Assembly: GCA_963924555.1 (NCBI GenBank)
Contig: OZ004587.1
Span: 496,001-560,000, forward strand
Direction of reading: 5' to 3'
Source of the DNA: Crambe crambe
Taxonomy: Eukaryota > Porifera > Demospongiae > Poecilosclerida > Crambeidae
Length of the DNA stretch: 64,000 bases
Shown here one piece after another: positions 1-64,000 of this stretch; position 1 is the first letter of the stretch, and the number at the start of each line of letters is the position of its first letter. A program made the translations under genes and the position numbers. The notes under the pieces are model-generated. The model had not been told where the DNA came from, searched no databases, and worked only from the letters and a program-made list of their open reading frames with translations.

Positions 1-119
1 TTTTGTTTCGATTTTGTGTATCCCAAAGTTATGTGTCTGCTTATTATGGAAATGTTTAATCTTAACAGAGAAGAGGTGAGGGTAATTAGTATTATCATAG
101 TTAATTACACTATCTTCAG

Positions 120-1796
120 GCAGAACATGTTATGTACACCAAGAAAGTTAATCCCTGCCTACTTAAAGATACTTCATCGGGCACTGAAACAGGTTTGCAT
201 AATTATAGCTAATAACTGTTACGACTAATAATTGAAATAATACTATACTGAAGATACTTCTGGCCATAATTTACCATCACCTAAGAGTTCCTCGTCTGCT
301 CTAACTACAAGTAAACGGCATCGACAAGTACGTCTGGAAGCTGACAAATGTTATCGCAGTAATGCTGAAAAAATGAAGTTGCAATATGCTAAGCGGAAAC
401 AGCACTTCATCAAAACTTATATTTCTGGAGATGCTGTTACGGTACACATTCCTCGAAATGAGCGTTCCTGTTCAGATATGCCCCGATTACTGTGCCGTGT
501 TATAGAAGTGAAAAGAAAAAACCTTTATCGTCTACAGTAAGTATTAAAACCTGTATCACTCAAAATGTGTGCAGTCCTTATATGAGCCAATAGATGATAA
601 GTTAGTGGATTCATACAGTAGCCTGGTATAGCTACCATGCTCCTAAAGAATTCCACATCTGGTTTGACCAGACTAGACCAGCCAGACTCTGCAAAGTGTA
701 GTGCACAAACTGTATTTATCGATTATTACTCTATCAATTTTATAGGTGTGAGCATGGAATTCTATCTACATGTTATCCTGGTAGTGAGCTAATGCCATAT
801 CAAGGATCTCTCCAATTTCCTAGCATTAGTAAAGATAGCACCCACATCCCCACTATATCTTTAAGAGCAGCTTCATTGAAGACTAAGAGAGACAAGATAA
901 AGTGTAATTGTACAAGTACGTGTAGAAGGGGGAGGTGTTCTTGCAGATTAGCTGGACAGGAATGTTCCAGCCATTGCCATCCGAAGAATTCATCTTGTTT
1001 AAATAAAGATCTTGTGCTGATGAAGGTTGAACATTCAGTAAATAAGAAAAGTGTTAAAAGCAGTGAAGTGAAATCAAAAAAACGCAAAAAAATTGTACCC
1101 AAATCCCTCAGTATCACTGAGGAAATTCAAACTAATTGCTGTCTACAGGACAGTCATATTGAAGCTGCAAACCGATTTTTAAAGAATCAGTTTCGAAGCC
1201 AAGCTGGATTGTATAATCCTGTACATGGACAAGATTTTTCTTTCCCTATAACCAGGGATGCTTTCATACAAATTCTTCTTGTTAGAGGGAATCACTGGGT
1301 TACTGTTGCTGGTGTTTCGTCCTCACTAGTGCATGTATATGACAGTGTATATAATCATGTACATGATGATGTAAAGATCCAGGTGGCTGCGCTGATGCTT
1401 TCTGATGAACCTGTAGTGACCTTTAAACTTCACAAAGTGCAATTTCAAAAAGGTTCTCGTGATTGTGGACTGTATGCTGTGGCATATGCAACTGATCTGG
1501 CATATGGTAACGACCCTTCTAGTTATCGGTACAAGCAAGACAAGCTAAGGTCACACTTTATCGATTGTATAAAGAAAGAAATATTAACACCTTTCCCTCG
1601 GGATATAGCAATAACAGGGAAGCCAAGTTTAGAGAATGTGCCTATTTACTGTTCTTGCCGGCTTCCTGACAATGGGGAGGAGAGGATGGTTTGGTGCAGT
1701 CGATGTGGTGAATGGTATCACCAGTCATGTGAAAGAATACCTCCGAAAGTATTCCAAAAGTCCGATGTACTATGGGAGTGTAGTAAATGTATTTAA
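120..1796 (+). CDS. Ginger1-like transposon protein, C-terminal part (integrase tail, CXC, Ulp1-type protease, PHD finger)
   Basis: Three exons join in phase: 120-192, 254-536 and 746-1796, all with GT-AG borders; the 5' part lies left of the window. Exon 254-536 ends in a GPY/F-like integrase tail (a GDAV start, an IPRNERS core and a final YRLQ). The last exon holds, in order, a CXC-type cysteine cluster (CNCTSTCRRGRCSC), an Ulp1/C48-type cysteine protease core with His in NHWVTV, Asp in VYDS and Cys in RDCGLYA, and a C-terminal PHD finger (CSC, WCSRCGEWYHQSC, WECSKC). Ginger1 transposons are known to combine a Gypsy-type integrase with Ulp1 or OTU protease and PHD finger domains, and the order here fits. 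The integrase DDE core is not in the window. The visible part has no stop or frameshift, so this copy may be recent. A domesticated host gene is the alternative. Confidence 0.72.
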
Positions 1797-2215
1797 CCAA
1801 CCCTACTAGCTAATTATAATTTCCAACATTATACAGTACCAATAGATATTACTGTTTTATCAATAGCTAATCGTTGATTTTCAATGTGAATTGTGATTTC
1901 CAATGCTTCCGATGATTTCTTAAAATTTAATCTATGATATGGCCAGCCATTTATACATTATTGCATGCTCAGCGCAATTTATAAATAAATTATTAATGCT
2001 CAGTGCAGTTTATATGTATTTGTCCAGCCATCTATAAATTATTCATAAAATACTCAGCGCAGTTTATAAATTGTCCATTTCAATTATCTGAATTGGTAAA
2101 ATGGCCAGCCATTTATAAATTGTTGCGCAATTTATAAATCGTCGCGCAAATTATGAATTTATAAAATGCGCAGCGCAATTTATAAATCGTCACGATTTAT
2201 AAAACGCGCCCAACA
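1797..2215. repeat. Subterminal AT-rich repeats, probable right end of the Ginger1-like element
   Basis: Gene-free stretch made of diverged copies of a motif close to GCGCAATTTATAAAT, in both orientations and mixed with CAGCCATTTATAAATT. The copies become tightest at about 2120-2210. Such arrays are common just inside the ends of DNA transposons. The block stops at a plausible terminal ACA near 2214. The left end is outside the window, so this cannot be confirmed as an inverted repeat. Confidence 0.45.
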
Positions 2216-2391
2216 GAAAGCTTCCTTCAAAGGAGCTACAAACTATCCAAATAATCGTAGCAATAAGCATCACACCAACAGCATCAGCCAAACACGGACA
2301 CCTTTCCACGCGGTCGAATAGCCATTTTTAATAAAATTATGACGTAATCGTGCAAATAAAAGTGGGCATAAATTACCGCTGGCGTAACGAC

Positions 2392-4222
2392 TGTTTATAG
2401 TGTGGAGCAATCTGACTGTTTGTATGTAAAACCAATAAAAAGTTATACAAGTTTTATTGGCACTACTTTTCCAACTTTCTCCAAACTTGTCAACTTTAGT
2501 ACACCGGACATCTCGATGCAAATGGTCTGTTCCCAAAATTTTAAGTTGCTATCTGATCCACACAGTTTTAACTTTAATATGATATGATAAGATATGCACA
2601 AAACCTTGTCATAAATGAAATATGACTGTTTAAAAGTATAGAAATATCTGGTTTACAGCTTCAGACCCACTGTTGTGATGTCATCAAAACGTCAGGTGTA
2701 ATTTGATGCGTGGTTTGTGGCTACAGCTCAATAGAAGAGGTGGTCATTAAAATAACATGTCCCAGTCTATACATCACGTGAAGCCTTATGAAACATCATC
2801 TAGTGGTTTGTAGTGTGGTTTATCCTGACATTCCACAATCAGGTACTTAACGCATCTTAGTGTAAACTGATTGGGATGTAATGACATCTCTGCAGCACTC
2901 TGGGGTGGAATAATAGCGATAGAGTAGTTAGGGCCTGCATATCATGGAGGGAGAAGTTGCTATCATGTACACCAGAAGACAAAGACAGTCATGTAGGAAA
3001 TGTCAGACCTACATTCCTTTTGATGCCTTAAAGCTTAGCTATTGCAGCTTCTGTGAATGGAGTAGATGGATGAATAGCCAATGTGCATGGATTTATAGGG
3101 AGAACAACAAATACACATGCATAATTGTTCCTTAGTTAACTATTTAGTACACTAAACCTCATATCTCTCACGCAAAGAATTGAAAATGTTAGGAGAATCA
3201 GATCCATTATGTATGTATGTGAGTGAATAAAATAAGTCTTCCCAAATGTGTTCTTCAGTAATCTCGTCTCTATCTGTGCAGGTCTGATGGTGTGGTAGCT
3301 GTACGAGACCACATAGCTACCAGTGTTACTATGGATCATCATTCAAGATCATAATGCAGGCCCAGGCTTGATTTGAGTCACAGAGAATGTCGAGAAGATT
3401 GTAAGAAAGAGGGAACTGTATGATGACTGCCTCCCTATACACCCTCATGGGGTCTACTGGTCCACATCCACAAGTGAGAAAATGGGTGAGTGGCTATACA
3501 ATACCTATGCAGTTACCATAGCTACAAGGGGAGATGAAGTGGGCAGTCCATAATGCTTGTAACTAGGTATGCTGTGATTTATCCCTTCAATCATGTTAAA
3601 GACATCTACTACATCTGTCTGTTTAATTAAAGGGACATCCTCATTGTAAAACCATTGTCATACCAGACTACTATGTTGATGGACATTAGTGTTATCAGTA
3701 GCTAGTGCTTATTCTCAGGATGGGAAAGGAATGAACAGTCAGTCAGGGGAGAGATATAATGTTGCTAATTGCCTTTAGCTCTTGCCTTCAGCCAAATGAT
3801 GTGATGTGTGGGCAACTGTCAAATAGATAATTCACTTCTTGTGTGGGTGCATGAACCTCCAACCTCTGTATTTGCATGTGGTCCCTTTTAATAAAGATCA
3901 TTAGAGGTCAATGGACAAGCATACATCCAGCATCCATGCAAGTAAACAACATGCAACGATTCTTCTTGTGTGGGTGCTACATAACTACGTAAGCTTCCAG
4001 AATGTCATTGACTTTGCTGAATTGGTTTTCTACTGTTTGTCAGGAGATAATGTGGCCAAACTAGTTTCACGATGTAGTTTAAGAGTACGATTTTTATGAA
4101 AGAAAGCCATTAGAGCATCATGTCTAATCACGGGGCATTCTGGATGATGATAATGTGTATGAATAAAACTCGTGAAAAAAAATTTCAAAATGGTGCGTGC
4201 CAGAAAGCCTCTCACAGTTATT
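2392..4222. repeat. Non-coding repeat block at the start of duplication unit A
   Basis: No convincing gene. The block matches 41726-43206 nearly base for base, apart from short indels. It begins at TTTATAGTGTGGAGCAAT and is broken at its right end by the DIRS-like insertion. Small reading frames inside it are interrupted or differ between the two copies, so none is called. It carries the motif TACACCGGACATCTCGATG near 2499, a motif that is repeated near 41511 and 41832. Confidence 0.7.
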
Positions 4223-6855
4223 GGGCACTATAGCTACACCTATGACCTCCTCATTTTGAATGGAGGTTTATCTAGACCTGGAGGAGCAGAGACTAAGTTG
4301 TCTGGGGTAACTACACCACTGAAGGTGAGGGAGTGGAAGAAGGCATTGGAGAAACACCCAGGTGCCGATTTTTCCAGGTATATATGCATGGGCTGGAACA
4401 TGGCTTCCATATAGGTGTCAGGGGTGGATCATTCCAGAGAGCAAAGCAGAACATGCTGTCAGCAAGACAAAATCCACTGGTAGTGGAGGAGTACCTGCAG
4501 AAGGAGCTCACACAGGGTAACATTCTGGGCCCGTTCCCACAGTCAGCATTGCCAGAGGTGCACGTCAATCGGTTTGGCTGCATTCCAAAAAAGCACCAGC
4601 CAGGGAAGTGGCGGTTGATTACAGATTTATCATATCCAAGGGGGCTTAGTGTGAATGATGCCATTGATCCCAAGCTGTGCTCGTTGTCCTACATCTCGGT
4701 GGATAAGGTGGCAAGGGCAGCAATGAGTTTGGGAAAGGGGGCACTGCTGGCAAAGGTGGACATTAAGTCAGCCTATAGGCTGGTCCCAGTTCATCCGGAG
4801 GACAGGCAGTAATTGGGCATGGAATGGGGGGGGGACAGCTATTCGTAGATGGCATGTTGCCCTTTGGCCTGCGGTCAGCCCCAAAGATATTCACGGCACT
4901 GGCTGATGCATTAGAGTGGTGTGTGACACAGCAGGGAGTGAGATACGTGTTCCACTACCTGGATGATTTTGTGGTTCTGGGTCCACCGGGGACAGTGATT
5001 TGTGCCAACAGCCTGGAGATGCTGGAGAGAGTCTGCACACAGCTGGGGGTGCCACTGGCTCCTGAGAAGAAGGATGGTCCTGCATCGAGATTAGTGCTTC
5101 TAGGGATAGTGATTGACACCGAGAAAAGAGAGCTGAGTCTACCGCCAGAGAAGTTGCAAAGGTTGTTAACAGCAGTAGATGTGTGGATTGGGAAGAAGTG
5201 GTGCTCCAGGAGAGAGCTGGAGTCATTGATTGGCACGCTGCAGCATGCATGCTCAGTGATTAAGCCAGGCAGGTCATTCCTGAGGAGGGCAATCAAATTA
5301 CTCTCAGTAGCAAAGCAGCCACATCATCACATCAGGCTGAAGAAAGAGTTTAGATCGGATATGATGTGGTGGAAAGTATTTGCAGGGCAATGGAATGGCA
5401 CTGGCATAATAGTGACAGAAAAGGGGCCTGATATAGTGGTGACATCAGATGCATCAGGCAGCTGGGGGTGTGGTGCACGGCAGGGATCCAAGTGAGATGG
5501 GATGAGCAAGCAGCGCTCAAGAGCATAGCAGTCAAGGAGTCGATACCCATCATTGTTGCCACAGTGGTGTGGGGTAGTGAGTGGAAAGGAAGGCGTGTCA
5601 GTTTCCATTGTGACAATAGTGCAGTGGCTGTGCTGAAATCCAGGTCAAGCCGTGACCAAGATCTCATGCAGCCGTTAAGGTGCCTATTTTTCTTTGAGGC
5701 TAAACACCAGTTCCAGCTCTCATTCACCCATATTGCAGGCATAGATAACGAGAGGGCAGATGATCTATCACGGGATAGGCTGGCGGGGTTCAAGGCGAGG
5801 ATCCCATGGGTGGATGATCATCCGACTGACATTCCTCCTCTTCTTTTGCAGTGGCTACTCCGTCCACATCAGGACTGGACATCACAGAGCTGGATCCAGC
5901 AGTTCGGTTCTTTTGCGGGAGAGGTGTGGCTGAATCCACACAAAAAACCTACACCTCAGCACTAAAGAGGTTCGGGTTTGCTCTTATATCCCCATTCCCG
6001 GTATCTGAGGATATACTCTGCTATTTTGCTGCATATTTTGCATGAGAAGGATTATCTCCGGGTACAATAAAGGTGTACGTGGCAGGCATTCGTCACATGC
6101 AGGTTACGCTAGGGCTCCCAGAACCAAAGGAGTTCTCATCATTACCATGGCTTAGGTTGGTGCAGGAAGGGATTAAACAGACGCATGCTCAAAGGGTGGT
6201 GGGAAAGGATAGGATATGTCTCCCCATCACCCCTGCAATATTGGAGAGACTGAGGACACTTTGGATGGGGGTACGGACGAGTGATAACATCACACTGTGG
6301 GCAGCTGCATCCCTCTGTTTCTTTGGGTTTTTCAGGTCGGGAGAGATAACAGTCCCATCCATAAGGGGTTTCAACCCAGCTCACCATCTGGCATGGGGGG
6401 ATGTATCTGCAGACAACAAAGTCAAGTCAACGATGTTACAAATCCACCTGAAGAAATCCAAGACAGATCAACTGGGCCGGGGTATGGACGTGTATGTGGG
6501 TAGGACAGGCTGTCCAGTAGAGGCCATTTTGGCCTATATTGCGGTCAGGGGAGACAGTAGTGGTCCATTCTTCAAGTTAGGGGACCAGACTCCACTGACG
6601 AAAGCGAAGTTCATTGCAAGAGTGAGGCAGGCCCTACTGGCACTGGGGCTGCCATACAACAATTTCGCTGGTCACAGCTTCAGGATAGGGGCAGCAACCA
6701 CAGCGGCTGAGAGAGGATTAGAGGACTCAGTCATCACAAAACTAGGGCGGTGGAGCAGTGCAGCATTCCTGTCACACATAAGAACCCCGAGTAAGGAACT
6801 AGGGAAGCATGCTCACAGACTTGGTTCCTACAGCCAGTCACGAATCGATACCTGA
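4223..6855 (+). pseudogene. DIRS-like polyprotein pseudogene (RT, RNase H, tyrosine recombinase)
   Basis: The RT N-terminal part starts near 4225, shifts frame near 4380, continues to a stop at 4810-4812 and resumes in the same frame to about 5495. RT landmarks are VDIKSAYR, PFGLRSAPK and the catalytic YLDDF box. After a frameshift near 5490 an RNase H-like part follows (SDASGSWGCGA, FHCDNSAV, ADDLSRDR). The recombinase begins near 5860 in another frame, has a stop at 6043-6045 and continues to 6855. It keeps FFRSGEI (Arg) and GHSFRIGA (His, Arg). The catalytic tyrosine expected in the usual YIRTP box is His here (SHIRTP). At least two stops and two frameshifts plus this change make it inactive. 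Family assignment is firm; the exact clade is not. Confidence 0.85.
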
Positions 6856-7487
6856 AAATAATAATAATAGCGTATGTATAGCTAGAGTGTGTAAGAAACT
6901 ACATGCCTATGCAGATGTCATCCTACACTATTAAATGTTTCTGTTTCTTGGGTTTTTCTACAGTTTCGGGTTTGGGGAGAGGAAGAAGTTCCTCCTTGGA
7001 CCAATGGGCCCAGATACTGGACCCAAAATACCCCCAAACGTATCGGAAAGAAAGGAAAGAAAGTAGGCAAACCAATTAAAAGGCAATCTAAAAGGGAAAA
7101 GAGTGAAAAGATAATGGCAGGTCACCAAAAACTTACCAAGATAAAACTCCTCAAGGGATAGGCAGTCAAAGAAGTCGTTGGTGGCAAGGACAATAAGGAC
7201 AACGAGGATAAGTATGGTGCACTAGTTGCTGGCTACAACCCTATGCCAAAACGTTAGCACATTGGGCAGGGGTTGTGATCGGGAGAAAAGGGTGGGGCTA
7301 CGACGGACCATTAAATGAAGTTTAATCCCACAGATTCAAACGCAGTTAATGGGAGGAGTATGGGGAGGGGCCAGTAGCTAGTGCATAAGGCAGAGATTGG
7401 TCAATCATGGGCATGCACAGAGGGGTTGAAAAAAGTTTGCGAAAGCAGGGCAGCAGTAGCTATCATTGCTGGAACAGGCAAGTGGAG
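4223..7487 (+). mobile_element. DIRS-like (tyrosine recombinase) retrotransposon, dead
   Basis: Insertion in unit A, absent from the same place in unit B near 43207-43270. The coding order is reverse transcriptase, RNase H, tyrosine recombinase, as in DIRS/Ngaro-type elements; there is no room for a methyltransferase. About 630 bp of non-coding sequence follow the recombinase (6856-7487). No target-site duplication is visible, which fits recombinase-mediated insertion. About 60 bp present in unit B at the site are missing here. Confidence 0.8.
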
Positions 7488-7947
7488 TTGTGTAGTTAGA
7501 ACATTGTGTAATTATAGTGTGTGGAATCGATTCTTGTGGTTTGTGGTCAGTTAATGTAATTATGATCTTGTGGTTGTTTTGGTGACTGTATTAGCGATTC
7601 TCAGTGTGTGATTGTTTATGATAAATTGATAAATTGTTCTAGTGAGAGATCCTCCACATAAAAGGAAAATACTATTCCTAAAGCCCAATAGAGTACAACT
7701 GCGTCATTAAGTCACCACGGAGATGTCATAATAATCACACGTAGCCAGTACCATTCATTTCACTCTTCCCAATAGGAAAATATTTAATAGTCCAAAAAAG
7801 TTCTTGTCACAAAAATTAATAAGTACATTACTAATTATGAAATTCTGTTAGCATAAAGTGTAGAAAAAGCTACAGCATAATTTCAAGATAATTATAGTGA
7901 AAGCACAAATGAGCACAAGACAATAGTGGTGAATGAGGAGGGAAGTG
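7488..7947. other. 3' flank of the ankyrin exon, unit A
   Basis: Gene-free. It is duplicated at 43260-43791 and again at 44040-44577. It would hold the 3' UTR of the minus-strand Death-ankyrin gene; no clear polyadenylation signal decision was made. Nothing else is recognised. Confidence 0.5.
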
Positions 7948-10900
7948 TCATTGTTTAGTGATTAAGTATCCCACCACCTCACTGTGACCCTTCTCTAGGG
8001 CCAACTGGAGTGGTGTCTCGTTCAACTTGTTCTTGATGGTTGGGGGGCAACGGATGTGTTCAATGAAATGCTTGACGACTGCAAGATGACCATATTCGGC
8101 TGCTGCATGGAGCGGAATGTCTCCATTCACATCTTGACACATCGAGTTGCATCCCTTGTTTTGGGTTAAGTAGTTTACGATGGAGAGGTGTCCATACCTA
8201 GCTGCCATGTGAAGAGGTGTGACATTATCGTCATCCAGACTGTTGGGGTCACAGCCATGCCTCTCAACCAAGTCGATGACGAGGTGGAGGTGACCCTCTT
8301 GAGAAGCAGAATGGAGTGGTCGTCTTCCTAATTGACCGGGAAGATTAGGACTGCAATGCATGACATTTATTAAATAGTCCACTACATCACTATGTCCATC
8401 AAGGGCTGCATTGTGAAGTGGTGTGTTGTTATGATTGTCTGTACTGAGTGGATGACACTTTCTCTCTTCACATAAATACTTGACAGTAGATAAGTGTCCT
8501 TTCTGTGCAGCGAGATGTAGGGGGGTGGCTTGATCGTTGTCTCTACTGGCAGGGTGACAGCCACACTCCATTATGAAGAACTTGACAATGGACAAGTGAC
8601 CCTCCTGGGCAGCATCAAAAAGAGGTCCTCTACCATCACTTACAAGATTGGGGTCACATCGACAGTCTTTGATGAGATACTTTACGATATCGATGTGCCC
8701 ATTGAGAGATGCTAAGTGGATGGGAGTGGTATGGTGTGAGGTGGAGTCTGAAAATATGTCCTGAATGGACATGTACTGAAGCATCTTCTCCATCAAATAC
8801 TTCACAATTTTTAAATTTCCACCTTGGCAGGCTCTATGTAGAGATGAGTAGCCATATTCATCCTGGTGGAGTGGATCCATTTGATGATTTTCTACTAAAT
8901 ACTGGACTGTCGAGAGATGCCCCGCTTCAGCTGCTGCGTGGAGAGGTGTCGTTCCCTGCCACCCTGAAGGTGCAGGGTTGCATTGAACTTGGTCGATGAG
9001 GTACTTGAGCACCTCCAGTCTGCCGTAGTCGGCTGCAACGTGCAGTACCGTATCACCATTCCTATCCTCGGTCAAGGGATTGAGCCCCTCTGTGACGAGA
9101 CGCTTGACTTGTTGTAGGTTTCCTTCTTGGGCTGCACGGTGTAGTTGTTGATCGTGCTCTGTTGCGGTGCGTGCTTGGTCTAACATGTCGAGACGTGGGT
9201 CGTCGAAGTCTCTCCCTCTGTTGTCCTGTGACATGAGGGAAGGAAAATGTGACCGTAGTAGTAATAATTGTGGTTTTGTGTTCAGTTATGTGTAAGTGGA
9301 TTGATTGTCTGTCTGATCTATCTATGATGGATTGTAGTGGGGTTATATGAATGCACACTGCGCGGGTTAGCGCGCGCAAATTTTTCTACTGACCACGCCC
9401 ACTTTTTAGAGGCCACGCCCACTTTTTATTCACCACTCCCACTATCGATTGACCACGCCCACTTTCGATTGACCTGGGGGGCAAACCAAGCTCGCTTTGA
9501 AGACCACGCCCACTTTTAGCTCACTATCGATTGACCTTGGGCAAATCAAGCCCGCTTTTGAAGACCACGCCCACTTTCGATTGACCTGGGAGACCACGCC
9601 CACTTTTAATTCAAAACACCCACGCTCGTTAATGAAAGGAAAAAAATTTTGCTAAATAAAAAGGCCATGTAGGGTTAGTCTGTACTTTAACAGTTTCTAT
9701 CAACAAAAATCAAAATAATGCTGCCTTCAATAATAATCCCTACATCACTGCCTCCCACCAAGCTGCTTTGAACGAGCATTTTCTATTCCAACCAACAAAT
9801 CTGAGTTTAAAAGTGTGGATGTTATACCAAGGATAAAATGACTCCATCAACCCTGCAAGACCTTTCATCTGCAAGTCAATCGTCTTCTGGAAATTCTACA
9901 GTCTGTTTTCATTTGACATTCCCCTCTACCCTTCAATCAAACAGATGCTCAGGTAAGAAAATACCGTAGTACAGTGATCCCTTTTCCCTTTCAGTATAGA
10001 GAAACATTTTTTATAGTATAATACCACTCTCACTATAGCTACTGATGTATTCCAATTACTGCCAGATACATTATTGACCATATAATTATACCCTTCTAAT
10101 TTTCTTTGGATATTATGTAGGACCTACTAGCAACCAACAAAATTATTCTCTACGAGATCCTCCTCCTCTGGTTTCTAACTCTTTAGCTGCAATGTATGGC
10201 AGCTTAACACAATATCCTCCTCAATTTCTAGTTCCTTACATGAACGTTTATTGGCTTCTCCTTCGCCTTCCAATCATAGCACCCCACTATTACAAGAACA
10301 TCCGGTGAGCTCTTCACATCCATCAATATCTCCCACACTGGTGAGCTCTCCACCTACGCTTGCTTCTTCTTCAGGTCCAACCCTTTCTCAGATATCTCTC
10401 ACACTGGCTTCTTCAGTGAGCTCTTTACATCCAACCCTTCCTCAGATATCTCCCACACTGGCTTCTCCTATAGTAAACCCGTTAGTGCCCGCTGGGTTAA
10501 TCCCAGAGGACCTCTCTGATATTCTTGCTGCCCCACTAGAGGATGCAGCTATTTCAAAAAAATCTACTAAAAGAATTACAGGAGTTAGAGCTCTAACTGC
10601 AGATGACTTTTCTGAAATGCTGTTGGAAGAGAGAAAGAAAAAAAAAGAGAAGAGGCTGAAAAATTGAAGTAAGATAAGAAAGAAGAAAGGGAACGTAAGA
10701 AAAAAGAAAGGGAAGAGAAGAAAGAAAAGGAGGCAAAGAAGAAAGAAAGGAAGCAGAGAGAGAAAAGAACGCAAAACGCAAACGGAGCACTCTGTGACAA
10801 GGCTGTTGTGTAGTGATGATGAAGACCCTCCACCTATACAAAGTCCTTCTACATCTCACATGACATCTGCAAAAGATACCAGTGAGTCTGACCCGGGAGC

Positions 10901-13900
10901 AAACATCCGACCTAGTTGAAGTACACATCTTCCTACATGTTTTAGGGATGAAAGTGATGTGCATTGTGTCATCGTAATGAGCCTGAAGGTCTGGCAGCAA
11001 GTATCATCTTTTGAGTCGATCGTGACGAGTGTGGCTGCTGGATACATAATTTTGCTCAAGCTTAACAGCCAGTGTAGTTATTACTTGTTTAATTGTTTGA
11101 TCACCCTGATGAAGGCTAGAGTATTCTGGTCGAAATGTTGGTGGTTTGTTTCATAAGCTAATTTTATGAGAACTAATTCTATTGAATATGTTTATTGTTT
11201 ATTAGTTGAAAATAACAAATTGGCGATAATAAGATATGTTGTCCAATTATTATTGCCAAGGGCTGGGCGATAATTTTCCAGTTCTGGTGTCACTAGTGCA
11301 CTTATAATTCAAACAAACAAGGATAGAAAGTTGTAAAGGTATAGCTAGTTTAATTTCATTTATCATTATTTCTATTAAAAAAGAAAAATGTTCTTGGTCT
11401 CGATCTTCATCCTTCAGTGTAGATGGAGGAATCCTAATGGTACTAGCAACCTTACCTGTGCTCATAGTTTCATCCCTAACTACCTGCATGCAACTCATCA
11501 GAATATGCCTTCGACTTCTTGGGCCTGTTGGACTGTAAAGGTTTTGTTTTTCTCCTTTCCCACACTTTGACTGCTGCCTCAACCTTTCTATTCCTCGTGC
11601 TGACATCACTTCTGAGCTAGAAACTACAAGCCACGAAACTAAACATTCAAAACTGAATAGGAACAGAACAGAACAGCTGCACTTCCCAGCAAGCACACGA
11701 CACTTAATAATGAAATTAATGATACACTTGCATTTATGACAGACAATAGATAGCTGACAATATAGTAGGTAGTGGGTGATGAAAATGAATGATGAATGAT
11801 GCTAGGCAGAAAGAAACTGACTCATGATTTTTTTCTATAATTATAATAATTATTTGATTTCATGGAGTGATACCCCCCATGAAAGCTATACGTATGTCCC
11901 CTTGCCACTCTGTTTTTTTGAATTCAATACTGGACTAAATACTAACATTATTCAAAGCTATTTCAAACAAATCTACAAGGAATAATTGCAATGGGAACTT
12001 GTCTGCACTAGCTATGACTGATGATCCACAAAAGATGAAATCTTTCCAACGGCAGATTAATTTATCATGACAGTAGCAAGAATTCAACATAAAAAAGAAA
12101 ACCTGCCGAGTTTTATGACAATGAAACTAGGCAGCTATTTTGAGTGAAACATCTTGAAGAGTCCAACTATGATTATACCAGTCAAATAAAAGACCCATTA
12201 AATTTAGTTCCCACTCTGTCATTTGCTCCTTACCTTGGACTCATCGGAGATGTCAGTCCCCAGTCCTGAAGTTACTATGCTTCCACCGTATGTTGAACGA
12301 GTGGCCACACTTGTTCTAGTTATGTCACTGATTGTACCAAATGCTGAATCAGCATCATCATCATAATCCTTGACTTGAAGGGCAGCCATTGGTTCCTCCA
12401 GAGAGAGGGTAGGGGAGGGAGGATCTGGGCAGGGAGAAAGGAAATATTTAATAATTTTTTACTGGATTGTCACTGTTCATACTTGTGTCTGAACTGTCAC
12501 TGTTTTCACCTTCACTTTCAGTAACTTCAACAGTGAGATCTGCAACATTAAAATACTCTATTTCTAATAGTTATTCTATTGGAAATAATTCTATTGAACA
12601 TTAAAATAGTTTAAAAATACTTCATGCATCTACTTTGTCTACAAATAGAGTTGCTATAGTAAAAGGCACATACAAGAACTGATTTCCCATCCTCTAGCAA
12701 TTAGTATACCTGATATGCTCTTTTTTGTTGCCTCTTCATGTTCGGCTATTTCTTCTGATGGAGATACAAGATTCAATATTTGTTCTCCACAGGTGATGCT
12801 GAGGACTCCCATGTTCCTCAGAGCTTGCTGCTCTTTTCTGGTTAGCTTCTGGATCATCTCATCTGCACTGGGTAAGGCTCTGAAAGTCAGTTGGACACAG
12901 CCGGGATCTGTTTTCAGCAATCTTAATTTGTAAGAGCCTATTGCTGAGTTGAGACGAGAACAAAGCTTCTTCAATTCATCAACTGTCATGGCTTCAAAGT
13001 TGCATTCCTCTATTTTGAACACAACAACTTTTCCATTCTTTTTCTCATCCTCAAAGATGTTACTTGGACACTCACATATTCTGCGTCTTGCATACTTTTC
13101 AAAACTTGCTGCATACTCTTTTAGCAACACTTTGATGTGATGTTGCTCATCTTCAAAGAGACAAAGGATGAGTAACTCAATTAAATCATAGTCAAAAAAC
13201 GACCAATGCTTCTCTGCTTCATCAAGTAATTTATCAATTGTGTCACTGTCTTTAAATATTTTGCTATACTTGTGATTTTTTCTTGCAATAATGGGTATAA
13301 TCTCATTAGCTATTGCTTTTGATCTTATCAAGGCTCTCCGTAGCTGAATCTCAAGACTTATGAAATCATTTTCAATACTTGCAGTATCTTCTTTCAGACG
13401 ATAGATGAGGTTGGTTCTTTCATGATCAGGCATGTCTTTTGATAGATATGGAAAGAGTGCCTTAACATCTGCAGAGTTAAAAATAAAATTATTTGAGTGC
13501 TTTGATAAATAATAATAATAATAATAATAGATGTACTAGTCTATATACCTACCTGGTGAATGAGAAGTCTTGAGGTATTTCTCTTCGATGACCTTAGCTA
13601 TTGCAGGATGGTTTACTGGTAGTGCTTTCAGTGCTGAGCAGAGATTCTTCCACGTTGCCTCCAAGCCCTGACCTGCCAGCCAGTCCATCAGCATTTGGCC
13701 GAAACACTCTGCTGGATCGTCTTTGAATTTTTTTCTTATTGCTTCAAGAGAAGAAGGACGCAGTCCCAATTCCACCCCCAAATCAAACCATTTCACTTGG
13801 ACATCCCAAATACAACTCCTCACTTCTTTCAGGTCATCCGTTACCAACACAGCTGAAGGACATGATAAATTAATAGCAGTGATTATTGTCTGTTGGCTAA

Positions 13901-14213
13901 CTGAATAATTCATGAGGGCAGTCCAGTGTAGCATATTGCTGTTATTTTGTTAACTGGACAAAACCATCTTCCAGTAACTATAATTAAGATTTCATCATCT
14001 AAAAACAGTGTATCGTTATTTGAAATTCATTTGAATAATTATTTTTGATCCATAAAAAAAATTACAGTAGCCAGTTATATTAAGCTTAGTGATAAACTTA
14101 TTAATATTCATAGCTGGTAGTAGCATGCAATGAATTTGCCTTATAAATCCAAAGGACTTGCTATATTATTATTCTTGCCAGTTTAATAACTCACTTCCTT
14201 GGCCAGGATTCAT
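7948..14213 (-). CDS. Death-domain/ankyrin-repeat protein, copy A
   Basis: Proposed exons: 14195-14213 (start codon, MNPGQG), 13553-13852, 12710-13468, 12483-12539, 12234-12424 and 7948-9225, about 867 residues. The first four junctions are phase 1 and the last is phase 0; every join keeps the frame. Exon 2 is a Death domain (conserved WFDLGVELGL, then ATWKNLCSAL). The next about 250 residues (HWSFFDYDLIELL, then ARRRICECP) are unassigned. The last exon has twelve ankyrin repeats of about 33 residues with TPLH and A..GH.. cores. Death domains mediate homotypic signalling-complex assembly and ankyrin repeats bind partners, so a cytoplasmic innate-immune or apoptosis adaptor is inferred. The fusion of Death and ankyrin exons rests on splice phase, not on transcripts. 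Open segments at 11250-11630 could be alternative exons. Confidence 0.66.
9390..9612. repeat. CCACGCCCAC minisatellite, unit A
   Basis: At least six copies of GACCACGCCCACTTT or close variants, separated by variants of ATCGATTGACC and of GGGCAAATCAAGCCCGCTTT. They lie just beyond the ankyrin exon, inside the proposed long intron. Unit B has a shorter version at 46014-46130. CCACGCCC resembles a GC-box/KLF-type site, but a plain minisatellite is equally likely. Confidence 0.7.
9650..11060 (+). pseudogene. Pogo-like transposase C-terminal remnant, unit A
   Basis: Plus-strand remnant in the intron of the Death-ankyrin gene. An exon-like start near 10121 (GPTSNQQNYS) leads into a Ser/Pro-rich stretch with repeated QISPTLAS and then ITGVRALTADDFSEMLLEE, followed by a Lys/Glu-rich run. 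Pogo/jerky-type transposases commonly end in a basic charged tail after an A-R-x-L-T-S/A box. Past a stop near 10674, a broken cysteine-poor zinc-finger-like tail can be read (DECGCWIHNF). The charged tail is frameshifted relative to copy B by 2 bases. Family assignment is moderate; the inactivity is clear. Confidence 0.5.
11061..12233. other. Intronic stretch with open minus-strand segments, unit A
   Basis: Mostly non-coding. Near 11100-11135 a CCTGATGAAGGC...GTCGAAA motif appears. On the minus strand 11385-11625 has open segments with splice-like borders (acceptor near 11625, donors near 11460 and 11500). The reading frames are not both kept in unit B (47860-48204), so no exon is called. 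Confidence 0.4.
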
Positions 14214-14832
14214 CTTGATGTTAGAGTTTCAAGAGGAAGGGGAGAACTAGCTATGTGTCTGTGCAAAGGACAGGTTGAGGGTGGTTACCAGATGTGAGCT
14301 TGGGAGTGGGGGAAGAAAGATCACTGATCAAGAGATTAAAGTATCTGGACGGAGAAAGAGTGTGCTCTTTTAATCGAACCCTACGTATATGTCTTAGTGT
14401 TGATATCGCTAAAGACTGTTGTTGACATAATGACAAGATGTGGTACGAGCCACGCCCCCAGAACGATCCAGTCAAATTCGGGCGCTATACACTCACACTA
14501 GGTTGGATTGAGTAGTGTACTAGTTCTATGTACACAGTAAACTCTATAACTCGAAGAACGATAGCTATGGCTACACTTAGCGAAAATCTTGGGTGTGGCT
14601 GGGATAAACAAACCTTACGCGCATGCGCAGATAATTAGTGACGATTATAATCATGAATATAATCATAATACAACCACACTATATTATAATCAGTGATAGT
14701 AATACTTATAGAGTATGTATTTATTATTAGTTGTCATGTATTCTCTGCTGACGATTCTTTGTTGCATGCTAGACTGTTCAAATTCTGCACCAGTTGAGTC
14801 CTGACACTGAAAGGTACCATTGAATCTTTTGT
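14214..14832. promoter_or_regulatory. Upstream region of the Death-ankyrin gene, unit A
   Basis: About 600 bp upstream of the proposed start codon, strongly conserved with unit B 51136-51790. It should hold the promoter and 5' UTR. No clear TATA box was chosen. A GC-rich palindrome ACGCGCATGCGC lies near 14620 (also in B near 51540). This is inferred from position only. Confidence 0.35.
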
Positions 14833-15469
14833 CAAGGGCGTATCGACCCGCCGAAGGCGGGGAGAGGGCATGCAACTCCTATACAGGTTGTATAGCCACC
14901 GAAATGCTGGAGGTTACTAAAAATAGATTGCGGTTTGGCGTCACATTTCATCACTAGTACATAGTATAGTATACCGCACACGCGCGCGCAAACAGCTAGC
15001 CGGCCGGCCGGCTTTCAACTCCAAAGCCACAGTCCTTTGAAAGCATGGCTGAGGCAAATTTCGAATTAGACCAGGAATTGATAACTGATAGATTGAGCTT
15101 AACGAGCCTACTTCGGCCGTTGAGGCTACAGCTGGAGAAGCAAACTTAGTCAGCAACTTCTGACGAACAGATTGAAGTACAAATAGGTTCTACAGTCCTT
15201 CTACTTCTTCAACACATTCCTTGCGGAGTTCTGGTGACTCCATCTCGATCTGTAGGGCTATACTATAGTACTTGTAGTGCTAGCTGGTGCAGCTAGGTCA
15301 TATGATAATAGTCAGCTGATTTAATTCATGAGCTCACCACGCGTCATCGCATGAGCGCGTATAGCGCACTGAAATCTATTTTTAGTAACCTGCAGCATTT
15401 CGGTGGCTATACAGCATGTATGGGAGTTGCATGCCCTCTCCCCGCCTTCGGCGGGTCGATACGCCCTTG
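14833..15469. mobile_element. 637-bp MITE with long inverted repeats, unit A
   Basis: Begins CAAGGGCGTATCGACCCGCC and ends with its exact complement; the inverted repeats run on for about 110 bp with few mismatches. Flanks are CTTTTGT on the left and CTTTTAT on the right, and unit B near 51780 has the empty site with a single CTTTTAT. A 7-bp target duplication (8 bp is possible) is therefore likely. A second copy is at 54232-54870 in the opposite internal orientation. No coding capacity. Confidence 0.9.
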
Positions 15470-16638
15470 CTTTTATCTATTGGCCAGAAGTATTGTAACA
15501 GGATGATATAGCTAGCCACACCATCTTCAAAATGGATGTAATATCATGGGTTGAATCATCAGTTGGTTAGGATTGCTAGGTTGGTTTGATCTGAGAGAGA
15601 TATGTGTGGGGATGAATGCATGAAGTTGAGGAGTTCATATATATATAGCTATATAGATCAGGCTTGTTCCAGTAAACTTAAATAACTACTGACCTACACA
15701 ACTTCTCCAATGACTCTACTCAATCTATATGAAATGAAAACCAGTAACTGTCAGCATATCAATGAGAAAGTGAGCGAAATCCCTTATTCTATCTACAGTG
15801 GACTTGGAGCCCAGCCTTTTGTCCTTTGTAGAGAGGCTGTCTTCTTCTGGAAGTTATTTAGTACCAAGAGAGTGTATACACAAAAGTTCTTTTAGCTTGT
15901 CCTTTATTATTTGGTTGCTAGCTTATAAGTTCACCATGGATACTGTCCTCCACATGATAGAGTTCCTCCAGTCCTAGCTAGACTCATACCAGGTCGATGA
16001 TTGGTACTCGGGGGGGAGTCTATATATTAGCTATCACAGCATCTCTTTTTCACACACCTGAGGTATAGCTAATCACTCTAAGCAAGCAGCCTCTTTTGCA
16101 GTGCTTCTTATAGTTTCCACTACAGAACTGAAGTATTAGCTAATGGCCCACACACTCGAGTCAAATCAAATGTACAAGTAGCTTGAAAGTTGTAATAGCG
16201 CATGCGCAATTTTCGTAGGACAATAAAGGGCGGGAAATTCAAACTTCGTACACTAAAAATACAGTCTCACATACAAGGAGAATAAAATATAGACACCCAG
16301 TATCTACAAGAAGAAGCCAGGTCTTATGAGCGTTAATGCATTCGGAATCCATGTCAGTTATGGAACAGAAGGTAGCATGACAGTAACATGGCAACTGAAA
16401 TCAAAGTGTGCATCATTGGGATTTAAACTGCTGAAGTTTCAACTGCACAGGATAGTTAATAACTTGGCAAAAGAAATAGTAAAGGTTAAAGGTTAAAATG
16501 TATTGCTTCTTTGGCCAGGTAGGTGATGCTTATTGCCATAGAGATGGACTTTATGAGGGGATTGTGTAGAGAAGTCGAGTGGTGATACACACATTTGCTA
16601 GGTCTTCAGTCTTGTATCAGAGAGTGCGGTAGCACTCT
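15470..16638. other. Shared non-coding stretch, unit A
   Basis: Matches unit B 51780-53756 and 56238-56680 apart from insertions there. It has a small frame at 15710-15895 that is also open in B (53280-53465), but the stretch lacks splice sites, known domains and codon-like substitution patterns, so it is not called. The end at 16617-16638 is a palindrome, TCAGAGAGTGCGGTAGCACT. Confidence 0.45.
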
Positions 16639-16807
16639 TGGTGGAGATCGAAGACCTTGATGTAAGCCTTGGGGTATATTTTGTGGACGGCATCCCCTGG
16701 GGCTTGTCCAGTCTGGTGGTCCAGGAAGTAGCTCTGCACAAACACACTGTGTTCACTCATGCAACGAATCCACACACCTCCATTATCCTTCTCCTCAAGA
16801 ATCACTC
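16639..16807 (-). pseudogene. SMAD4-type MH2 exon, truncated copy A
   Basis: The acceptor at 16808-16809 (TTCTAG) opens an exon reading [19 protein letters not shown], then [15 protein letters not shown], then [20 protein letters not shown]. This is the MH2 segment of the co-SMAD SMAD4, the shared mediator of TGF-beta/BMP signalling that binds receptor SMADs in the nucleus. The match runs through the SMAD4-typical [14 protein letters not shown] box. The exon is cut after FDLHQ and joined to unrelated sequence with a palindrome. No upstream or downstream SMAD4 exon is visible, so it cannot make a SMAD. Confidence 0.8.
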
Positions 16808-17070
16808 CTAGAAAACAAAGCACATACATTTTAAATTTTGGGAAGAAAAGGAATGATGTGGACTCCATAAAAACCCACTACAATCAGGGGATTCCCCTCC
16901 CCAAGCTGCAAGAGTACACAAGTCCAGGTAATTCATAGTACCATCTGGCTCAAAATGCCACCAGTTATGACAATCCAAAATAAAAAAGACTTTTCCATTA
17001 CAGAATGAATTACAGTGAAAGCAGGAAAGTAGGCAGGGGGAAATCAATTCACAGTAATTGCTGTTTTATT

Positions 17071-18705
17071 ATATGTGATATAATTTTAGAAAAGGGACCA
17101 CTTCACGCAGGATTTAATTTTGAGATATGCGCATTTAAAGTTAGCCTTAGGTAAAATTAATTTTTTTATTCACTTCTTTTTTATTGCCTCCACAGTATCT
17201 TCAGTCCTTTGACTAACTTCCTGCCAAATTTCAGGAAGTGGGAAGGCTTTGAAGTAGGCAAGCGCTCGAGTTGAAGTGAGCTACCTCACCCGAAACTTAT
17301 TTCACATCCTACGTGCCCAAATTTTAATATTCAATTACGGAGGCCGTAAGAGCATAGTGCGCGAAAATAAGGGAAAATCCCCACATAATAATGACTTTTC
17401 ATATCGATGATTTCTACTGAATACACAACTTAGCTACACATATTTAGCTAGCTACAGATAGGAAGAGGCTGTGGTAGAAGCCATCCAACTTCACAGGTCA
17501 GAAAATTTCAATCTGGAGGTGCTGAATGAAGTTCCTCTGTTTCCTTCAACTCCAGGCCTGTTGACAATAAAAACACAGCCCTGATCCCACCAGTGTCTAG
17601 ATTCCAACCCATGCAAACACTGCTTCCACACGAATCAACTAATAAAGCTTAAAACATAGAGATAGGATAATAAGGTAGATTGGGGTAACTTGGGACACTC
17701 TTACTACAAATGATGATATCTCTGCAACCGCTTTAGCTATAAACAAGCTTTAAGTTGCAAGAGATAGAGTAACCTTTCTAGTCCCAGGCTGAGCTAAAGA
17801 TGATTAGTATTGCTTACTAATTAATTGGCTACAATTCGCCAATGTGTAGTATGTGGAAATCCCCTTTCAGGATAACTTGGGACACTGCATGTCCATGCAA
17901 TTTTGACAAAGCTTAAACAGTGCGCTATGCATATTTTGCCGACTGATCACTTTTTTAAAACACAGAGATCATTATGCAGCATTATCTCAGTGAGTTAAAT
18001 CAGTTCAGTAAGTTTGAAGTTAGTTTATTAAGTTTTTTCTTGCGGTCTTGTAAAATCAGCAGAGTGTTTAGGGCTGCTTTTTACCAACAGAGTAACCAAA
18101 ACACTCTAGACTGGCTTCAGAGAGAGAGACAAAGCATAAATGTTTATGTGTGCAAAATAAGATCTTGAAACTCTTAGTAATCTCGAAGCAAGATTGAATT
18201 AAAACTCCACCGTCCCAAGTTACCCTGTGTCCCAAGTCACCCCGCTTTACCTTAAAACCTACCAGTATTTTAAAACTACTGTACACTATCTATCTACCCA
18301 AACTTTACCTGATCATAGTTTAGAGCTTGTCCCATGTCTTGCATATCTTAGATAACCCAAACGCTCAAAGACAAGAACGCAGTAAAGCTAAGTCTACTTC
18401 TTCTCTGCCCAGCTGCTACACGAGGTAAGAAAAATTGAATGATGTCATCGTATTATACGGACTCACGTAGAGGTTTACGGAGAATTGGGTATTGACTGGA
18501 AGTTCAATGTTTAGACGCAAAACGCTTACTGAATCTTTCTCTGAGGCGATGCACTTCTAGCGCTTATAGCTCCGCGGTGGTTTAAGATCTAGCTTCAAGC
18601 GTAGTATCAATGAACTTCTAAGGCAATGGGCTATAGCGTGGTACTAATAACTCCATTTTGAAATTCCGTGTGAAGTGGTCCCTTTTCTCAAATTGGATCA
18701 CATAT
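17071..18705. mobile_element. 1.6-kb MITE containing a nested MITE, unit A
   Basis: Inverted ends share AGAAAAGGGACCACTTCAC (near 17088 and, as complement, near 18685) and an outer ATATGTGAT. The host sequence is uninterrupted in unit B near 57930. GTTTT flanks both sides, possibly part of a target duplication. Inside, 17671-18254 is a second element with inverted ends TAAGG and GGGGTAACTTGGGACA. No coding sequence. Confidence 0.75.
17671..18254. mobile_element. Nested 584-bp MITE
   Basis: Left end reads AAGGTAGATTGGGGTAACTT and then GGGACAC. The right end complement reads AAGGTAAAGCGGGGTGACTT and then GGGACAC. A further internal copy of ATAACTTGGGACAC lies near 17875. It lies wholly inside the 17071-18705 element. 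No transposase sequence. Confidence 0.65.
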
Positions 18706-21700
18706 GTTTTGGGGGACATGGCAGGATCCTCCCCCTCCTTCATTACTTGATGAAGTTAGATGGTTAAATGAAGTTAGCCTTTCAGTGGCTGATGGAAAGG
18801 GATGGAACATTGTCTTTGACAGAGAACCTGCTAAGGTCAGTCAGGAAAACATGACTAATTTACACACAGAGTCCCCTGATTTTTCCCATTTCATTCCTTA
18901 CCAAATAGTTTATACAACACTGACCACTGACATGTGTTTTTAAGTGGGTACTGTCCCTACATGTCCTGATGCACACCACAAGGTTATTTTAGTGGAGCAT
19001 TGTTATTGCACATTCCACCTAGTCCAGCAACAGTTCCAAAGTTAGCACAGAACACACAAGTGTCAGTGATCTCTACCATTCTCTCATAAACTTCAACCAA
19101 GGACCCTAGCGACCTTTCTTCGTGGAACCAACAGTCAGTGTCACCCTCCACATTCTGTACCCCATAGCATGTGAGTGGGAGAACATTGGTACCCTTTTGG
19201 GTAATGTCAGGTATGGTTTCCATGGGATGCACAACTGTCTGGGTAAAGTGATTAAACTCTGACTGAAGTGTGTGCCTATCCAACTAGAATGACCTCTAGT
19301 TATGACAACATCTTTCAATATACTTACTGATGCATTCAGAGAAGATCAATGACCTCTCTGTCATTGATTGTTTCAGAGGTTACACTGAAAAAGTTTCTTT
19401 CAATGGTTCAATTAAACGTTCATGAGATTATGTGGGTGCATTGAGTATCAAGGACGAGGTTAGCAAAGGTATATGTTAAAATTAATGTTCAATTCAGCTG
19501 GTACCACCTTACATTTAGGACTGGGAAATCAGTCGTGTGACATTGAAAGTACAAGCCAAAGTATATGCAATAATATGGAGTGTGTCATGTATACATATTA
19601 AGCTATTTTCTCTTTCCGAGAGACATCTTTGCATGAAGTGACACGTGTATGGTCACAAGTGTGATTGTTATAGGAAATAACAGTTAGTATGTACTGAGCT
19701 ATCTAATATGTGACCTTGAAAGTACAACGGTGCAATGTGGATGTGTCATGTATACATAGACTATGTTCTATTCACACCACTTACTGTTTAAGTCTCCACT
19801 GACATTGGCTCCTAGATAAGTTAGATATGATGTCTTCTAAAATTAATAATTGTACCAACCATTAGACACTCCATAATATTCTGCTTAGATAAGAAACAAA
19901 CACACACACACACACACACAAACAAACAAAAAAACATTGCATGGCTATAGGCTTTGATATCTTTTTTGTTCATTTTTGTTTTCTATATCAACACAAAATA
20001 CGTATGTGGGTAGCGCATAAGTGAAATGTTCATCAGTACTTCATGTCTAGCTACTGTAGCATAGCATTCGTGCATGCCATTACTTAGTCACACTGATAGT
20101 AAATTTCACAGTGACTTCTGCCGCCCGGCACATGACATAGGCTATGAGTACAGACATGGTCCAAATTAATTTTTAGGGTACTACAGTGTACCGTTTTAGC
20201 TACAGGCCTAGCTTGGGAACAAAGGGGAGGGGCCCTTCAATACGAATCAAGTATGGGAGGTAAATGGTGTGACAATTATTGACCTTTGAACTTCACTGCT
20301 AGCTACAGATGATTGTAATACATTACAATGAGCTTCACTTTCTGACATTCAACCATGATCATGTGGATGGTGGAGGTTGTAGGGGGGCATGAAGGAACTG
20401 CTGGCATCCCCTTACCACAAGCCTTACAGAGGAGGGGTCATTCGATGAGCTAGTAAAATGGCAATGTTATGATATCCATTTTGTGACCCTTTACCATATT
20501 ATGTAGCAGTATGGACACTGAACTGAGAGAGTTAAGAGTATTAGGCACATTCCACATGGTTGCCAAGGAAGCCAATCTCACAAACTACTAAATGACAAGG
20601 ACTTGTAACTCCACATAACTAAGCCCAAGATACAAGCTTTACCAATGGAAAACCATAAAAAAAAAACTATTTCTCATCAATTGCTTGAGATCAGTGGTTA
20701 ATTTTTGGTGACTTTTTCTTATCATTATTCTCTACAAAATTACAGTGGCTTTTTGTTCATCTCTAGTTTACTTATTCTTGTGATATACATGACACGACTT
20801 ACTATCTGAAATTACAGGCAAGATATGAATAAAATTAATACTTCCGTTCACCTATTCAGATGATAGCTGTATGCAAAATTTTGACTCAATGCTCTACTAA
20901 GTTTTTGGAGATACAATGCACTGATTTTCAATTAAATAGGGTTCAGGGAAATATGCCGGCATAATTTTGGGACTAATAGGATCTTGAGTGCCAGAGCATC
21001 AGGCATAATTTGAGAATAGGCAGGATTTAATACTAGGCTCTAAGCAAAAACCATTTGTTAGTATCCTAGGGCTAGTTAGTATCCTGTAGTAGTACAGACT
21101 AGTAACTTAATACATAGTGTTAGTATACTAACAGTATACTAGTTAGTAAGTTCGGCAGGACTAGTCATGTGACTAAAGACACTAGTCATGTGACTACAGA
21201 CTATAGAAACATCCTTAATGATGCAGTATAATGTTTTGGTTCATGTATTGATTTTTCATGGACATGACTTGGAGGAATTTGGGGGGAATTGGGGAATTGA
21301 ATAATAGGGAGATTTTGAAGCACATTTCCCTGAGGTCATTATTATCACATTCTGCTGAATGGAAACACTTCAAATGGTGAGATTTCCATTGAAAATATTT
21401 CTTTTTTCACATTCTTGTGTAGTATTCCGGCATACCAAGTGCCCCATCACCATGGTAACAGGTGTACAAGCCAGAGGAAATCACAGTTGTAGATGCATCA
21501 AGGTACATTAATTATCTTATGTGTGATCTTGAAAGTATACATACAGTACGTGCAATGTGTCATTTACATAAACAGATGGTACCTTGAACATTTGTAGTCT
21601 TCTAGATTGAAAGTTTATACAAGTGATGCATGCATGGTAACAGGTGTACAAGATTCGTGATCCTTAGAGGAAGTCACAGTTTAACTTAGTGTTGCATCAA

Positions 21701-23537
21701 GGTGTGGTATTTATCTTACGTGTGATCTTGAGAGTATACATGTTAAGATGCAATGTGTCATTAATATCGTTCACACATACAGACTACATATCTGTCTGTG
21801 CATAGCATGTCTTCATTGCATTGAAAGGTGTTTAAATTGCTCAAAAATATGTCTGGCCATGCTGTTGTTAGCATAAGTTCTATTCATCAACTGCTGGTGG
21901 TCATTCTACCAAGCACTATATACATGCATTGGCTACTTGGGGGTGAATATATAGAAAAGTTTGGGATCCAGTTTTTAATTAAATTTAACATATTTTTGAG
22001 GACCTATCTTTGGTCATGTTATGGTTGGACTATCTCTTAGCCTAAAGGCTCAAAAATAGATGTGCAATTATTCCCACGGACAGTACAAGCTTTCCACAGT
22101 GGAACATCTCAATAATGACAGGACTCAATATAACAACCTGTCAGATGACAGTGTCCAATCAAATTGCTAAATGTCCGAACATAGGCTGAGTTGTCAGGAC
22201 AAAATGTCACATGAAAAAAAGTATCTTTATCACATGTGGTGACTTTACTGGAGGGTTGAATAGTATTGTTGATTTTATGGAGACATTTTTGAGATTGGTT
22301 TGACAAACAAAATATCCTTACACTTTTAAAATAATTATTATGATATGGACACCTTGAACTCTGAACCAGAAAAAGTGATTAGAGAAGTGTGACCTCATTT
22401 GGAGGTAAACTGATATAAAATCAATTGAACACACAAAGTGTCCAGAGGTATAAAGGTTTGAATTGGACATATGAAAGGGATAAAGATTTTACATTCAGGG
22501 TCCACATGATTTAAATTCTTCTCTTCCACTGGTCTATGTATATATCATTGAGGAACTCACCTAGAAGTTGCCAGATCATCTATCTCTGTCTTTCATTTAG
22601 CACCTTCATCTTCAGTGTGGCAGATACTTGCTCCTCATCCCTGCACTTTGACCTTTAGACTCACTCCTTACCAGCAGTCGATTATTGTGTTTCTCCACAT
22701 GACACACTCACCAACAACTGCTCTTGTCAGCTGTTCAGCTTGAAGAGGGTTGTTTCCTGTAATTATGTGTATAATTAATTATACATATCATACAGTAGGA
22801 GAGAACTCAGTCTCATTTTTGGTCTCAACATTAATTTGGTTCACTAGTTTGTCCTCTCTTTGAAGGGATTATCAAAACTAGAAATAAGTGATCCAATATT
22901 TGACTGGTCATAACCATAACTTGGTTGGACATGCAGTACTCCATAACACTAAAATTAGATTGAAAAACGGTTGGCAAATGACAAGTGACCAATAGTTATT
23001 TCTATACACATTACATGTGCACTAATGAAAGTTTTCTTTTTCTTTTCTTTTCTTTTGAGTGTCATATTGGAGACTCCATTATTATCATGTCTCCGTTAGT
23101 CCAGGTGAATACAAAGGGTATGTACCTGTCAACCTCAAGACATGGATATACTGGGGAAATGCAAAGCATTGTAAGCATGACGGAATATTTGACCCCATTT
23201 GCTCACAATTCCGTGGATTGTCCACAGTATTCAGAGAATACATTTGTTCGTTCATGGATAAGAGGCTGTTTAATCTGTAGAATAGCATTCTAAGAATACA
23301 TTATTACCCCAAATATACATGGATAGTCCATAAATAGGAGGTGCTCTGTGGACTGAGAATACATTGCTACCCAGGGCAGGACTAGAAAGTCACTGCAATC
23401 ACTGCTACGCTGACATCAGATGAAGTTAGCCCTTTAGAGGCTGACGGAAAGGGATGGAACATTGTCCTTGACAGAGAACCTGCTAAGGTTAGTGAGGAAA
23501 ACATGACTAATTTACACACAGGGTTCCCTGATTTTAA
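18706..23537. repeat. Mosaic of local duplications, no confident gene
   Basis: A segment near 18720-18960 recurs at 23410-23530 and 58010-58260. A minisatellite-like unit (GTGATCTTGAAAGTATACAT, then GCAATGTGTCATT) occurs near 19550, 19710, 21520 and 21720. The minus-strand frame 18984-19283 is open to a stop and begins after a plausible acceptor; part of it recurs at 25380-25440 and 58350-58420 with changes. It may be an exon of an unknown gene. (CA)n occurs near 19898-19920, and ACTAGTCATGTGACTA is tandemly repeated near 21163-21200. Confidence 0.5.
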
Positions 23538-25060
23538 GGGGGGCTTCACTATTTTTTATATCTCCCACATAATTAGGGCTGTGGTAATGATTCAAGCACC
23601 ATTAGAAAGCTTATTCAATGTACTTTCTAGTGATACCAAAATTATGACCCTTCCTCAACAAGTGTCCAGAAAATAACCACATTATCAAGTATAGTCAAAA
23701 ACGGTATTATGAGCATAACTCTCTCATCTTTGCTATTAAAAATTTCAAACTTGTAATGTACATACTACACATAGAACTGCTACTGGTGAATGGATTACTT
23801 CTTTTTTTTTTAATTTTTTTTCTGCATCTGAACGATGTGAATATGTTTGACCCCCCATATAGAGATTTTCAAGGAAAAGTAATCCATTCACTAGAAGGAG
23901 TAAAGAAAGAGCTTTCAGCTGATATAAAAAACAAGAGGATTGGATAAAAATTGACCGGAATAAAAAATTTGGCATGGAGAGGGTTAGTACATTCAATTTT
24001 TTGGGGAAATGGGGTTTTTATTCGGTCTTTCTTTTTTCTTGTATTTTCAGCCACAGGGTTTCTTGTTGTACCTAGAGCAGCATAACACTCACACAACCTA
24101 GAAAGAAGAGATATATGTGAATATAGAGATAAAAATAGAAAGTTTATGCATATCAGTGTAGCTTAGACTTTGCCAGCTTTCTAACACTAGCAGGTAAGGA
24201 AGTATCAGGCGGGTACACACAGATGTAGTGACCAGTATGGGGGTGGACACAGAGGTAGCTACAATGGTGGACACATAGCTATGTACAGAGGTAAGCATGG
24301 GGGTGGACATGGAGGAAAGTATGGGGTACTAACAGAGACACAGAGGCAGGTAAAGAGGTCACTGAAGTAGTCGGACACTGATCTAGTAGGGGCAGAGCTA
24401 GTGACAAGGCCAATGCTGCTGCTACTAGAAGAGCCAGCTGAAACAGTATTAAAAGTGACCACAGTACCTGTGGGGATATAGCTAGTGACCAGGCCAAGGC
24501 TGCTACTAGAAGAGCCAGCCAAAACAGTATCAGAAGGGGGCACACTACTTTGGCTCAGACTCACCTCTGATCGACCATCACCAGCACTGATAGCAGCCTT
24601 CTTCACAGGAGGAGTGCCAAGAAGGACCCTCTTCCTTTTTCTCTTCCCAAAAGATGAAGCTTTCCACTTCTCAGGCTCAGACATCACAGCTCCAACTTCC
24701 AACTAAAATCACTGGTCACGTGGCATGCTCAGTAAGTACTAGATAGGCTTGCTACTGCGCAGTTGCTATGACTACTAATAGCATGAGCTGGGCTCTATTT
24801 TGTGTAAGTATGAAAAGAAAACAACAAACGGTTAGAAAGTTACAACCGATCGAAACTTACCTAGCGTCTGGTTGATCCGATTAGCTACGAGGTGAACATT
24901 CAAACGGTTGCATAAAAAATGTCATATCTCAACAATGGCTTACAAAAATGAGCTGAAATTTGAAATACAAATAGTATAGTGATGGAGAAAAAGAAAAAAA
25001 GAAAAGAGAATTTTGAAGATTTGAACTTTTTATTATTGCTCAAAATGCTAAAGGCCCCCC
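23538..25060. mobile_element. TTAA-flanked DNA element (Kolobok-like ends)
   Basis: TTAA lies at 23534-23537 and at 25061-25064. The ends are GGGGGGCTTCAC and the complement GGGGGGCCTTTAG, so the inverted repeat is short. Flanking host sequence joins correctly with the other local copies (18900 and 58120). TTAA targets are used by piggyBac and Kolobok elements; the G-run terminus favours Kolobok. A minus-strand frame of 147 codons (24259-24702) is Ser-rich with a KRKRKR motif and has no recognisable catalytic domain. It is probably non-autonomous. Confidence 0.7.
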
Positions 25061-25888
25061 TTAAAAGGAAAGATTCATCTACTTAAAGAGTCACATTGAC
25101 ATTATTTCCAAGTCCCTCAAGGCTTTTTTTTTGATCAAACCCAATCCACTACTGAACATTCCAACTGAACCCAATCAAGTTAGAGTAAATGGACTAGACA
25201 TGGAGTGCTACTTTAATTAATATTAGTTGATGCTCCAAATAGTTTATACAACACTGACCACTGACATGTGTTTTTAAGTGGGGATGCACACCACAAGGTT
25301 ATTTTAGTGATGCAACATTGTTATTTATTGCATGACACACTCCATTGTACATCACAAAGTTACCTTAAAGTGCAGAGCACTCCAGTGATCACTACCAATC
25401 TCTCATCAACTTCAACCAAGGACCCTCCTACCTTAATATTTATGGGTACCAAATATAGCAATTTCAATTCATCGTCTCTTCCCTCATCCAATTTAGTCAG
25501 CAAAATTAATATTGAATTTTGATGCGGCATTTCAGACAAATATTAAAATTGGTAGAGGCCTCAGCATTTTATCCTTAAGATTTAAGTAGGTGTTTGGTTA
25601 TCAGTAAAACTGATATTGAATATTGACCTCCCTCCCTCCCTCATGGAAATCTGAAATCTTGTGACGATAAACAGCAAATTTTTTTAGTTTATGTGGCTCA
25701 ATGTGAGATATTTACTGTATGGTACAAGACATAGGTCAGCTGACATGCCATGACAAGTACCAGTCTAGTCATGTGATCTGATGTTTAATTACCATGTGTG
25801 TCACATGATGATGTGATATTTTACTGACTCACTTGGAGCCAAATGTGACAGGTATAGGTCTAGTCATGTGATGTCATGTGATACTCAC
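25061..25888. other. Local duplicate continuation
   Basis: Gene-free. It matches parts of 18940-19080 and 58240-58990. Ends in a stretch with several TCACATGA/TCATGTGA motifs (25740-25880). Confidence 0.5.
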
Positions 25889-25976
25889 TTTGTGGCGTGA
25901 GTGTTACTCCCTTGCTCTGGAGGTTGGGGATGGGGTCACTGTCATCGTCATTGAAGTCGTAACTTCCAGCTGCATT
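25889..25976 (-). pseudogene. Convertase (furin/kexin) exon fragment, third copy
   Basis: Minus-strand exon with acceptor TTTTAG and donor GTGAGT, reading NAAGSYDFNDDDSDP. SYDFN..D.DP is the segment before the catalytic histidine of proprotein convertases. A one-base deletion in the GGGAG-TAACAC stretch moves the His box (NTHGT in the other copies) out of frame. It stands alone; no further convertase exon is adjacent. Confidence 0.65.
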
Positions 25977-28900
25977 CTAAAAGGAACATGTACACACTAG
26001 AGTGAGGCAAGCACACACATACAATGATTTCACTATGCACAATGAACACAACGAACACATGCACATACTGTGCGAATTATTGAGACATACAAAAGAATGA
26101 CAATCCAATTCAATGATCTCTAATTTTAGCCTGACTCCATGGTACGAGGTGTATGGTACTACTCTTATATTCTGTTTTTCAAGTCATTGTACATGAATCT
26201 CTCCTCTAATAATGATGATCATCATTTAATATGGAAGTGGGCAAGTTGACTGCATTTTCTTTACATGTGCCCCTTCTCTAAGGACTTTTATGACTGACAG
26301 GATATTGAGGTCAAAGGACATACGAGTCTACACAAGTACATTCATCTCCTTTGAATTCAATCATTTCCAGAAACACTAAAAGTGTTACTGGGAGTTGTGA
26401 TCCACTAGTGAAACATTTCAGTTGGATCAAAGCAACTAGCAATCACGACTTATGGAGCATGAGATGCAGGACCTTGACTGTCATTTCTTATTGGGTGGAT
26501 GTAGAGGCTAGATGAGAGGTACATTGTACTGCACACATGGACAGAGCAAAAAAGGTCAGGGGTATTTGGTGAACCCATCATGACTAGGGACTGGCACATT
26601 CTGCCAGCATAGTTTTGGAATAATAGGTCCATCAAAGCAGGAAGCATAATGCTGGCATAATAGGCTATCGCTAATCATGACTTAGCTATGGGGTGGGGGG
26701 AGGGCAGTGTCCTCCCCCCCAGACTAAGCCAACTGTTATACTAAACATTATAGGGCTGCCTCCCCAACCAATATTTGCTAGATATGGTCGACCCTGATAT
26801 CTAGAGCAGTGCACTAACACGAATCTCTATGTAACGATCATACAATGTGAGATATTTACTGTATGGTACAAGATGATCCTCTGAACACCATTGTCATGAA
26901 ACAGCAAGGGCTCACAATAACAGTCACACACACAAGACCATAGTTCATCTCTCCATTTATCTGGTCAATTTCTCCCAAATTGTCCAACCAAAACTGGGCA
27001 GGACTGTTCCTAGCAATGGCAAGTGAGGAGTAAAGTTAGTGGACAGTGTGGTTAATCAGTTTGACCAATCAAAGAGGTCATCACCTCTAGTGGAGTTATA
27101 GACACACGTACGTATGAGAAGGGATGGCAATGATAATATTCCCTACATAAGACCCTCATAAGTCAACCTTGCTTGTTGGCATGCCATGTGTCACATGACA
27201 AGTACCAGTCTAGTCATGTGATCTGATGTTTAATTACCATGTGTATCACATGATGACATTAATATAAATTACTCTGATAATCATATCAACTTTAAAGGTA
27301 CTAATTGATATGAGAAAGAAAGAGGTCAAGTATTATGACTCCCTTCTTCATGACAATTCCATCAACATTTAAAAAGTCACGTAAGAGGATTAAAGTGAAA
27401 ATACTTGACATGCAAATGCCATTGCATCTTCATCAGATTATTGGCTACGTCTTCATTTAATTGGAAGGAATGGACTTAGCATGTGAACAATAAAGTAAGT
27501 CCATTTCATTAAACAAATGGTACGTGTTTAGCCAACATTCTTCATTAAAAATGCCTGTCCAGAAAAATGGATCAGATAATGGAGTATGTCAGGTACATAC
27601 TGTCGCTGCACTATTGGTGGGCTTAATATAGAATATGATAGTCATGTTATTGATACAGTATGCTTTGTACATCATAAGAGAAGATCCTATGGATTTCAGT
27701 AGGTGAATACTAATCATGACCTCATACTTATGAGGTCTAAGTGTACATTTCAACAAGTGGGTTCAGTCATACGACATCTTTCCATTAGGATGATATGGGA
27801 TTAGTGAGGAAGATGAAGTACTCTACATGATTATGTGGAAGCTTATTGTAAGTTCACCAGACACTGCACGTATCTGTAAGCTTTCCACTCCATTACTACT
27901 AATCAGAACTGGAAGGGAAAGGGAAGAGATTTTAAGTCAGAGAGTGGACCAGCACTAAACTTATTACAACCCAAAAATACGTATTCCTGGAGCCATTACC
28001 AGCAAAAAACCTACACTAAAACACTCTTGATATCCACCCAGAAAAAAAGCATCAAATTCTGCACTTGAGCACTTCATGCCACTCCAGCATAAAAATCAAC
28101 AATCAATCTCTGCCCCCAAGCAATGATATACAACATTAATTAGTAATACCTTTATTGCTATATCATCTTGGCCTGTCATGGGAGTGAAGTAGGAATAGTT
28201 AGCTCGTAGTTTGGTAATGTGATGGGTAAGGGGTTACTTGACTGAAGTACACTCTCTTCAGTCTAGTCATGTGATCTGATGTTTAATTACCATGTGTGAC
28301 ACATGATGACATGATATTTTGAGAAAAACTATTACTCTGATATCGGTACTTTATGAGAAAGAAAGCGGTCAACTATTATAACTCGCTCTTCTTCACGACA
28401 ATTCCATCTACATTTAAAAAGTAAGAGTACATATTGTAGCTGCACTATTGGTGGGCTTAATATAGTGATATTATTGATACAGTATGCTTTGCACATTGTA
28501 AGAGAAGATCCTATGGATTTCAGTAGGTGAATACTAATCATGACCTCATATATACATACTATGAGGTCTAAGTGTACATTTCAACAAGTGGGTTCAGTCG
28601 TACGACATCTTTCCATTAGGATGATATGGGATTAGTGAGGAAGATGAAGTGCTCTACATGATTATGTGGAAGCTTATTGTAAGTTCACCAGATACTGCAC
28701 GTATCTGTAAGCTTTTCACTCCATTACTACTAATCAGAACTGGAAGGGAAAGGGAAGAGATTTTAAGTCAGAGAGTGGACCAGCACTAAACTTATTACAA
28801 CCCACAAATACATATTCCTGGAGCCATTACCAGCAAAACCTACACTAAAACACTCTTGATATCCACCCAGAAAAAAAGCATCAAATTCTGCACTTGAAAT

Positions 28901-29981
28901 TATTAGCACTTCATGCCACTCCAGCATAAAAATCAACAATCAATCTCTGCCCCCAAGCAACAATTAGCAATACCTTTATTGCTATATCATCTTGGCCTGT
29001 CATGGGAGTGAAGTAGGAATAGTTAGCTCGTAGTTTGGTAATGTGATGGGTAAGGGATTACTTGACTGAAGTACACTCTCTTGTTGCTGAACTTTTTTGA
29101 ACTGCACACAGTCATCCCTACTTTTCTTTTTTATTTAGAATAAATATTATTTTCCTTTATCTATATTGGCCTTAGTGGTGGTAAGTCCTAAGGAATAATT
29201 CCTTTGCATACATGCATGTACTCATCCCAGGTAGACCCTGGTAAGTAGAATATCCCAGAACAGTCCTAAAGTCCTGTACTTAAGGGTATTTGGCTCCCAC
29301 TATAATATAGTCATACTCTGAATCCCCCTCCAAATGATCCTGCAATTCATGATATCCTAGCTGATACACCTTGGATTCCGGTATTTGAGGAACCTTGCAC
29401 ACTATACAGACGTCCTGCAATACCTTTAGGATATCCTGGGATACCTTTAGGATATCCTGGGATATATATATCTGAGATGTGGCTGTGATATGAGGACGTC
29501 TTGGATGGAATGTGGCACTACTGGACATTGTGGCTGCCATGGACCTATGCACATGGAACTGTAGGATAGGACGGACACATAGGATGGAGCCTGCCATGGG
29601 AGTCCTATGTATCTTATGTATATGGGACTATAGGATAGGACAGACACAGTCCCTAGACTGTCAAATGCATAGTAGGATAGAAGAATATGTAGGACAGAAC
29701 ACACAAACAGAACAAGTACCTATGGGAGTTCCTATGTAACTCGAAGGGAAACCACCTTGTAACAGTGAAGATTATGGGACCCCATAGGACTTTTCTCTGT
29801 CCTAGATGATACATCCATAGATACTATCCTCCATAGACAAGGGATTATGTATGATGGCGAACTTGGACACAAGTGACTTTCACACTATTCAAATTGCTAA
29901 GCAAAACATAAGTAATGCTTTACACTTTCTTGAAATAACAATTGACCAGTAGTCAGTGGAAACAACGTACTCTAGTCTTAC
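25977..29981. repeat. Tandem local units with E-box-like motifs
   Basis: Two copies of a unit of about 0.8-1.1 kb (27174-28253 and 28254-29085); a third is at 58990-59875. Each starts with CTAGTCATGTGATCTGATG and contains the shared TGTGGAAGCTTATTGTAAGT. No gene is recognised. From 29400 to 29470 there is a short tandem repeat, CCTTTAGGATATCCTGGGAT. From 29560 to 29800 are repeats of GGATAGGAC-type words that are shared with 59920-60170. Confidence 0.6.
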
Positions 29982-30860
29982 CAATTAACAGTGAAGGTGG
30001 TGGAGTTGGCATAGCCATCAAAGCTCCAATTGTTGTGCATCTGACCACCATTACAATACATACCCATTTCCAAAGCCACCTACACATTTATAGACAATGA
30101 ATGATCAAGTGTGCTTTATTTGGAATTCTTACTCTAGCGAGATTCCATGGACTTTTCCACTGTCCTCTGACCCCCAGGAGCAACTGTAGATCCAGTTGAC
30201 ATGCGTCTTGTAGTCTTGTACGTAGATGAAGGGCTGTCTCATCCGTCACCTTCCCATCAAGCAGACACTGATGCTCCATGTGTCACACCCACTGCACACA
30301 GGCTGTTATTGACCACAGCTGAGATCAGTCCAGACTCCTGCACACCCGAACAAAAGGAGACATAACAATCATTTTGTAGAGATCAATCTATCATGTTGGA
30401 AGTCCCAAAGCTCTCCAATTAGTGTTTGATTAAGGGATACTTTAAGGAATCATTGAGTGAATGTGCATGGTGGGAGATGAAGATGTGTAGGAAGCTGTAC
30501 TCTACACGACCTATCTTACCATACTCACTGCATGAAGAGTGAACCATTGGGAAAGTTAGTGGACAGTGTGGCACTCCATTGGTCATAGTGTGACTACATC
30601 AAAGCCATATGCTGCCACCAGGCACATCACTACTTACAAGATTTTCATCAACCCTTCATTTCCTTGCTCGCATGCAATATGTCACATGACAAGTACCAGT
30701 CTAGTCATGTGATATTTGTAGACCCAGCCATATAATGCCTAATGGTGAGGTGTCATGTGATACTCACTTGGTGCCATGAGTGTTATCTCCCTTGCTCTGG
30801 AGGTTGGGGGTGGGGTTACTATCATCGTCAATCATTAAAGTCGTGTAACTTCCAGCTGCA
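29982..30860 (-). pseudogene. Proprotein convertase (furin/kexin-like S8 protease) fragment, copy A
   Basis: Three exon-like segments in the correct minus-strand order: 30768-30860 (ends DNTHGTK, the catalytic-His box), 30133-30337 (SGLISAVVNNSLCAVGV) and 29982-30079 (CNGGQMHNN, then DGYANS). Convertases cleave secretory proproteins after dibasic sites. In this family NTHGTRCAGE, CGVGVAYNA, YSASWGPEDDGK and ASGNGG/DGYTNS follow in this order. Here the middle exon changes frame: a THVNWIYSCSWGSEDSGK box is in a different frame from the start. It also has a premature stop after ASVSA. The catalytic Asp and Ser regions are not seen. Pseudogene call is firm, family call good. Confidence 0.72.
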
Positions 30861-31546
30861 GGAACTAGAGTGAGGCAAGAGTAAGTAGAGCCTTAAACTG
30901 GTTCTGTAAACATGGTCATTTATTTTATTGGATTGAATGAGACATGTCCTACATACATACATATGCAAAGTATTAGTTCATCCAAAAGTTAACACATGCT
31001 CATTTAGCATATACGTAGGTTGAGTGAAAGGCCAACTCTTCTTCAACACTCCACCTTTCCTCTTAACCAACAGGTCTGGACTGCTCCACATACCAGGGTC
31101 TGCAACAGGTCAGTAAAATCTAACAGGTCTGTAACAGGTCCATATTTTTGGACTGTATCAGACCTGCTGCCTCACGGACTGCCTACAGATCAAAAATTAG
31201 TACTTTGGTGCCTATAGGATGTACTCTTTTTTAATTGTTACATACCTGCTTACAAGTTGGATTTTTCATCAAATACACTAGTTCAGGGGTCAGAAAAGTT
31301 AAGAGTATCACGTACCATAGCTAGTCAGGTACATTTGACTATCAGAAATACTTACTGTTCTTGTTCGTGGGTCTTCCTTGGATCGTGATAGATCCTCCAC
31401 AATGAGCTCCTCCGTACATCCTCCAGCTACGTAGCTCAGCTGTTTCAGATCTCTCAGATTCGTTCTAGTCCTCAGCTCAAGATAGAAAAGGCGGAGCTAG
31501 TGGGCGTGGCTATACGATATGAATAGGTGCATGCGCAGTTCTCTAT
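30861..31546. other. Upstream flank of convertase remnant, end of unit A
   Basis: Matches unit B 61334-62157. A possible exon near 31376-31440 on the minus strand ends in a conserved donor (AACAG/TAAGTAT) in both units, but its protein is not recognised. The segment stops at the KDZ element's left inverted repeat. Confidence 0.4.
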
Positions 31547-31625
31547 CGCGTATTATCACGCAATCTATAGTAGGGAGTTATCAGCTTTTATCTAAATACG
31601 CAGCAAGGATTTATCAGCACCTGTG
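31547..31625 (+). repeat. Left terminal inverted repeat of the KDZ element
   Basis: Reads CGCGTATTATCACGCAATCT, continues through GGGAGTTATCAGCTTTTAT and ends near CAGCACCTGTGT. It pairs with 40471-40550. Confidence 0.92.
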
Positions 31626-32712
31626 TCGACCATAGATCATGCATTGGGTTCACGTAGCACGCGCACTACGTCAGGCATGACCATGTGGCTGTAGTGGAGA
31701 GTGCTGCCTCCTGTCATTTTTCTTTCTTTTTTTCCCACTATGAGTAAGTCAGCTAGAGTAGCCAAACTTTGTAGCTACAAGAGAGTATCAAGTACTTGGT
31801 GCATCGATGGCCTAGGGTGACCGTGTTATGCCCTTGCACTAGTCTTGTTTCCAGATTATGTACATTTTGGGTAGAGGCCATCTGGGGACTTTAGCAGGGC
31901 TGATCCAGGATTTCCTTGGATGGTGGCTGGTGTTGCCAGTAGACCATAGTCCAATCTGACCATGTGGCCTATTTTGGCTCGTGTTACAGCTATTTAGATA
32001 CATGGAAAAAGGACAAAAGCAAATAAAGCTACATATATAGCTCTTGTTCTGAAATGCAAAGTAAGCCGCTAGAAGAACTACTCCATCAGTGCCATCGGCT
32101 GATCAACCAATTGTGGGAGTTTATATGAGATCTACCTAATATTCTAATAGCCCAATTCAAGCTCCTGTTAGTCCAAATCTTGCTCAGAGATCTGTCCAAT
32201 TAAAACCCAGAATGAGCTACATAAGTGGACCTAGAGAATCTTTAGAGCAAGCTGAGAAGATGTTGTGGATGATATTTTAAAAGCATGAAATTACATAGGA
32301 AATCACTGGATGGGTACTCTTCTCAACCTCACAAATGTAACAGGGCAGCCTTTTAAACATTTAAGCTTCTCATGTCAGTCATTTGATAAAAGACATTGTG
32401 TGCTGCCACTGTCACAATGTGATTTTTGCATATCTTGAACAATCCCCAGATGTTCTCCTGAGCTTCGTGTGAAAACATCTGGGAAATGAGAGAGAAATTT
32501 TCTCTGGCTTTCCAGCCAATCATTACTTATCAACAAGGTTCTAAAGATAATAATTATGGATATCAATACATGTATGTATACTGAAAATGATCACACATAA
32601 TTTGGTAAAAACCATAACTATTATTCATTAATTTAGCTATGATGAGGTAATAATTGTCTCATTCTGAGTAGTATAATATATATTTATAGCAATGTTACTC
32701 TTTATTATGTAG

Positions 32713-35189
32713 ATAAAAAAATTAGCAATGAAAACAAACAGGTACTTGAAGGTTTGTTCCAGAGAGGTATGGTATCAACATCAGTGACCAATACCCTTTC
32801 AATGAGCCTAATTGAGAAAGCTGTTGATGAAACAAAACTTGATAGGAAGATAGTGAAGGTAATATCTGTTTGTTGATTTCCTAACCCAATATGATTGTGT
32901 TAGCTATGCAACTAACTGTATGCAGCAAACAAAATTCTAAATGGTGCACCCCAGCTCATGGGATGAAATTCAAAGTTCAATAGCAACTTGATTGGTGCAA
33001 TTTTTAGCTATGGGCTATATGCCTTAAGAGCTTATGAGGCTCAAGTACGTAGGATACAATGCTGTTATGAAACTTAGAGCAGCTGTTATAATTATATCAA
33101 ATAGTGCACTTCCGAAAAGGCATTCTTTATTGGTGAGCTGGATTACCATTATATCAAGACTAAGCAGACAGCTGAAAGTCTTAATATGCTGCTCCATAGT
33201 ATGTTTGGGTAACAGTTTGTAAGGTCGTGTCTTTTTCAACTGCTTTTTAACCACAAAATCCATGAAAATTTCATCCCATGAAAATTTCCCACTATGCAAT
33301 ACAGTCATGGGATTTAGAGTAGCTAGCTATGATATCACATGTACTTGGACAGCTTAGGTGGGGATGGATTCTGAGTCCAGGAGCTTATATGGACCAATAA
33401 GTCATGGTATAAAAGACAATGTCGTAACTACTATGACCAGAGCTATGTTATCTCATAACTACAACTATGCATTCTGGGGTAGGTGGCAACAGGGAACTGG
33501 ATTCTTAAATGCTCTTTTCTAGGATGAATTGAATTCAGTCCGTGCTGTCTGTTTCACTAGCACTTATGTGTATACTCAGGAGGGCATGATATCGGCCTGA
33601 TAATAAAAATTTTGTCATTATGCAGAATTGGATTGGCAATTGTAAAAGAAAGGTAGAAAATACTACTCAACAAGGTGCTGAACATGATGTACCCATTCCA
33701 AAACGACGAATTTTTCATGGATATCATGAATTTATGAAGACGCAGAAGGGCCATAAAGGTATGGTTATCCTATCCAGGTTCCAGTTTTGACATTAGCTAA
33801 TTACTGGTGAAGAAAGTATGATGTAGCAACAGAAAAAATATGGAGTCTCAAAAGCAAAATCATTAGCAGTGCCATTATGACAACTCTTTGCACTGGTTTA
33901 ATATACTCTCTGGCTCACCATACTCATAGGATCTGGAACTACCATTGGCGAATGCTCATCAGCAATTAGCTCTTCATGGAAAAGACTTTCTGTGGAAGAG
34001 AAAGATGAATTTCGTGATAGGGCAAAAAGAAGAAAAGAAGGTGAAGGGATACCACCTGCACAGAAGTGGAAGGAAATTCAAAAATCCATGAAGAGAATCA
34101 ACCAAGAGGTACGATTAGAAGGTTGAGATAGACCACACACCTTTACATAATGTTTACTGCATTACTAGTTACATTGAGAAGATGGGAGGAGAGGGTGTTG
34201 CAATGCTGTGGGCCAACGGAAGCTACTACCGTAGCTACAGTAATTTGGGCCAAAAGTGGCTAGATAAAAATGAACACATTTCATCAATGTTTGTCAGCCA
34301 CATGCGTTCTGGTAAGTCAACAATAGAATTTGATTCATATTAGTTATTATTCTATGTATTCAGCAAAGAATCAACCAACAGAAGAACTGACAATCACAAA
34401 AGATCAAAGAAGCATTTTCTTAACAAAGTACAGTAAGTATTCCACAGATGTAATCATATACTTATTACATGGGTGTATCATTCCATAGAGAATCTGACTG
34501 GAAAGAAGAGTTGTAAACAAGTCCCTTGTGCTCATAAGTCCTTTAATATCCTTCATATGCCTGGGGGATTAGGGTTTAAAAATCCAAGATTGTACAAAAT
34601 TTGTGAATTGCGAGAAATCATAAATTATCAAGATGACATCATATTTGTCAGAGGTGAGTTTACTGCACAGACACTATACCCTTTTACATGCCCATTCTCA
34701 ACCTTTCTCTTATGACTCCTAATACTGTCAGTTTTATCATTATAAAAACAGCATGAAGACATACCTATCAGGAGTACGTAGCTAGCTTCTAGTAATGGTA
34801 ACACAGTCCATTCCATTCTGATCTTTCGTGTGACTGATCAGCATACACAGGATTAAGTTGGCACAGGGTTCTGGTGAATCCACTGAATAAAGCACACCAT
34901 GATTTGCTGTGATATTATAATTGGACACTATTTCATTACATTATTCAGTTGCTCCACAATCTCAACCCAATACATCCTCTTCATCCACTCCACAAGTGAT
35001 CTCCTCCATAACTACTGCAGCAACTTCATCCATCCCTCAAGCTATCTCCTCCATAGCTACTACATCAACAACCCATTTTCATGCTCCCGTACCTTCAGTA
35101 TGTATATGAGAAAACTATTATGACAATGATTGTACTTTCTGTCATTATAGGCTCCTATGCGGACACCTGTGTCTGTAAGAATTATATGA
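32713..35189 (+). CDS. Homeodomain-like plus HMG-box-like protein, KDZ-element accessory gene
   Basis: Exons 32713-32858, 33626-33758, 33930-34108, 34179-34311, 34364-34432, 34489-34653, 34949-35097 and 35151-35189 join in frame to a stop at 35187-35189. Exons 1-2 form a homeodomain-like helix-turn-helix (VLEGLFQRGMVS, then VKNWIGNCKRK, with Trp48, Asn51 and a basic end). Exons 2-3 form an HMG-box-like segment (GYHEFMKTQKGHK, then ISSSWKRLSVEEKDEF). The next part has a WLDKNEHISSMFVSHM segment and the tail is Ser/Thr-rich; neither is recognised. A role binding the element's ends or DNA in the nucleus is inferred. The 5' exons are unresolved: a Pro/Ser-rich candidate at 32063-32277 has an in-frame TAA near 32136, and an ATG lies at 31740. 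Confidence 0.68.
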
Positions 35190-35933
35190 ACAGAACAAAG
35201 AGAACAAAGAGGAACAAGTAGCTAATGATGAATTTTCATAATAATGTTTATAGCAAGGACATAATATTTACCAGGGGTGGTAGGGCTTGTCTTGAGTGCC
35301 TTCGTGTGACTGGTATAATTCAGCAAGCAGAGTTATTGATGTGAAGTTCATTCCTCACAGGGGGAGGAAGGTCATCTATTTTTGGGTAATAAAAAGTGTG
35401 ACCACACTAGCTAGGATGTGAAGTGTGCCATCTAGGGGGTCGGGGGGCATGCTCACCCAGGAAAATTTTAAGCCTCATTGGATTGGATCTGGTGCATCCA
35501 CTGAGGTTCTAGGGTGATATCTTGATTCCCACTGAATGTTATAGCTTGTTAGCAAGCTGAAAAACAACTATTTCAGTTATACTTATTAAGAACATGATGT
35601 CATAGTCCATCATTTTATAGCCCCACCTTCTGAATATTGAAGGCAAACAGTTGACAAACAGTTGAACAAGTTCTTTTGCAATTGCTTCTAGAATTACCTG
35701 GGTAATAGGATCACTGGTTCTTAGGGCTATTGCTTCAGGATAGTTTGTGTGTCCCTAATCACATTGGGGTATGTGTAGCTAGTCATTTCAGATCAAGTAA
35801 TGACAGTTTTGGAGATTAGCCACGGAGTTTGTTCAATACACAAATAATATTACAAAAAAGGTAAACTGATGATATAAACAAGTATCTTCTGTGTTATTAG
35901 TCTGGTTGTTCATAATATTATTGTACACCTTCA

Positions 35934-38900
35934 TCACGACCCACTGCAGCCACTATAATAATCGTCAACTGTTTCTTTCTAAAAGAGTAGATAGCTGAAT
36001 GAAATAAAGCAGTATTGCAACTGTTATACACACCTTTTCATATAAACGCAACTGATCTAATTGGTATCTTTGAATAGCCCTAGCTTTCAATATCTCAGAT
36101 ATGTCCTCCCTGGCATTATCTTCATCAGAATCTGAGGTATGTGCCTTTATGTATGTAAGCACGGACACACGAACACAAACATCACAGTTACTCATAGTAT
36201 GTGTCATCAACCCAGTCAATATTAACACACCTGTACAATGTAGTCCTCATTAGTTTCACTAAATAAGCCCTCTGAAGTCTCCATTTCCTATTGATTGAAT
36301 AGGCATATTTATACCACTCGTCAGACCAGCCTCTCCAATACTTACATCACTCATCAGACTAGCTTCTCCAATATCGTCCTCATTTACATCACTTGTCACT
36401 GTTGCCAGACTAGCCTCTCCAATACTGTCCTCATTTACATCACTCATCACACCAGCCTCTCCAATATTTACATCACTCATCAGACTAGCTTCTCCAATAT
36501 CATCACTCGTCAAGATCTCCACATCTATCTGAACAGGGAAACATGACACTTAGCAGACAATTCATAGTAACATACCTAGATCCTGGTTGAATGGGTCCTC
36601 TGAGGTCAGCTGAAGGAGTAATTATCTTAATAATTACCTCACATAGCTAAACACAATAACATACTTCTCCGGTTACGTGCACTTGTTCCAAACAAGCTTC
36701 CAATAGCTGATCTGGGATGAGTGGTATATCAAGTATCATAGGCCCCAAAAACTCAGTAAATTTATTGCAATATAAAAGGTAATTCACTGATTTCTTGACC
36801 AAGAGCTGTTTGCATAAACAGATGGCACCTTTTTTCATACTATCCTTATTTGATTGTATGTAGTCAAGCACAATTTGGACTTCTGCTAGAGAATTGCTAA
36901 TAGTCCTCTTCATTTCCTCTTTCAACATTTCTATTTCTTCCTTTGCTCTCTCTTGTAAATGCCATGCATCAATCAGTTGGTTTCTCAAACTTGCTGGAAT
37001 ATCACTTGTGGATGCCTGATTGAACCATATGACATCTCTTGAACACACCTCATTCATGGTTATCACCCTGGGATGTTTGTTCCATTCATGTTCATTGTAT
37101 TTTTCAACCAAGGCTTTCAGGCTGCCAGTAATAGATGTTATTTGCTTGCTGATTTTCTGGCTTAATTCATGGCCACCTATGTATGTACAAAAACGGCTTC
37201 GAATCAATAAGATTACAACATAAACCTTGTTCTTACTGGCATATTTAGCTTTGACATCAAGTAAGAAAAATCTCTCCTGCGATTTAGTGGAAATTCTTTG
37301 CATCATTTGTGTCTGCTTGATTCTATTGGACATCTCCCGGACTGTCTTGTATTCAGTAGATGCATCTGTCCATCGCCTGATCTTATGCTGTCTTTCAAAG
37401 TTCAGCATGCTTTTTTCAATTCTGTAAAGGAAAATCATTAGGTATTACATCCAGACGCTATGGTGTCATGAAATATTATTACGCATTAAGTTGCAAAATT
37501 AGTTCAGGGATGTTGTTACAAGTGGGTTCCTGCAGATCACATCTAGAATACACAAAATAACATTAAAATTAAAGGAATCTTGCATGTGGTGGTCAAACCT
37601 TGTTTTAATCTGGATCTCAACTAAATCACAATATTCAATCTTCCATTTTGGTAATTTGATGAGATTTGCTACAATATATTAATGATTAAAGGCATTCCAT
37701 AATTGATTGAATTTACACTGAGGTGAGAATGACTTCTCTCTCTCACTGCACCACTGGGATATAACATCACTTGTAACTTCAGTAGTATTAGCTGTTATAA
37801 TAATAATTGAGCACTTGGGTAAATTACGATAAAGTTCATACCAGGCAGTGAGGATAACAAAAAAAGCACTTGTTTTTTGGAATCTTCCAGTACTGAATGT
37901 CCTCTGTGCATTCGTGAAGTTAGAAGAGTGGCTACAATAATAATACAGTTACTATGTAAGCAGCAGTGCAGTAAGAAAACTATGAATGAAGCCATTTAAA
38001 ATATTTTATCATAGAGGTGGTCTTTATTATAGAGGTTGTCAGCTTAAATAGAGGTTAGTAAATACAAATAATACCAAGTTTGAGGTTTGCTTCCCTTCCA
38101 AGATGGAGTAGTATATCAGTTAACACATCTATACGATGACTAGGTCTCATCTCCTTGGTCATTCTTGAGTAGCGCCTGAGTTTTGACCACAACCTTTCTA
38201 CTACCTCTCCATCAGTCAGGCCAAAACCTGTTTGTTTTTCTTGGACTATACATAATCTGAAGGGATGAATAGCATGCTAATTATTGGGGGGGGAAGGAAA
38301 AAGGAAAGAAAGTTACCTGACACTTGGCCTGATGTCCATAGACATGAAATATAGGTATAGCCAGTTGTACATTACTCAAAAGTTCACCATTACCACTTGC
38401 CTATAATAAATATAGCAAAGCTGAAATAACTAGCTTAGCATGATTAAACTACAGGCTTACATGGAGATGTTTCTTAAGCATACATGCAATGTCATACAAT
38501 AGATGTATTCGCATTCTTTCATTCTGTTCCTTCATTTCTTTCAACATCCAAACAGAGTAGGCCAGTCTAAATCACATGATGTATTATTTTTTTTATCATT
38601 GGAGTTTGAAATTTGTTCACCTCTCTCCATGCTTCAGGTTGATGAATCTTTTTGGGAACTCATGTCTACATGCACGACCAAAAATAGCAGTTTCATCAAG
38701 TGCTGAATATCGTCCTGATGATTTCAGTGGGTGTCCAGCAAGAAATCGATTGCATCCCTATATATGAAGTGTACACAATTTATAAAAAAATATTATAGGC
38801 CATTAGTTCAAATTCACAGAATCAGAGGAGTTGTGTTTATAGGTTGAAATAAATCGATCGACAGCTGTTTGATTACCAAACATCAAATTCCCATGAAGGG

Positions 38901-40436
38901 GTTCACGAACACTTTTACCAGAACTTTTCTTCCTTGACAATCCAAACATGGCATCAAATGACTCAAACAAATCTCCTTCTTCCTAAAGAGACTTCTTTAT
39001 TCTATATCTGACCAAACAGATGATTATATATCTTACACTTGGACAAGCAAGACATGTATTTCCTCTGGGAAAGGAGGGGCAAAACTCTGTCAAGTACCTT
39101 TTCCTGTACTTAAAATATCTAACAGATTCAGAAATATGATAATCAGGCACATTATTAATATACCTACCTACCTGTACTCTTCAAATGAATCAATTATAGC
39201 TGGATACACTTTGGAATCCTGTATAAAATAGTAAAACTAGGATATAGAATAAGTATTATACATAATCACCTGGGATTGGGATAAAATAGAATACCATGGC
39301 CTCCTCAGTTTAAGTGCGTGAACAAAATCCTTCACTGCCACCTGACACTCAAGTAAAAGTGCCTCTAACCAATCTAGAAGATCAAAATGGAAGGCTTGTA
39401 TGGGGGATGATGGAGTTGCTGGCCACAGATTATAGCGAATAAGAGTGACAGCTTCTGGTTCACAGTGGCAAAATACCACAGACAAATTATGCTGGTTTCC
39501 TTTTTAAAAAATTAAACTTAAATAACATTGATAACAGAATAATTTGACTTACCAAAGCCATCCAAGCAAGCTAATGATTTCAGATATTTGCCTGAACAGT
39601 TATGGTCACAACAAACCATCCTAAATTTCATTAGTCATAATTATACATTATTATTAAATTATAGCCACACCTTCCATACTTCCAATAGATGATAGATGTT
39701 CATGTACTGGTGATTTTTCATTGCACATTGATGGCAAAAGTGGGAGTAGGGTCCACAGGATTGACAGCGGACAAGAGCAGGCATTCCACAATAACATTTC
39801 CATTCATGTGGTGGAGCACAGTTCTCAACATGTGCCATAAATAGTGCTGAATAAAATACAGATGGTGGGATCACCCCATGCAACACTGGTTTAAAGCAAC
39901 ATACAATCTCTGAGATTCTTCCATGAGTCTGATAGTGCATGTTGTCTTGACTCGTAGGACTGACGTGGTCGTACACATTCAGGCTGAATATCACACTCCC
40001 GACCACCCCCAATATCATCATACAAATCAACTTGGGGAGGCTGTTGTGTGTGAGGGAAATGCTCACCATCATCAATGCTGTTTCCAGCTGCTGGAAACTC
40101 AGAGCTTACCACTTTTGATCTGCCTGTCAGTGAATCAGAGATAATATTTTTTGCCTTGATAGTGGTTCGCTTCCTACGCCTAAACCCTTTCCCTTTTGAG
40201 TAGTGATTGAGTAAGGAAGCTGCATACATAGGGATGACTATAAGTGTGACCAATAACTGATTTAAAGGCTAGGTAATAAAATATCAAAGAGTAGATTATT
40301 ACAAGATACTTACCCACGAATAAACAGTCACTTTAGTCACTGAAAAATAGGAAGACTCACCGTCAGCAGAACACAGAACGATGCACTTGCCACGTGGGTG
40401 GGTGGGCGTAACGCACGGTAGCTTTGGGGCGCGCAT
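35934..40436 (-). CDS. KDZ (Kyakuja/Dileera/Zisupton) transposase, probably one or two frame defects
   Basis: Exons run from an ATG at 40434-40436 (40361-40436, 39905-40219, 39671-39846, about 39550-39620, 39270-39499, 39172-39218, 39037-39103, 38818-38982, 38621-38757, 38461-38566, 38315-38400, 38075-38256, 37842-37931, 37747-37791, 37599-37668, 37483-37542, 37237-37421, 36665-37176, 36346-36528, 36231-36287, 36034-36144, 35934-35978). Landmarks in order: a CxC2-like cysteine cluster (CYCGMPALVRCQSCG), FCHCEPEAVTLIRYNLWPAT, FDAMFGLSRKKS (first Asp), CRHEF and GER, LLYDIACMLKKH (second Asp), IFHVYGHQAKCQ and TDGEVVERLW (Glu). KDZ transposases cut and paste DNA by an RNase H-fold DDE mechanism. 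An extra A near 38236 shifts the frame before TGFGLTDGE, and the 39671/39620 junction is not in phase. The C-terminus has acidic repeats (IGEASLMSDV). Confidence 0.82.
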
Positions 40437-40470
40437 GCGATCTGCGGTGCATTGAGATTTTATTAGTCAT

Positions 40471-40550
40471 ACACAGGTGCTGATAAATCCTTGCTGCGTA
40501 TTTACATAAAAGCTGATAACTCCCTTCTATAGATTGCGTGATAATACGCG
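40471..40550 (-). repeat. Right terminal inverted repeat of the KDZ element
   Basis: Complement of 31547-31625 with few differences (for example TATAGAAGGG for TATAGTAGGG). It lies only 35 bp from the transposase start codon, so the transposase promoter probably lies in or next to this repeat. Confidence 0.92.
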
Positions 40551-41725
40551 AACCGGGTGACTACCAATATACTAATAGCGGGTGCAAGATGTAGTGCAGA
40601 GGATATTTGGATGGTGTGCTGGATTCTGGTGGCTGCAGCAGAGCTTGCTGATATGAGAGCTCAGTATATTCCTCCCCAAATAGATTGAAGTTACATAGCC
40701 CACTTTCCACAACCACCTCTCTTTAACTCAAATCATTTATTCTTTTTTAACTGCATGGACGGCTATCACACACCCTGACAGACCGACAATACAACTCAAC
40801 ATTTTCATTCCTTTTCATTGTGCAAGTCATGATGTAATAAAGTATTGTGAAGCATTAAAAAAAAAAAAAAAAAAAGCTAGGATGGCAGTCCTTGAGATGA
40901 GAGGAAGCAGTGGACCTCAGTCTGGCTTGTGCATCATGTGACCATCAATAGCATATGTCATCCATGCAACATCATCTTCAGAAGACTGACAGTGAACCAA
41001 ACAGGAAGGGTACTTTGTGCCAACTAAGCGGCCAATCTTGATCATACATAGCTACTTTAGAGAGACATGATATCAAGCTGACACGACCACTTGATTTGGA
41101 CTGGCTTGGAGAGCAAGTTAGCAAGGATCGCATTTATTAATTGACATGCAAGGTCTTCCACAAATCTGCACACAACTACTTTCTCTGCTGAAGGATCTCA
41201 TTTGATATGGCCTTAGGCAATCAGTCTGAAACTTATTCAGTTTACACTAAGACGCGCGTTAATTACGTGTCACTTCCTGTCTAGTGGCTTGAACTAGGTC
41301 AATGGAGTGGAATTTGACTTTTAACATTACTGTATTTTACCTGTGATATCTCAGAAATGCTTTCAGCTAGCGCTTTCATTTTTTGATACTTACTAAATGA
41401 AAGGTTGGTGATCATTCTCTTTACCTTTAATTCAGCAAAAACTCAGTGCCCTCTCTGATGTGGCAGGGCTAACTAGTGAGATTTCAGCACGGGTACCTAT
41501 CTTCAGTACACCGGACATCTCGATGGAAAATGGATTGGGCCTTTGATACTTTGCATGTGGATAGCCAACAGTATGAACTATATAATCATGCAAAAAACTT
41601 AAGTCTAGCTTGAAAACACACCGAACTGCAGGACAATGAAATGTCACAAAAAATCAGTGACACAGCAAACTTTCTACTGATAAAAGGTTTGTGAGACTTG
41701 AATGGAGGCTTAACTAGCCCTTTCT
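40551..41725. other. Spacer between KDZ element and unit B
   Basis: No gene recognised. A run of 19-20 A at about 40857-40876 follows an AATAAA signal (near 40833), as in the tail of a reverse-transcribed RNA. Another TACACCGGACATCTCGATG word occurs near 41511. Confidence 0.45.
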
Positions 41726-43250
41726 TTATAGTGTGGAGCAATCAGACTGTTTGTATGTCAAACCAATAAAAAGTTATACAAGTTTTTATTGGCACTACTT
41801 TTCCAACTTTCTCCAAACTGGTCAACTTTAGTGCACCGGACATCTCGATGCAAATGGTCTGTTCCCAAAATTTTAAGTTGCTCTCTGATCCACACAGTTT
41901 GAACTTTAACATGACATGATAAGATATGCACAAAACCTTGTCATAAATGAAATATGACTGTTGAAAAGTATAGAAAATATCTGGTTTACAGCTTCAGACC
42001 CACTGTTGCGACGTCATCAAAACGTCAGGTGTAATTTGATACGTGGTTTGTGGCTACAGCTCAATAGAACAGGTGGTGATTAAAAAAACATGTCCCAGTC
42101 TTTACATCACGTGAAGTCTTACGAAACGTCATCTAGTGGTCTGTAGTGTGGTTTATCCTGACATTCCACAATCAGGTACTTAACGCATCTCAGTGTAAAC
42201 TGATTGGGACGTAACGACATCTCTGCAGCACTCTGGGGTGGAATAATAGCAATAGAGTAGTTAGGGCCTGCACATCATGGAGGGAGAAGTCGAGACAACT
42301 TACTATCACGTACACCAGGAGACAAAGACAGTCACGTAGGAAATGTCAGACCTACATTCCTTTTGATGCTTTAAAGCTTAGCTATGCAGCTTCCGTGAAT
42401 GGAGTAGATGGGCGAATAGCCAATGTGCATGGATTTATAAGGAGAACAAGAAATACACATGCATAATTGTTGCTTAGTTAACTAGCTATATGCAGTTACC
42501 ATGGCTACAAGGGGAGATGAAGTGGGCAGTCCATAATGTTCGTAACTAGGTGTGCTGTGATTTATCCCTTGAATCATGTTAAAGACATCTACTACATCTG
42601 TCTGTTTAATTAAAGGGACATCCTGATTGTAAAACCATTGTCATACCAGACTACTATGTTCGACATTAGTGTCATCAGTAGCTAGTGCTTATTCTCAGGA
42701 TGGGAAAGGAACGAACAGTCAGTCAGGGGAGAGACATAATGTTGCTAATTGCCTTTAGCTCTTGCCTTCAGCCAAATGACGTGATGTGTGGGCAACTGTC
42801 AAATAGATAATTGACTTCTTGCGTGGGTGCACGAACCTCCAACCTCTGTATTTGCATGTGGTCCCTTTTAATAAAGATGATCAGAGGTCATGGACAAGCA
42901 TGCATCCAGCATCCATGGAAATGAACAACATGCAAGAATTCTTCTTGTGTGGGTGCTACATAACTACGTAAGCTTCCAGAATGTGATTGACTTTGCTGAA
43001 TTGGTTTTCTACTGTTTGTCAGGAGATAATGTGGCCAAACTAGTTTGACGATGTAGTTTAAGAGTACATTTTTTTCTGAAAGAAAGCCATTGGAGCATCA
43101 TGTCTAATCACGGGGCATTCTGGATGATGATAATGTACGAATAAAACTCACTTGATGTGAAAAAAAATAGAAAATGGTGCGTGCCAGAAAGCCTCTCACA
43201 GTTATTCTCGCAATAGATTAAGGTGACTTTATCATGTCGAAGTAGAATGT
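41726..43250. repeat. Non-coding repeat block at the start of unit B
   Basis: Counterpart of 2392-4222 without the DIRS-like insertion; the empty site is near 43205-43270. No gene. Confidence 0.7.
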
Positions 43251-43791
43251 GAAGGATTTAGTGAACATTGTGTAGTTAGAAGACTGTGTAATTATAGTGT
43301 GTGGAATTGATTCTCGTGGTTTGTGGTCAGTTAATATAATTATCGGTCTTGTGGTTGTTTTGGTGACTGTATTAGCGATTCTCAGTGTGTGATTGTTTAA
43401 GATAAATTGATAAATTATTGTTCTAGCGAGAGATCCTCCACATAAAAGGAAAATACATCATCTTCTCATCCTAAAGCCCAATAGAGTACAACTTTGTCAT
43501 CAAGTCACCATGGAGATGTCATAACCATACGGTAGCCAGTACCATTCATTTCACTCTTCCCAATAGAAAAATATTTAATAGTCCAAAAAAGTTCTTGTCA
43601 CAAAAATAAAATGAATAACTGAAAATTACCAATTACATAATTATTACGAACAATACAGAAATTGTGTTAGCACGAAGTGTAGAAAAAGCTACAGCATAAT
43701 TTGAAGATAATTCTAGTGACCAAATGAAAGTGTCGAGTGAGGGAAAACAGAAATGAGCACAAGACAATAGTGGTGGATGAGGAGGGAAGCG

Positions 43792-43986
43792 TCATTGTTT
43801 AGTGAGTAAGTATTTCACAACCTCACTGTGACCCTTCTTTAGGGCCAACTGGAGTGGTGTCTCGTCAAACTTGTTCTTGATGGTTGGGGGGCAATGGATG
43901 TGTTCAATTAGATGCTTGACGACTGCGAGATGACCATTTTTTGATGCATAATGGAGCGGAGTCTCTCCATTCACATCTTGACACAT
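43792..43986 (-). pseudogene. Duplicated 3' end of the ankyrin exon
   Basis: The last two ankyrin repeats plus stop (NGETPLHYASKNGH, then LQLALKKGHSEVV) repeated downstream of the complete B gene. The tandem duplication spans about 43240-43990 and 44003-44770 with the 3' flank included. It lacks a splice acceptor and start, so it is a fragment. Its junction is at TCACATCTTGACA. Confidence 0.8.
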
Positions 43987-44577
43987 TCACATCTTGACAT
44001 AGATTAAGGTGACTTTATCATGTTGAAGTAGAATGTGAAGGATTTAGTGAACATTGTGTAGTTAGAACACTGTGTAATTATAGTGTGTGGAATATATTCT
44101 TGTGGTTTGTGGTGAGTTAATATAATTATTCGTCTTGTGGTTGTTTTGGTGAATGTATTAGCGACTCTCAGTTTGTGATTGTTTATGATAAATTGATAAA
44201 TTATTGTTCTAGTGAGTGATCCTCCACATAAAAGGAAAATACATCATCTTCTTATCCTAAAGCCCAATAGAGTACAACTTTGTCATTAAGTCACCATGGA
44301 GATGTCATAACCGTATGGTAGCCAGTACCATTCATTTCACTCTTCCCAATAGAAAAATATTTAATAGTCCAAAAAAGTTCTTGTCACAAAAATAAAATGA
44401 ATAACTGAAAATTACCAATTACATAATTATTACGAACAATACAGAAATTGTGTTAGCACGAAGTGTAGAAAAAGCTACAGCATAATTTGAAGATAATTAT
44501 AGTGACCAAATGAAAGTGTTGAATGAGGGAAAGCAGAAATGAGCACAAGACAATAGTGGTGGATGAGGAGGGAAGTG

Positions 44578-47500
44578 TCATTGTTTAGTGAGTAAGTATT
44601 CCACCACCTCACTGTGACCCTCCTCTAGGGCCAACTGGAGTGGTGTCTCGTTGAACTTGTTCTTGGTGGTTGGGTGGCAATGGATGTGTTCAATCAGATG
44701 CTTGACAATGGCAAGTTGACCATATTCGGCTGCTACATGGAGCGGAGTGTCTCCATCGTTTTCTTGACACATCGAGTTGCATCCCTTGTTTTGGGTTAAG
44801 TAGTTTACGATGGAGAGGTGTCCATTCTTAGCTGCCATGTGAAGAGGTGTGACATTATTGTCATCCAGACTGTTAGGGTCACAGCCATGCCTCTGAACCA
44901 AGTTGATGACGAGGTGGAGGTGACCCTCTTGAGAAGCATGATGGAGTGGTCGTCTTCCTAATTTACCGGGAAGATTAGGACTGCAATGCATGACATTTAT
45001 TAAATAGTCTACTACATCACTATGTCCGTGAAGGGCTGCACTGTGAAGTGGTGTGCTGTTATGATTGTCTGTACTGAGTGGATGACACTTTCTCTCTTCA
45101 CATAAATACTTGACAGTAGATAAGTGTCCATGCTTTGCAGCGAGATGTAGGGGGGTGGCTTGATCATTGTCTCTACTGGCAGGGTGACAGCCACACTCCA
45201 TTATCAAGAACTTGACAATGGACAAGTGACCCTCCTGGGCAGCATCAAAGAGAGGTCCTCTACCATATTTCACATCTGGAAGGTTGGGGTCACATCGACA
45301 GTCTCTGATGAGATACTTTACGATATCGATGTGCCCCTCCAGAGCTGCCACGTGTATGGGAGTGGTCTTGTGTGAGGTGGAGTCTGAAAATATGTCCTGA
45401 AGCATCTTCTCCATCAAATACTTTACAGTTTTCAAATTTCCACCCTTGCAAGCACTATGTAGAGATGAGTAGCCATCTTCGTCCTGGTGGAGTGGATCCA
45501 TTTGATGATTTTCTACCAAATACTTGACTGTCGAGAGATGCCCTGCTTCAGCTGCTCTGTGGAGAGGTGTAGTTGCGTGCCACCCTGAAGGTGCAGGGTT
45601 GCATTGAACTTGGTCGATGAGGTACTTGAGCACCTCCAGTCTGCCGTAGTCGGCTGCAACGTGCAGAACTGTATCACCATTCCTGTCCTCGGTCAGGGGA
45701 TTGAGCCCCTCTGTGACGAGACGCTTGACTTGTTGTAGGTTTCCTTCTTGGGCTGCATCGTGTAGTTCTTCATTGTGCTCTGTGGTGGTGTGTGCTTGGT
45801 CCAACATGTCGAGACGTGGGTCGTCGAAGTCTCTCCCTCTGTTGTCCTGTGACGTGAGGGAAGGAAAATGTGACTGTAGTAGTAATAATTGTGGTTTGGT
45901 GTTTAGTTATAATGTGTAAGTGGATCAATTGTCTGTCTGATCTATCTATGATGGATTGTAGTGAGGTTACAGGAAAGTGTACTGCGCGCGTGAGCGCGCG
46001 CGAAAATTTTTGGAAAGCCACGCCCACTTTGGATTGGCCACGCCCATTACCTATTGGCCACGCCCACTTTCTACTAATCTGAGGGAAATCAAACCCGCTT
46101 TTGGATGACCACGCCCATTTTCAATTCAAAACACCCACACTCGTTAATGAAAGGAAAAAAAATTATGCTAAATAAAAAGGCCATGTAGGGTTATTCTGTA
46201 CTTTAACAGTTTCTGTCAACGAAAATCGAAATAATGCTGCCTTCAATAATAATCCCTACATCACTGCCTCCCACCAAGCTGCTTTCAACGAGCATTTTCT
46301 ATTCCAACCAACAAATCTGGGTTTAAAAGTGTGGATGTTATACCAAGGATAAAATGACTCCATCAACCCTGCAAGTCAATCGTCTTCTGGAAATTCTACA
46401 GTCTGTTTTCATTTGACATTCCCCTCTACCCTTCAATCAAACAGATGCTCAGGTAAGAAAATAGTACAGTCATCTCTTTTCCCTTTCAGTATAGAGAAAC
46501 ATTTTTTTATAGTATAATACCACTCTCACTATACTGACGTATTCCAATTACAGCCAGATACATTATTAACCATATAATTATACCCTTCAAATTTTCTTTG
46601 GATATTATGTAGGACCTACTAGCAACCCACAAAATTATTCTCTACGAGATCCTCCTCTGGTTTCTAACTCTTTAGCTGCAATGTATGGCAGTTTAACACA
46701 AGATCCTCCTCAATTTCTAGTTCCTTACATGAACGTTTATTGGCTTTTCCTTCGCCTTCCAATCATAGCACCCCACTATTACAAGAACATCCGGTGAGCT
46801 CTTCACATCCATCAATATCTCCCACACTGGTGAGCTCTCCACCCACGCTTGCTTCTTCTTCAGGTCCAACCCTTTCTCAGATATCTCTCACACTGGCTTC
46901 TTCAGTGAGCTCTTTACATCCAACCCTTCCTCAGATATCTCCCACACTGGCTTCTCCTATAGTAAACCCGTTAGTGCCCGCTGGGTTAATCCCAGAGGAC
47001 CTCTCTGATATTCTTGCTGTCCCACTAGAGGATGCAGCTATTTCAAAGAAATGTACTAAAAGAATTACAGGAGTTAGAGCTCTAACTGCAGATAACTTTT
47101 CTGAAATGCTGTTGGAAGAGAGAAAGAAAAAAAAAGAAGAGGCTGAAAAATTGAAGTAAGATAAGAAAGAAGAAAGGGAACGTAAGAAAAAAGAAAGGGA
47201 AGAGAAGAAAGAAATGGAGGCAACGAAGAATGAAAGGAAGCAGAGAGAGAAAAGAACGCAAAACGCAAACGGAGCACTCTGTGACAAGGCTGTTGTGTAG
47301 TGATGATGAAGACCCTCCACCTATACAAAGTCCTTCTACATCTCACATGACATCTGCAAAAGATACCAGTGAGTCTGACCCAGGAGCAAACATCCGACCT
47401 AGTTGAAGTACACATCTTCCTACATGTTTTAGGGATGAAAGTGATGTGCATTGTGTCATCGTAATGAGCCTGAAGGTCTGGCAGCAAGTATCGTCTTTTG

Positions 47501-50500
47501 AGTCGATCGTGACGAGTGTGGCTGCTGGGTACATAATTTTGCTCAAGCTCCATATAGTTTAACAGCCAGTGTAGTTATTACTTGTTTAATTGTTTGATCA
47601 CCCTGATGAAGGCTAGAGTATTCTGGTCGAAACGTTGGTGGTTTGTTTCATAAGCTAATTTTATGAGAACTAATTCTATTGAATATGTTTATTGTTTATT
47701 AGTTAAAAATAACAAATTGGCGATAATAAGATATGTTGTCCAATTATTATCGCCAAGGGCTGGGCGATAATTCGCCAGTTCTGGTGTCACTAGTGCACTT
47801 ATAATTCAAACAAACAAGGATAGAAAATTGTAAAGGTATAGCTAGTTTAATTTCATTTATCATTTGAATATTATTTCTATTGAAAAAGAAAAATGTTCTT
47901 GGTCTCGATCTTCATCCTTCAGTGTAGATGGAGGAATCCTAATGGTACTAGCAACCTTACCTGTGCTCATAGTTTCATCCCTAACTACCATGCGACTCAT
48001 CAGATTATGCCTTCGACTTCTTGGGCCTGTTGGACTGTAAAGATTTTGTTTTTCTCCTTTCCCACACTTTGACTGCTGCCTCAACCTTTCTATTCCTCGT
48101 GCTGACATCACTTCTGAGCTAGAAACTACAAGCCACGAAACTAAACATTCAAAACTGAATAGGAACAGAACAGAACAGCTGCACTTCCCAGCAGCACACG
48201 ACACTTAATAATAAAATTAATGATACACTTGCATTTGTGACAGACAATAGATAGCTGACAATATAATAGGTAGTGGGTGATGAAAATGAATGATGAATGA
48301 TGCTAGGCAGAAAGAAACTGACTCATGATTTTTTCTATAATTATAATAATTATTTGCTTTCATGGAGTGATACCCCCCATGAAAGCTATACGTATGTCCC
48401 CTTGCCACTCTGTTTTTTGAATTCAATACTGGAATAAATACTAACATTATTCAAAGCTATTTCAAACAAATCTACGAGGAATAATTGCAATGGGAACTTG
48501 TCAGCACTAGCTATGACTGATGATCCACAAAAGATGAAATCTTTCCAATGGCAGATTAATTTATCATGACAGTAGCAAGAATTCAACATAAAAAAGAAAA
48601 GCTGCCGAGTTTGATGACAATGAAACTAGGCAGCTATTTTGAGTGAGACATCTTGAAGAGTCCAACTATGATTATACCAGTCAAATAAAAGACCCACTAA
48701 ATTTAGTTCCCACTCTGTCATTTGCTCCTTACCTTGGACTCATCGGAGATGTCAGTCCCCAGTCCTGAAGTTACTATGCTTTCACCGTATGTTGAACGAG
48801 TGGCCACACTTTTTCCAGTCACGTCACTGATCGTACCAAATGCTGAGTCAGCATCATCATCACCACCCTTGACTTGAAGGGCAGCCATTGGTTCCTCCAG
48901 AGAGAGGGTAGGAGAGGGAGGATCTGGGCAGGGAGAAAGAAAATATTTAATAATTTTTTACTGGATTGTCACTGTTCATACTTGTGTCTGAACTGTCACT
49001 GTTTTCACCTTTACTTTCAGTAACTTCAACAGTGAGATCTGCAACATCAAATAAATACTTCATGCATATACTTTGTCTACAAATAAAGTTGCCATAGCTA
49101 AAGGCACATACAAGAACTGATTTCTCGTCGAGGGCACTACAAGAACTGATTTCTCGTCCTCTAGCTATCAGTATACCTGATGTGCCCTTTTTTGTTGCCT
49201 CTTCATGTTCGACCATTTCTTCTGATGGAGATACAAGATTCAATGTTTGTTCTCCATAGGTGATGCTGAGGACTCCCATGTTCCTCAGAGCTTGCTGCTC
49301 TACTCTGGTTAGTTTCTGGATCATCTCGTCTGCACTGGGTAAGGCTCTGAATGTCAGTTGGACACAACCGGGATCTGCTTTCAGCAATCTCAATTCGTAA
49401 GAGCCTATTGCTGAGTTGAGACGAGAACAAAGCTTCTTCAATTCACCAACTGTCATGGCTTCAAAGTTGCATTCCTCTATTTTGAACACAATAACTTTTC
49501 CATTCTTCTTCTCATCCTCAAAGACGTTACTTGGACACTCACATACTCTGTGTTTAGCGTAATCCTTAAAATCTGTTATATAAGCCTTTAGCCGAACCAT
49601 GAGGCGATGTTCATCTTCAAAGATGCAACCAATGATCAACTGAACCAGATCGTAGTCAAAGAATGACCAGTGTTGCTCTGCTTCATCGAGCAATTTATCA
49701 ATTGTGTCACAATCTTCAAATATTTCACGAAATTTATCATCTTTTCTTGTAATAATGCGAATGATTTCTTTGGCAGTTGTTTCTGATCTCAATGCTCTAC
49801 GCAATCGAATCTCAAGAGCTATGAATTTGTTTTTGATATTGGCAGTGTCTTCAGATAAACGAAAGATGAGGTTGGCTCGGACATGTTCAGGCATGTCTTT
49901 GGATAAGTAAGGGAAGAGAGCTTCAATATCTACAAAATTACAAAGTCATCAAGTAGTATTTAATTCACTCTTTCTAGCTCTAAGTGCTTTAATTCACCAT
50001 GCATTAAAACATATTGAGCTAGATCAGAGTGATCTAAAGATTTTAGTGCTGATGACATGACTTGGATCCAATCAAATTCCAGTCGGTCCTTACAGAATCC
50101 TAGCTTAGCCCCTAGTACTTAGCAAGCTCTGACACACTTTGGGTTCAGTAAGAATGGATCTAATTTAAAAAATAAATGAAGTAAATTCCTGAGGTTTTCC
50201 TGTTTGAAACCCAATGTAGCTAACAAGTGAAATGCTAAAGTGTTTAAAAGAAGACATTGTGATGCTCTCTTACTGTGAGCACTAGGGACTGAGGCTGGAA
50301 GATCATATTCCTAGTGGATCTTCCACTAGGCTCCTGTATACTATACCTTCAACACTTTTCAGAGCAACTGATTGGTCAATAGTCATGTGACCAGCACTAA
50401 GAAATCATGTGTAACATTAATCAGTGAACATAAGTATTGTACACTGTGTCAGCTATATGGCTATACCTGGTGGGTGAGAAGTCTTGAGGTATTTCTCTTC

Positions 50501-51135
50501 AATGACCTTAGCTATTGCAGGATGGTTTACTGGCAGTGCTTTCAGTGCTGAGCATAGATTCTTCCATGTTGCCTCCAAGCCCTGACCTGCCAGCCAGTCC
50601 ATCAGCATTTGGCCGAAACACTCTGCTGGATCGTCTTTGAATTTTTTTCTTATTGCTTCAAGAGAGGAAGGACGCAGTCCCAATTCCACACCCAAATAAA
50701 ACCATTTCACTTGGACATCCCAAATACAACTCATAACTTCTTTCAGGTCATCCGTTACCAACACAGCTGAAGGACATGATAAATAATAGCAGTGATTATT
50801 GTCTGTTGTCTAACTGAATTCATGAGGGCAGTCTAGTGTAGCATATTGCTGTTATTTTGCTAACTGGACAAAACCATCTTCCAGTAACTATAATTAAGAT
50901 TTCATCATCTAAAAACAGTGTATCGTTATTTGAAATTCATTTGAATAATTATTTTTGATCCATAAAAAAAATTACAGTAGCCAGTTATATTAAGCTTAAT
51001 ATTAAAATTAATGATAAACTTATTAATATTCATAGCTGGTAGTAGCATGCAATGAATTTGCCTTATAAATCCAAAGGACTTGCTATATTATTATTCTTGC
51101 CAGTTTAATAACTCACTTCCTTGGCCAGGATTCAT
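44578..51135 (-). CDS. Death-domain/ankyrin-repeat protein, copy B
   Basis: Exons match copy A: 51117-51135 (MNPGQG), 50467-50766 (Death domain), 49177-49929, 48982-49038, 48733-48923 and 44578-45846 (twelve ankyrin repeats), about 862 residues. Exon phases are the same. The ATG at the head of ankyrin exon A is ACG here, while the acceptor CACAG before GACAAC is intact; this supports that the ankyrin exon is internal and not a separate gene. Differences from copy A cluster in the region after the Death domain (for example YITDFKDYAKHRVCECP versus YAASFEKYARRRICECP), while the Death domain is nearly identical. Regulation is unknown; a B-specific pogo-type MITE lies about 800 bp upstream. Confidence 0.66.
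46014..46130. repeat. CCACGCCCAC minisatellite, unit B
   Basis: Four copies of CCACGCCCA[CT] in about 115 bp, shorter than unit A. It is next to a TACTGCGCGCGTGAGCGCGC palindrome-rich word (45978). Confidence 0.65.
46150..47545 (+). pseudogene. Pogo-like transposase C-terminal remnant, unit B
   Basis: Same remnant as in unit A, same place in the intron. Here the charged tail keeps frame longer (EEAEKLK before a TAA). The remnant predates the A/B duplication because it occupies the same site in both. Confidence 0.5.
47546..48732. other. Intronic stretch, unit B
   Basis: Counterpart of 11061-12233, including the CCTGATGAAGGC...GTCGAAACG motif near 47600-47632. The minus-strand open segments (47860-48204) carry a stop not present in A in one frame. 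No exon called. Confidence 0.4.
49930..50466. other. Intron of copy B, enlarged
   Basis: About 540 bp against about 84 bp in copy A (13469-13552). The extra sequence has no recognised feature. Confidence 0.5.
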
Positions 51136-51925
51136 CTTGATGTTAGAGTTTCAAGAGGAAGGGGAGAACTAGCTATGTGTCTGTGCAAAGGACAGGTTGA
51201 GGGTGGTTACCAGATGTGAGCTTGGGAGTGGGGGAAGAAAGAGCACTGATCAAGAGATTAAAGTATCTTGACGGAGAAAGAGTGTGCTCTTTTAATCGAA
51301 CCCTACGTATATGTCTTAGTGTTGATAACGCTAAAGACCGTTGTTGACATAATGACAAGATGTGGTACGAGCCACGCCCCCAGAACGATCCAGTCAAATT
51401 CGGGCGCTATACACTCACACTAGGTTGGATTGAGTAGTGTACTAGTTCTATGTACACAGTAAACTCTATAACTCGAAGAACGATAGCTATGGCTACACTT
51501 AGCGAAAATCTTGGGTGTGGCTGGGATAAACAAACCTCACGCGCATGCGCAGTTAATTAGTGACGATCATAATCATGAATATAATTATTTAATCATACTC
51601 TATATTATAATCAGTGATATGCTTATAGAGTCTGTATTTGTTATTAGTTGTCCTGATAGACTATAGCTTCATGTATTCTCTGCTGACCATTCTTTGTTGC
51701 ATGCTAGACTGTTCAAATTCTGCACCAGTTGAATGGTCTTGCAAATTCCTGACGCTGAAAGATAAAAGGTACCATTGAATCTTTTATCTATTGGCCAGAA
51801 GTATTGTAACAGGATGATATAGCTAGCCACACCATCTTCAAAATGGATGTAATATCATGGGTTGAATCATCAGTTGGTTAGGATTGCTAGGTTGGTTTGA
51901 TCTGAGAAAGATATGTGTGGAGGTA
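51136..51925. promoter_or_regulatory. Upstream region of the Death-ankyrin gene, unit B
   Basis: Matches unit A 14214-14832 and 15470-15600. It includes the empty site of the A-specific MITE (CTTTTAT near 51781). Promoter location is inferred only. Confidence 0.35.
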
Positions 51926-52727
51926 CAGTCTGTTCTCTCTAATAGTCCACCCCCACTATAGTCCATACCGGCTAATAGTCCACTCTGATCACCATGACCC
52001 AATTTTCACACACCGTTGCACAAATTTACATGTACACATGTAAAATGTTGTACATCACTGCATATGTGATCACTAAAGTGCAGCAGTATCTTTGCAAGCT
52101 AGTTTAACTGTACAACAACAGCTACTCCTTGGTGAAATTGGTATTCGTGGAGTCCCTAGTTAATTGAAGCATGTACCTTCATGTAAAGGAAAAAAGTACA
52201 CCCAAGCTCAACTAGCATCCATGAAACCAAGAGTGGAACTAACTTTAAAGCAAAAATGTGACATCTGTAACTGAAGATCTCTGCTTATTGATGAAGAATG
52301 CGAGTATTTCATCAGCTGTAGATCAGAGCCTCCAACCATACTGATTTATCAGTATTTTTACTGAAATTTGACCAAAAATACTGAAGAATTTTCAAAAAAT
52401 ACTGAAATTTAGGCAAATTCACTATACACATTTTATATTAGTATTACTTAAAAATGGCTGAAAATACTGAAATTCATGGTAAAAATACTGAAAACGAGAC
52501 AATTTATACTGAAATCAAAGTTCATAGGTTGGAGGCACTGGTAGATGATCATGCTAGAGACGGAGCCAGCTCATTTGTAGTGGTACGGCCATGCATAGCT
52601 ACCATCTGGGGGGGGGGGGGGGGGGGGAGTCCTCCAGTAAAATTTAATGTTATTGATTCAATTTCAATCTGGTATGATCTAGGCAATGCCATGTACTAAC
52701 TTATAAGTCCTTGTTATCATTTAAATT

Positions 52728-52792
<65 letters not shown>

Positions 52793-53215
52793 AAACAAAA
52801 TAAAAAACTCTGAATGGTGGTACGGCCATGGCCATGGCCGTACCAGTCGTAGCAGTGCCTCCAGTTCAACACAAGCAGAACATGTACTAATTGGATGGCA
52901 AGATGAGCTTGGAAATTTATCTGGCTCTCGAACATGAATTCAATGAAGGGGAAGCCCATGATCAGAAATGGAGATGATTCTACTGATGATGGCAATGAGT
53001 TACCAGAAGTAGAAGAGCCAAACTGTATTAGGAGACTTCTTCACTCCTGTCTCAGAGATTGCCACAGAGACTATTGATAGTGATATGCTTTCTGATTATG
53101 ATGACTATTAATGAATATTTACTGTTTTTCAATGGTCACTTTAATAGTCCAATACCTGTAATAGTCCACTTCAATGACCCATACCCAGTGGTGGACTATT
53201 AGAGAGAACAGACTG
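51926..53215. mobile_element. 1.29-kb pogo/Tc1-type non-autonomous element, unit B
   Basis: Inverted ends CAGTCTGTTCTCTCTAATAG flanked by TA on both sides (51924-51925 and 53216-53217). Unit A has the empty site near 15600. CAGT ends with a TA target are typical of pogo elements. Inside are a run of G (52609-52627), (CA)n of about 60 bp (52729-52788) and an acidic coding-like remnant near 52920-53110, but no intact transposase. Confidence 0.85.
52729..52788. repeat. (CA)n microsatellite
   Basis: About 30 uninterrupted CA dinucleotides inside the pogo-type element. The reading frame seen across it on the minus strand is an artefact. Confidence 0.95.
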
Positions 53216-53756
53216 TATATATATAGATCAGGCTTGTTCCAGTAAACTTAAATAACTACCGACCTACACAACTTCTCCAATGACTCTACTCAATCTATAT
53301 GAAATGAAAAGCAGTAACTGTCAGCATATCAATGAGAGAGTGTGCAAAATCCCTTATTCTATCTACAGTGGACTTGGAGCCCAGCCTTTTGTCCTTTGTA
53401 GAGAGGCTGTCTTCTTCTGGAAGTTATTTAGTACTAAGAGAGTGTATACACAAAAGTTCTTTTAGCTTGTCCTTTATCGGGTTCCACTCTATTATTTGGT
53501 TGCTAGCTTATAAGTTCACCATGGATACTGTCCTCCACATGATAGAGTTCATCCAGTCCTAGCTAGACTCATACCAGGTCGATGATTGGTACTCGGGGGG
53601 GGGGGGGGGGGGGGGAGTCTATAATATAGCTATCACAGCATCTCTTTTTCACACGCCTGAGGTATAGCTAATCACTCTAAGCAAGCAGCCTCTTTTGCAG
53701 TGCTTCTTATACAGAACTGAAGTATTAGCTAAATGGCCCACACTCTAGTCAAATCA
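53216..53756. other. Shared non-coding stretch, unit B
   Basis: Counterpart of 15640-16160 in unit A. A G-run of about 20 at 53596-53616 has grown from seven G in unit A. No gene. Confidence 0.5.
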
Positions 53757-54231
53757 TCAGAGAGTGCGCTAGCACTCTCTAAGTAGGGATGGCGGGTCAA
53801 AGGTCATAAGACTGTATGAACTAAAAACTCTTCTTTCTCTTCTACCCTTGCTCTACAGGTTCTCAGAAGGCTACAATGAATTATTACATCTACAAAGAAG
53901 AGAGGAGAATGTTCCAAAACCAAAAATTCATTCGCTAACATAAGAAAAAAACGATGTCTAAAATTGACTTTTGTTCTTTTTCTTTATAATAATAAGGATA
54001 ATAAATATAAGATCGACGTACCGGCTTACTGGCTATAGTCATCAAAATTCTGCTTTGGCCATCTGTTAGAGCGGCACCTAGAGGCTGATCTTTTGCTATT
54101 AGTTTTGACTAAGGCTTTACTTCACTATTCGAGCACTCGGAACACTAGCCAATCTTTCGACGCCATTTTGAAGCGCACGTCGGTAGGGGGCGGGGCTTAT
54201 GGGCGGAGCCACGTAAGCTTCTCAGTTTAAT

Positions 54232-54870
54232 CAAGGGCGTATCGACCCGCCGAAGGCGGGGAGAGGGCATGCAACTCCCATACAGGCTGTATAGCCACCG
54301 AAATGCTGCAGGTTACTAAAAATAGATTTCAGTGCGGTATACGCGCGCATGCGATGACGCGTGGTGAGCTCATGAATTAAATCAGCTGACTATTATCATA
54401 TGACGTAGCTGCACCAGCTAGCACTACAAGTACTATAGTATAGCCCTACAGATCGAGATGGAGTCACCAGAACTCCGCAAGGAATGTGTTGAAGAAGTAG
54501 AAGGACTGTAGAACCTATTTGTACTTCAATCTGTTCGTCAGAAGTTGCTGACTAAGTTTGCTTCTCCAGCTGTAGCCTCAACGGCGGAAGTAGGCTCGTT
54601 AAGCTCAATCTTTCAGTTATCAATTCCTAGTCTAATTCGAAATTTGCCTCAGCCATGCATGCTTTCAAAGGACTGTGGCTTTGGAGTTGAAAGCCGGCCG
54701 GCTGGCTGTTTGCGCGCGCGTGTGCGGTATACTATACTATATGTACTAGTGATGAAATGTGACGCCAAACCGCAATCTATTTTTAGTAACCTCCAGCATT
54801 TCGGTGGCTATACAGCCTGTATAGGAGTTGCATGCCCTCTCCCCGCCTTCGGCGGGTCGATATGCCCTTG
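54232..54870. mobile_element. 639-bp MITE, second copy
   Basis: Same family as 14833-15469, opposite internal orientation. Perfect 7-bp target duplication GTTTAAT on both sides. Confidence 0.92.
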
Positions 54871-55085
54871 GTTTAATCGTTTAGGTAGCTAATTTTATTC
54901 TTATCTGATGATGTTCCAGTCACTCCTTGCTGAATTACAGTACAGATGCTCATCTTATAGTAGTATTATAGCCAGTACTTGGCTGTAGTGTCTCAGTTGA
55001 AGTGACGGTCACTACTGCCATTCAATTCTTTAGCTACATACACAAACTTACATTCAACTTCAAGCAATAAGAAAAAAGGATGGAA

Positions 55086-55349
55086 ACAAGTGAGCGCAAA
55101 AAATTTCTTCTAAATAAAAAGGTTAAGTAGGGATAGCTTAAAATCTAGCTGGGCTATAATAATGTACTGCAGCCTCGTATGAAAACAATCCCTACTTTTA
55201 CAATTAAACCCAGCAGTTGTAAAAGCAGTTGTAAAAGTAGGGATTGTTTTCATACGAGCTAGGCTGCAGTACATTACGTAGCCCAGCTAGATTTTAGGCT
55301 ATCCCTACTTAACCTTTTTATTTAGAAGAAATTTTTTGCGCTCACTTGT
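55086..55349. mobile_element. Fold-back MITE
   Basis: About 264 bp that is almost entirely one inverted repeat: ACAAGTGAGCGCAAAAAATT at the left and its complement at the right, with a short centre near 55205-55220. It would form a long hairpin. A related word, AAAAAATTTTGCTAAATAAA, opens the pogo-like remnants at 9646 and 46160. Confidence 0.88.
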
Positions 55350-56235
55350 AGATATTAGACACGGAACAGGATTGGAAACTGCCTATGTCATGTGACGTCA
55401 CCCCCATTAAGCTAATACATTTCGCGCATGCTATCCGCGTTGTAACCATAGAAAATTTAGCCCTATTGTCGCAATACATTTTCTGAGGAAGAGAGGTACA
55501 GACTTTGTGGGATTAGAGCTACGAGTACAAGTGTTTTTCTTGCAATTTTATCCTATAGAAGTTTGGAAGGTAAAGTTTTTTACTGGAATAGACTGAAATA
55601 AAGAGTGTAATAACTGTTTTTGGTGTAGGATATGTTGCTAAAGATTTTATAGGCCTACCAATTTGTGGGACTAGAACAGGACTCATATAAATTTAGAAGT
55701 CAAGTGTTTGTTATCTTTTAGTAGTATAATAGTTTGTCTATTGGATGATATAATTATGTTATATTGATTCATAGCTGTTAGTTTGTTGTTTTTTTTTTTT
55801 GATTGCAGTGTTAAACTATGGGTTAAATAGTTATTACTATTATATTTCTATTATTTATTTGCATTATCATGTTTTATTATCCACTCCATAAAGCTCTCTG
55901 CACAAGAACGGGCATCTATAGATGGCTGGAGAGGAAGACTAAACTCTTCATCTTTCAAAACTTGAGATACTGAATCTCTCATAGATTTATACTATCTAGC
56001 TAGATCTAGTCTCATATTAAATTTTATTATTTTTATAAAAGCACAACATGGAAACACTCTAGTCCGTCCAGCTAATATTAAGCTACTAAACTAATATCCG
56101 CTCTGATATCTTTTGCAGAACTCATTCTTAACTATTATGTGGTAACTATGCATTCATATCTCGCGCCACAAACACGGATAGCACGCGCATGGTAGTATTA
56201 AGTTTCCAATCCTCATGTTCCGTGTCTAATATCTA
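55349..56235. mobile_element. 887-bp MITE
   Basis: Inverted ends TAGATATTAGACACGGAACA; the right copy has a 3-bp insertion before GGATTGGAAACT. The outer TA may be the target. No coding sequence was recognised inside. Confidence 0.75.
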
Positions 56236-56237
56236 TG

Positions 56238-57434
56238 GTCAAATCAAATGTACAAGTAGCTTGAAAGTTGTAATAGCGCATGCGCAGTTTTCGTATGACA
56301 ATAAAAGGCGGGAAATTCAAACTTCGTACACTAAAAATACAGTCTCACATACAAGGAGAATAAAATATAGACACCCAGGATAGGGGTCTCTACAAGAAGA
56401 AGCCAGGTCCTATGAGTGTTAATGCATTCAGAATCCATGTCAGTTATGGAACAGAAGGTAGCATGACAGTAACATGGCAACTAAAATCAAAGTGTGCATC
56501 ATTGGGATTTAAACTGCGGAAGTTTCAACTGCACAGGATAGTTAATAACTTAATTGGCAAAAGAAATAGTAAAGGTTAAAGGTTAAAATGTATTGCTTCT
56601 TTGGCCAGGTAGGTGATGCTTTATTGCCATAGAGATGGACTTTATGAGGGGATTGTGTAGAGAAGTAGAGTGGTGATGTGGTCACTGGCACTGACTGAAC
56701 TGCAAAAAAGAAAGAAGGCAGATGATTCAAGCAAAAATAACAAGAAGGATCTACCCCTAGACTAACGATTGGCATTACAGTGGAACCTCCAATAAAGGAC
56801 ACTTCAAAAGAGGACAAGTCTCTCTCAAAAAAAGAATACCTTTGTATATACACTCTATACAAAATAACCTCCAAAAAAGGACAACCTCTTTACTCAGGAC
56901 AAAAGGCAAGTGTGTCCTTACATGTACTCAAGGTTAGCTTACCAGTGTGTATCTGTTGCTCAGTAGGAAAGTCATGAAGAACATTATAGTTAATGTAGAG
57001 TCACTTCGATCCAACATGGTGTTCCTTTGATGCTCTGCCTGTGATAATAAAGACCCCATAACATAATATCTTACCACATACGTACATACTGTAACAGGTC
57101 AATCTATAACGCAGTGCATAATGAAATGGTAAGTGATGAGAGATCAGAGTTCTTTACATCAGTAAGGATATTTGTGTGCAGTGGAACCTCCAATTGATGG
57201 ACATACTTGGGACCATCCTTTGGTCTATTTGTAGAGGTGGTCCACATTTGGAGGGTATAGTACATACAAAGGTACTTTTAGATTGAGAGGTTTGCCATCT
57301 TTCAGAGTGTCCTTTATCAGAAGTTACAATGTACTAACAACAATTATTTTCTCTCATTCTTTTTCTGGCGTTAAGTTTATCTGAAGTCCCACATCATGTA
57401 AATGTGTAAAATTATTCTCTACATACATACATAC
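56238..57434. other. Non-coding stretch with pogo/Tigger-type end fragments, unit B
   Basis: Shared with unit A up to about 56680, then B only. CAGTGGAACCTCCAATAAAG (56777) and CAGTGGAACCTCCAATTGAT (57180) resemble terminal sequences of pogo/Tigger elements, both in the same direction. No gene. Confidence 0.45.
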
Positions 57435-57677
57435 CTCTAAAAGCAGCTGTCTGGGTTGCCACGGCAGCACAAGTCTCAGCAGCCTGTTTTTGCATCTCGT
57501 CATAGCATTGGTGGAGATCGAAGACCTTGATGTAAGCCTTGGGGTATATTTTGTGGGCGGCATCCCCTGGGGCTTGTCCAGTCTGGTGGTCCAGGAAGTA
57601 GCTCTGCACAAACACACTGTGTTCACTCATGCAACGAATCCACACACCTCCATTATCCTTCTCCTCAAGAATCACTC
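57435..57677 (-). pseudogene. SMAD4-type MH2 exon, complete exon copy B
   Basis: Whole exon with acceptor (TTCTAG) and donor (GTATGT). It encodes 81 residues from [11 protein letters not shown] through [16 protein letters not shown] to [12 protein letters not shown], which matches the SMAD4 MH2 segment and the start of its Ala/Gln-rich insert (QQQAATAQAA-like). One change from copy A is APGDAA for APGDAV. The exon is open and could be spliced, but no neighbouring SMAD4 exon was found within 20 kb on either side in this window, so an orphan exon from a partial duplication is likely. Confidence 0.75.
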
Positions 57678-60320
57678 CTAGAAAACAAAGCACATACATT
57701 TTAAATTTTGGGAAGAAAAGGAATGATGTGGACTCCATAAAAACCCACTACAATCAGGGGATTCCCCTCCCCAAGCTGCAAGAGTACACAAGTCCAGGTA
57801 ATTCATAGTACCATCTGGCTCAAAATGCCACCAGTTATGACAATCCAAAATAAAAAAGACTTTTCCATTACAGAATGAATTACAGTGAAAGCAGGAAAGT
57901 AGGCAGGGGGAAATCAATTCACAGTAATTGTTCTTGTTGTTTTTGTTTTGGGGGGACATGGCAGGAGATCCTCCCACTTCCTCTCCCCAACCCTTCATTA
58001 CTTGAATGGATATGTAAATGAAGTGAGATGAAGTTAGCCTTTCAGTGGCTGATGGAAAAGGATAGAATATTGTCTTTGACTAAGGTAGTCAGGAAAATAT
58101 GACTAATTTACACGCAGGGTACCCTATTTCTTTCATCTGATATGCTTATTTCCAAGTGCCCAGATTATCCTCCAAGGCTTTCAATGGAATCCTACTGAGC
58201 ATTCAAACATTACCAAATAGTTTATACAACACTGACCACTGACGTGTTTTTAAGTGGGTACTGTCCCTACATGTCCTGATGCACACCACAAGGTTATTTT
58301 AGTGATGCAACATTGTTATTCATTGCATAACATACTCCATTTTATATCTTAAAGTGCAGAGCACTCCAGTGATCACTACCAATCTCTCATCACAACCAAG
58401 GACCCTCCTACCTTAATATTTATGGGTACGTACAAAATTTAGTGGAGAATCAACCAGTTTAGTCTTAACATGTACTTATTACCAGTTGCCATTCCCAAAT
58501 ACTTCTTCATACTTTAGCTCTCCATAACTCATGACTACTAGTAGCCTTGGGGCTGAAATTTGGTGTGGAGCTAGTCCAACCATTATAGAACACATGACAA
58601 AAGTTTCAGATAATTTCATCAAAGCATGTTTAAGAAATATCTGAATGAACTACTACACCATTCCATGTCTTCACCATTCAAGGTAATTATGAATTATAAT
58701 TGTATTTCAAGTAGGAACAATATCAGTTTGAACTTTGAACTCAGCTAAAATTTATTACCCATTGATAATAGTGACCTTAAGGTATACCATGTCACTATCC
58801 GTCCCACTTGGCAGTCACTGGCAAAAGCTGTTTCTATATAATGATCGTACATTTAAGGCTGAGCAAACTTAATACTGAGTTTATCGTCACCTCCGTCATC
58901 CAATTTTGTCAGCAAAATATTGAATTTTGATACGATAAATAGTTTATGTGGCTCAATGCGAGATATTTACTGTATGGTACAAGACATAGGTCAGTATTTG
59001 CTTGCTGACATGCCATGTGTCACATGACAAGTACCAGTCTAGTCATGTGATCTGATGTTTAATTACCATGTATGACACATGATGACATGATATTTTGAGA
59101 AAATACTATTACTCTGATATCGGTACTTTATGAGAAAGAAAGCGGTCAACTATTATAACTCGCTCTTCTTCATGACAATTCCATCTACATTTAAAAAGTC
59201 AGAGTACATATTGTAGCTGCACTATTGGTGGGCTTAATATAGTGATATTATTGATACAGTATGCTTTGCACATTGTAAGAGAAGATCCTATGGATTTCAG
59301 TAGGTGAATACTAATCATGACCTCATATATACATACTATGAGGTCTAAGTGTACATTTCAACAAGTGGGTTCAGTCGTATGACATCTTTCCATTAGGATG
59401 ACATGGGATTAGTGAGGAAGATGAAGTGCTCTACATGATTATGTGGAAGCTTATTGTAAGTTCACCAGACACTGCATGTATCTGTAAGCTTTCCACTCCA
59501 TTACTACTAATCAGAACTGGAAGGGAAAGGGAAGAGATTTTAAGTCATCAGAGAGTGGACCAGCACCAAACTTATTACAACCCCAAAATACGTATTCCTG
59601 GAGCCATTACAAGCAAAAAACCTACACTAAAACACTCTTGATATCCACCCAGAAAAAAGCATCAAATTCTGCACTTGAAATTATTAGCACTTCATGCCAC
59701 TCCAGCATAAAAATCAACAATCAATCTCTGCCCCCAAGCAATGATATACAACATTAATTAGTAATACCTTTATTGCTATATCATCTTGGCCTGTCATGGG
59801 AGTGAAGTAGGAATAGTTAGCTCGTAGTTTGGTAATGTGATGGGTAAGGAGTTACTTGACTGAAGTACTCTCTTGTTGCTGGGAGTTCTATGGACAATCC
59901 CTATCCTATGCACATGGAACTGTAGGATAGGACGGACACATAGGATGGAGCCTGCCATGGGAGTCCTATGGATAATCCCTATCTTATGTATATGGGACTA
60001 TAGGATAGGACAGACACAGTCCCTATATTAAGTACATTGGACTGTCAAATACATAGTAGGACAGAACACACAAACAGGTACCTATGGGAGTTCCTATGTA
60101 ACTCCAAGGGAAATCACCTTGTAACATTGAAGATTATGGGACCCCATAGGACTTTTCTCTGTCCTAGATGATACATCCATGGATTACATATGATGGCGAA
60201 CTTGGACACGAGTGACTTTCACACTATTCAAATTATTAAGCAAAACATAAGTAATGCTTTACACTTTATTGAAATAACAATTGACCAGTAGTCAGTGGAA
60301 ACAACGTACTCTAGTCTTAC
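57678..60320. repeat. Mosaic of local duplicates, unit B
   Basis: Matches 16808-17060, 18706-18960, 25265-25800, 28254-29085 and 29540-29980 of unit A in order. The open minus-strand frame at 57678-57998 is not conserved upstream and is not called. E-box-like TCACATGA/TCATGTGA words lie at 58995-59095. Confidence 0.55.
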
Positions 60321-61333
60321 CAATTAACAGTGAAGGTGGTGGAGTTGGTATAGCCATCAAAGTTCCAACTGTTGTGCGTCTGACCACCATTACAATACAT
60401 ACCCATTTCTAGAGCCACCTACACATTTATAGACAATGAATGATCAAGTGTGCTTTATTTAGAATTCTTACTCTAGTGAGATTCCATGGACTTTTCCACT
60501 GTCCTCTGACCCCCAGGAGCAACTGCAGATCCAGTTGACATGCGTCTTGTAGATGAAAGACTGTCTCATTCGTCACCTTCCCACCAAGCATCCGGATCCC
60601 AGACACTGATGCTCCATGTGCCACACCCACTGCACACAGGCTGTTATTGACCACAGCTGAGATCAGTCCAGACTCCTGCACACCCGAACAAAAGGAGACG
60701 TAACAATCATTTTGTGGAGATCAATATATCATGTTGGAAGTCCCAAAGCTCTCCAATTAGTGTTTGGTTAAGGGATGAGGTTGACTTTAAGGAATCATCG
60801 AGTGAATGTGCATGGTGGGAGATGAAGATGTGTGTAGGAAGCTGTACTCTACACAACCTATCCTACCACACTCACTGCATGAAGAGTGAATCATTGGGGA
60901 AGTTAGTGGACAGTGTGGCACTCCATTGGTCATAGTGTGACTACATCAAAGCCATATGCTGCCACCAGGTGTAGCACTAGTGGGTGTACTATCAGTTAGA
61001 AGTATAGACACATGTCATGGCAACGAGTGAGTATCACATGACATCACATGACTAGACTCTAATGGGTATACTATCAGTTAGGAGTATAAACACATCATAG
61101 CAATAAGATTCTCATCAACCCTTCATTTCCTTGCTTGCATGCCATGTGTCACATGACAAGTACCAGTCTAGTCATATTTGTAGACCCAGCCATACAATGC
61201 CTAATGGTGAGTCACATGACAGGTGTTATGTGATACTCACTTGGTGCCATGAGTGTTATCTCCCTTGCTCTGGAGGTTGGGGGTGGGGTCACTGTCATCG
61301 TGGATCATTAAAGTCGTAACTTCCAGCTGCATT
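60321..61333 (-). pseudogene. Proprotein convertase (furin/kexin-like S8 protease) fragment, copy B
   Basis: Exons 61241-61333, 60472-60675 and 60321-60418 in convertase order. The first keeps NAAGSYDFND and, in another frame, NTHGTK; a 4-base insertion near 61305 separates them. The second keeps NNSLCAVGVAHGASVSGIRM and MLGGKVTNE, then loses frame before THVNWICSCSWGSEDSGK. The third keeps CNGGQTHNSWNFDGYTNS. The catalytic Ser exon is not seen. Copies A and B carry different lesions, so decay continued after duplication. Confidence 0.74.
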
Positions 61334-62157
61334 CTAAAAGGAACATGCACACACTAGAGTGAGGCAAGCACACACATACAATAAATGTTGAATTTACCAT
61401 GCACAATGAATTCCTCAAACTGGTTCTGTAAACATGGTCATTTATTTTATTGGATTGAATGAGATATGCCCTACATACATACATACATATGCAAAGTATT
61501 AGTTCATCCAAAAGTTAACACATGCTCATTTAGCATATACGTAGGTTGAGTGAGAGGCCAACTCTTCAACACTCCGCCTTTCCTCTTAACCAGTGGAAAC
61601 TCTATATGAAGGAATAAGGTGAAGAGTTATTCATTACTGAGGGGGTCTATGTCAGCATTGGGTAAGGGGTCTTCACAGTAAAATATCCACAACTTGTAAC
61701 AGGTCCATATTTTTGGACTGTATCAGACCTGCTACCTCACAGACTGCCTACAGATCAAAAATTAGTACTTTGGTGCACAGGGTGTACTGATTTTTTTTTT
61801 TACGTACCTGCCTACAAGTCGTAGATTTTTGGTCAAATACACTAGTTCAGGGGTCAGAAAAGTTAAGAGTATCACGTACCATAACTAGTTAAAATGAACG
61901 TGAAGCATAACTTCATTATTGGGGACCTGAACTCAGGTACATTTGTAGTATTCGTACTATCAGAAATACTTACTGTTCTTGTTCGTGGGTCTTCCTTGGA
62001 TCGTGATAGATCCCACACAATGAGCTCCTCCGTACATCCTCCAGCTACTTAGCTCAGCTGTTTCAGATGTTCGTTCTAGTCCTCAGCTCAAGATAGAAAA
62101 GGCGGAGCTAGTGGGTGTGGCTGTACGATATTAATAGGTGCATGCGCAGTTCTCTAT
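61334..62157. other. Upstream flank of convertase remnant, end of unit B
   Basis: Counterpart of 30861-31546. It contains the same candidate exon with conserved donor near 61975. No gene called. Confidence 0.4.
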
Positions 62158-62294
62158 CACTGGATGGACTACTACCGCAGTTTTCAGGTTGGTTGTCCAG
62201 AAAAATTTTCCCTTCACTGCACATGCGTAGTGTGCTACAGCGTGCAACTTTGCTTGCTAGCTAGCTAGCTAGCTCTGTTTAGGTTTACCCTGTA

Positions 62295-63287
62295 ATGATG
62301 GCTGAAAACATTCCAAGTCAACCTTCAACTGTCTGCATAAATAACAACGTATCAGTCTTGGAGAAAAGGCATCTGGGAAATGCAGCAAGAACTCCAAATA
62401 GTGCACATCACCTCCCTGTTTTAGTGACTCCACTTACAGTTACTTCTGCCGTTAGACAGCGCACATTCAAAGTATTGCTGAAAGTGGTATCTAAGTCGAG
62501 TAAGGTCCACAAAATGTTCACTCTAAGAAACCTTGATCAGAGAAAAGTATTGAGTATTGAGCACCTAAAAGAAGTAATTAGAGCTCAGTTAAAGAAGGAT
62601 GTAATCGCAAGTGACTTTGATGTTGGTTATATAAGTGGTAGCAATATGGTCAGTATTCGAACTCAAGCTGATCTTTCTGAAGTTTGGTCAGAGATTATTT
62701 CAGGGAAAAATTTAATTTTATGGTGTGATGGCTTAAAAGATAACTCTTTTAACAAGAAGCGGAAGCAGTGCCAGTCTTTGAATCATGATGAGAATGTGAG
62801 TGATGAAGAGGCTTGGCAAGCACCTAAGTCAAAGAAAAAGAAAACATTACAGGAGGAGAGGGAGGAACGTGTACAGTCCACTATCGAAAAACTAAAAGAA
62901 AAACGTGGTTCTTGCTTTACACCCATGCAAGTAAGGATTTGGAGCGAGATGATAAATGGTGGCTTGCATAGCAGTTTTGAAGAACCCCCCACATCATCAA
63001 TGTTTACCAGAGCAGGAAAAGGATGCCCTTCAAAGAAGAAAGAAGATAAAAACAGTTTGTCAGAAGCTGTTACACAAGCAGCAGTAGCCATTTCATCAGC
63101 ATTATCCCCTCGTAGTGGTTCAGTGAGTGTCAGTTCTGGAGCAAGTCCTGCCAAAGTAATTGAGGCACGCTCTAAATGCTACAAGCAACTACATGATCTT
63201 TCAAGCCTAAAGGAGTCGGGTGTGCTTACTGATGATGAGTACATTTATGAAAAGGATGCAGTTTTGGGGATTTTAAGGAAGCTTTAA
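62295..63287 (+). CDS. Transposon accessory ORF, unknown function
   Basis: 330 residues in one exon from ATGATG at 62295. Residues about 55-150 (FKVLLKVVSKSSKVHKM through NLILWCDGL) look like a small alpha/beta domain that could be PB1- or ubiquitin-like by its hydrophobic spacing; this is a weak guess. Then come Lys/Arg-rich stretches (NKKRKQ, KSKKKKT), a Ser/Ala-rich linker and a C-terminal helical hairpin of about 40 residues (LHDLSSLKESGVLTDDEY) resembling SHOCT-type ends. The basic stretches suggest nuclear entry. It converges on the transposase gene and probably belongs to the same element. An unrelated host gene next to the transposon is possible. Confidence 0.6.
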   Translation: MMAENIPSQPSTVCINNNVSVLEKRHLGNAARTPNSAHHLPVLVTPLTVTSAVRQRTFKVLLKVVSKSSKVHKMFTLRNLDQRKVLSIEHLKEVIRAQLKKDVIASDFDVGYISGSNMVSIRTQADLSEVWSEIISGKNLILWCDGLKDNSFNKKRKQCQSLNHDENVSDEEAWQAPKSKKKKTLQEEREERVQSTIEKLKEKRGSCFTPMQVRIWSEMINGGLHSSFEEPPTSSMFTRAGKGCPSKKKEDKNSLSEAVTQAAVAISSALSPRSGSVSVSSGASPAKVIEARSKCYKQLHDLSSLKESGVLTDDEYIYEKDAVLGILRKL

Positions 63288-63319
63288 AACTGATTAATAA
63301 TATAATTATACAGACATGA

Positions 63320-64000
63320 TTAAATGTATCTGCTATGTTGTGTGTAGCCTAGGCAATCTTCCTTGGTTATAAATGTGAATGCCATTACAAGAAGTGCCCT
63401 TGGAGCAGAACATGCTTGGAAAATGTTATCATTCATCTTCATAATGCCCTTGACTTTGCTAAAAACTTCCTCAAGGGGCATCAAGTCTGGTGAATAAGGA
63501 GGAAGAAAGATGATTTTAGCTTGAGCATTTGTTTCTATCATATCAATTACAGGGTCAACATGGTGAATCGTACAGTTATCCATGATCACCACAGATAAAG
63601 GGTTCAGAATGGGGAGAACTGTAGTTTCAATGAATCCTTTGAACTTATCACCATTTACACTTCCTTCAATGATGCCAACATCATGGATTGCATGTATGGA
63701 CATCACAGGTATTGCTGAGTATCTTGTCCCATGAATCAAGAGCCTGTGGTCACGTGGAGGGATTCCTCTTACTGAGTAGCCACATCTTCTCATATAGTTT
63801 CGTCTGTCACATCCTGTCTCATCGATCCACACGAACATGGCAGGATCATACATTGCAATTTCTGCCATGAATTTCCCTCTGCATTGATCAGAGCGTTGCA
63901 AGGCAATTCGTTGGATTTTTTGTCGGCTACAACCCATATGTTTTAATGTTCTACATATTGTAGCAGCACTGCATGTAATTGCACACTTGGTAAGCAGCTT
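63320..64000 (-). CDS. IS630/Tc1-mariner-type DDE transposase, partial
   Basis: Open from the stop at 63320 to the window edge at 64000; the gene's 5' end is outside. The visible part starts in a helix-turn-helix (SAATICRTLKHMGCS). The DDE_3 core follows: WIDETGCDRRNY (first Asp), VVIMDNCTIHH (second Asp) and PPYSPDLMPLEEVFSKVK (third acidic residue, Glu). These are the standard motifs of IS630/Tc1/mariner transposases, which cut and paste at TA. There is no stop or frameshift in the visible part, so this copy may be active or recent. The ATG at 63937 is internal. Confidence 0.85.
   Translation of the reverse strand, partial: KLLTKCAITCSAATICRTLKHMGCSRQKIQRIALQRSDQCRGKFMAEIAMYDPAMFVWIDETGCDRRNYMRRCGYSVRGIPPRDHRLLIHGTRYSAIPVMSIHAIHDVGIIEGSVNGDKFKGFIETTVLPILNPLSVVIMDNCTIHHVDPVIDMIETNAQAKIIFLPPYSPDLMPLEEVFSKVKGIMKMNDNIFQACSAPRALLVMAFTFITKEDCLGYTQHSRYI

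Follow-up and report, generated by a model that had tools for sequence, protein, structure and literature searches.

A transposase that acts together with a separate DNA-binding protein is known from the PIF/Harbinger elements, whose second gene encodes a Myb/SANT/MADF protein of 300-400 aa; the Harbinger3_DR transposase needs the Myb-like protein to reach the nucleus, and this protein binds a 9-bp subterminal motif (PMC9710019). Elements of the KDZ (Kyakuja-Dileera-Zisupton) group possess a KDZ transposase with a CxC1/CxC2-type cysteine cluster and long inverted ends. Additional components have been described in them: fungal KDZ elements carry TET/JBP (PMC12730594), and a Zisupton isoform of platyfish is noted to include an F-box (PMC12062965).

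The element described here was found in the sponge Crambe crambe, in a 64,000-nucleotide stretch of contig OZ004587.1 (positions 496,001 to 560,000; hereafter, the window). It shares with KDZ elements the transposase, the cysteine cluster and the long inverted ends but, where the fungal ones have TET/JBP, it carries a convergent gene (the companion) encoding a homeodomain-HMG-GTF2I protein. It resembles PIF/Harbinger in pairing a transposase with a separate DNA-binding protein, yet the transposase belongs to another superfamily and the DNA-binding domains are different: there is neither a Harbinger-type transposase nor a Myb/SANT partner, and Pfam scans of transposase and companion returned no Harbinger or Myb model. 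Finally, the companion has one GTF2I-like repeat in common with the TFII-I/GTF2IRD1 family, although here the repeat is single, shares its protein with homeodomain and HMG box, and is transposon-borne. Among the matches listed in literature searches on KDZ, Zisupton, Harbinger, TFII-I and captured homeobox genes (the two founding papers on KDZ, Iyer et al. 2014 and Boehne et al. 2012, being outside their coverage), there was no such KDZ companion, nor anything combining "GTF2I repeat" with "transposon" or Kyakuja with homeodomain.

The KDZ element and its inverted ends

The earlier note on this DNA had proposed a many-exon KDZ transposase on the minus strand, and this identification holds: single exons of the window give KDZ and CxC1/CxC2 matches above cut-off, and the joined transposase of a second copy, A197 (C10:197k), scores 142.6 bits with KDZ (PF18758, E 1.9e-41, cut-off 26.6), 38.9 bits with CxC2 (cut-off 27) and 33.3 bits with CxC1 (cut-off 26.9). 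The inverted ends, announced as about 80 bp long, are also present, as arms (31546-31626 and 40471-40551) of 81 nt with 98% complementarity. The true tip is CACCCGGTT, which starts the ends alike in the family of the window copy (fam1) and in a diverged family (fam2); the left end in the window falls 8 nt short of it. The element lies where it had been placed (31547..40550), with the limits moved to 40559 on the right and to 31546 on the left. Perfect 7-bp target duplications were found in three insertions (B9, fam2-C1 and fam2-C3: GGGAGAG, TAAGTTT, ACTGAAG) and imperfect ones in A197 and A884, while there is none at the window copy, whose left tip is gone. With its KDZ domain, CxC1/CxC2 clusters, inverted ends and, in other copies, target duplication, the element is a KDZ transposon, which differs from the Zisupton lineage in that the duplication there has 8 bp (PMC12730594).

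Table 1. Features of the element in the window (positions are those of the window)
Feature	Position	Strand	Remarks
KDZ element, window copy	31546-40559		two genes, inverted ends on both sides
Left inverted end	31546..31626	no strand	outer 8 nt (CACCCGGT) absent
Probable start exon of companion, ATGA/gtaagt, encoding MN	31740..31743	+	phase fits exon at 32713
Companion gene, eight further exons	32713..35189	+	338 residues with start exon, open
Companion exons 1-4 after start exon	32713-32858, 33626-33758, 33930-34108, 34179-34311	+
Companion exons 5-8 after start exon	34364-34432, 34489-34653, 34949-35097, 35151-35189	+
Homeodomain-like part	32715..33660	+	spans first intron; NWIGNCKRK from 33626; by alignment with fam2 homeodomain
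HMG-box part	33680..34108	+	spans second intron; HMG_box_2 25.2 bits, cut-off 22.4
GTF2I-like repeat	34364..34653	+	22.4 bits in window, cut-off 27; B16 31.2
Ser/Thr-rich tail exons	34949..35189	+	45-nt direct repeat (34979-35068)
KDZ transposase, 18 exons as modelled	36259..40229	-	possible small exons further, down to 35940
KDZ catalytic-core exons	38075..38982	-	last one (38075-38256) frameshifted; KDZ 39.8 bits, frame 38055-38276
Cysteine-cluster (CxC) exons	39270..39846	-	CxC2 43.1 bits on exon 39237-39503 frame, cut-off 27
Right inverted end including tip	40471..40559	no strand

A frameshift in the transposase of the window copy had been overlooked in the first reading. The last catalytic-core exon has 182 nt in the window vs 181 in A197, A353, A616, A884 and B9 (180 in B16; the exon is wholly or partly missing in B8 and C1), and hence the word "intact" is true of the companion, whose frame is open, and not of the transposase.

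The companion gene and its domains

The plus-strand gene had been described as eight exons that join without a break. Indeed, when joined, they make up a single open frame closed by a stop, with AG preceding all eight and GT following the first seven. The string of the probable start exon occurs in six of the ten copy pieces scanned (window, A197, A353, A616, A884 and B9) and is absent from the other four (B8, B16 and both pieces of the C1 copy). Since the exons were picked by eye from open stretches, and their joins were predicted from sequence, the second gene might be an artefact of this procedure, which we consider very improbable because the joined proteins give Pfam matches above cut-off, the splice borders are correct, and an intron directly before NWI(GN) is common to fam1, fam2 and a solitary gene of the same architecture found at one locus (C20:489339-491245). 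The companions also match in profile from end to end: that of fam2, together with the solitary gene, aligns in this way with the fam1 companion (hhalign 97.5%, E 5e-12, 271 columns), the values for the N-terminal part alone, compared as single sequences, being weaker (62.6% for fam1-fam2 and 41.8% for fam1-solitary gene).

Regarding the domains, the HMG-box-like segment proposed in the earlier note is supported by HMG_box_2 (PF09011, cut-off 22.4), with 25.2 bits in the window protein, 25.2 in B16 and 23.6 in the fam2 C3 segment; the whole fam2-C1 protein (18.3 bits) and the solitary gene (20.1 bits) stay below the cut-off. The homeodomain-like first part gave no Pfam homeodomain match in the window protein, and PF00046 (cut-off 22.9) remained below threshold in the fam1 copy B16 (15.6 bits) and in the solitary gene (13.6 bits). 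Its support comes from fam2, whose companion has a clear homeodomain (39.8 bits, 4e-10) that matches engrailed chains in PDB, together with the end-to-end alignment and the common intron mentioned above. A GTF2I-like repeat at the end of the companion was overlooked in the first reading. The model (PF02946, cut-off 27) is passed by B16 (31.2 bits), the solitary gene (37.5 bits) and fam2 (41.3 bits), the window protein giving 22.4 bits, under the cut-off; the best PDB match of the repeat is the GTF2IRD1 repeat 2dzr (E 3.8e-5). In the companions of fam3-fam5, no Pfam model scored above cut-off. For the middle segment of the fam5 companion (48 residues), a single-sequence prediction gave one long helix, at a confidence too low for use (pLDDT 64.7, pTM 0.25).

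Recurrence of the two-gene layout

Copies without the plus-strand gene, which the earlier note had named as grounds for abandoning its reading, were looked for in fam1; companion exons are present in all nine copies that bear a transposase, with two of these exons lost in the C10:616k copy. Genome-wide, a companion (counted when at most 13 kb from the KDZ cluster) accompanies 19 of the 27 KDZ clusters detected, in six diverged groups, and it was not detected in the other eight. In every one of the 19, it lies tail to tail with the transposase. The fam2 copies C1 and C3 show the same two-gene layout between inverted ends of their own, of 84-90 nt.

The five subfamily-A copies on C10 were considered as independent insertions, and this was rejected: the sequence to their right is common to all of them, with 98.6% identity over 1087 nt in the comparison of A616 with the window and matches over lesser lengths for A884, A353 and A197, and they are, therefore, duplicates of one insertion. 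The left 677 nt have three matches on C18, all within duplicates of about 10-12 kb, and a second end was not found there within about 14 kb.

The companion could also be passive cargo, that is, a host gene captured by chance and without a role for the element. The existence of the solitary gene would agree with this, as would the comparisons within families, where no constraint is visible: exons and introns of the companion are 97.4% and 96.6% identical between A197 and B9 (dN about 0.02 and dS about 0.03 in fam1) and 99.1% and 98.9% between the fam2 copies C1 and C3 (dN 0.008, dS 0.014), and the transposase does no better (dN 0.012, dS 0.0135). However, the companion has been kept in six diverged groups and always in the same orientation. 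Moreover, between fam1 and fam2, identity has fallen to about 44% in the transposase and 27% in the companion, which nevertheless keeps the homeodomain, HMG and GTF2I domains; this argues for use, since unused cargo should be lost by then, and makes chance capture quite improbable.

Possible roles of the companion

A single pair of ends encloses both genes, diverged families repeat this layout, and the domains are recognizable. Considering these observations, the reading that we favor, with a probability of roughly 60%, is that of a two-gene cut-and-paste KDZ transposon in an animal, in which the product of the convergent gene is a DNA-binding helper, attaching to the ends and bringing in the transposase. 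Such a role has been shown for Harbinger, and for the KDZ companion we infer it. The companion, presumably expressed, has a conserved middle segment besides its homeodomain, HMG box and GTF2I-like repeat: the homeodomain may recognize short sites that are repeated within the inverted ends (80-90 nt), the HMG box would bend these ends, and the helper, in contact with the transposase, would carry it to the ends or into the nucleus, as the Harbinger Myb-like protein does. A candidate for the repeated site is TTATCA, present three times in the fam1 end, whereas the fam2 end has one TTATCA and one TAATCA; as the score of this motif was reached by 6 of 300 shuffles and several patterns tie, it is a weak lead only.

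The earlier note had suggested that the companion may guide the transposase or, alternatively, regulate the element. In the latter case, the element would have captured a factor acting on transcription or chromatin, which either switches on or times its transcription or protects it against silencing. Gene regulators indeed use all three domains (homeodomain, HMG box and GTF2I-like repeat), and a precedent would be the TET/JBP of fungal KDZ elements, proposed to aid escape from silencing (PMC12730594), but three DNA-binding modules suit end recognition equally well, and we regard regulation as a possible though not the likely function. If the helper reading is true, KDZ would be a further group of transposons operating with two proteins, and the helper role would become directly testable.

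The unusual homeodomain-HMG-GTF2I architecture occurs in transposons and also in the solitary gene, around which neither inverted ends nor a KDZ match were detected. A broader and rather doubtful scenario would be that KDZ elements in Crambe crambe form a two-protein group with a homeodomain-HMG helper, and that such partners fed host regulatory genes; the solitary gene would then have arisen by domestication of a companion, and transposon helpers might belong to the early history of the GTF2I-type repeat of vertebrate TFII-I. A search for companion homologues in a 5.8-billion-protein set yielded 1274 word-sharing candidates, none of them at E <=10. A tree of six companions, which has no outgroup and whose terminal branches approach or exceed 2 changes per site, so that it does not separate capture from domestication, sets the solitary gene, fam1 and fam2 against fam3, fam4 and fam5 (100/99) and groups fam1 with fam2 (support 87/88).

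Organisation of the window element and its copies

The inverted ends of the KDZ element in the window, read as about 80 bp long in the earlier note, pair over 81 nt at 98%. The plus-strand gene (the companion), described there as eight exons joining without a break, does yield a single open frame with correct splice borders in the modelled exons, and its predicted product has 338 residues when a putative start exon is included. On the minus strand, 18 transposase exons were modelled in the window, and the assignment of this gene to KDZ was borne out by KDZ and CxC1/CxC2 matches above cut-off in single exons. There is a one-base length difference between the transposase exon at 38075-38256 and that of five mutually agreeing copies, so the window transposase is frame-shifted. 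Tandem repeats occupy 36307-36504 (minus strand), in an acidic stretch of the transposase's C-terminal exon, and their lengths vary among copies. Comparison with other copies gave CACCCGGTT as the true tip of the element; the outer 8 nt of the left end are missing in the window copy and in that at C10:616k.

Features of the KDZ elements and of related genes in the Crambe crambe genome
Feature	Location	Strand	Remark
KDZ element	window 31546 to 40559		inverted ends and two genes
Putative companion start exon	window 31740-31743	+	phase fit; contributes MN
Second family (fam2), C1 copy	C1:9539642-9549981		both genes between inverted ends
fam3	C5		two loci
fam4	C11
fam5	C10:2911k and C1:8796k
Ulp1-like protease frame	L045:5394-6803	+	PF02902 18.5 bits, below cut-off 20.7
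Solitary gene	C20:489339-491245	+	companion-like architecture

In the genome, a search for the Wnt family, which is not known outside animals, was positive above cut-off; none of 14 control genomes matched. When 601 nt of the left end served as a probe, 29 genomic matches were obtained, and 20 matching stretches were retrieved and sorted into 13 groups. The earlier note held that copies lacking the plus-strand gene would speak against its reading; companion exons are present in all nine transposase-bearing copies of this family (fam1), and fragments with neither gene also exist, e.g., on C18 and C19. Five of the nine form subfamily A (C10, near 197k, 353k, 527k, 616k and 883k), are near full-length and have the right flank in common: they are a dispersed segmental duplication of one insertion. 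The other four (subfamily B, on C1, C8, C9 and C16) carry 15 additional in-frame nucleotides in the fifth companion exon. Among the eight copies with joined exons, which do not include that on C1, the compared companion exons are open in the window, A197 (C10), B9 and B16 (C9 and C16); A353 and B8 contain stops, A884 is frame-shifted and A616 has lost two exons. In the copy at C10:197k both genes are open as modelled, and its transposase reaches 142.6 bits for KDZ.

Between subfamilies (A197 compared with B9 and B16), the companion half, at about 97.5% identity in exons and 96.5% in introns, is more divergent than the transposase half, at about 99%, as if halves had been exchanged. Three C18 loci (near 2009.9k, 2084.9k and 2124.5k) also carry the leftmost 677 nt of the element, at ~94%, inside 10-12 kb segments 98.7-99.5% alike: a truncated end that was duplicated.

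Companion domains, a second family and a solitary gene

The HMG-box-like segment proposed earlier was supported in the window companion by HMG_box_2 above cut-off; a GTF2I-like repeat lies below cut-off there and reaches 31.2 bits (cut-off 27) in the B16 companion. When the genome was searched with the GTF2I model (E <= 1), 13 matches were obtained, four of them outside fam1 and all four above cut-off; one of 14 control genomes gave a match, below cut-off. Three of these four adjoin KDZ matches and make up a second KDZ family, fam2. In its C1 and C3 copies both genes are enclosed by inverted ends 84-90 nt long; the C20 copy has no first companion exon and its second end was not detected, and a fourth copy, on C5, is known from its matches only. 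The C1 companion exceeds the cut-offs for Homeodomain (39.8 bits) and GTF2I (41.3 bits) and falls below that for HMG_box_2 (18.3 bits), which is exceeded by the HMG segment of the C3 copy (23.6 bits). For the fam2 companion, matches in the PDB were to engrailed homeodomains (1.5e-6), GTF2IRD1/TFII-I repeats (3.8e-5) and TFAM HMG boxes (0.0019).

The predicted product of the solitary gene (440 residues) has its parts in the companion's order, with GTF2I above cut-off (37.5 bits) and HMG (20.1 bits) and homeodomain (13.6 bits) below. Profile comparison of fam1 with fam2 and this gene gave 97.5% over 271 columns, and the companion tree places it beside both families. Neither an enclosing inverted pair nor the tip CACCCGG was found in the 13.1 kb around it, and its protein matched its own locus only in the genome (E <= 1). 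It may be the companion's source or a domesticated companion.

Pairing across the genome and possible role of the companion

Our grouping of KDZ matches gave at least 27 clusters, and six companion searches gave 30. Two of the latter are borderline (E 0.08 and 0.67) and may be ordinary homeodomain genes. A companion lies within 13 kb of 19 of the 27 detected KDZ clusters, a KDZ match lies near 19 of the 30 companion clusters, and all 19 pairs are oriented tail to tail. A binomial figure assumes independent clusters, which duplicated copies are not, and the argument therefore rests on families: with copies collapsed, fam1 to fam5 and one more pair at C9:8781k. The fam5 companion matches were initially weak (E 0.034 and 0.042), and both loci displayed the same succession of parts once the sequence was read. 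No companion was detected at eight KDZ clusters (C3:5384k, C8:6719k, C18:1282k, C18:1300k, C3:3546k, C3:3151k, C3:2941k and C3:1925k), nor was one seen on reading the sequence of C18:1300k, the sole one of the eight so read. The solitary gene is one of eleven companion clusters that have no KDZ match; another of these, C3:1817k, has a CxC2 match ~9 kb off.

No earlier description of such a KDZ companion was found in a literature search. The best fit would be a helper that recognises the element's ends, for which the Myb-like protein of Harbinger3_DR offers a precedent (PMC9710019). The fam1 end contains three TTATCA sites and that of fam2 one TTATCA and one TAATCA; as candidate recognition sites these are a lead only, since 6 of 300 shuffles reach their score and several patterns tie. 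The companion could instead have a regulatory or anti-silencing role, or be passive cargo; selection within families was not detectable.

Variation in the remaining families

In fam3 to fam5 no Pfam model exceeded its cut-off in the companions, and alignment revealed a homeodomain-like start, a middle segment and an HMG-like part; compared as profiles against fam1, fam2 and the solitary gene, they gave 93.6, 80.8 and 92.1%. In the fam3 stretch L045 (C5:8366601-8376500), the companion parts are followed by a proline-rich stretch and then by the Ulp1-like protease; that these form one protein is unproven, and the copy has probable frameshifts, judged by eye. Also by eye, L045:2975-3325 (+), which has no Pfam match, resembles the start of the Ulp1-like frame, and a frame at L045:287-598 (+) resembles a piece of a retroelement integrase.
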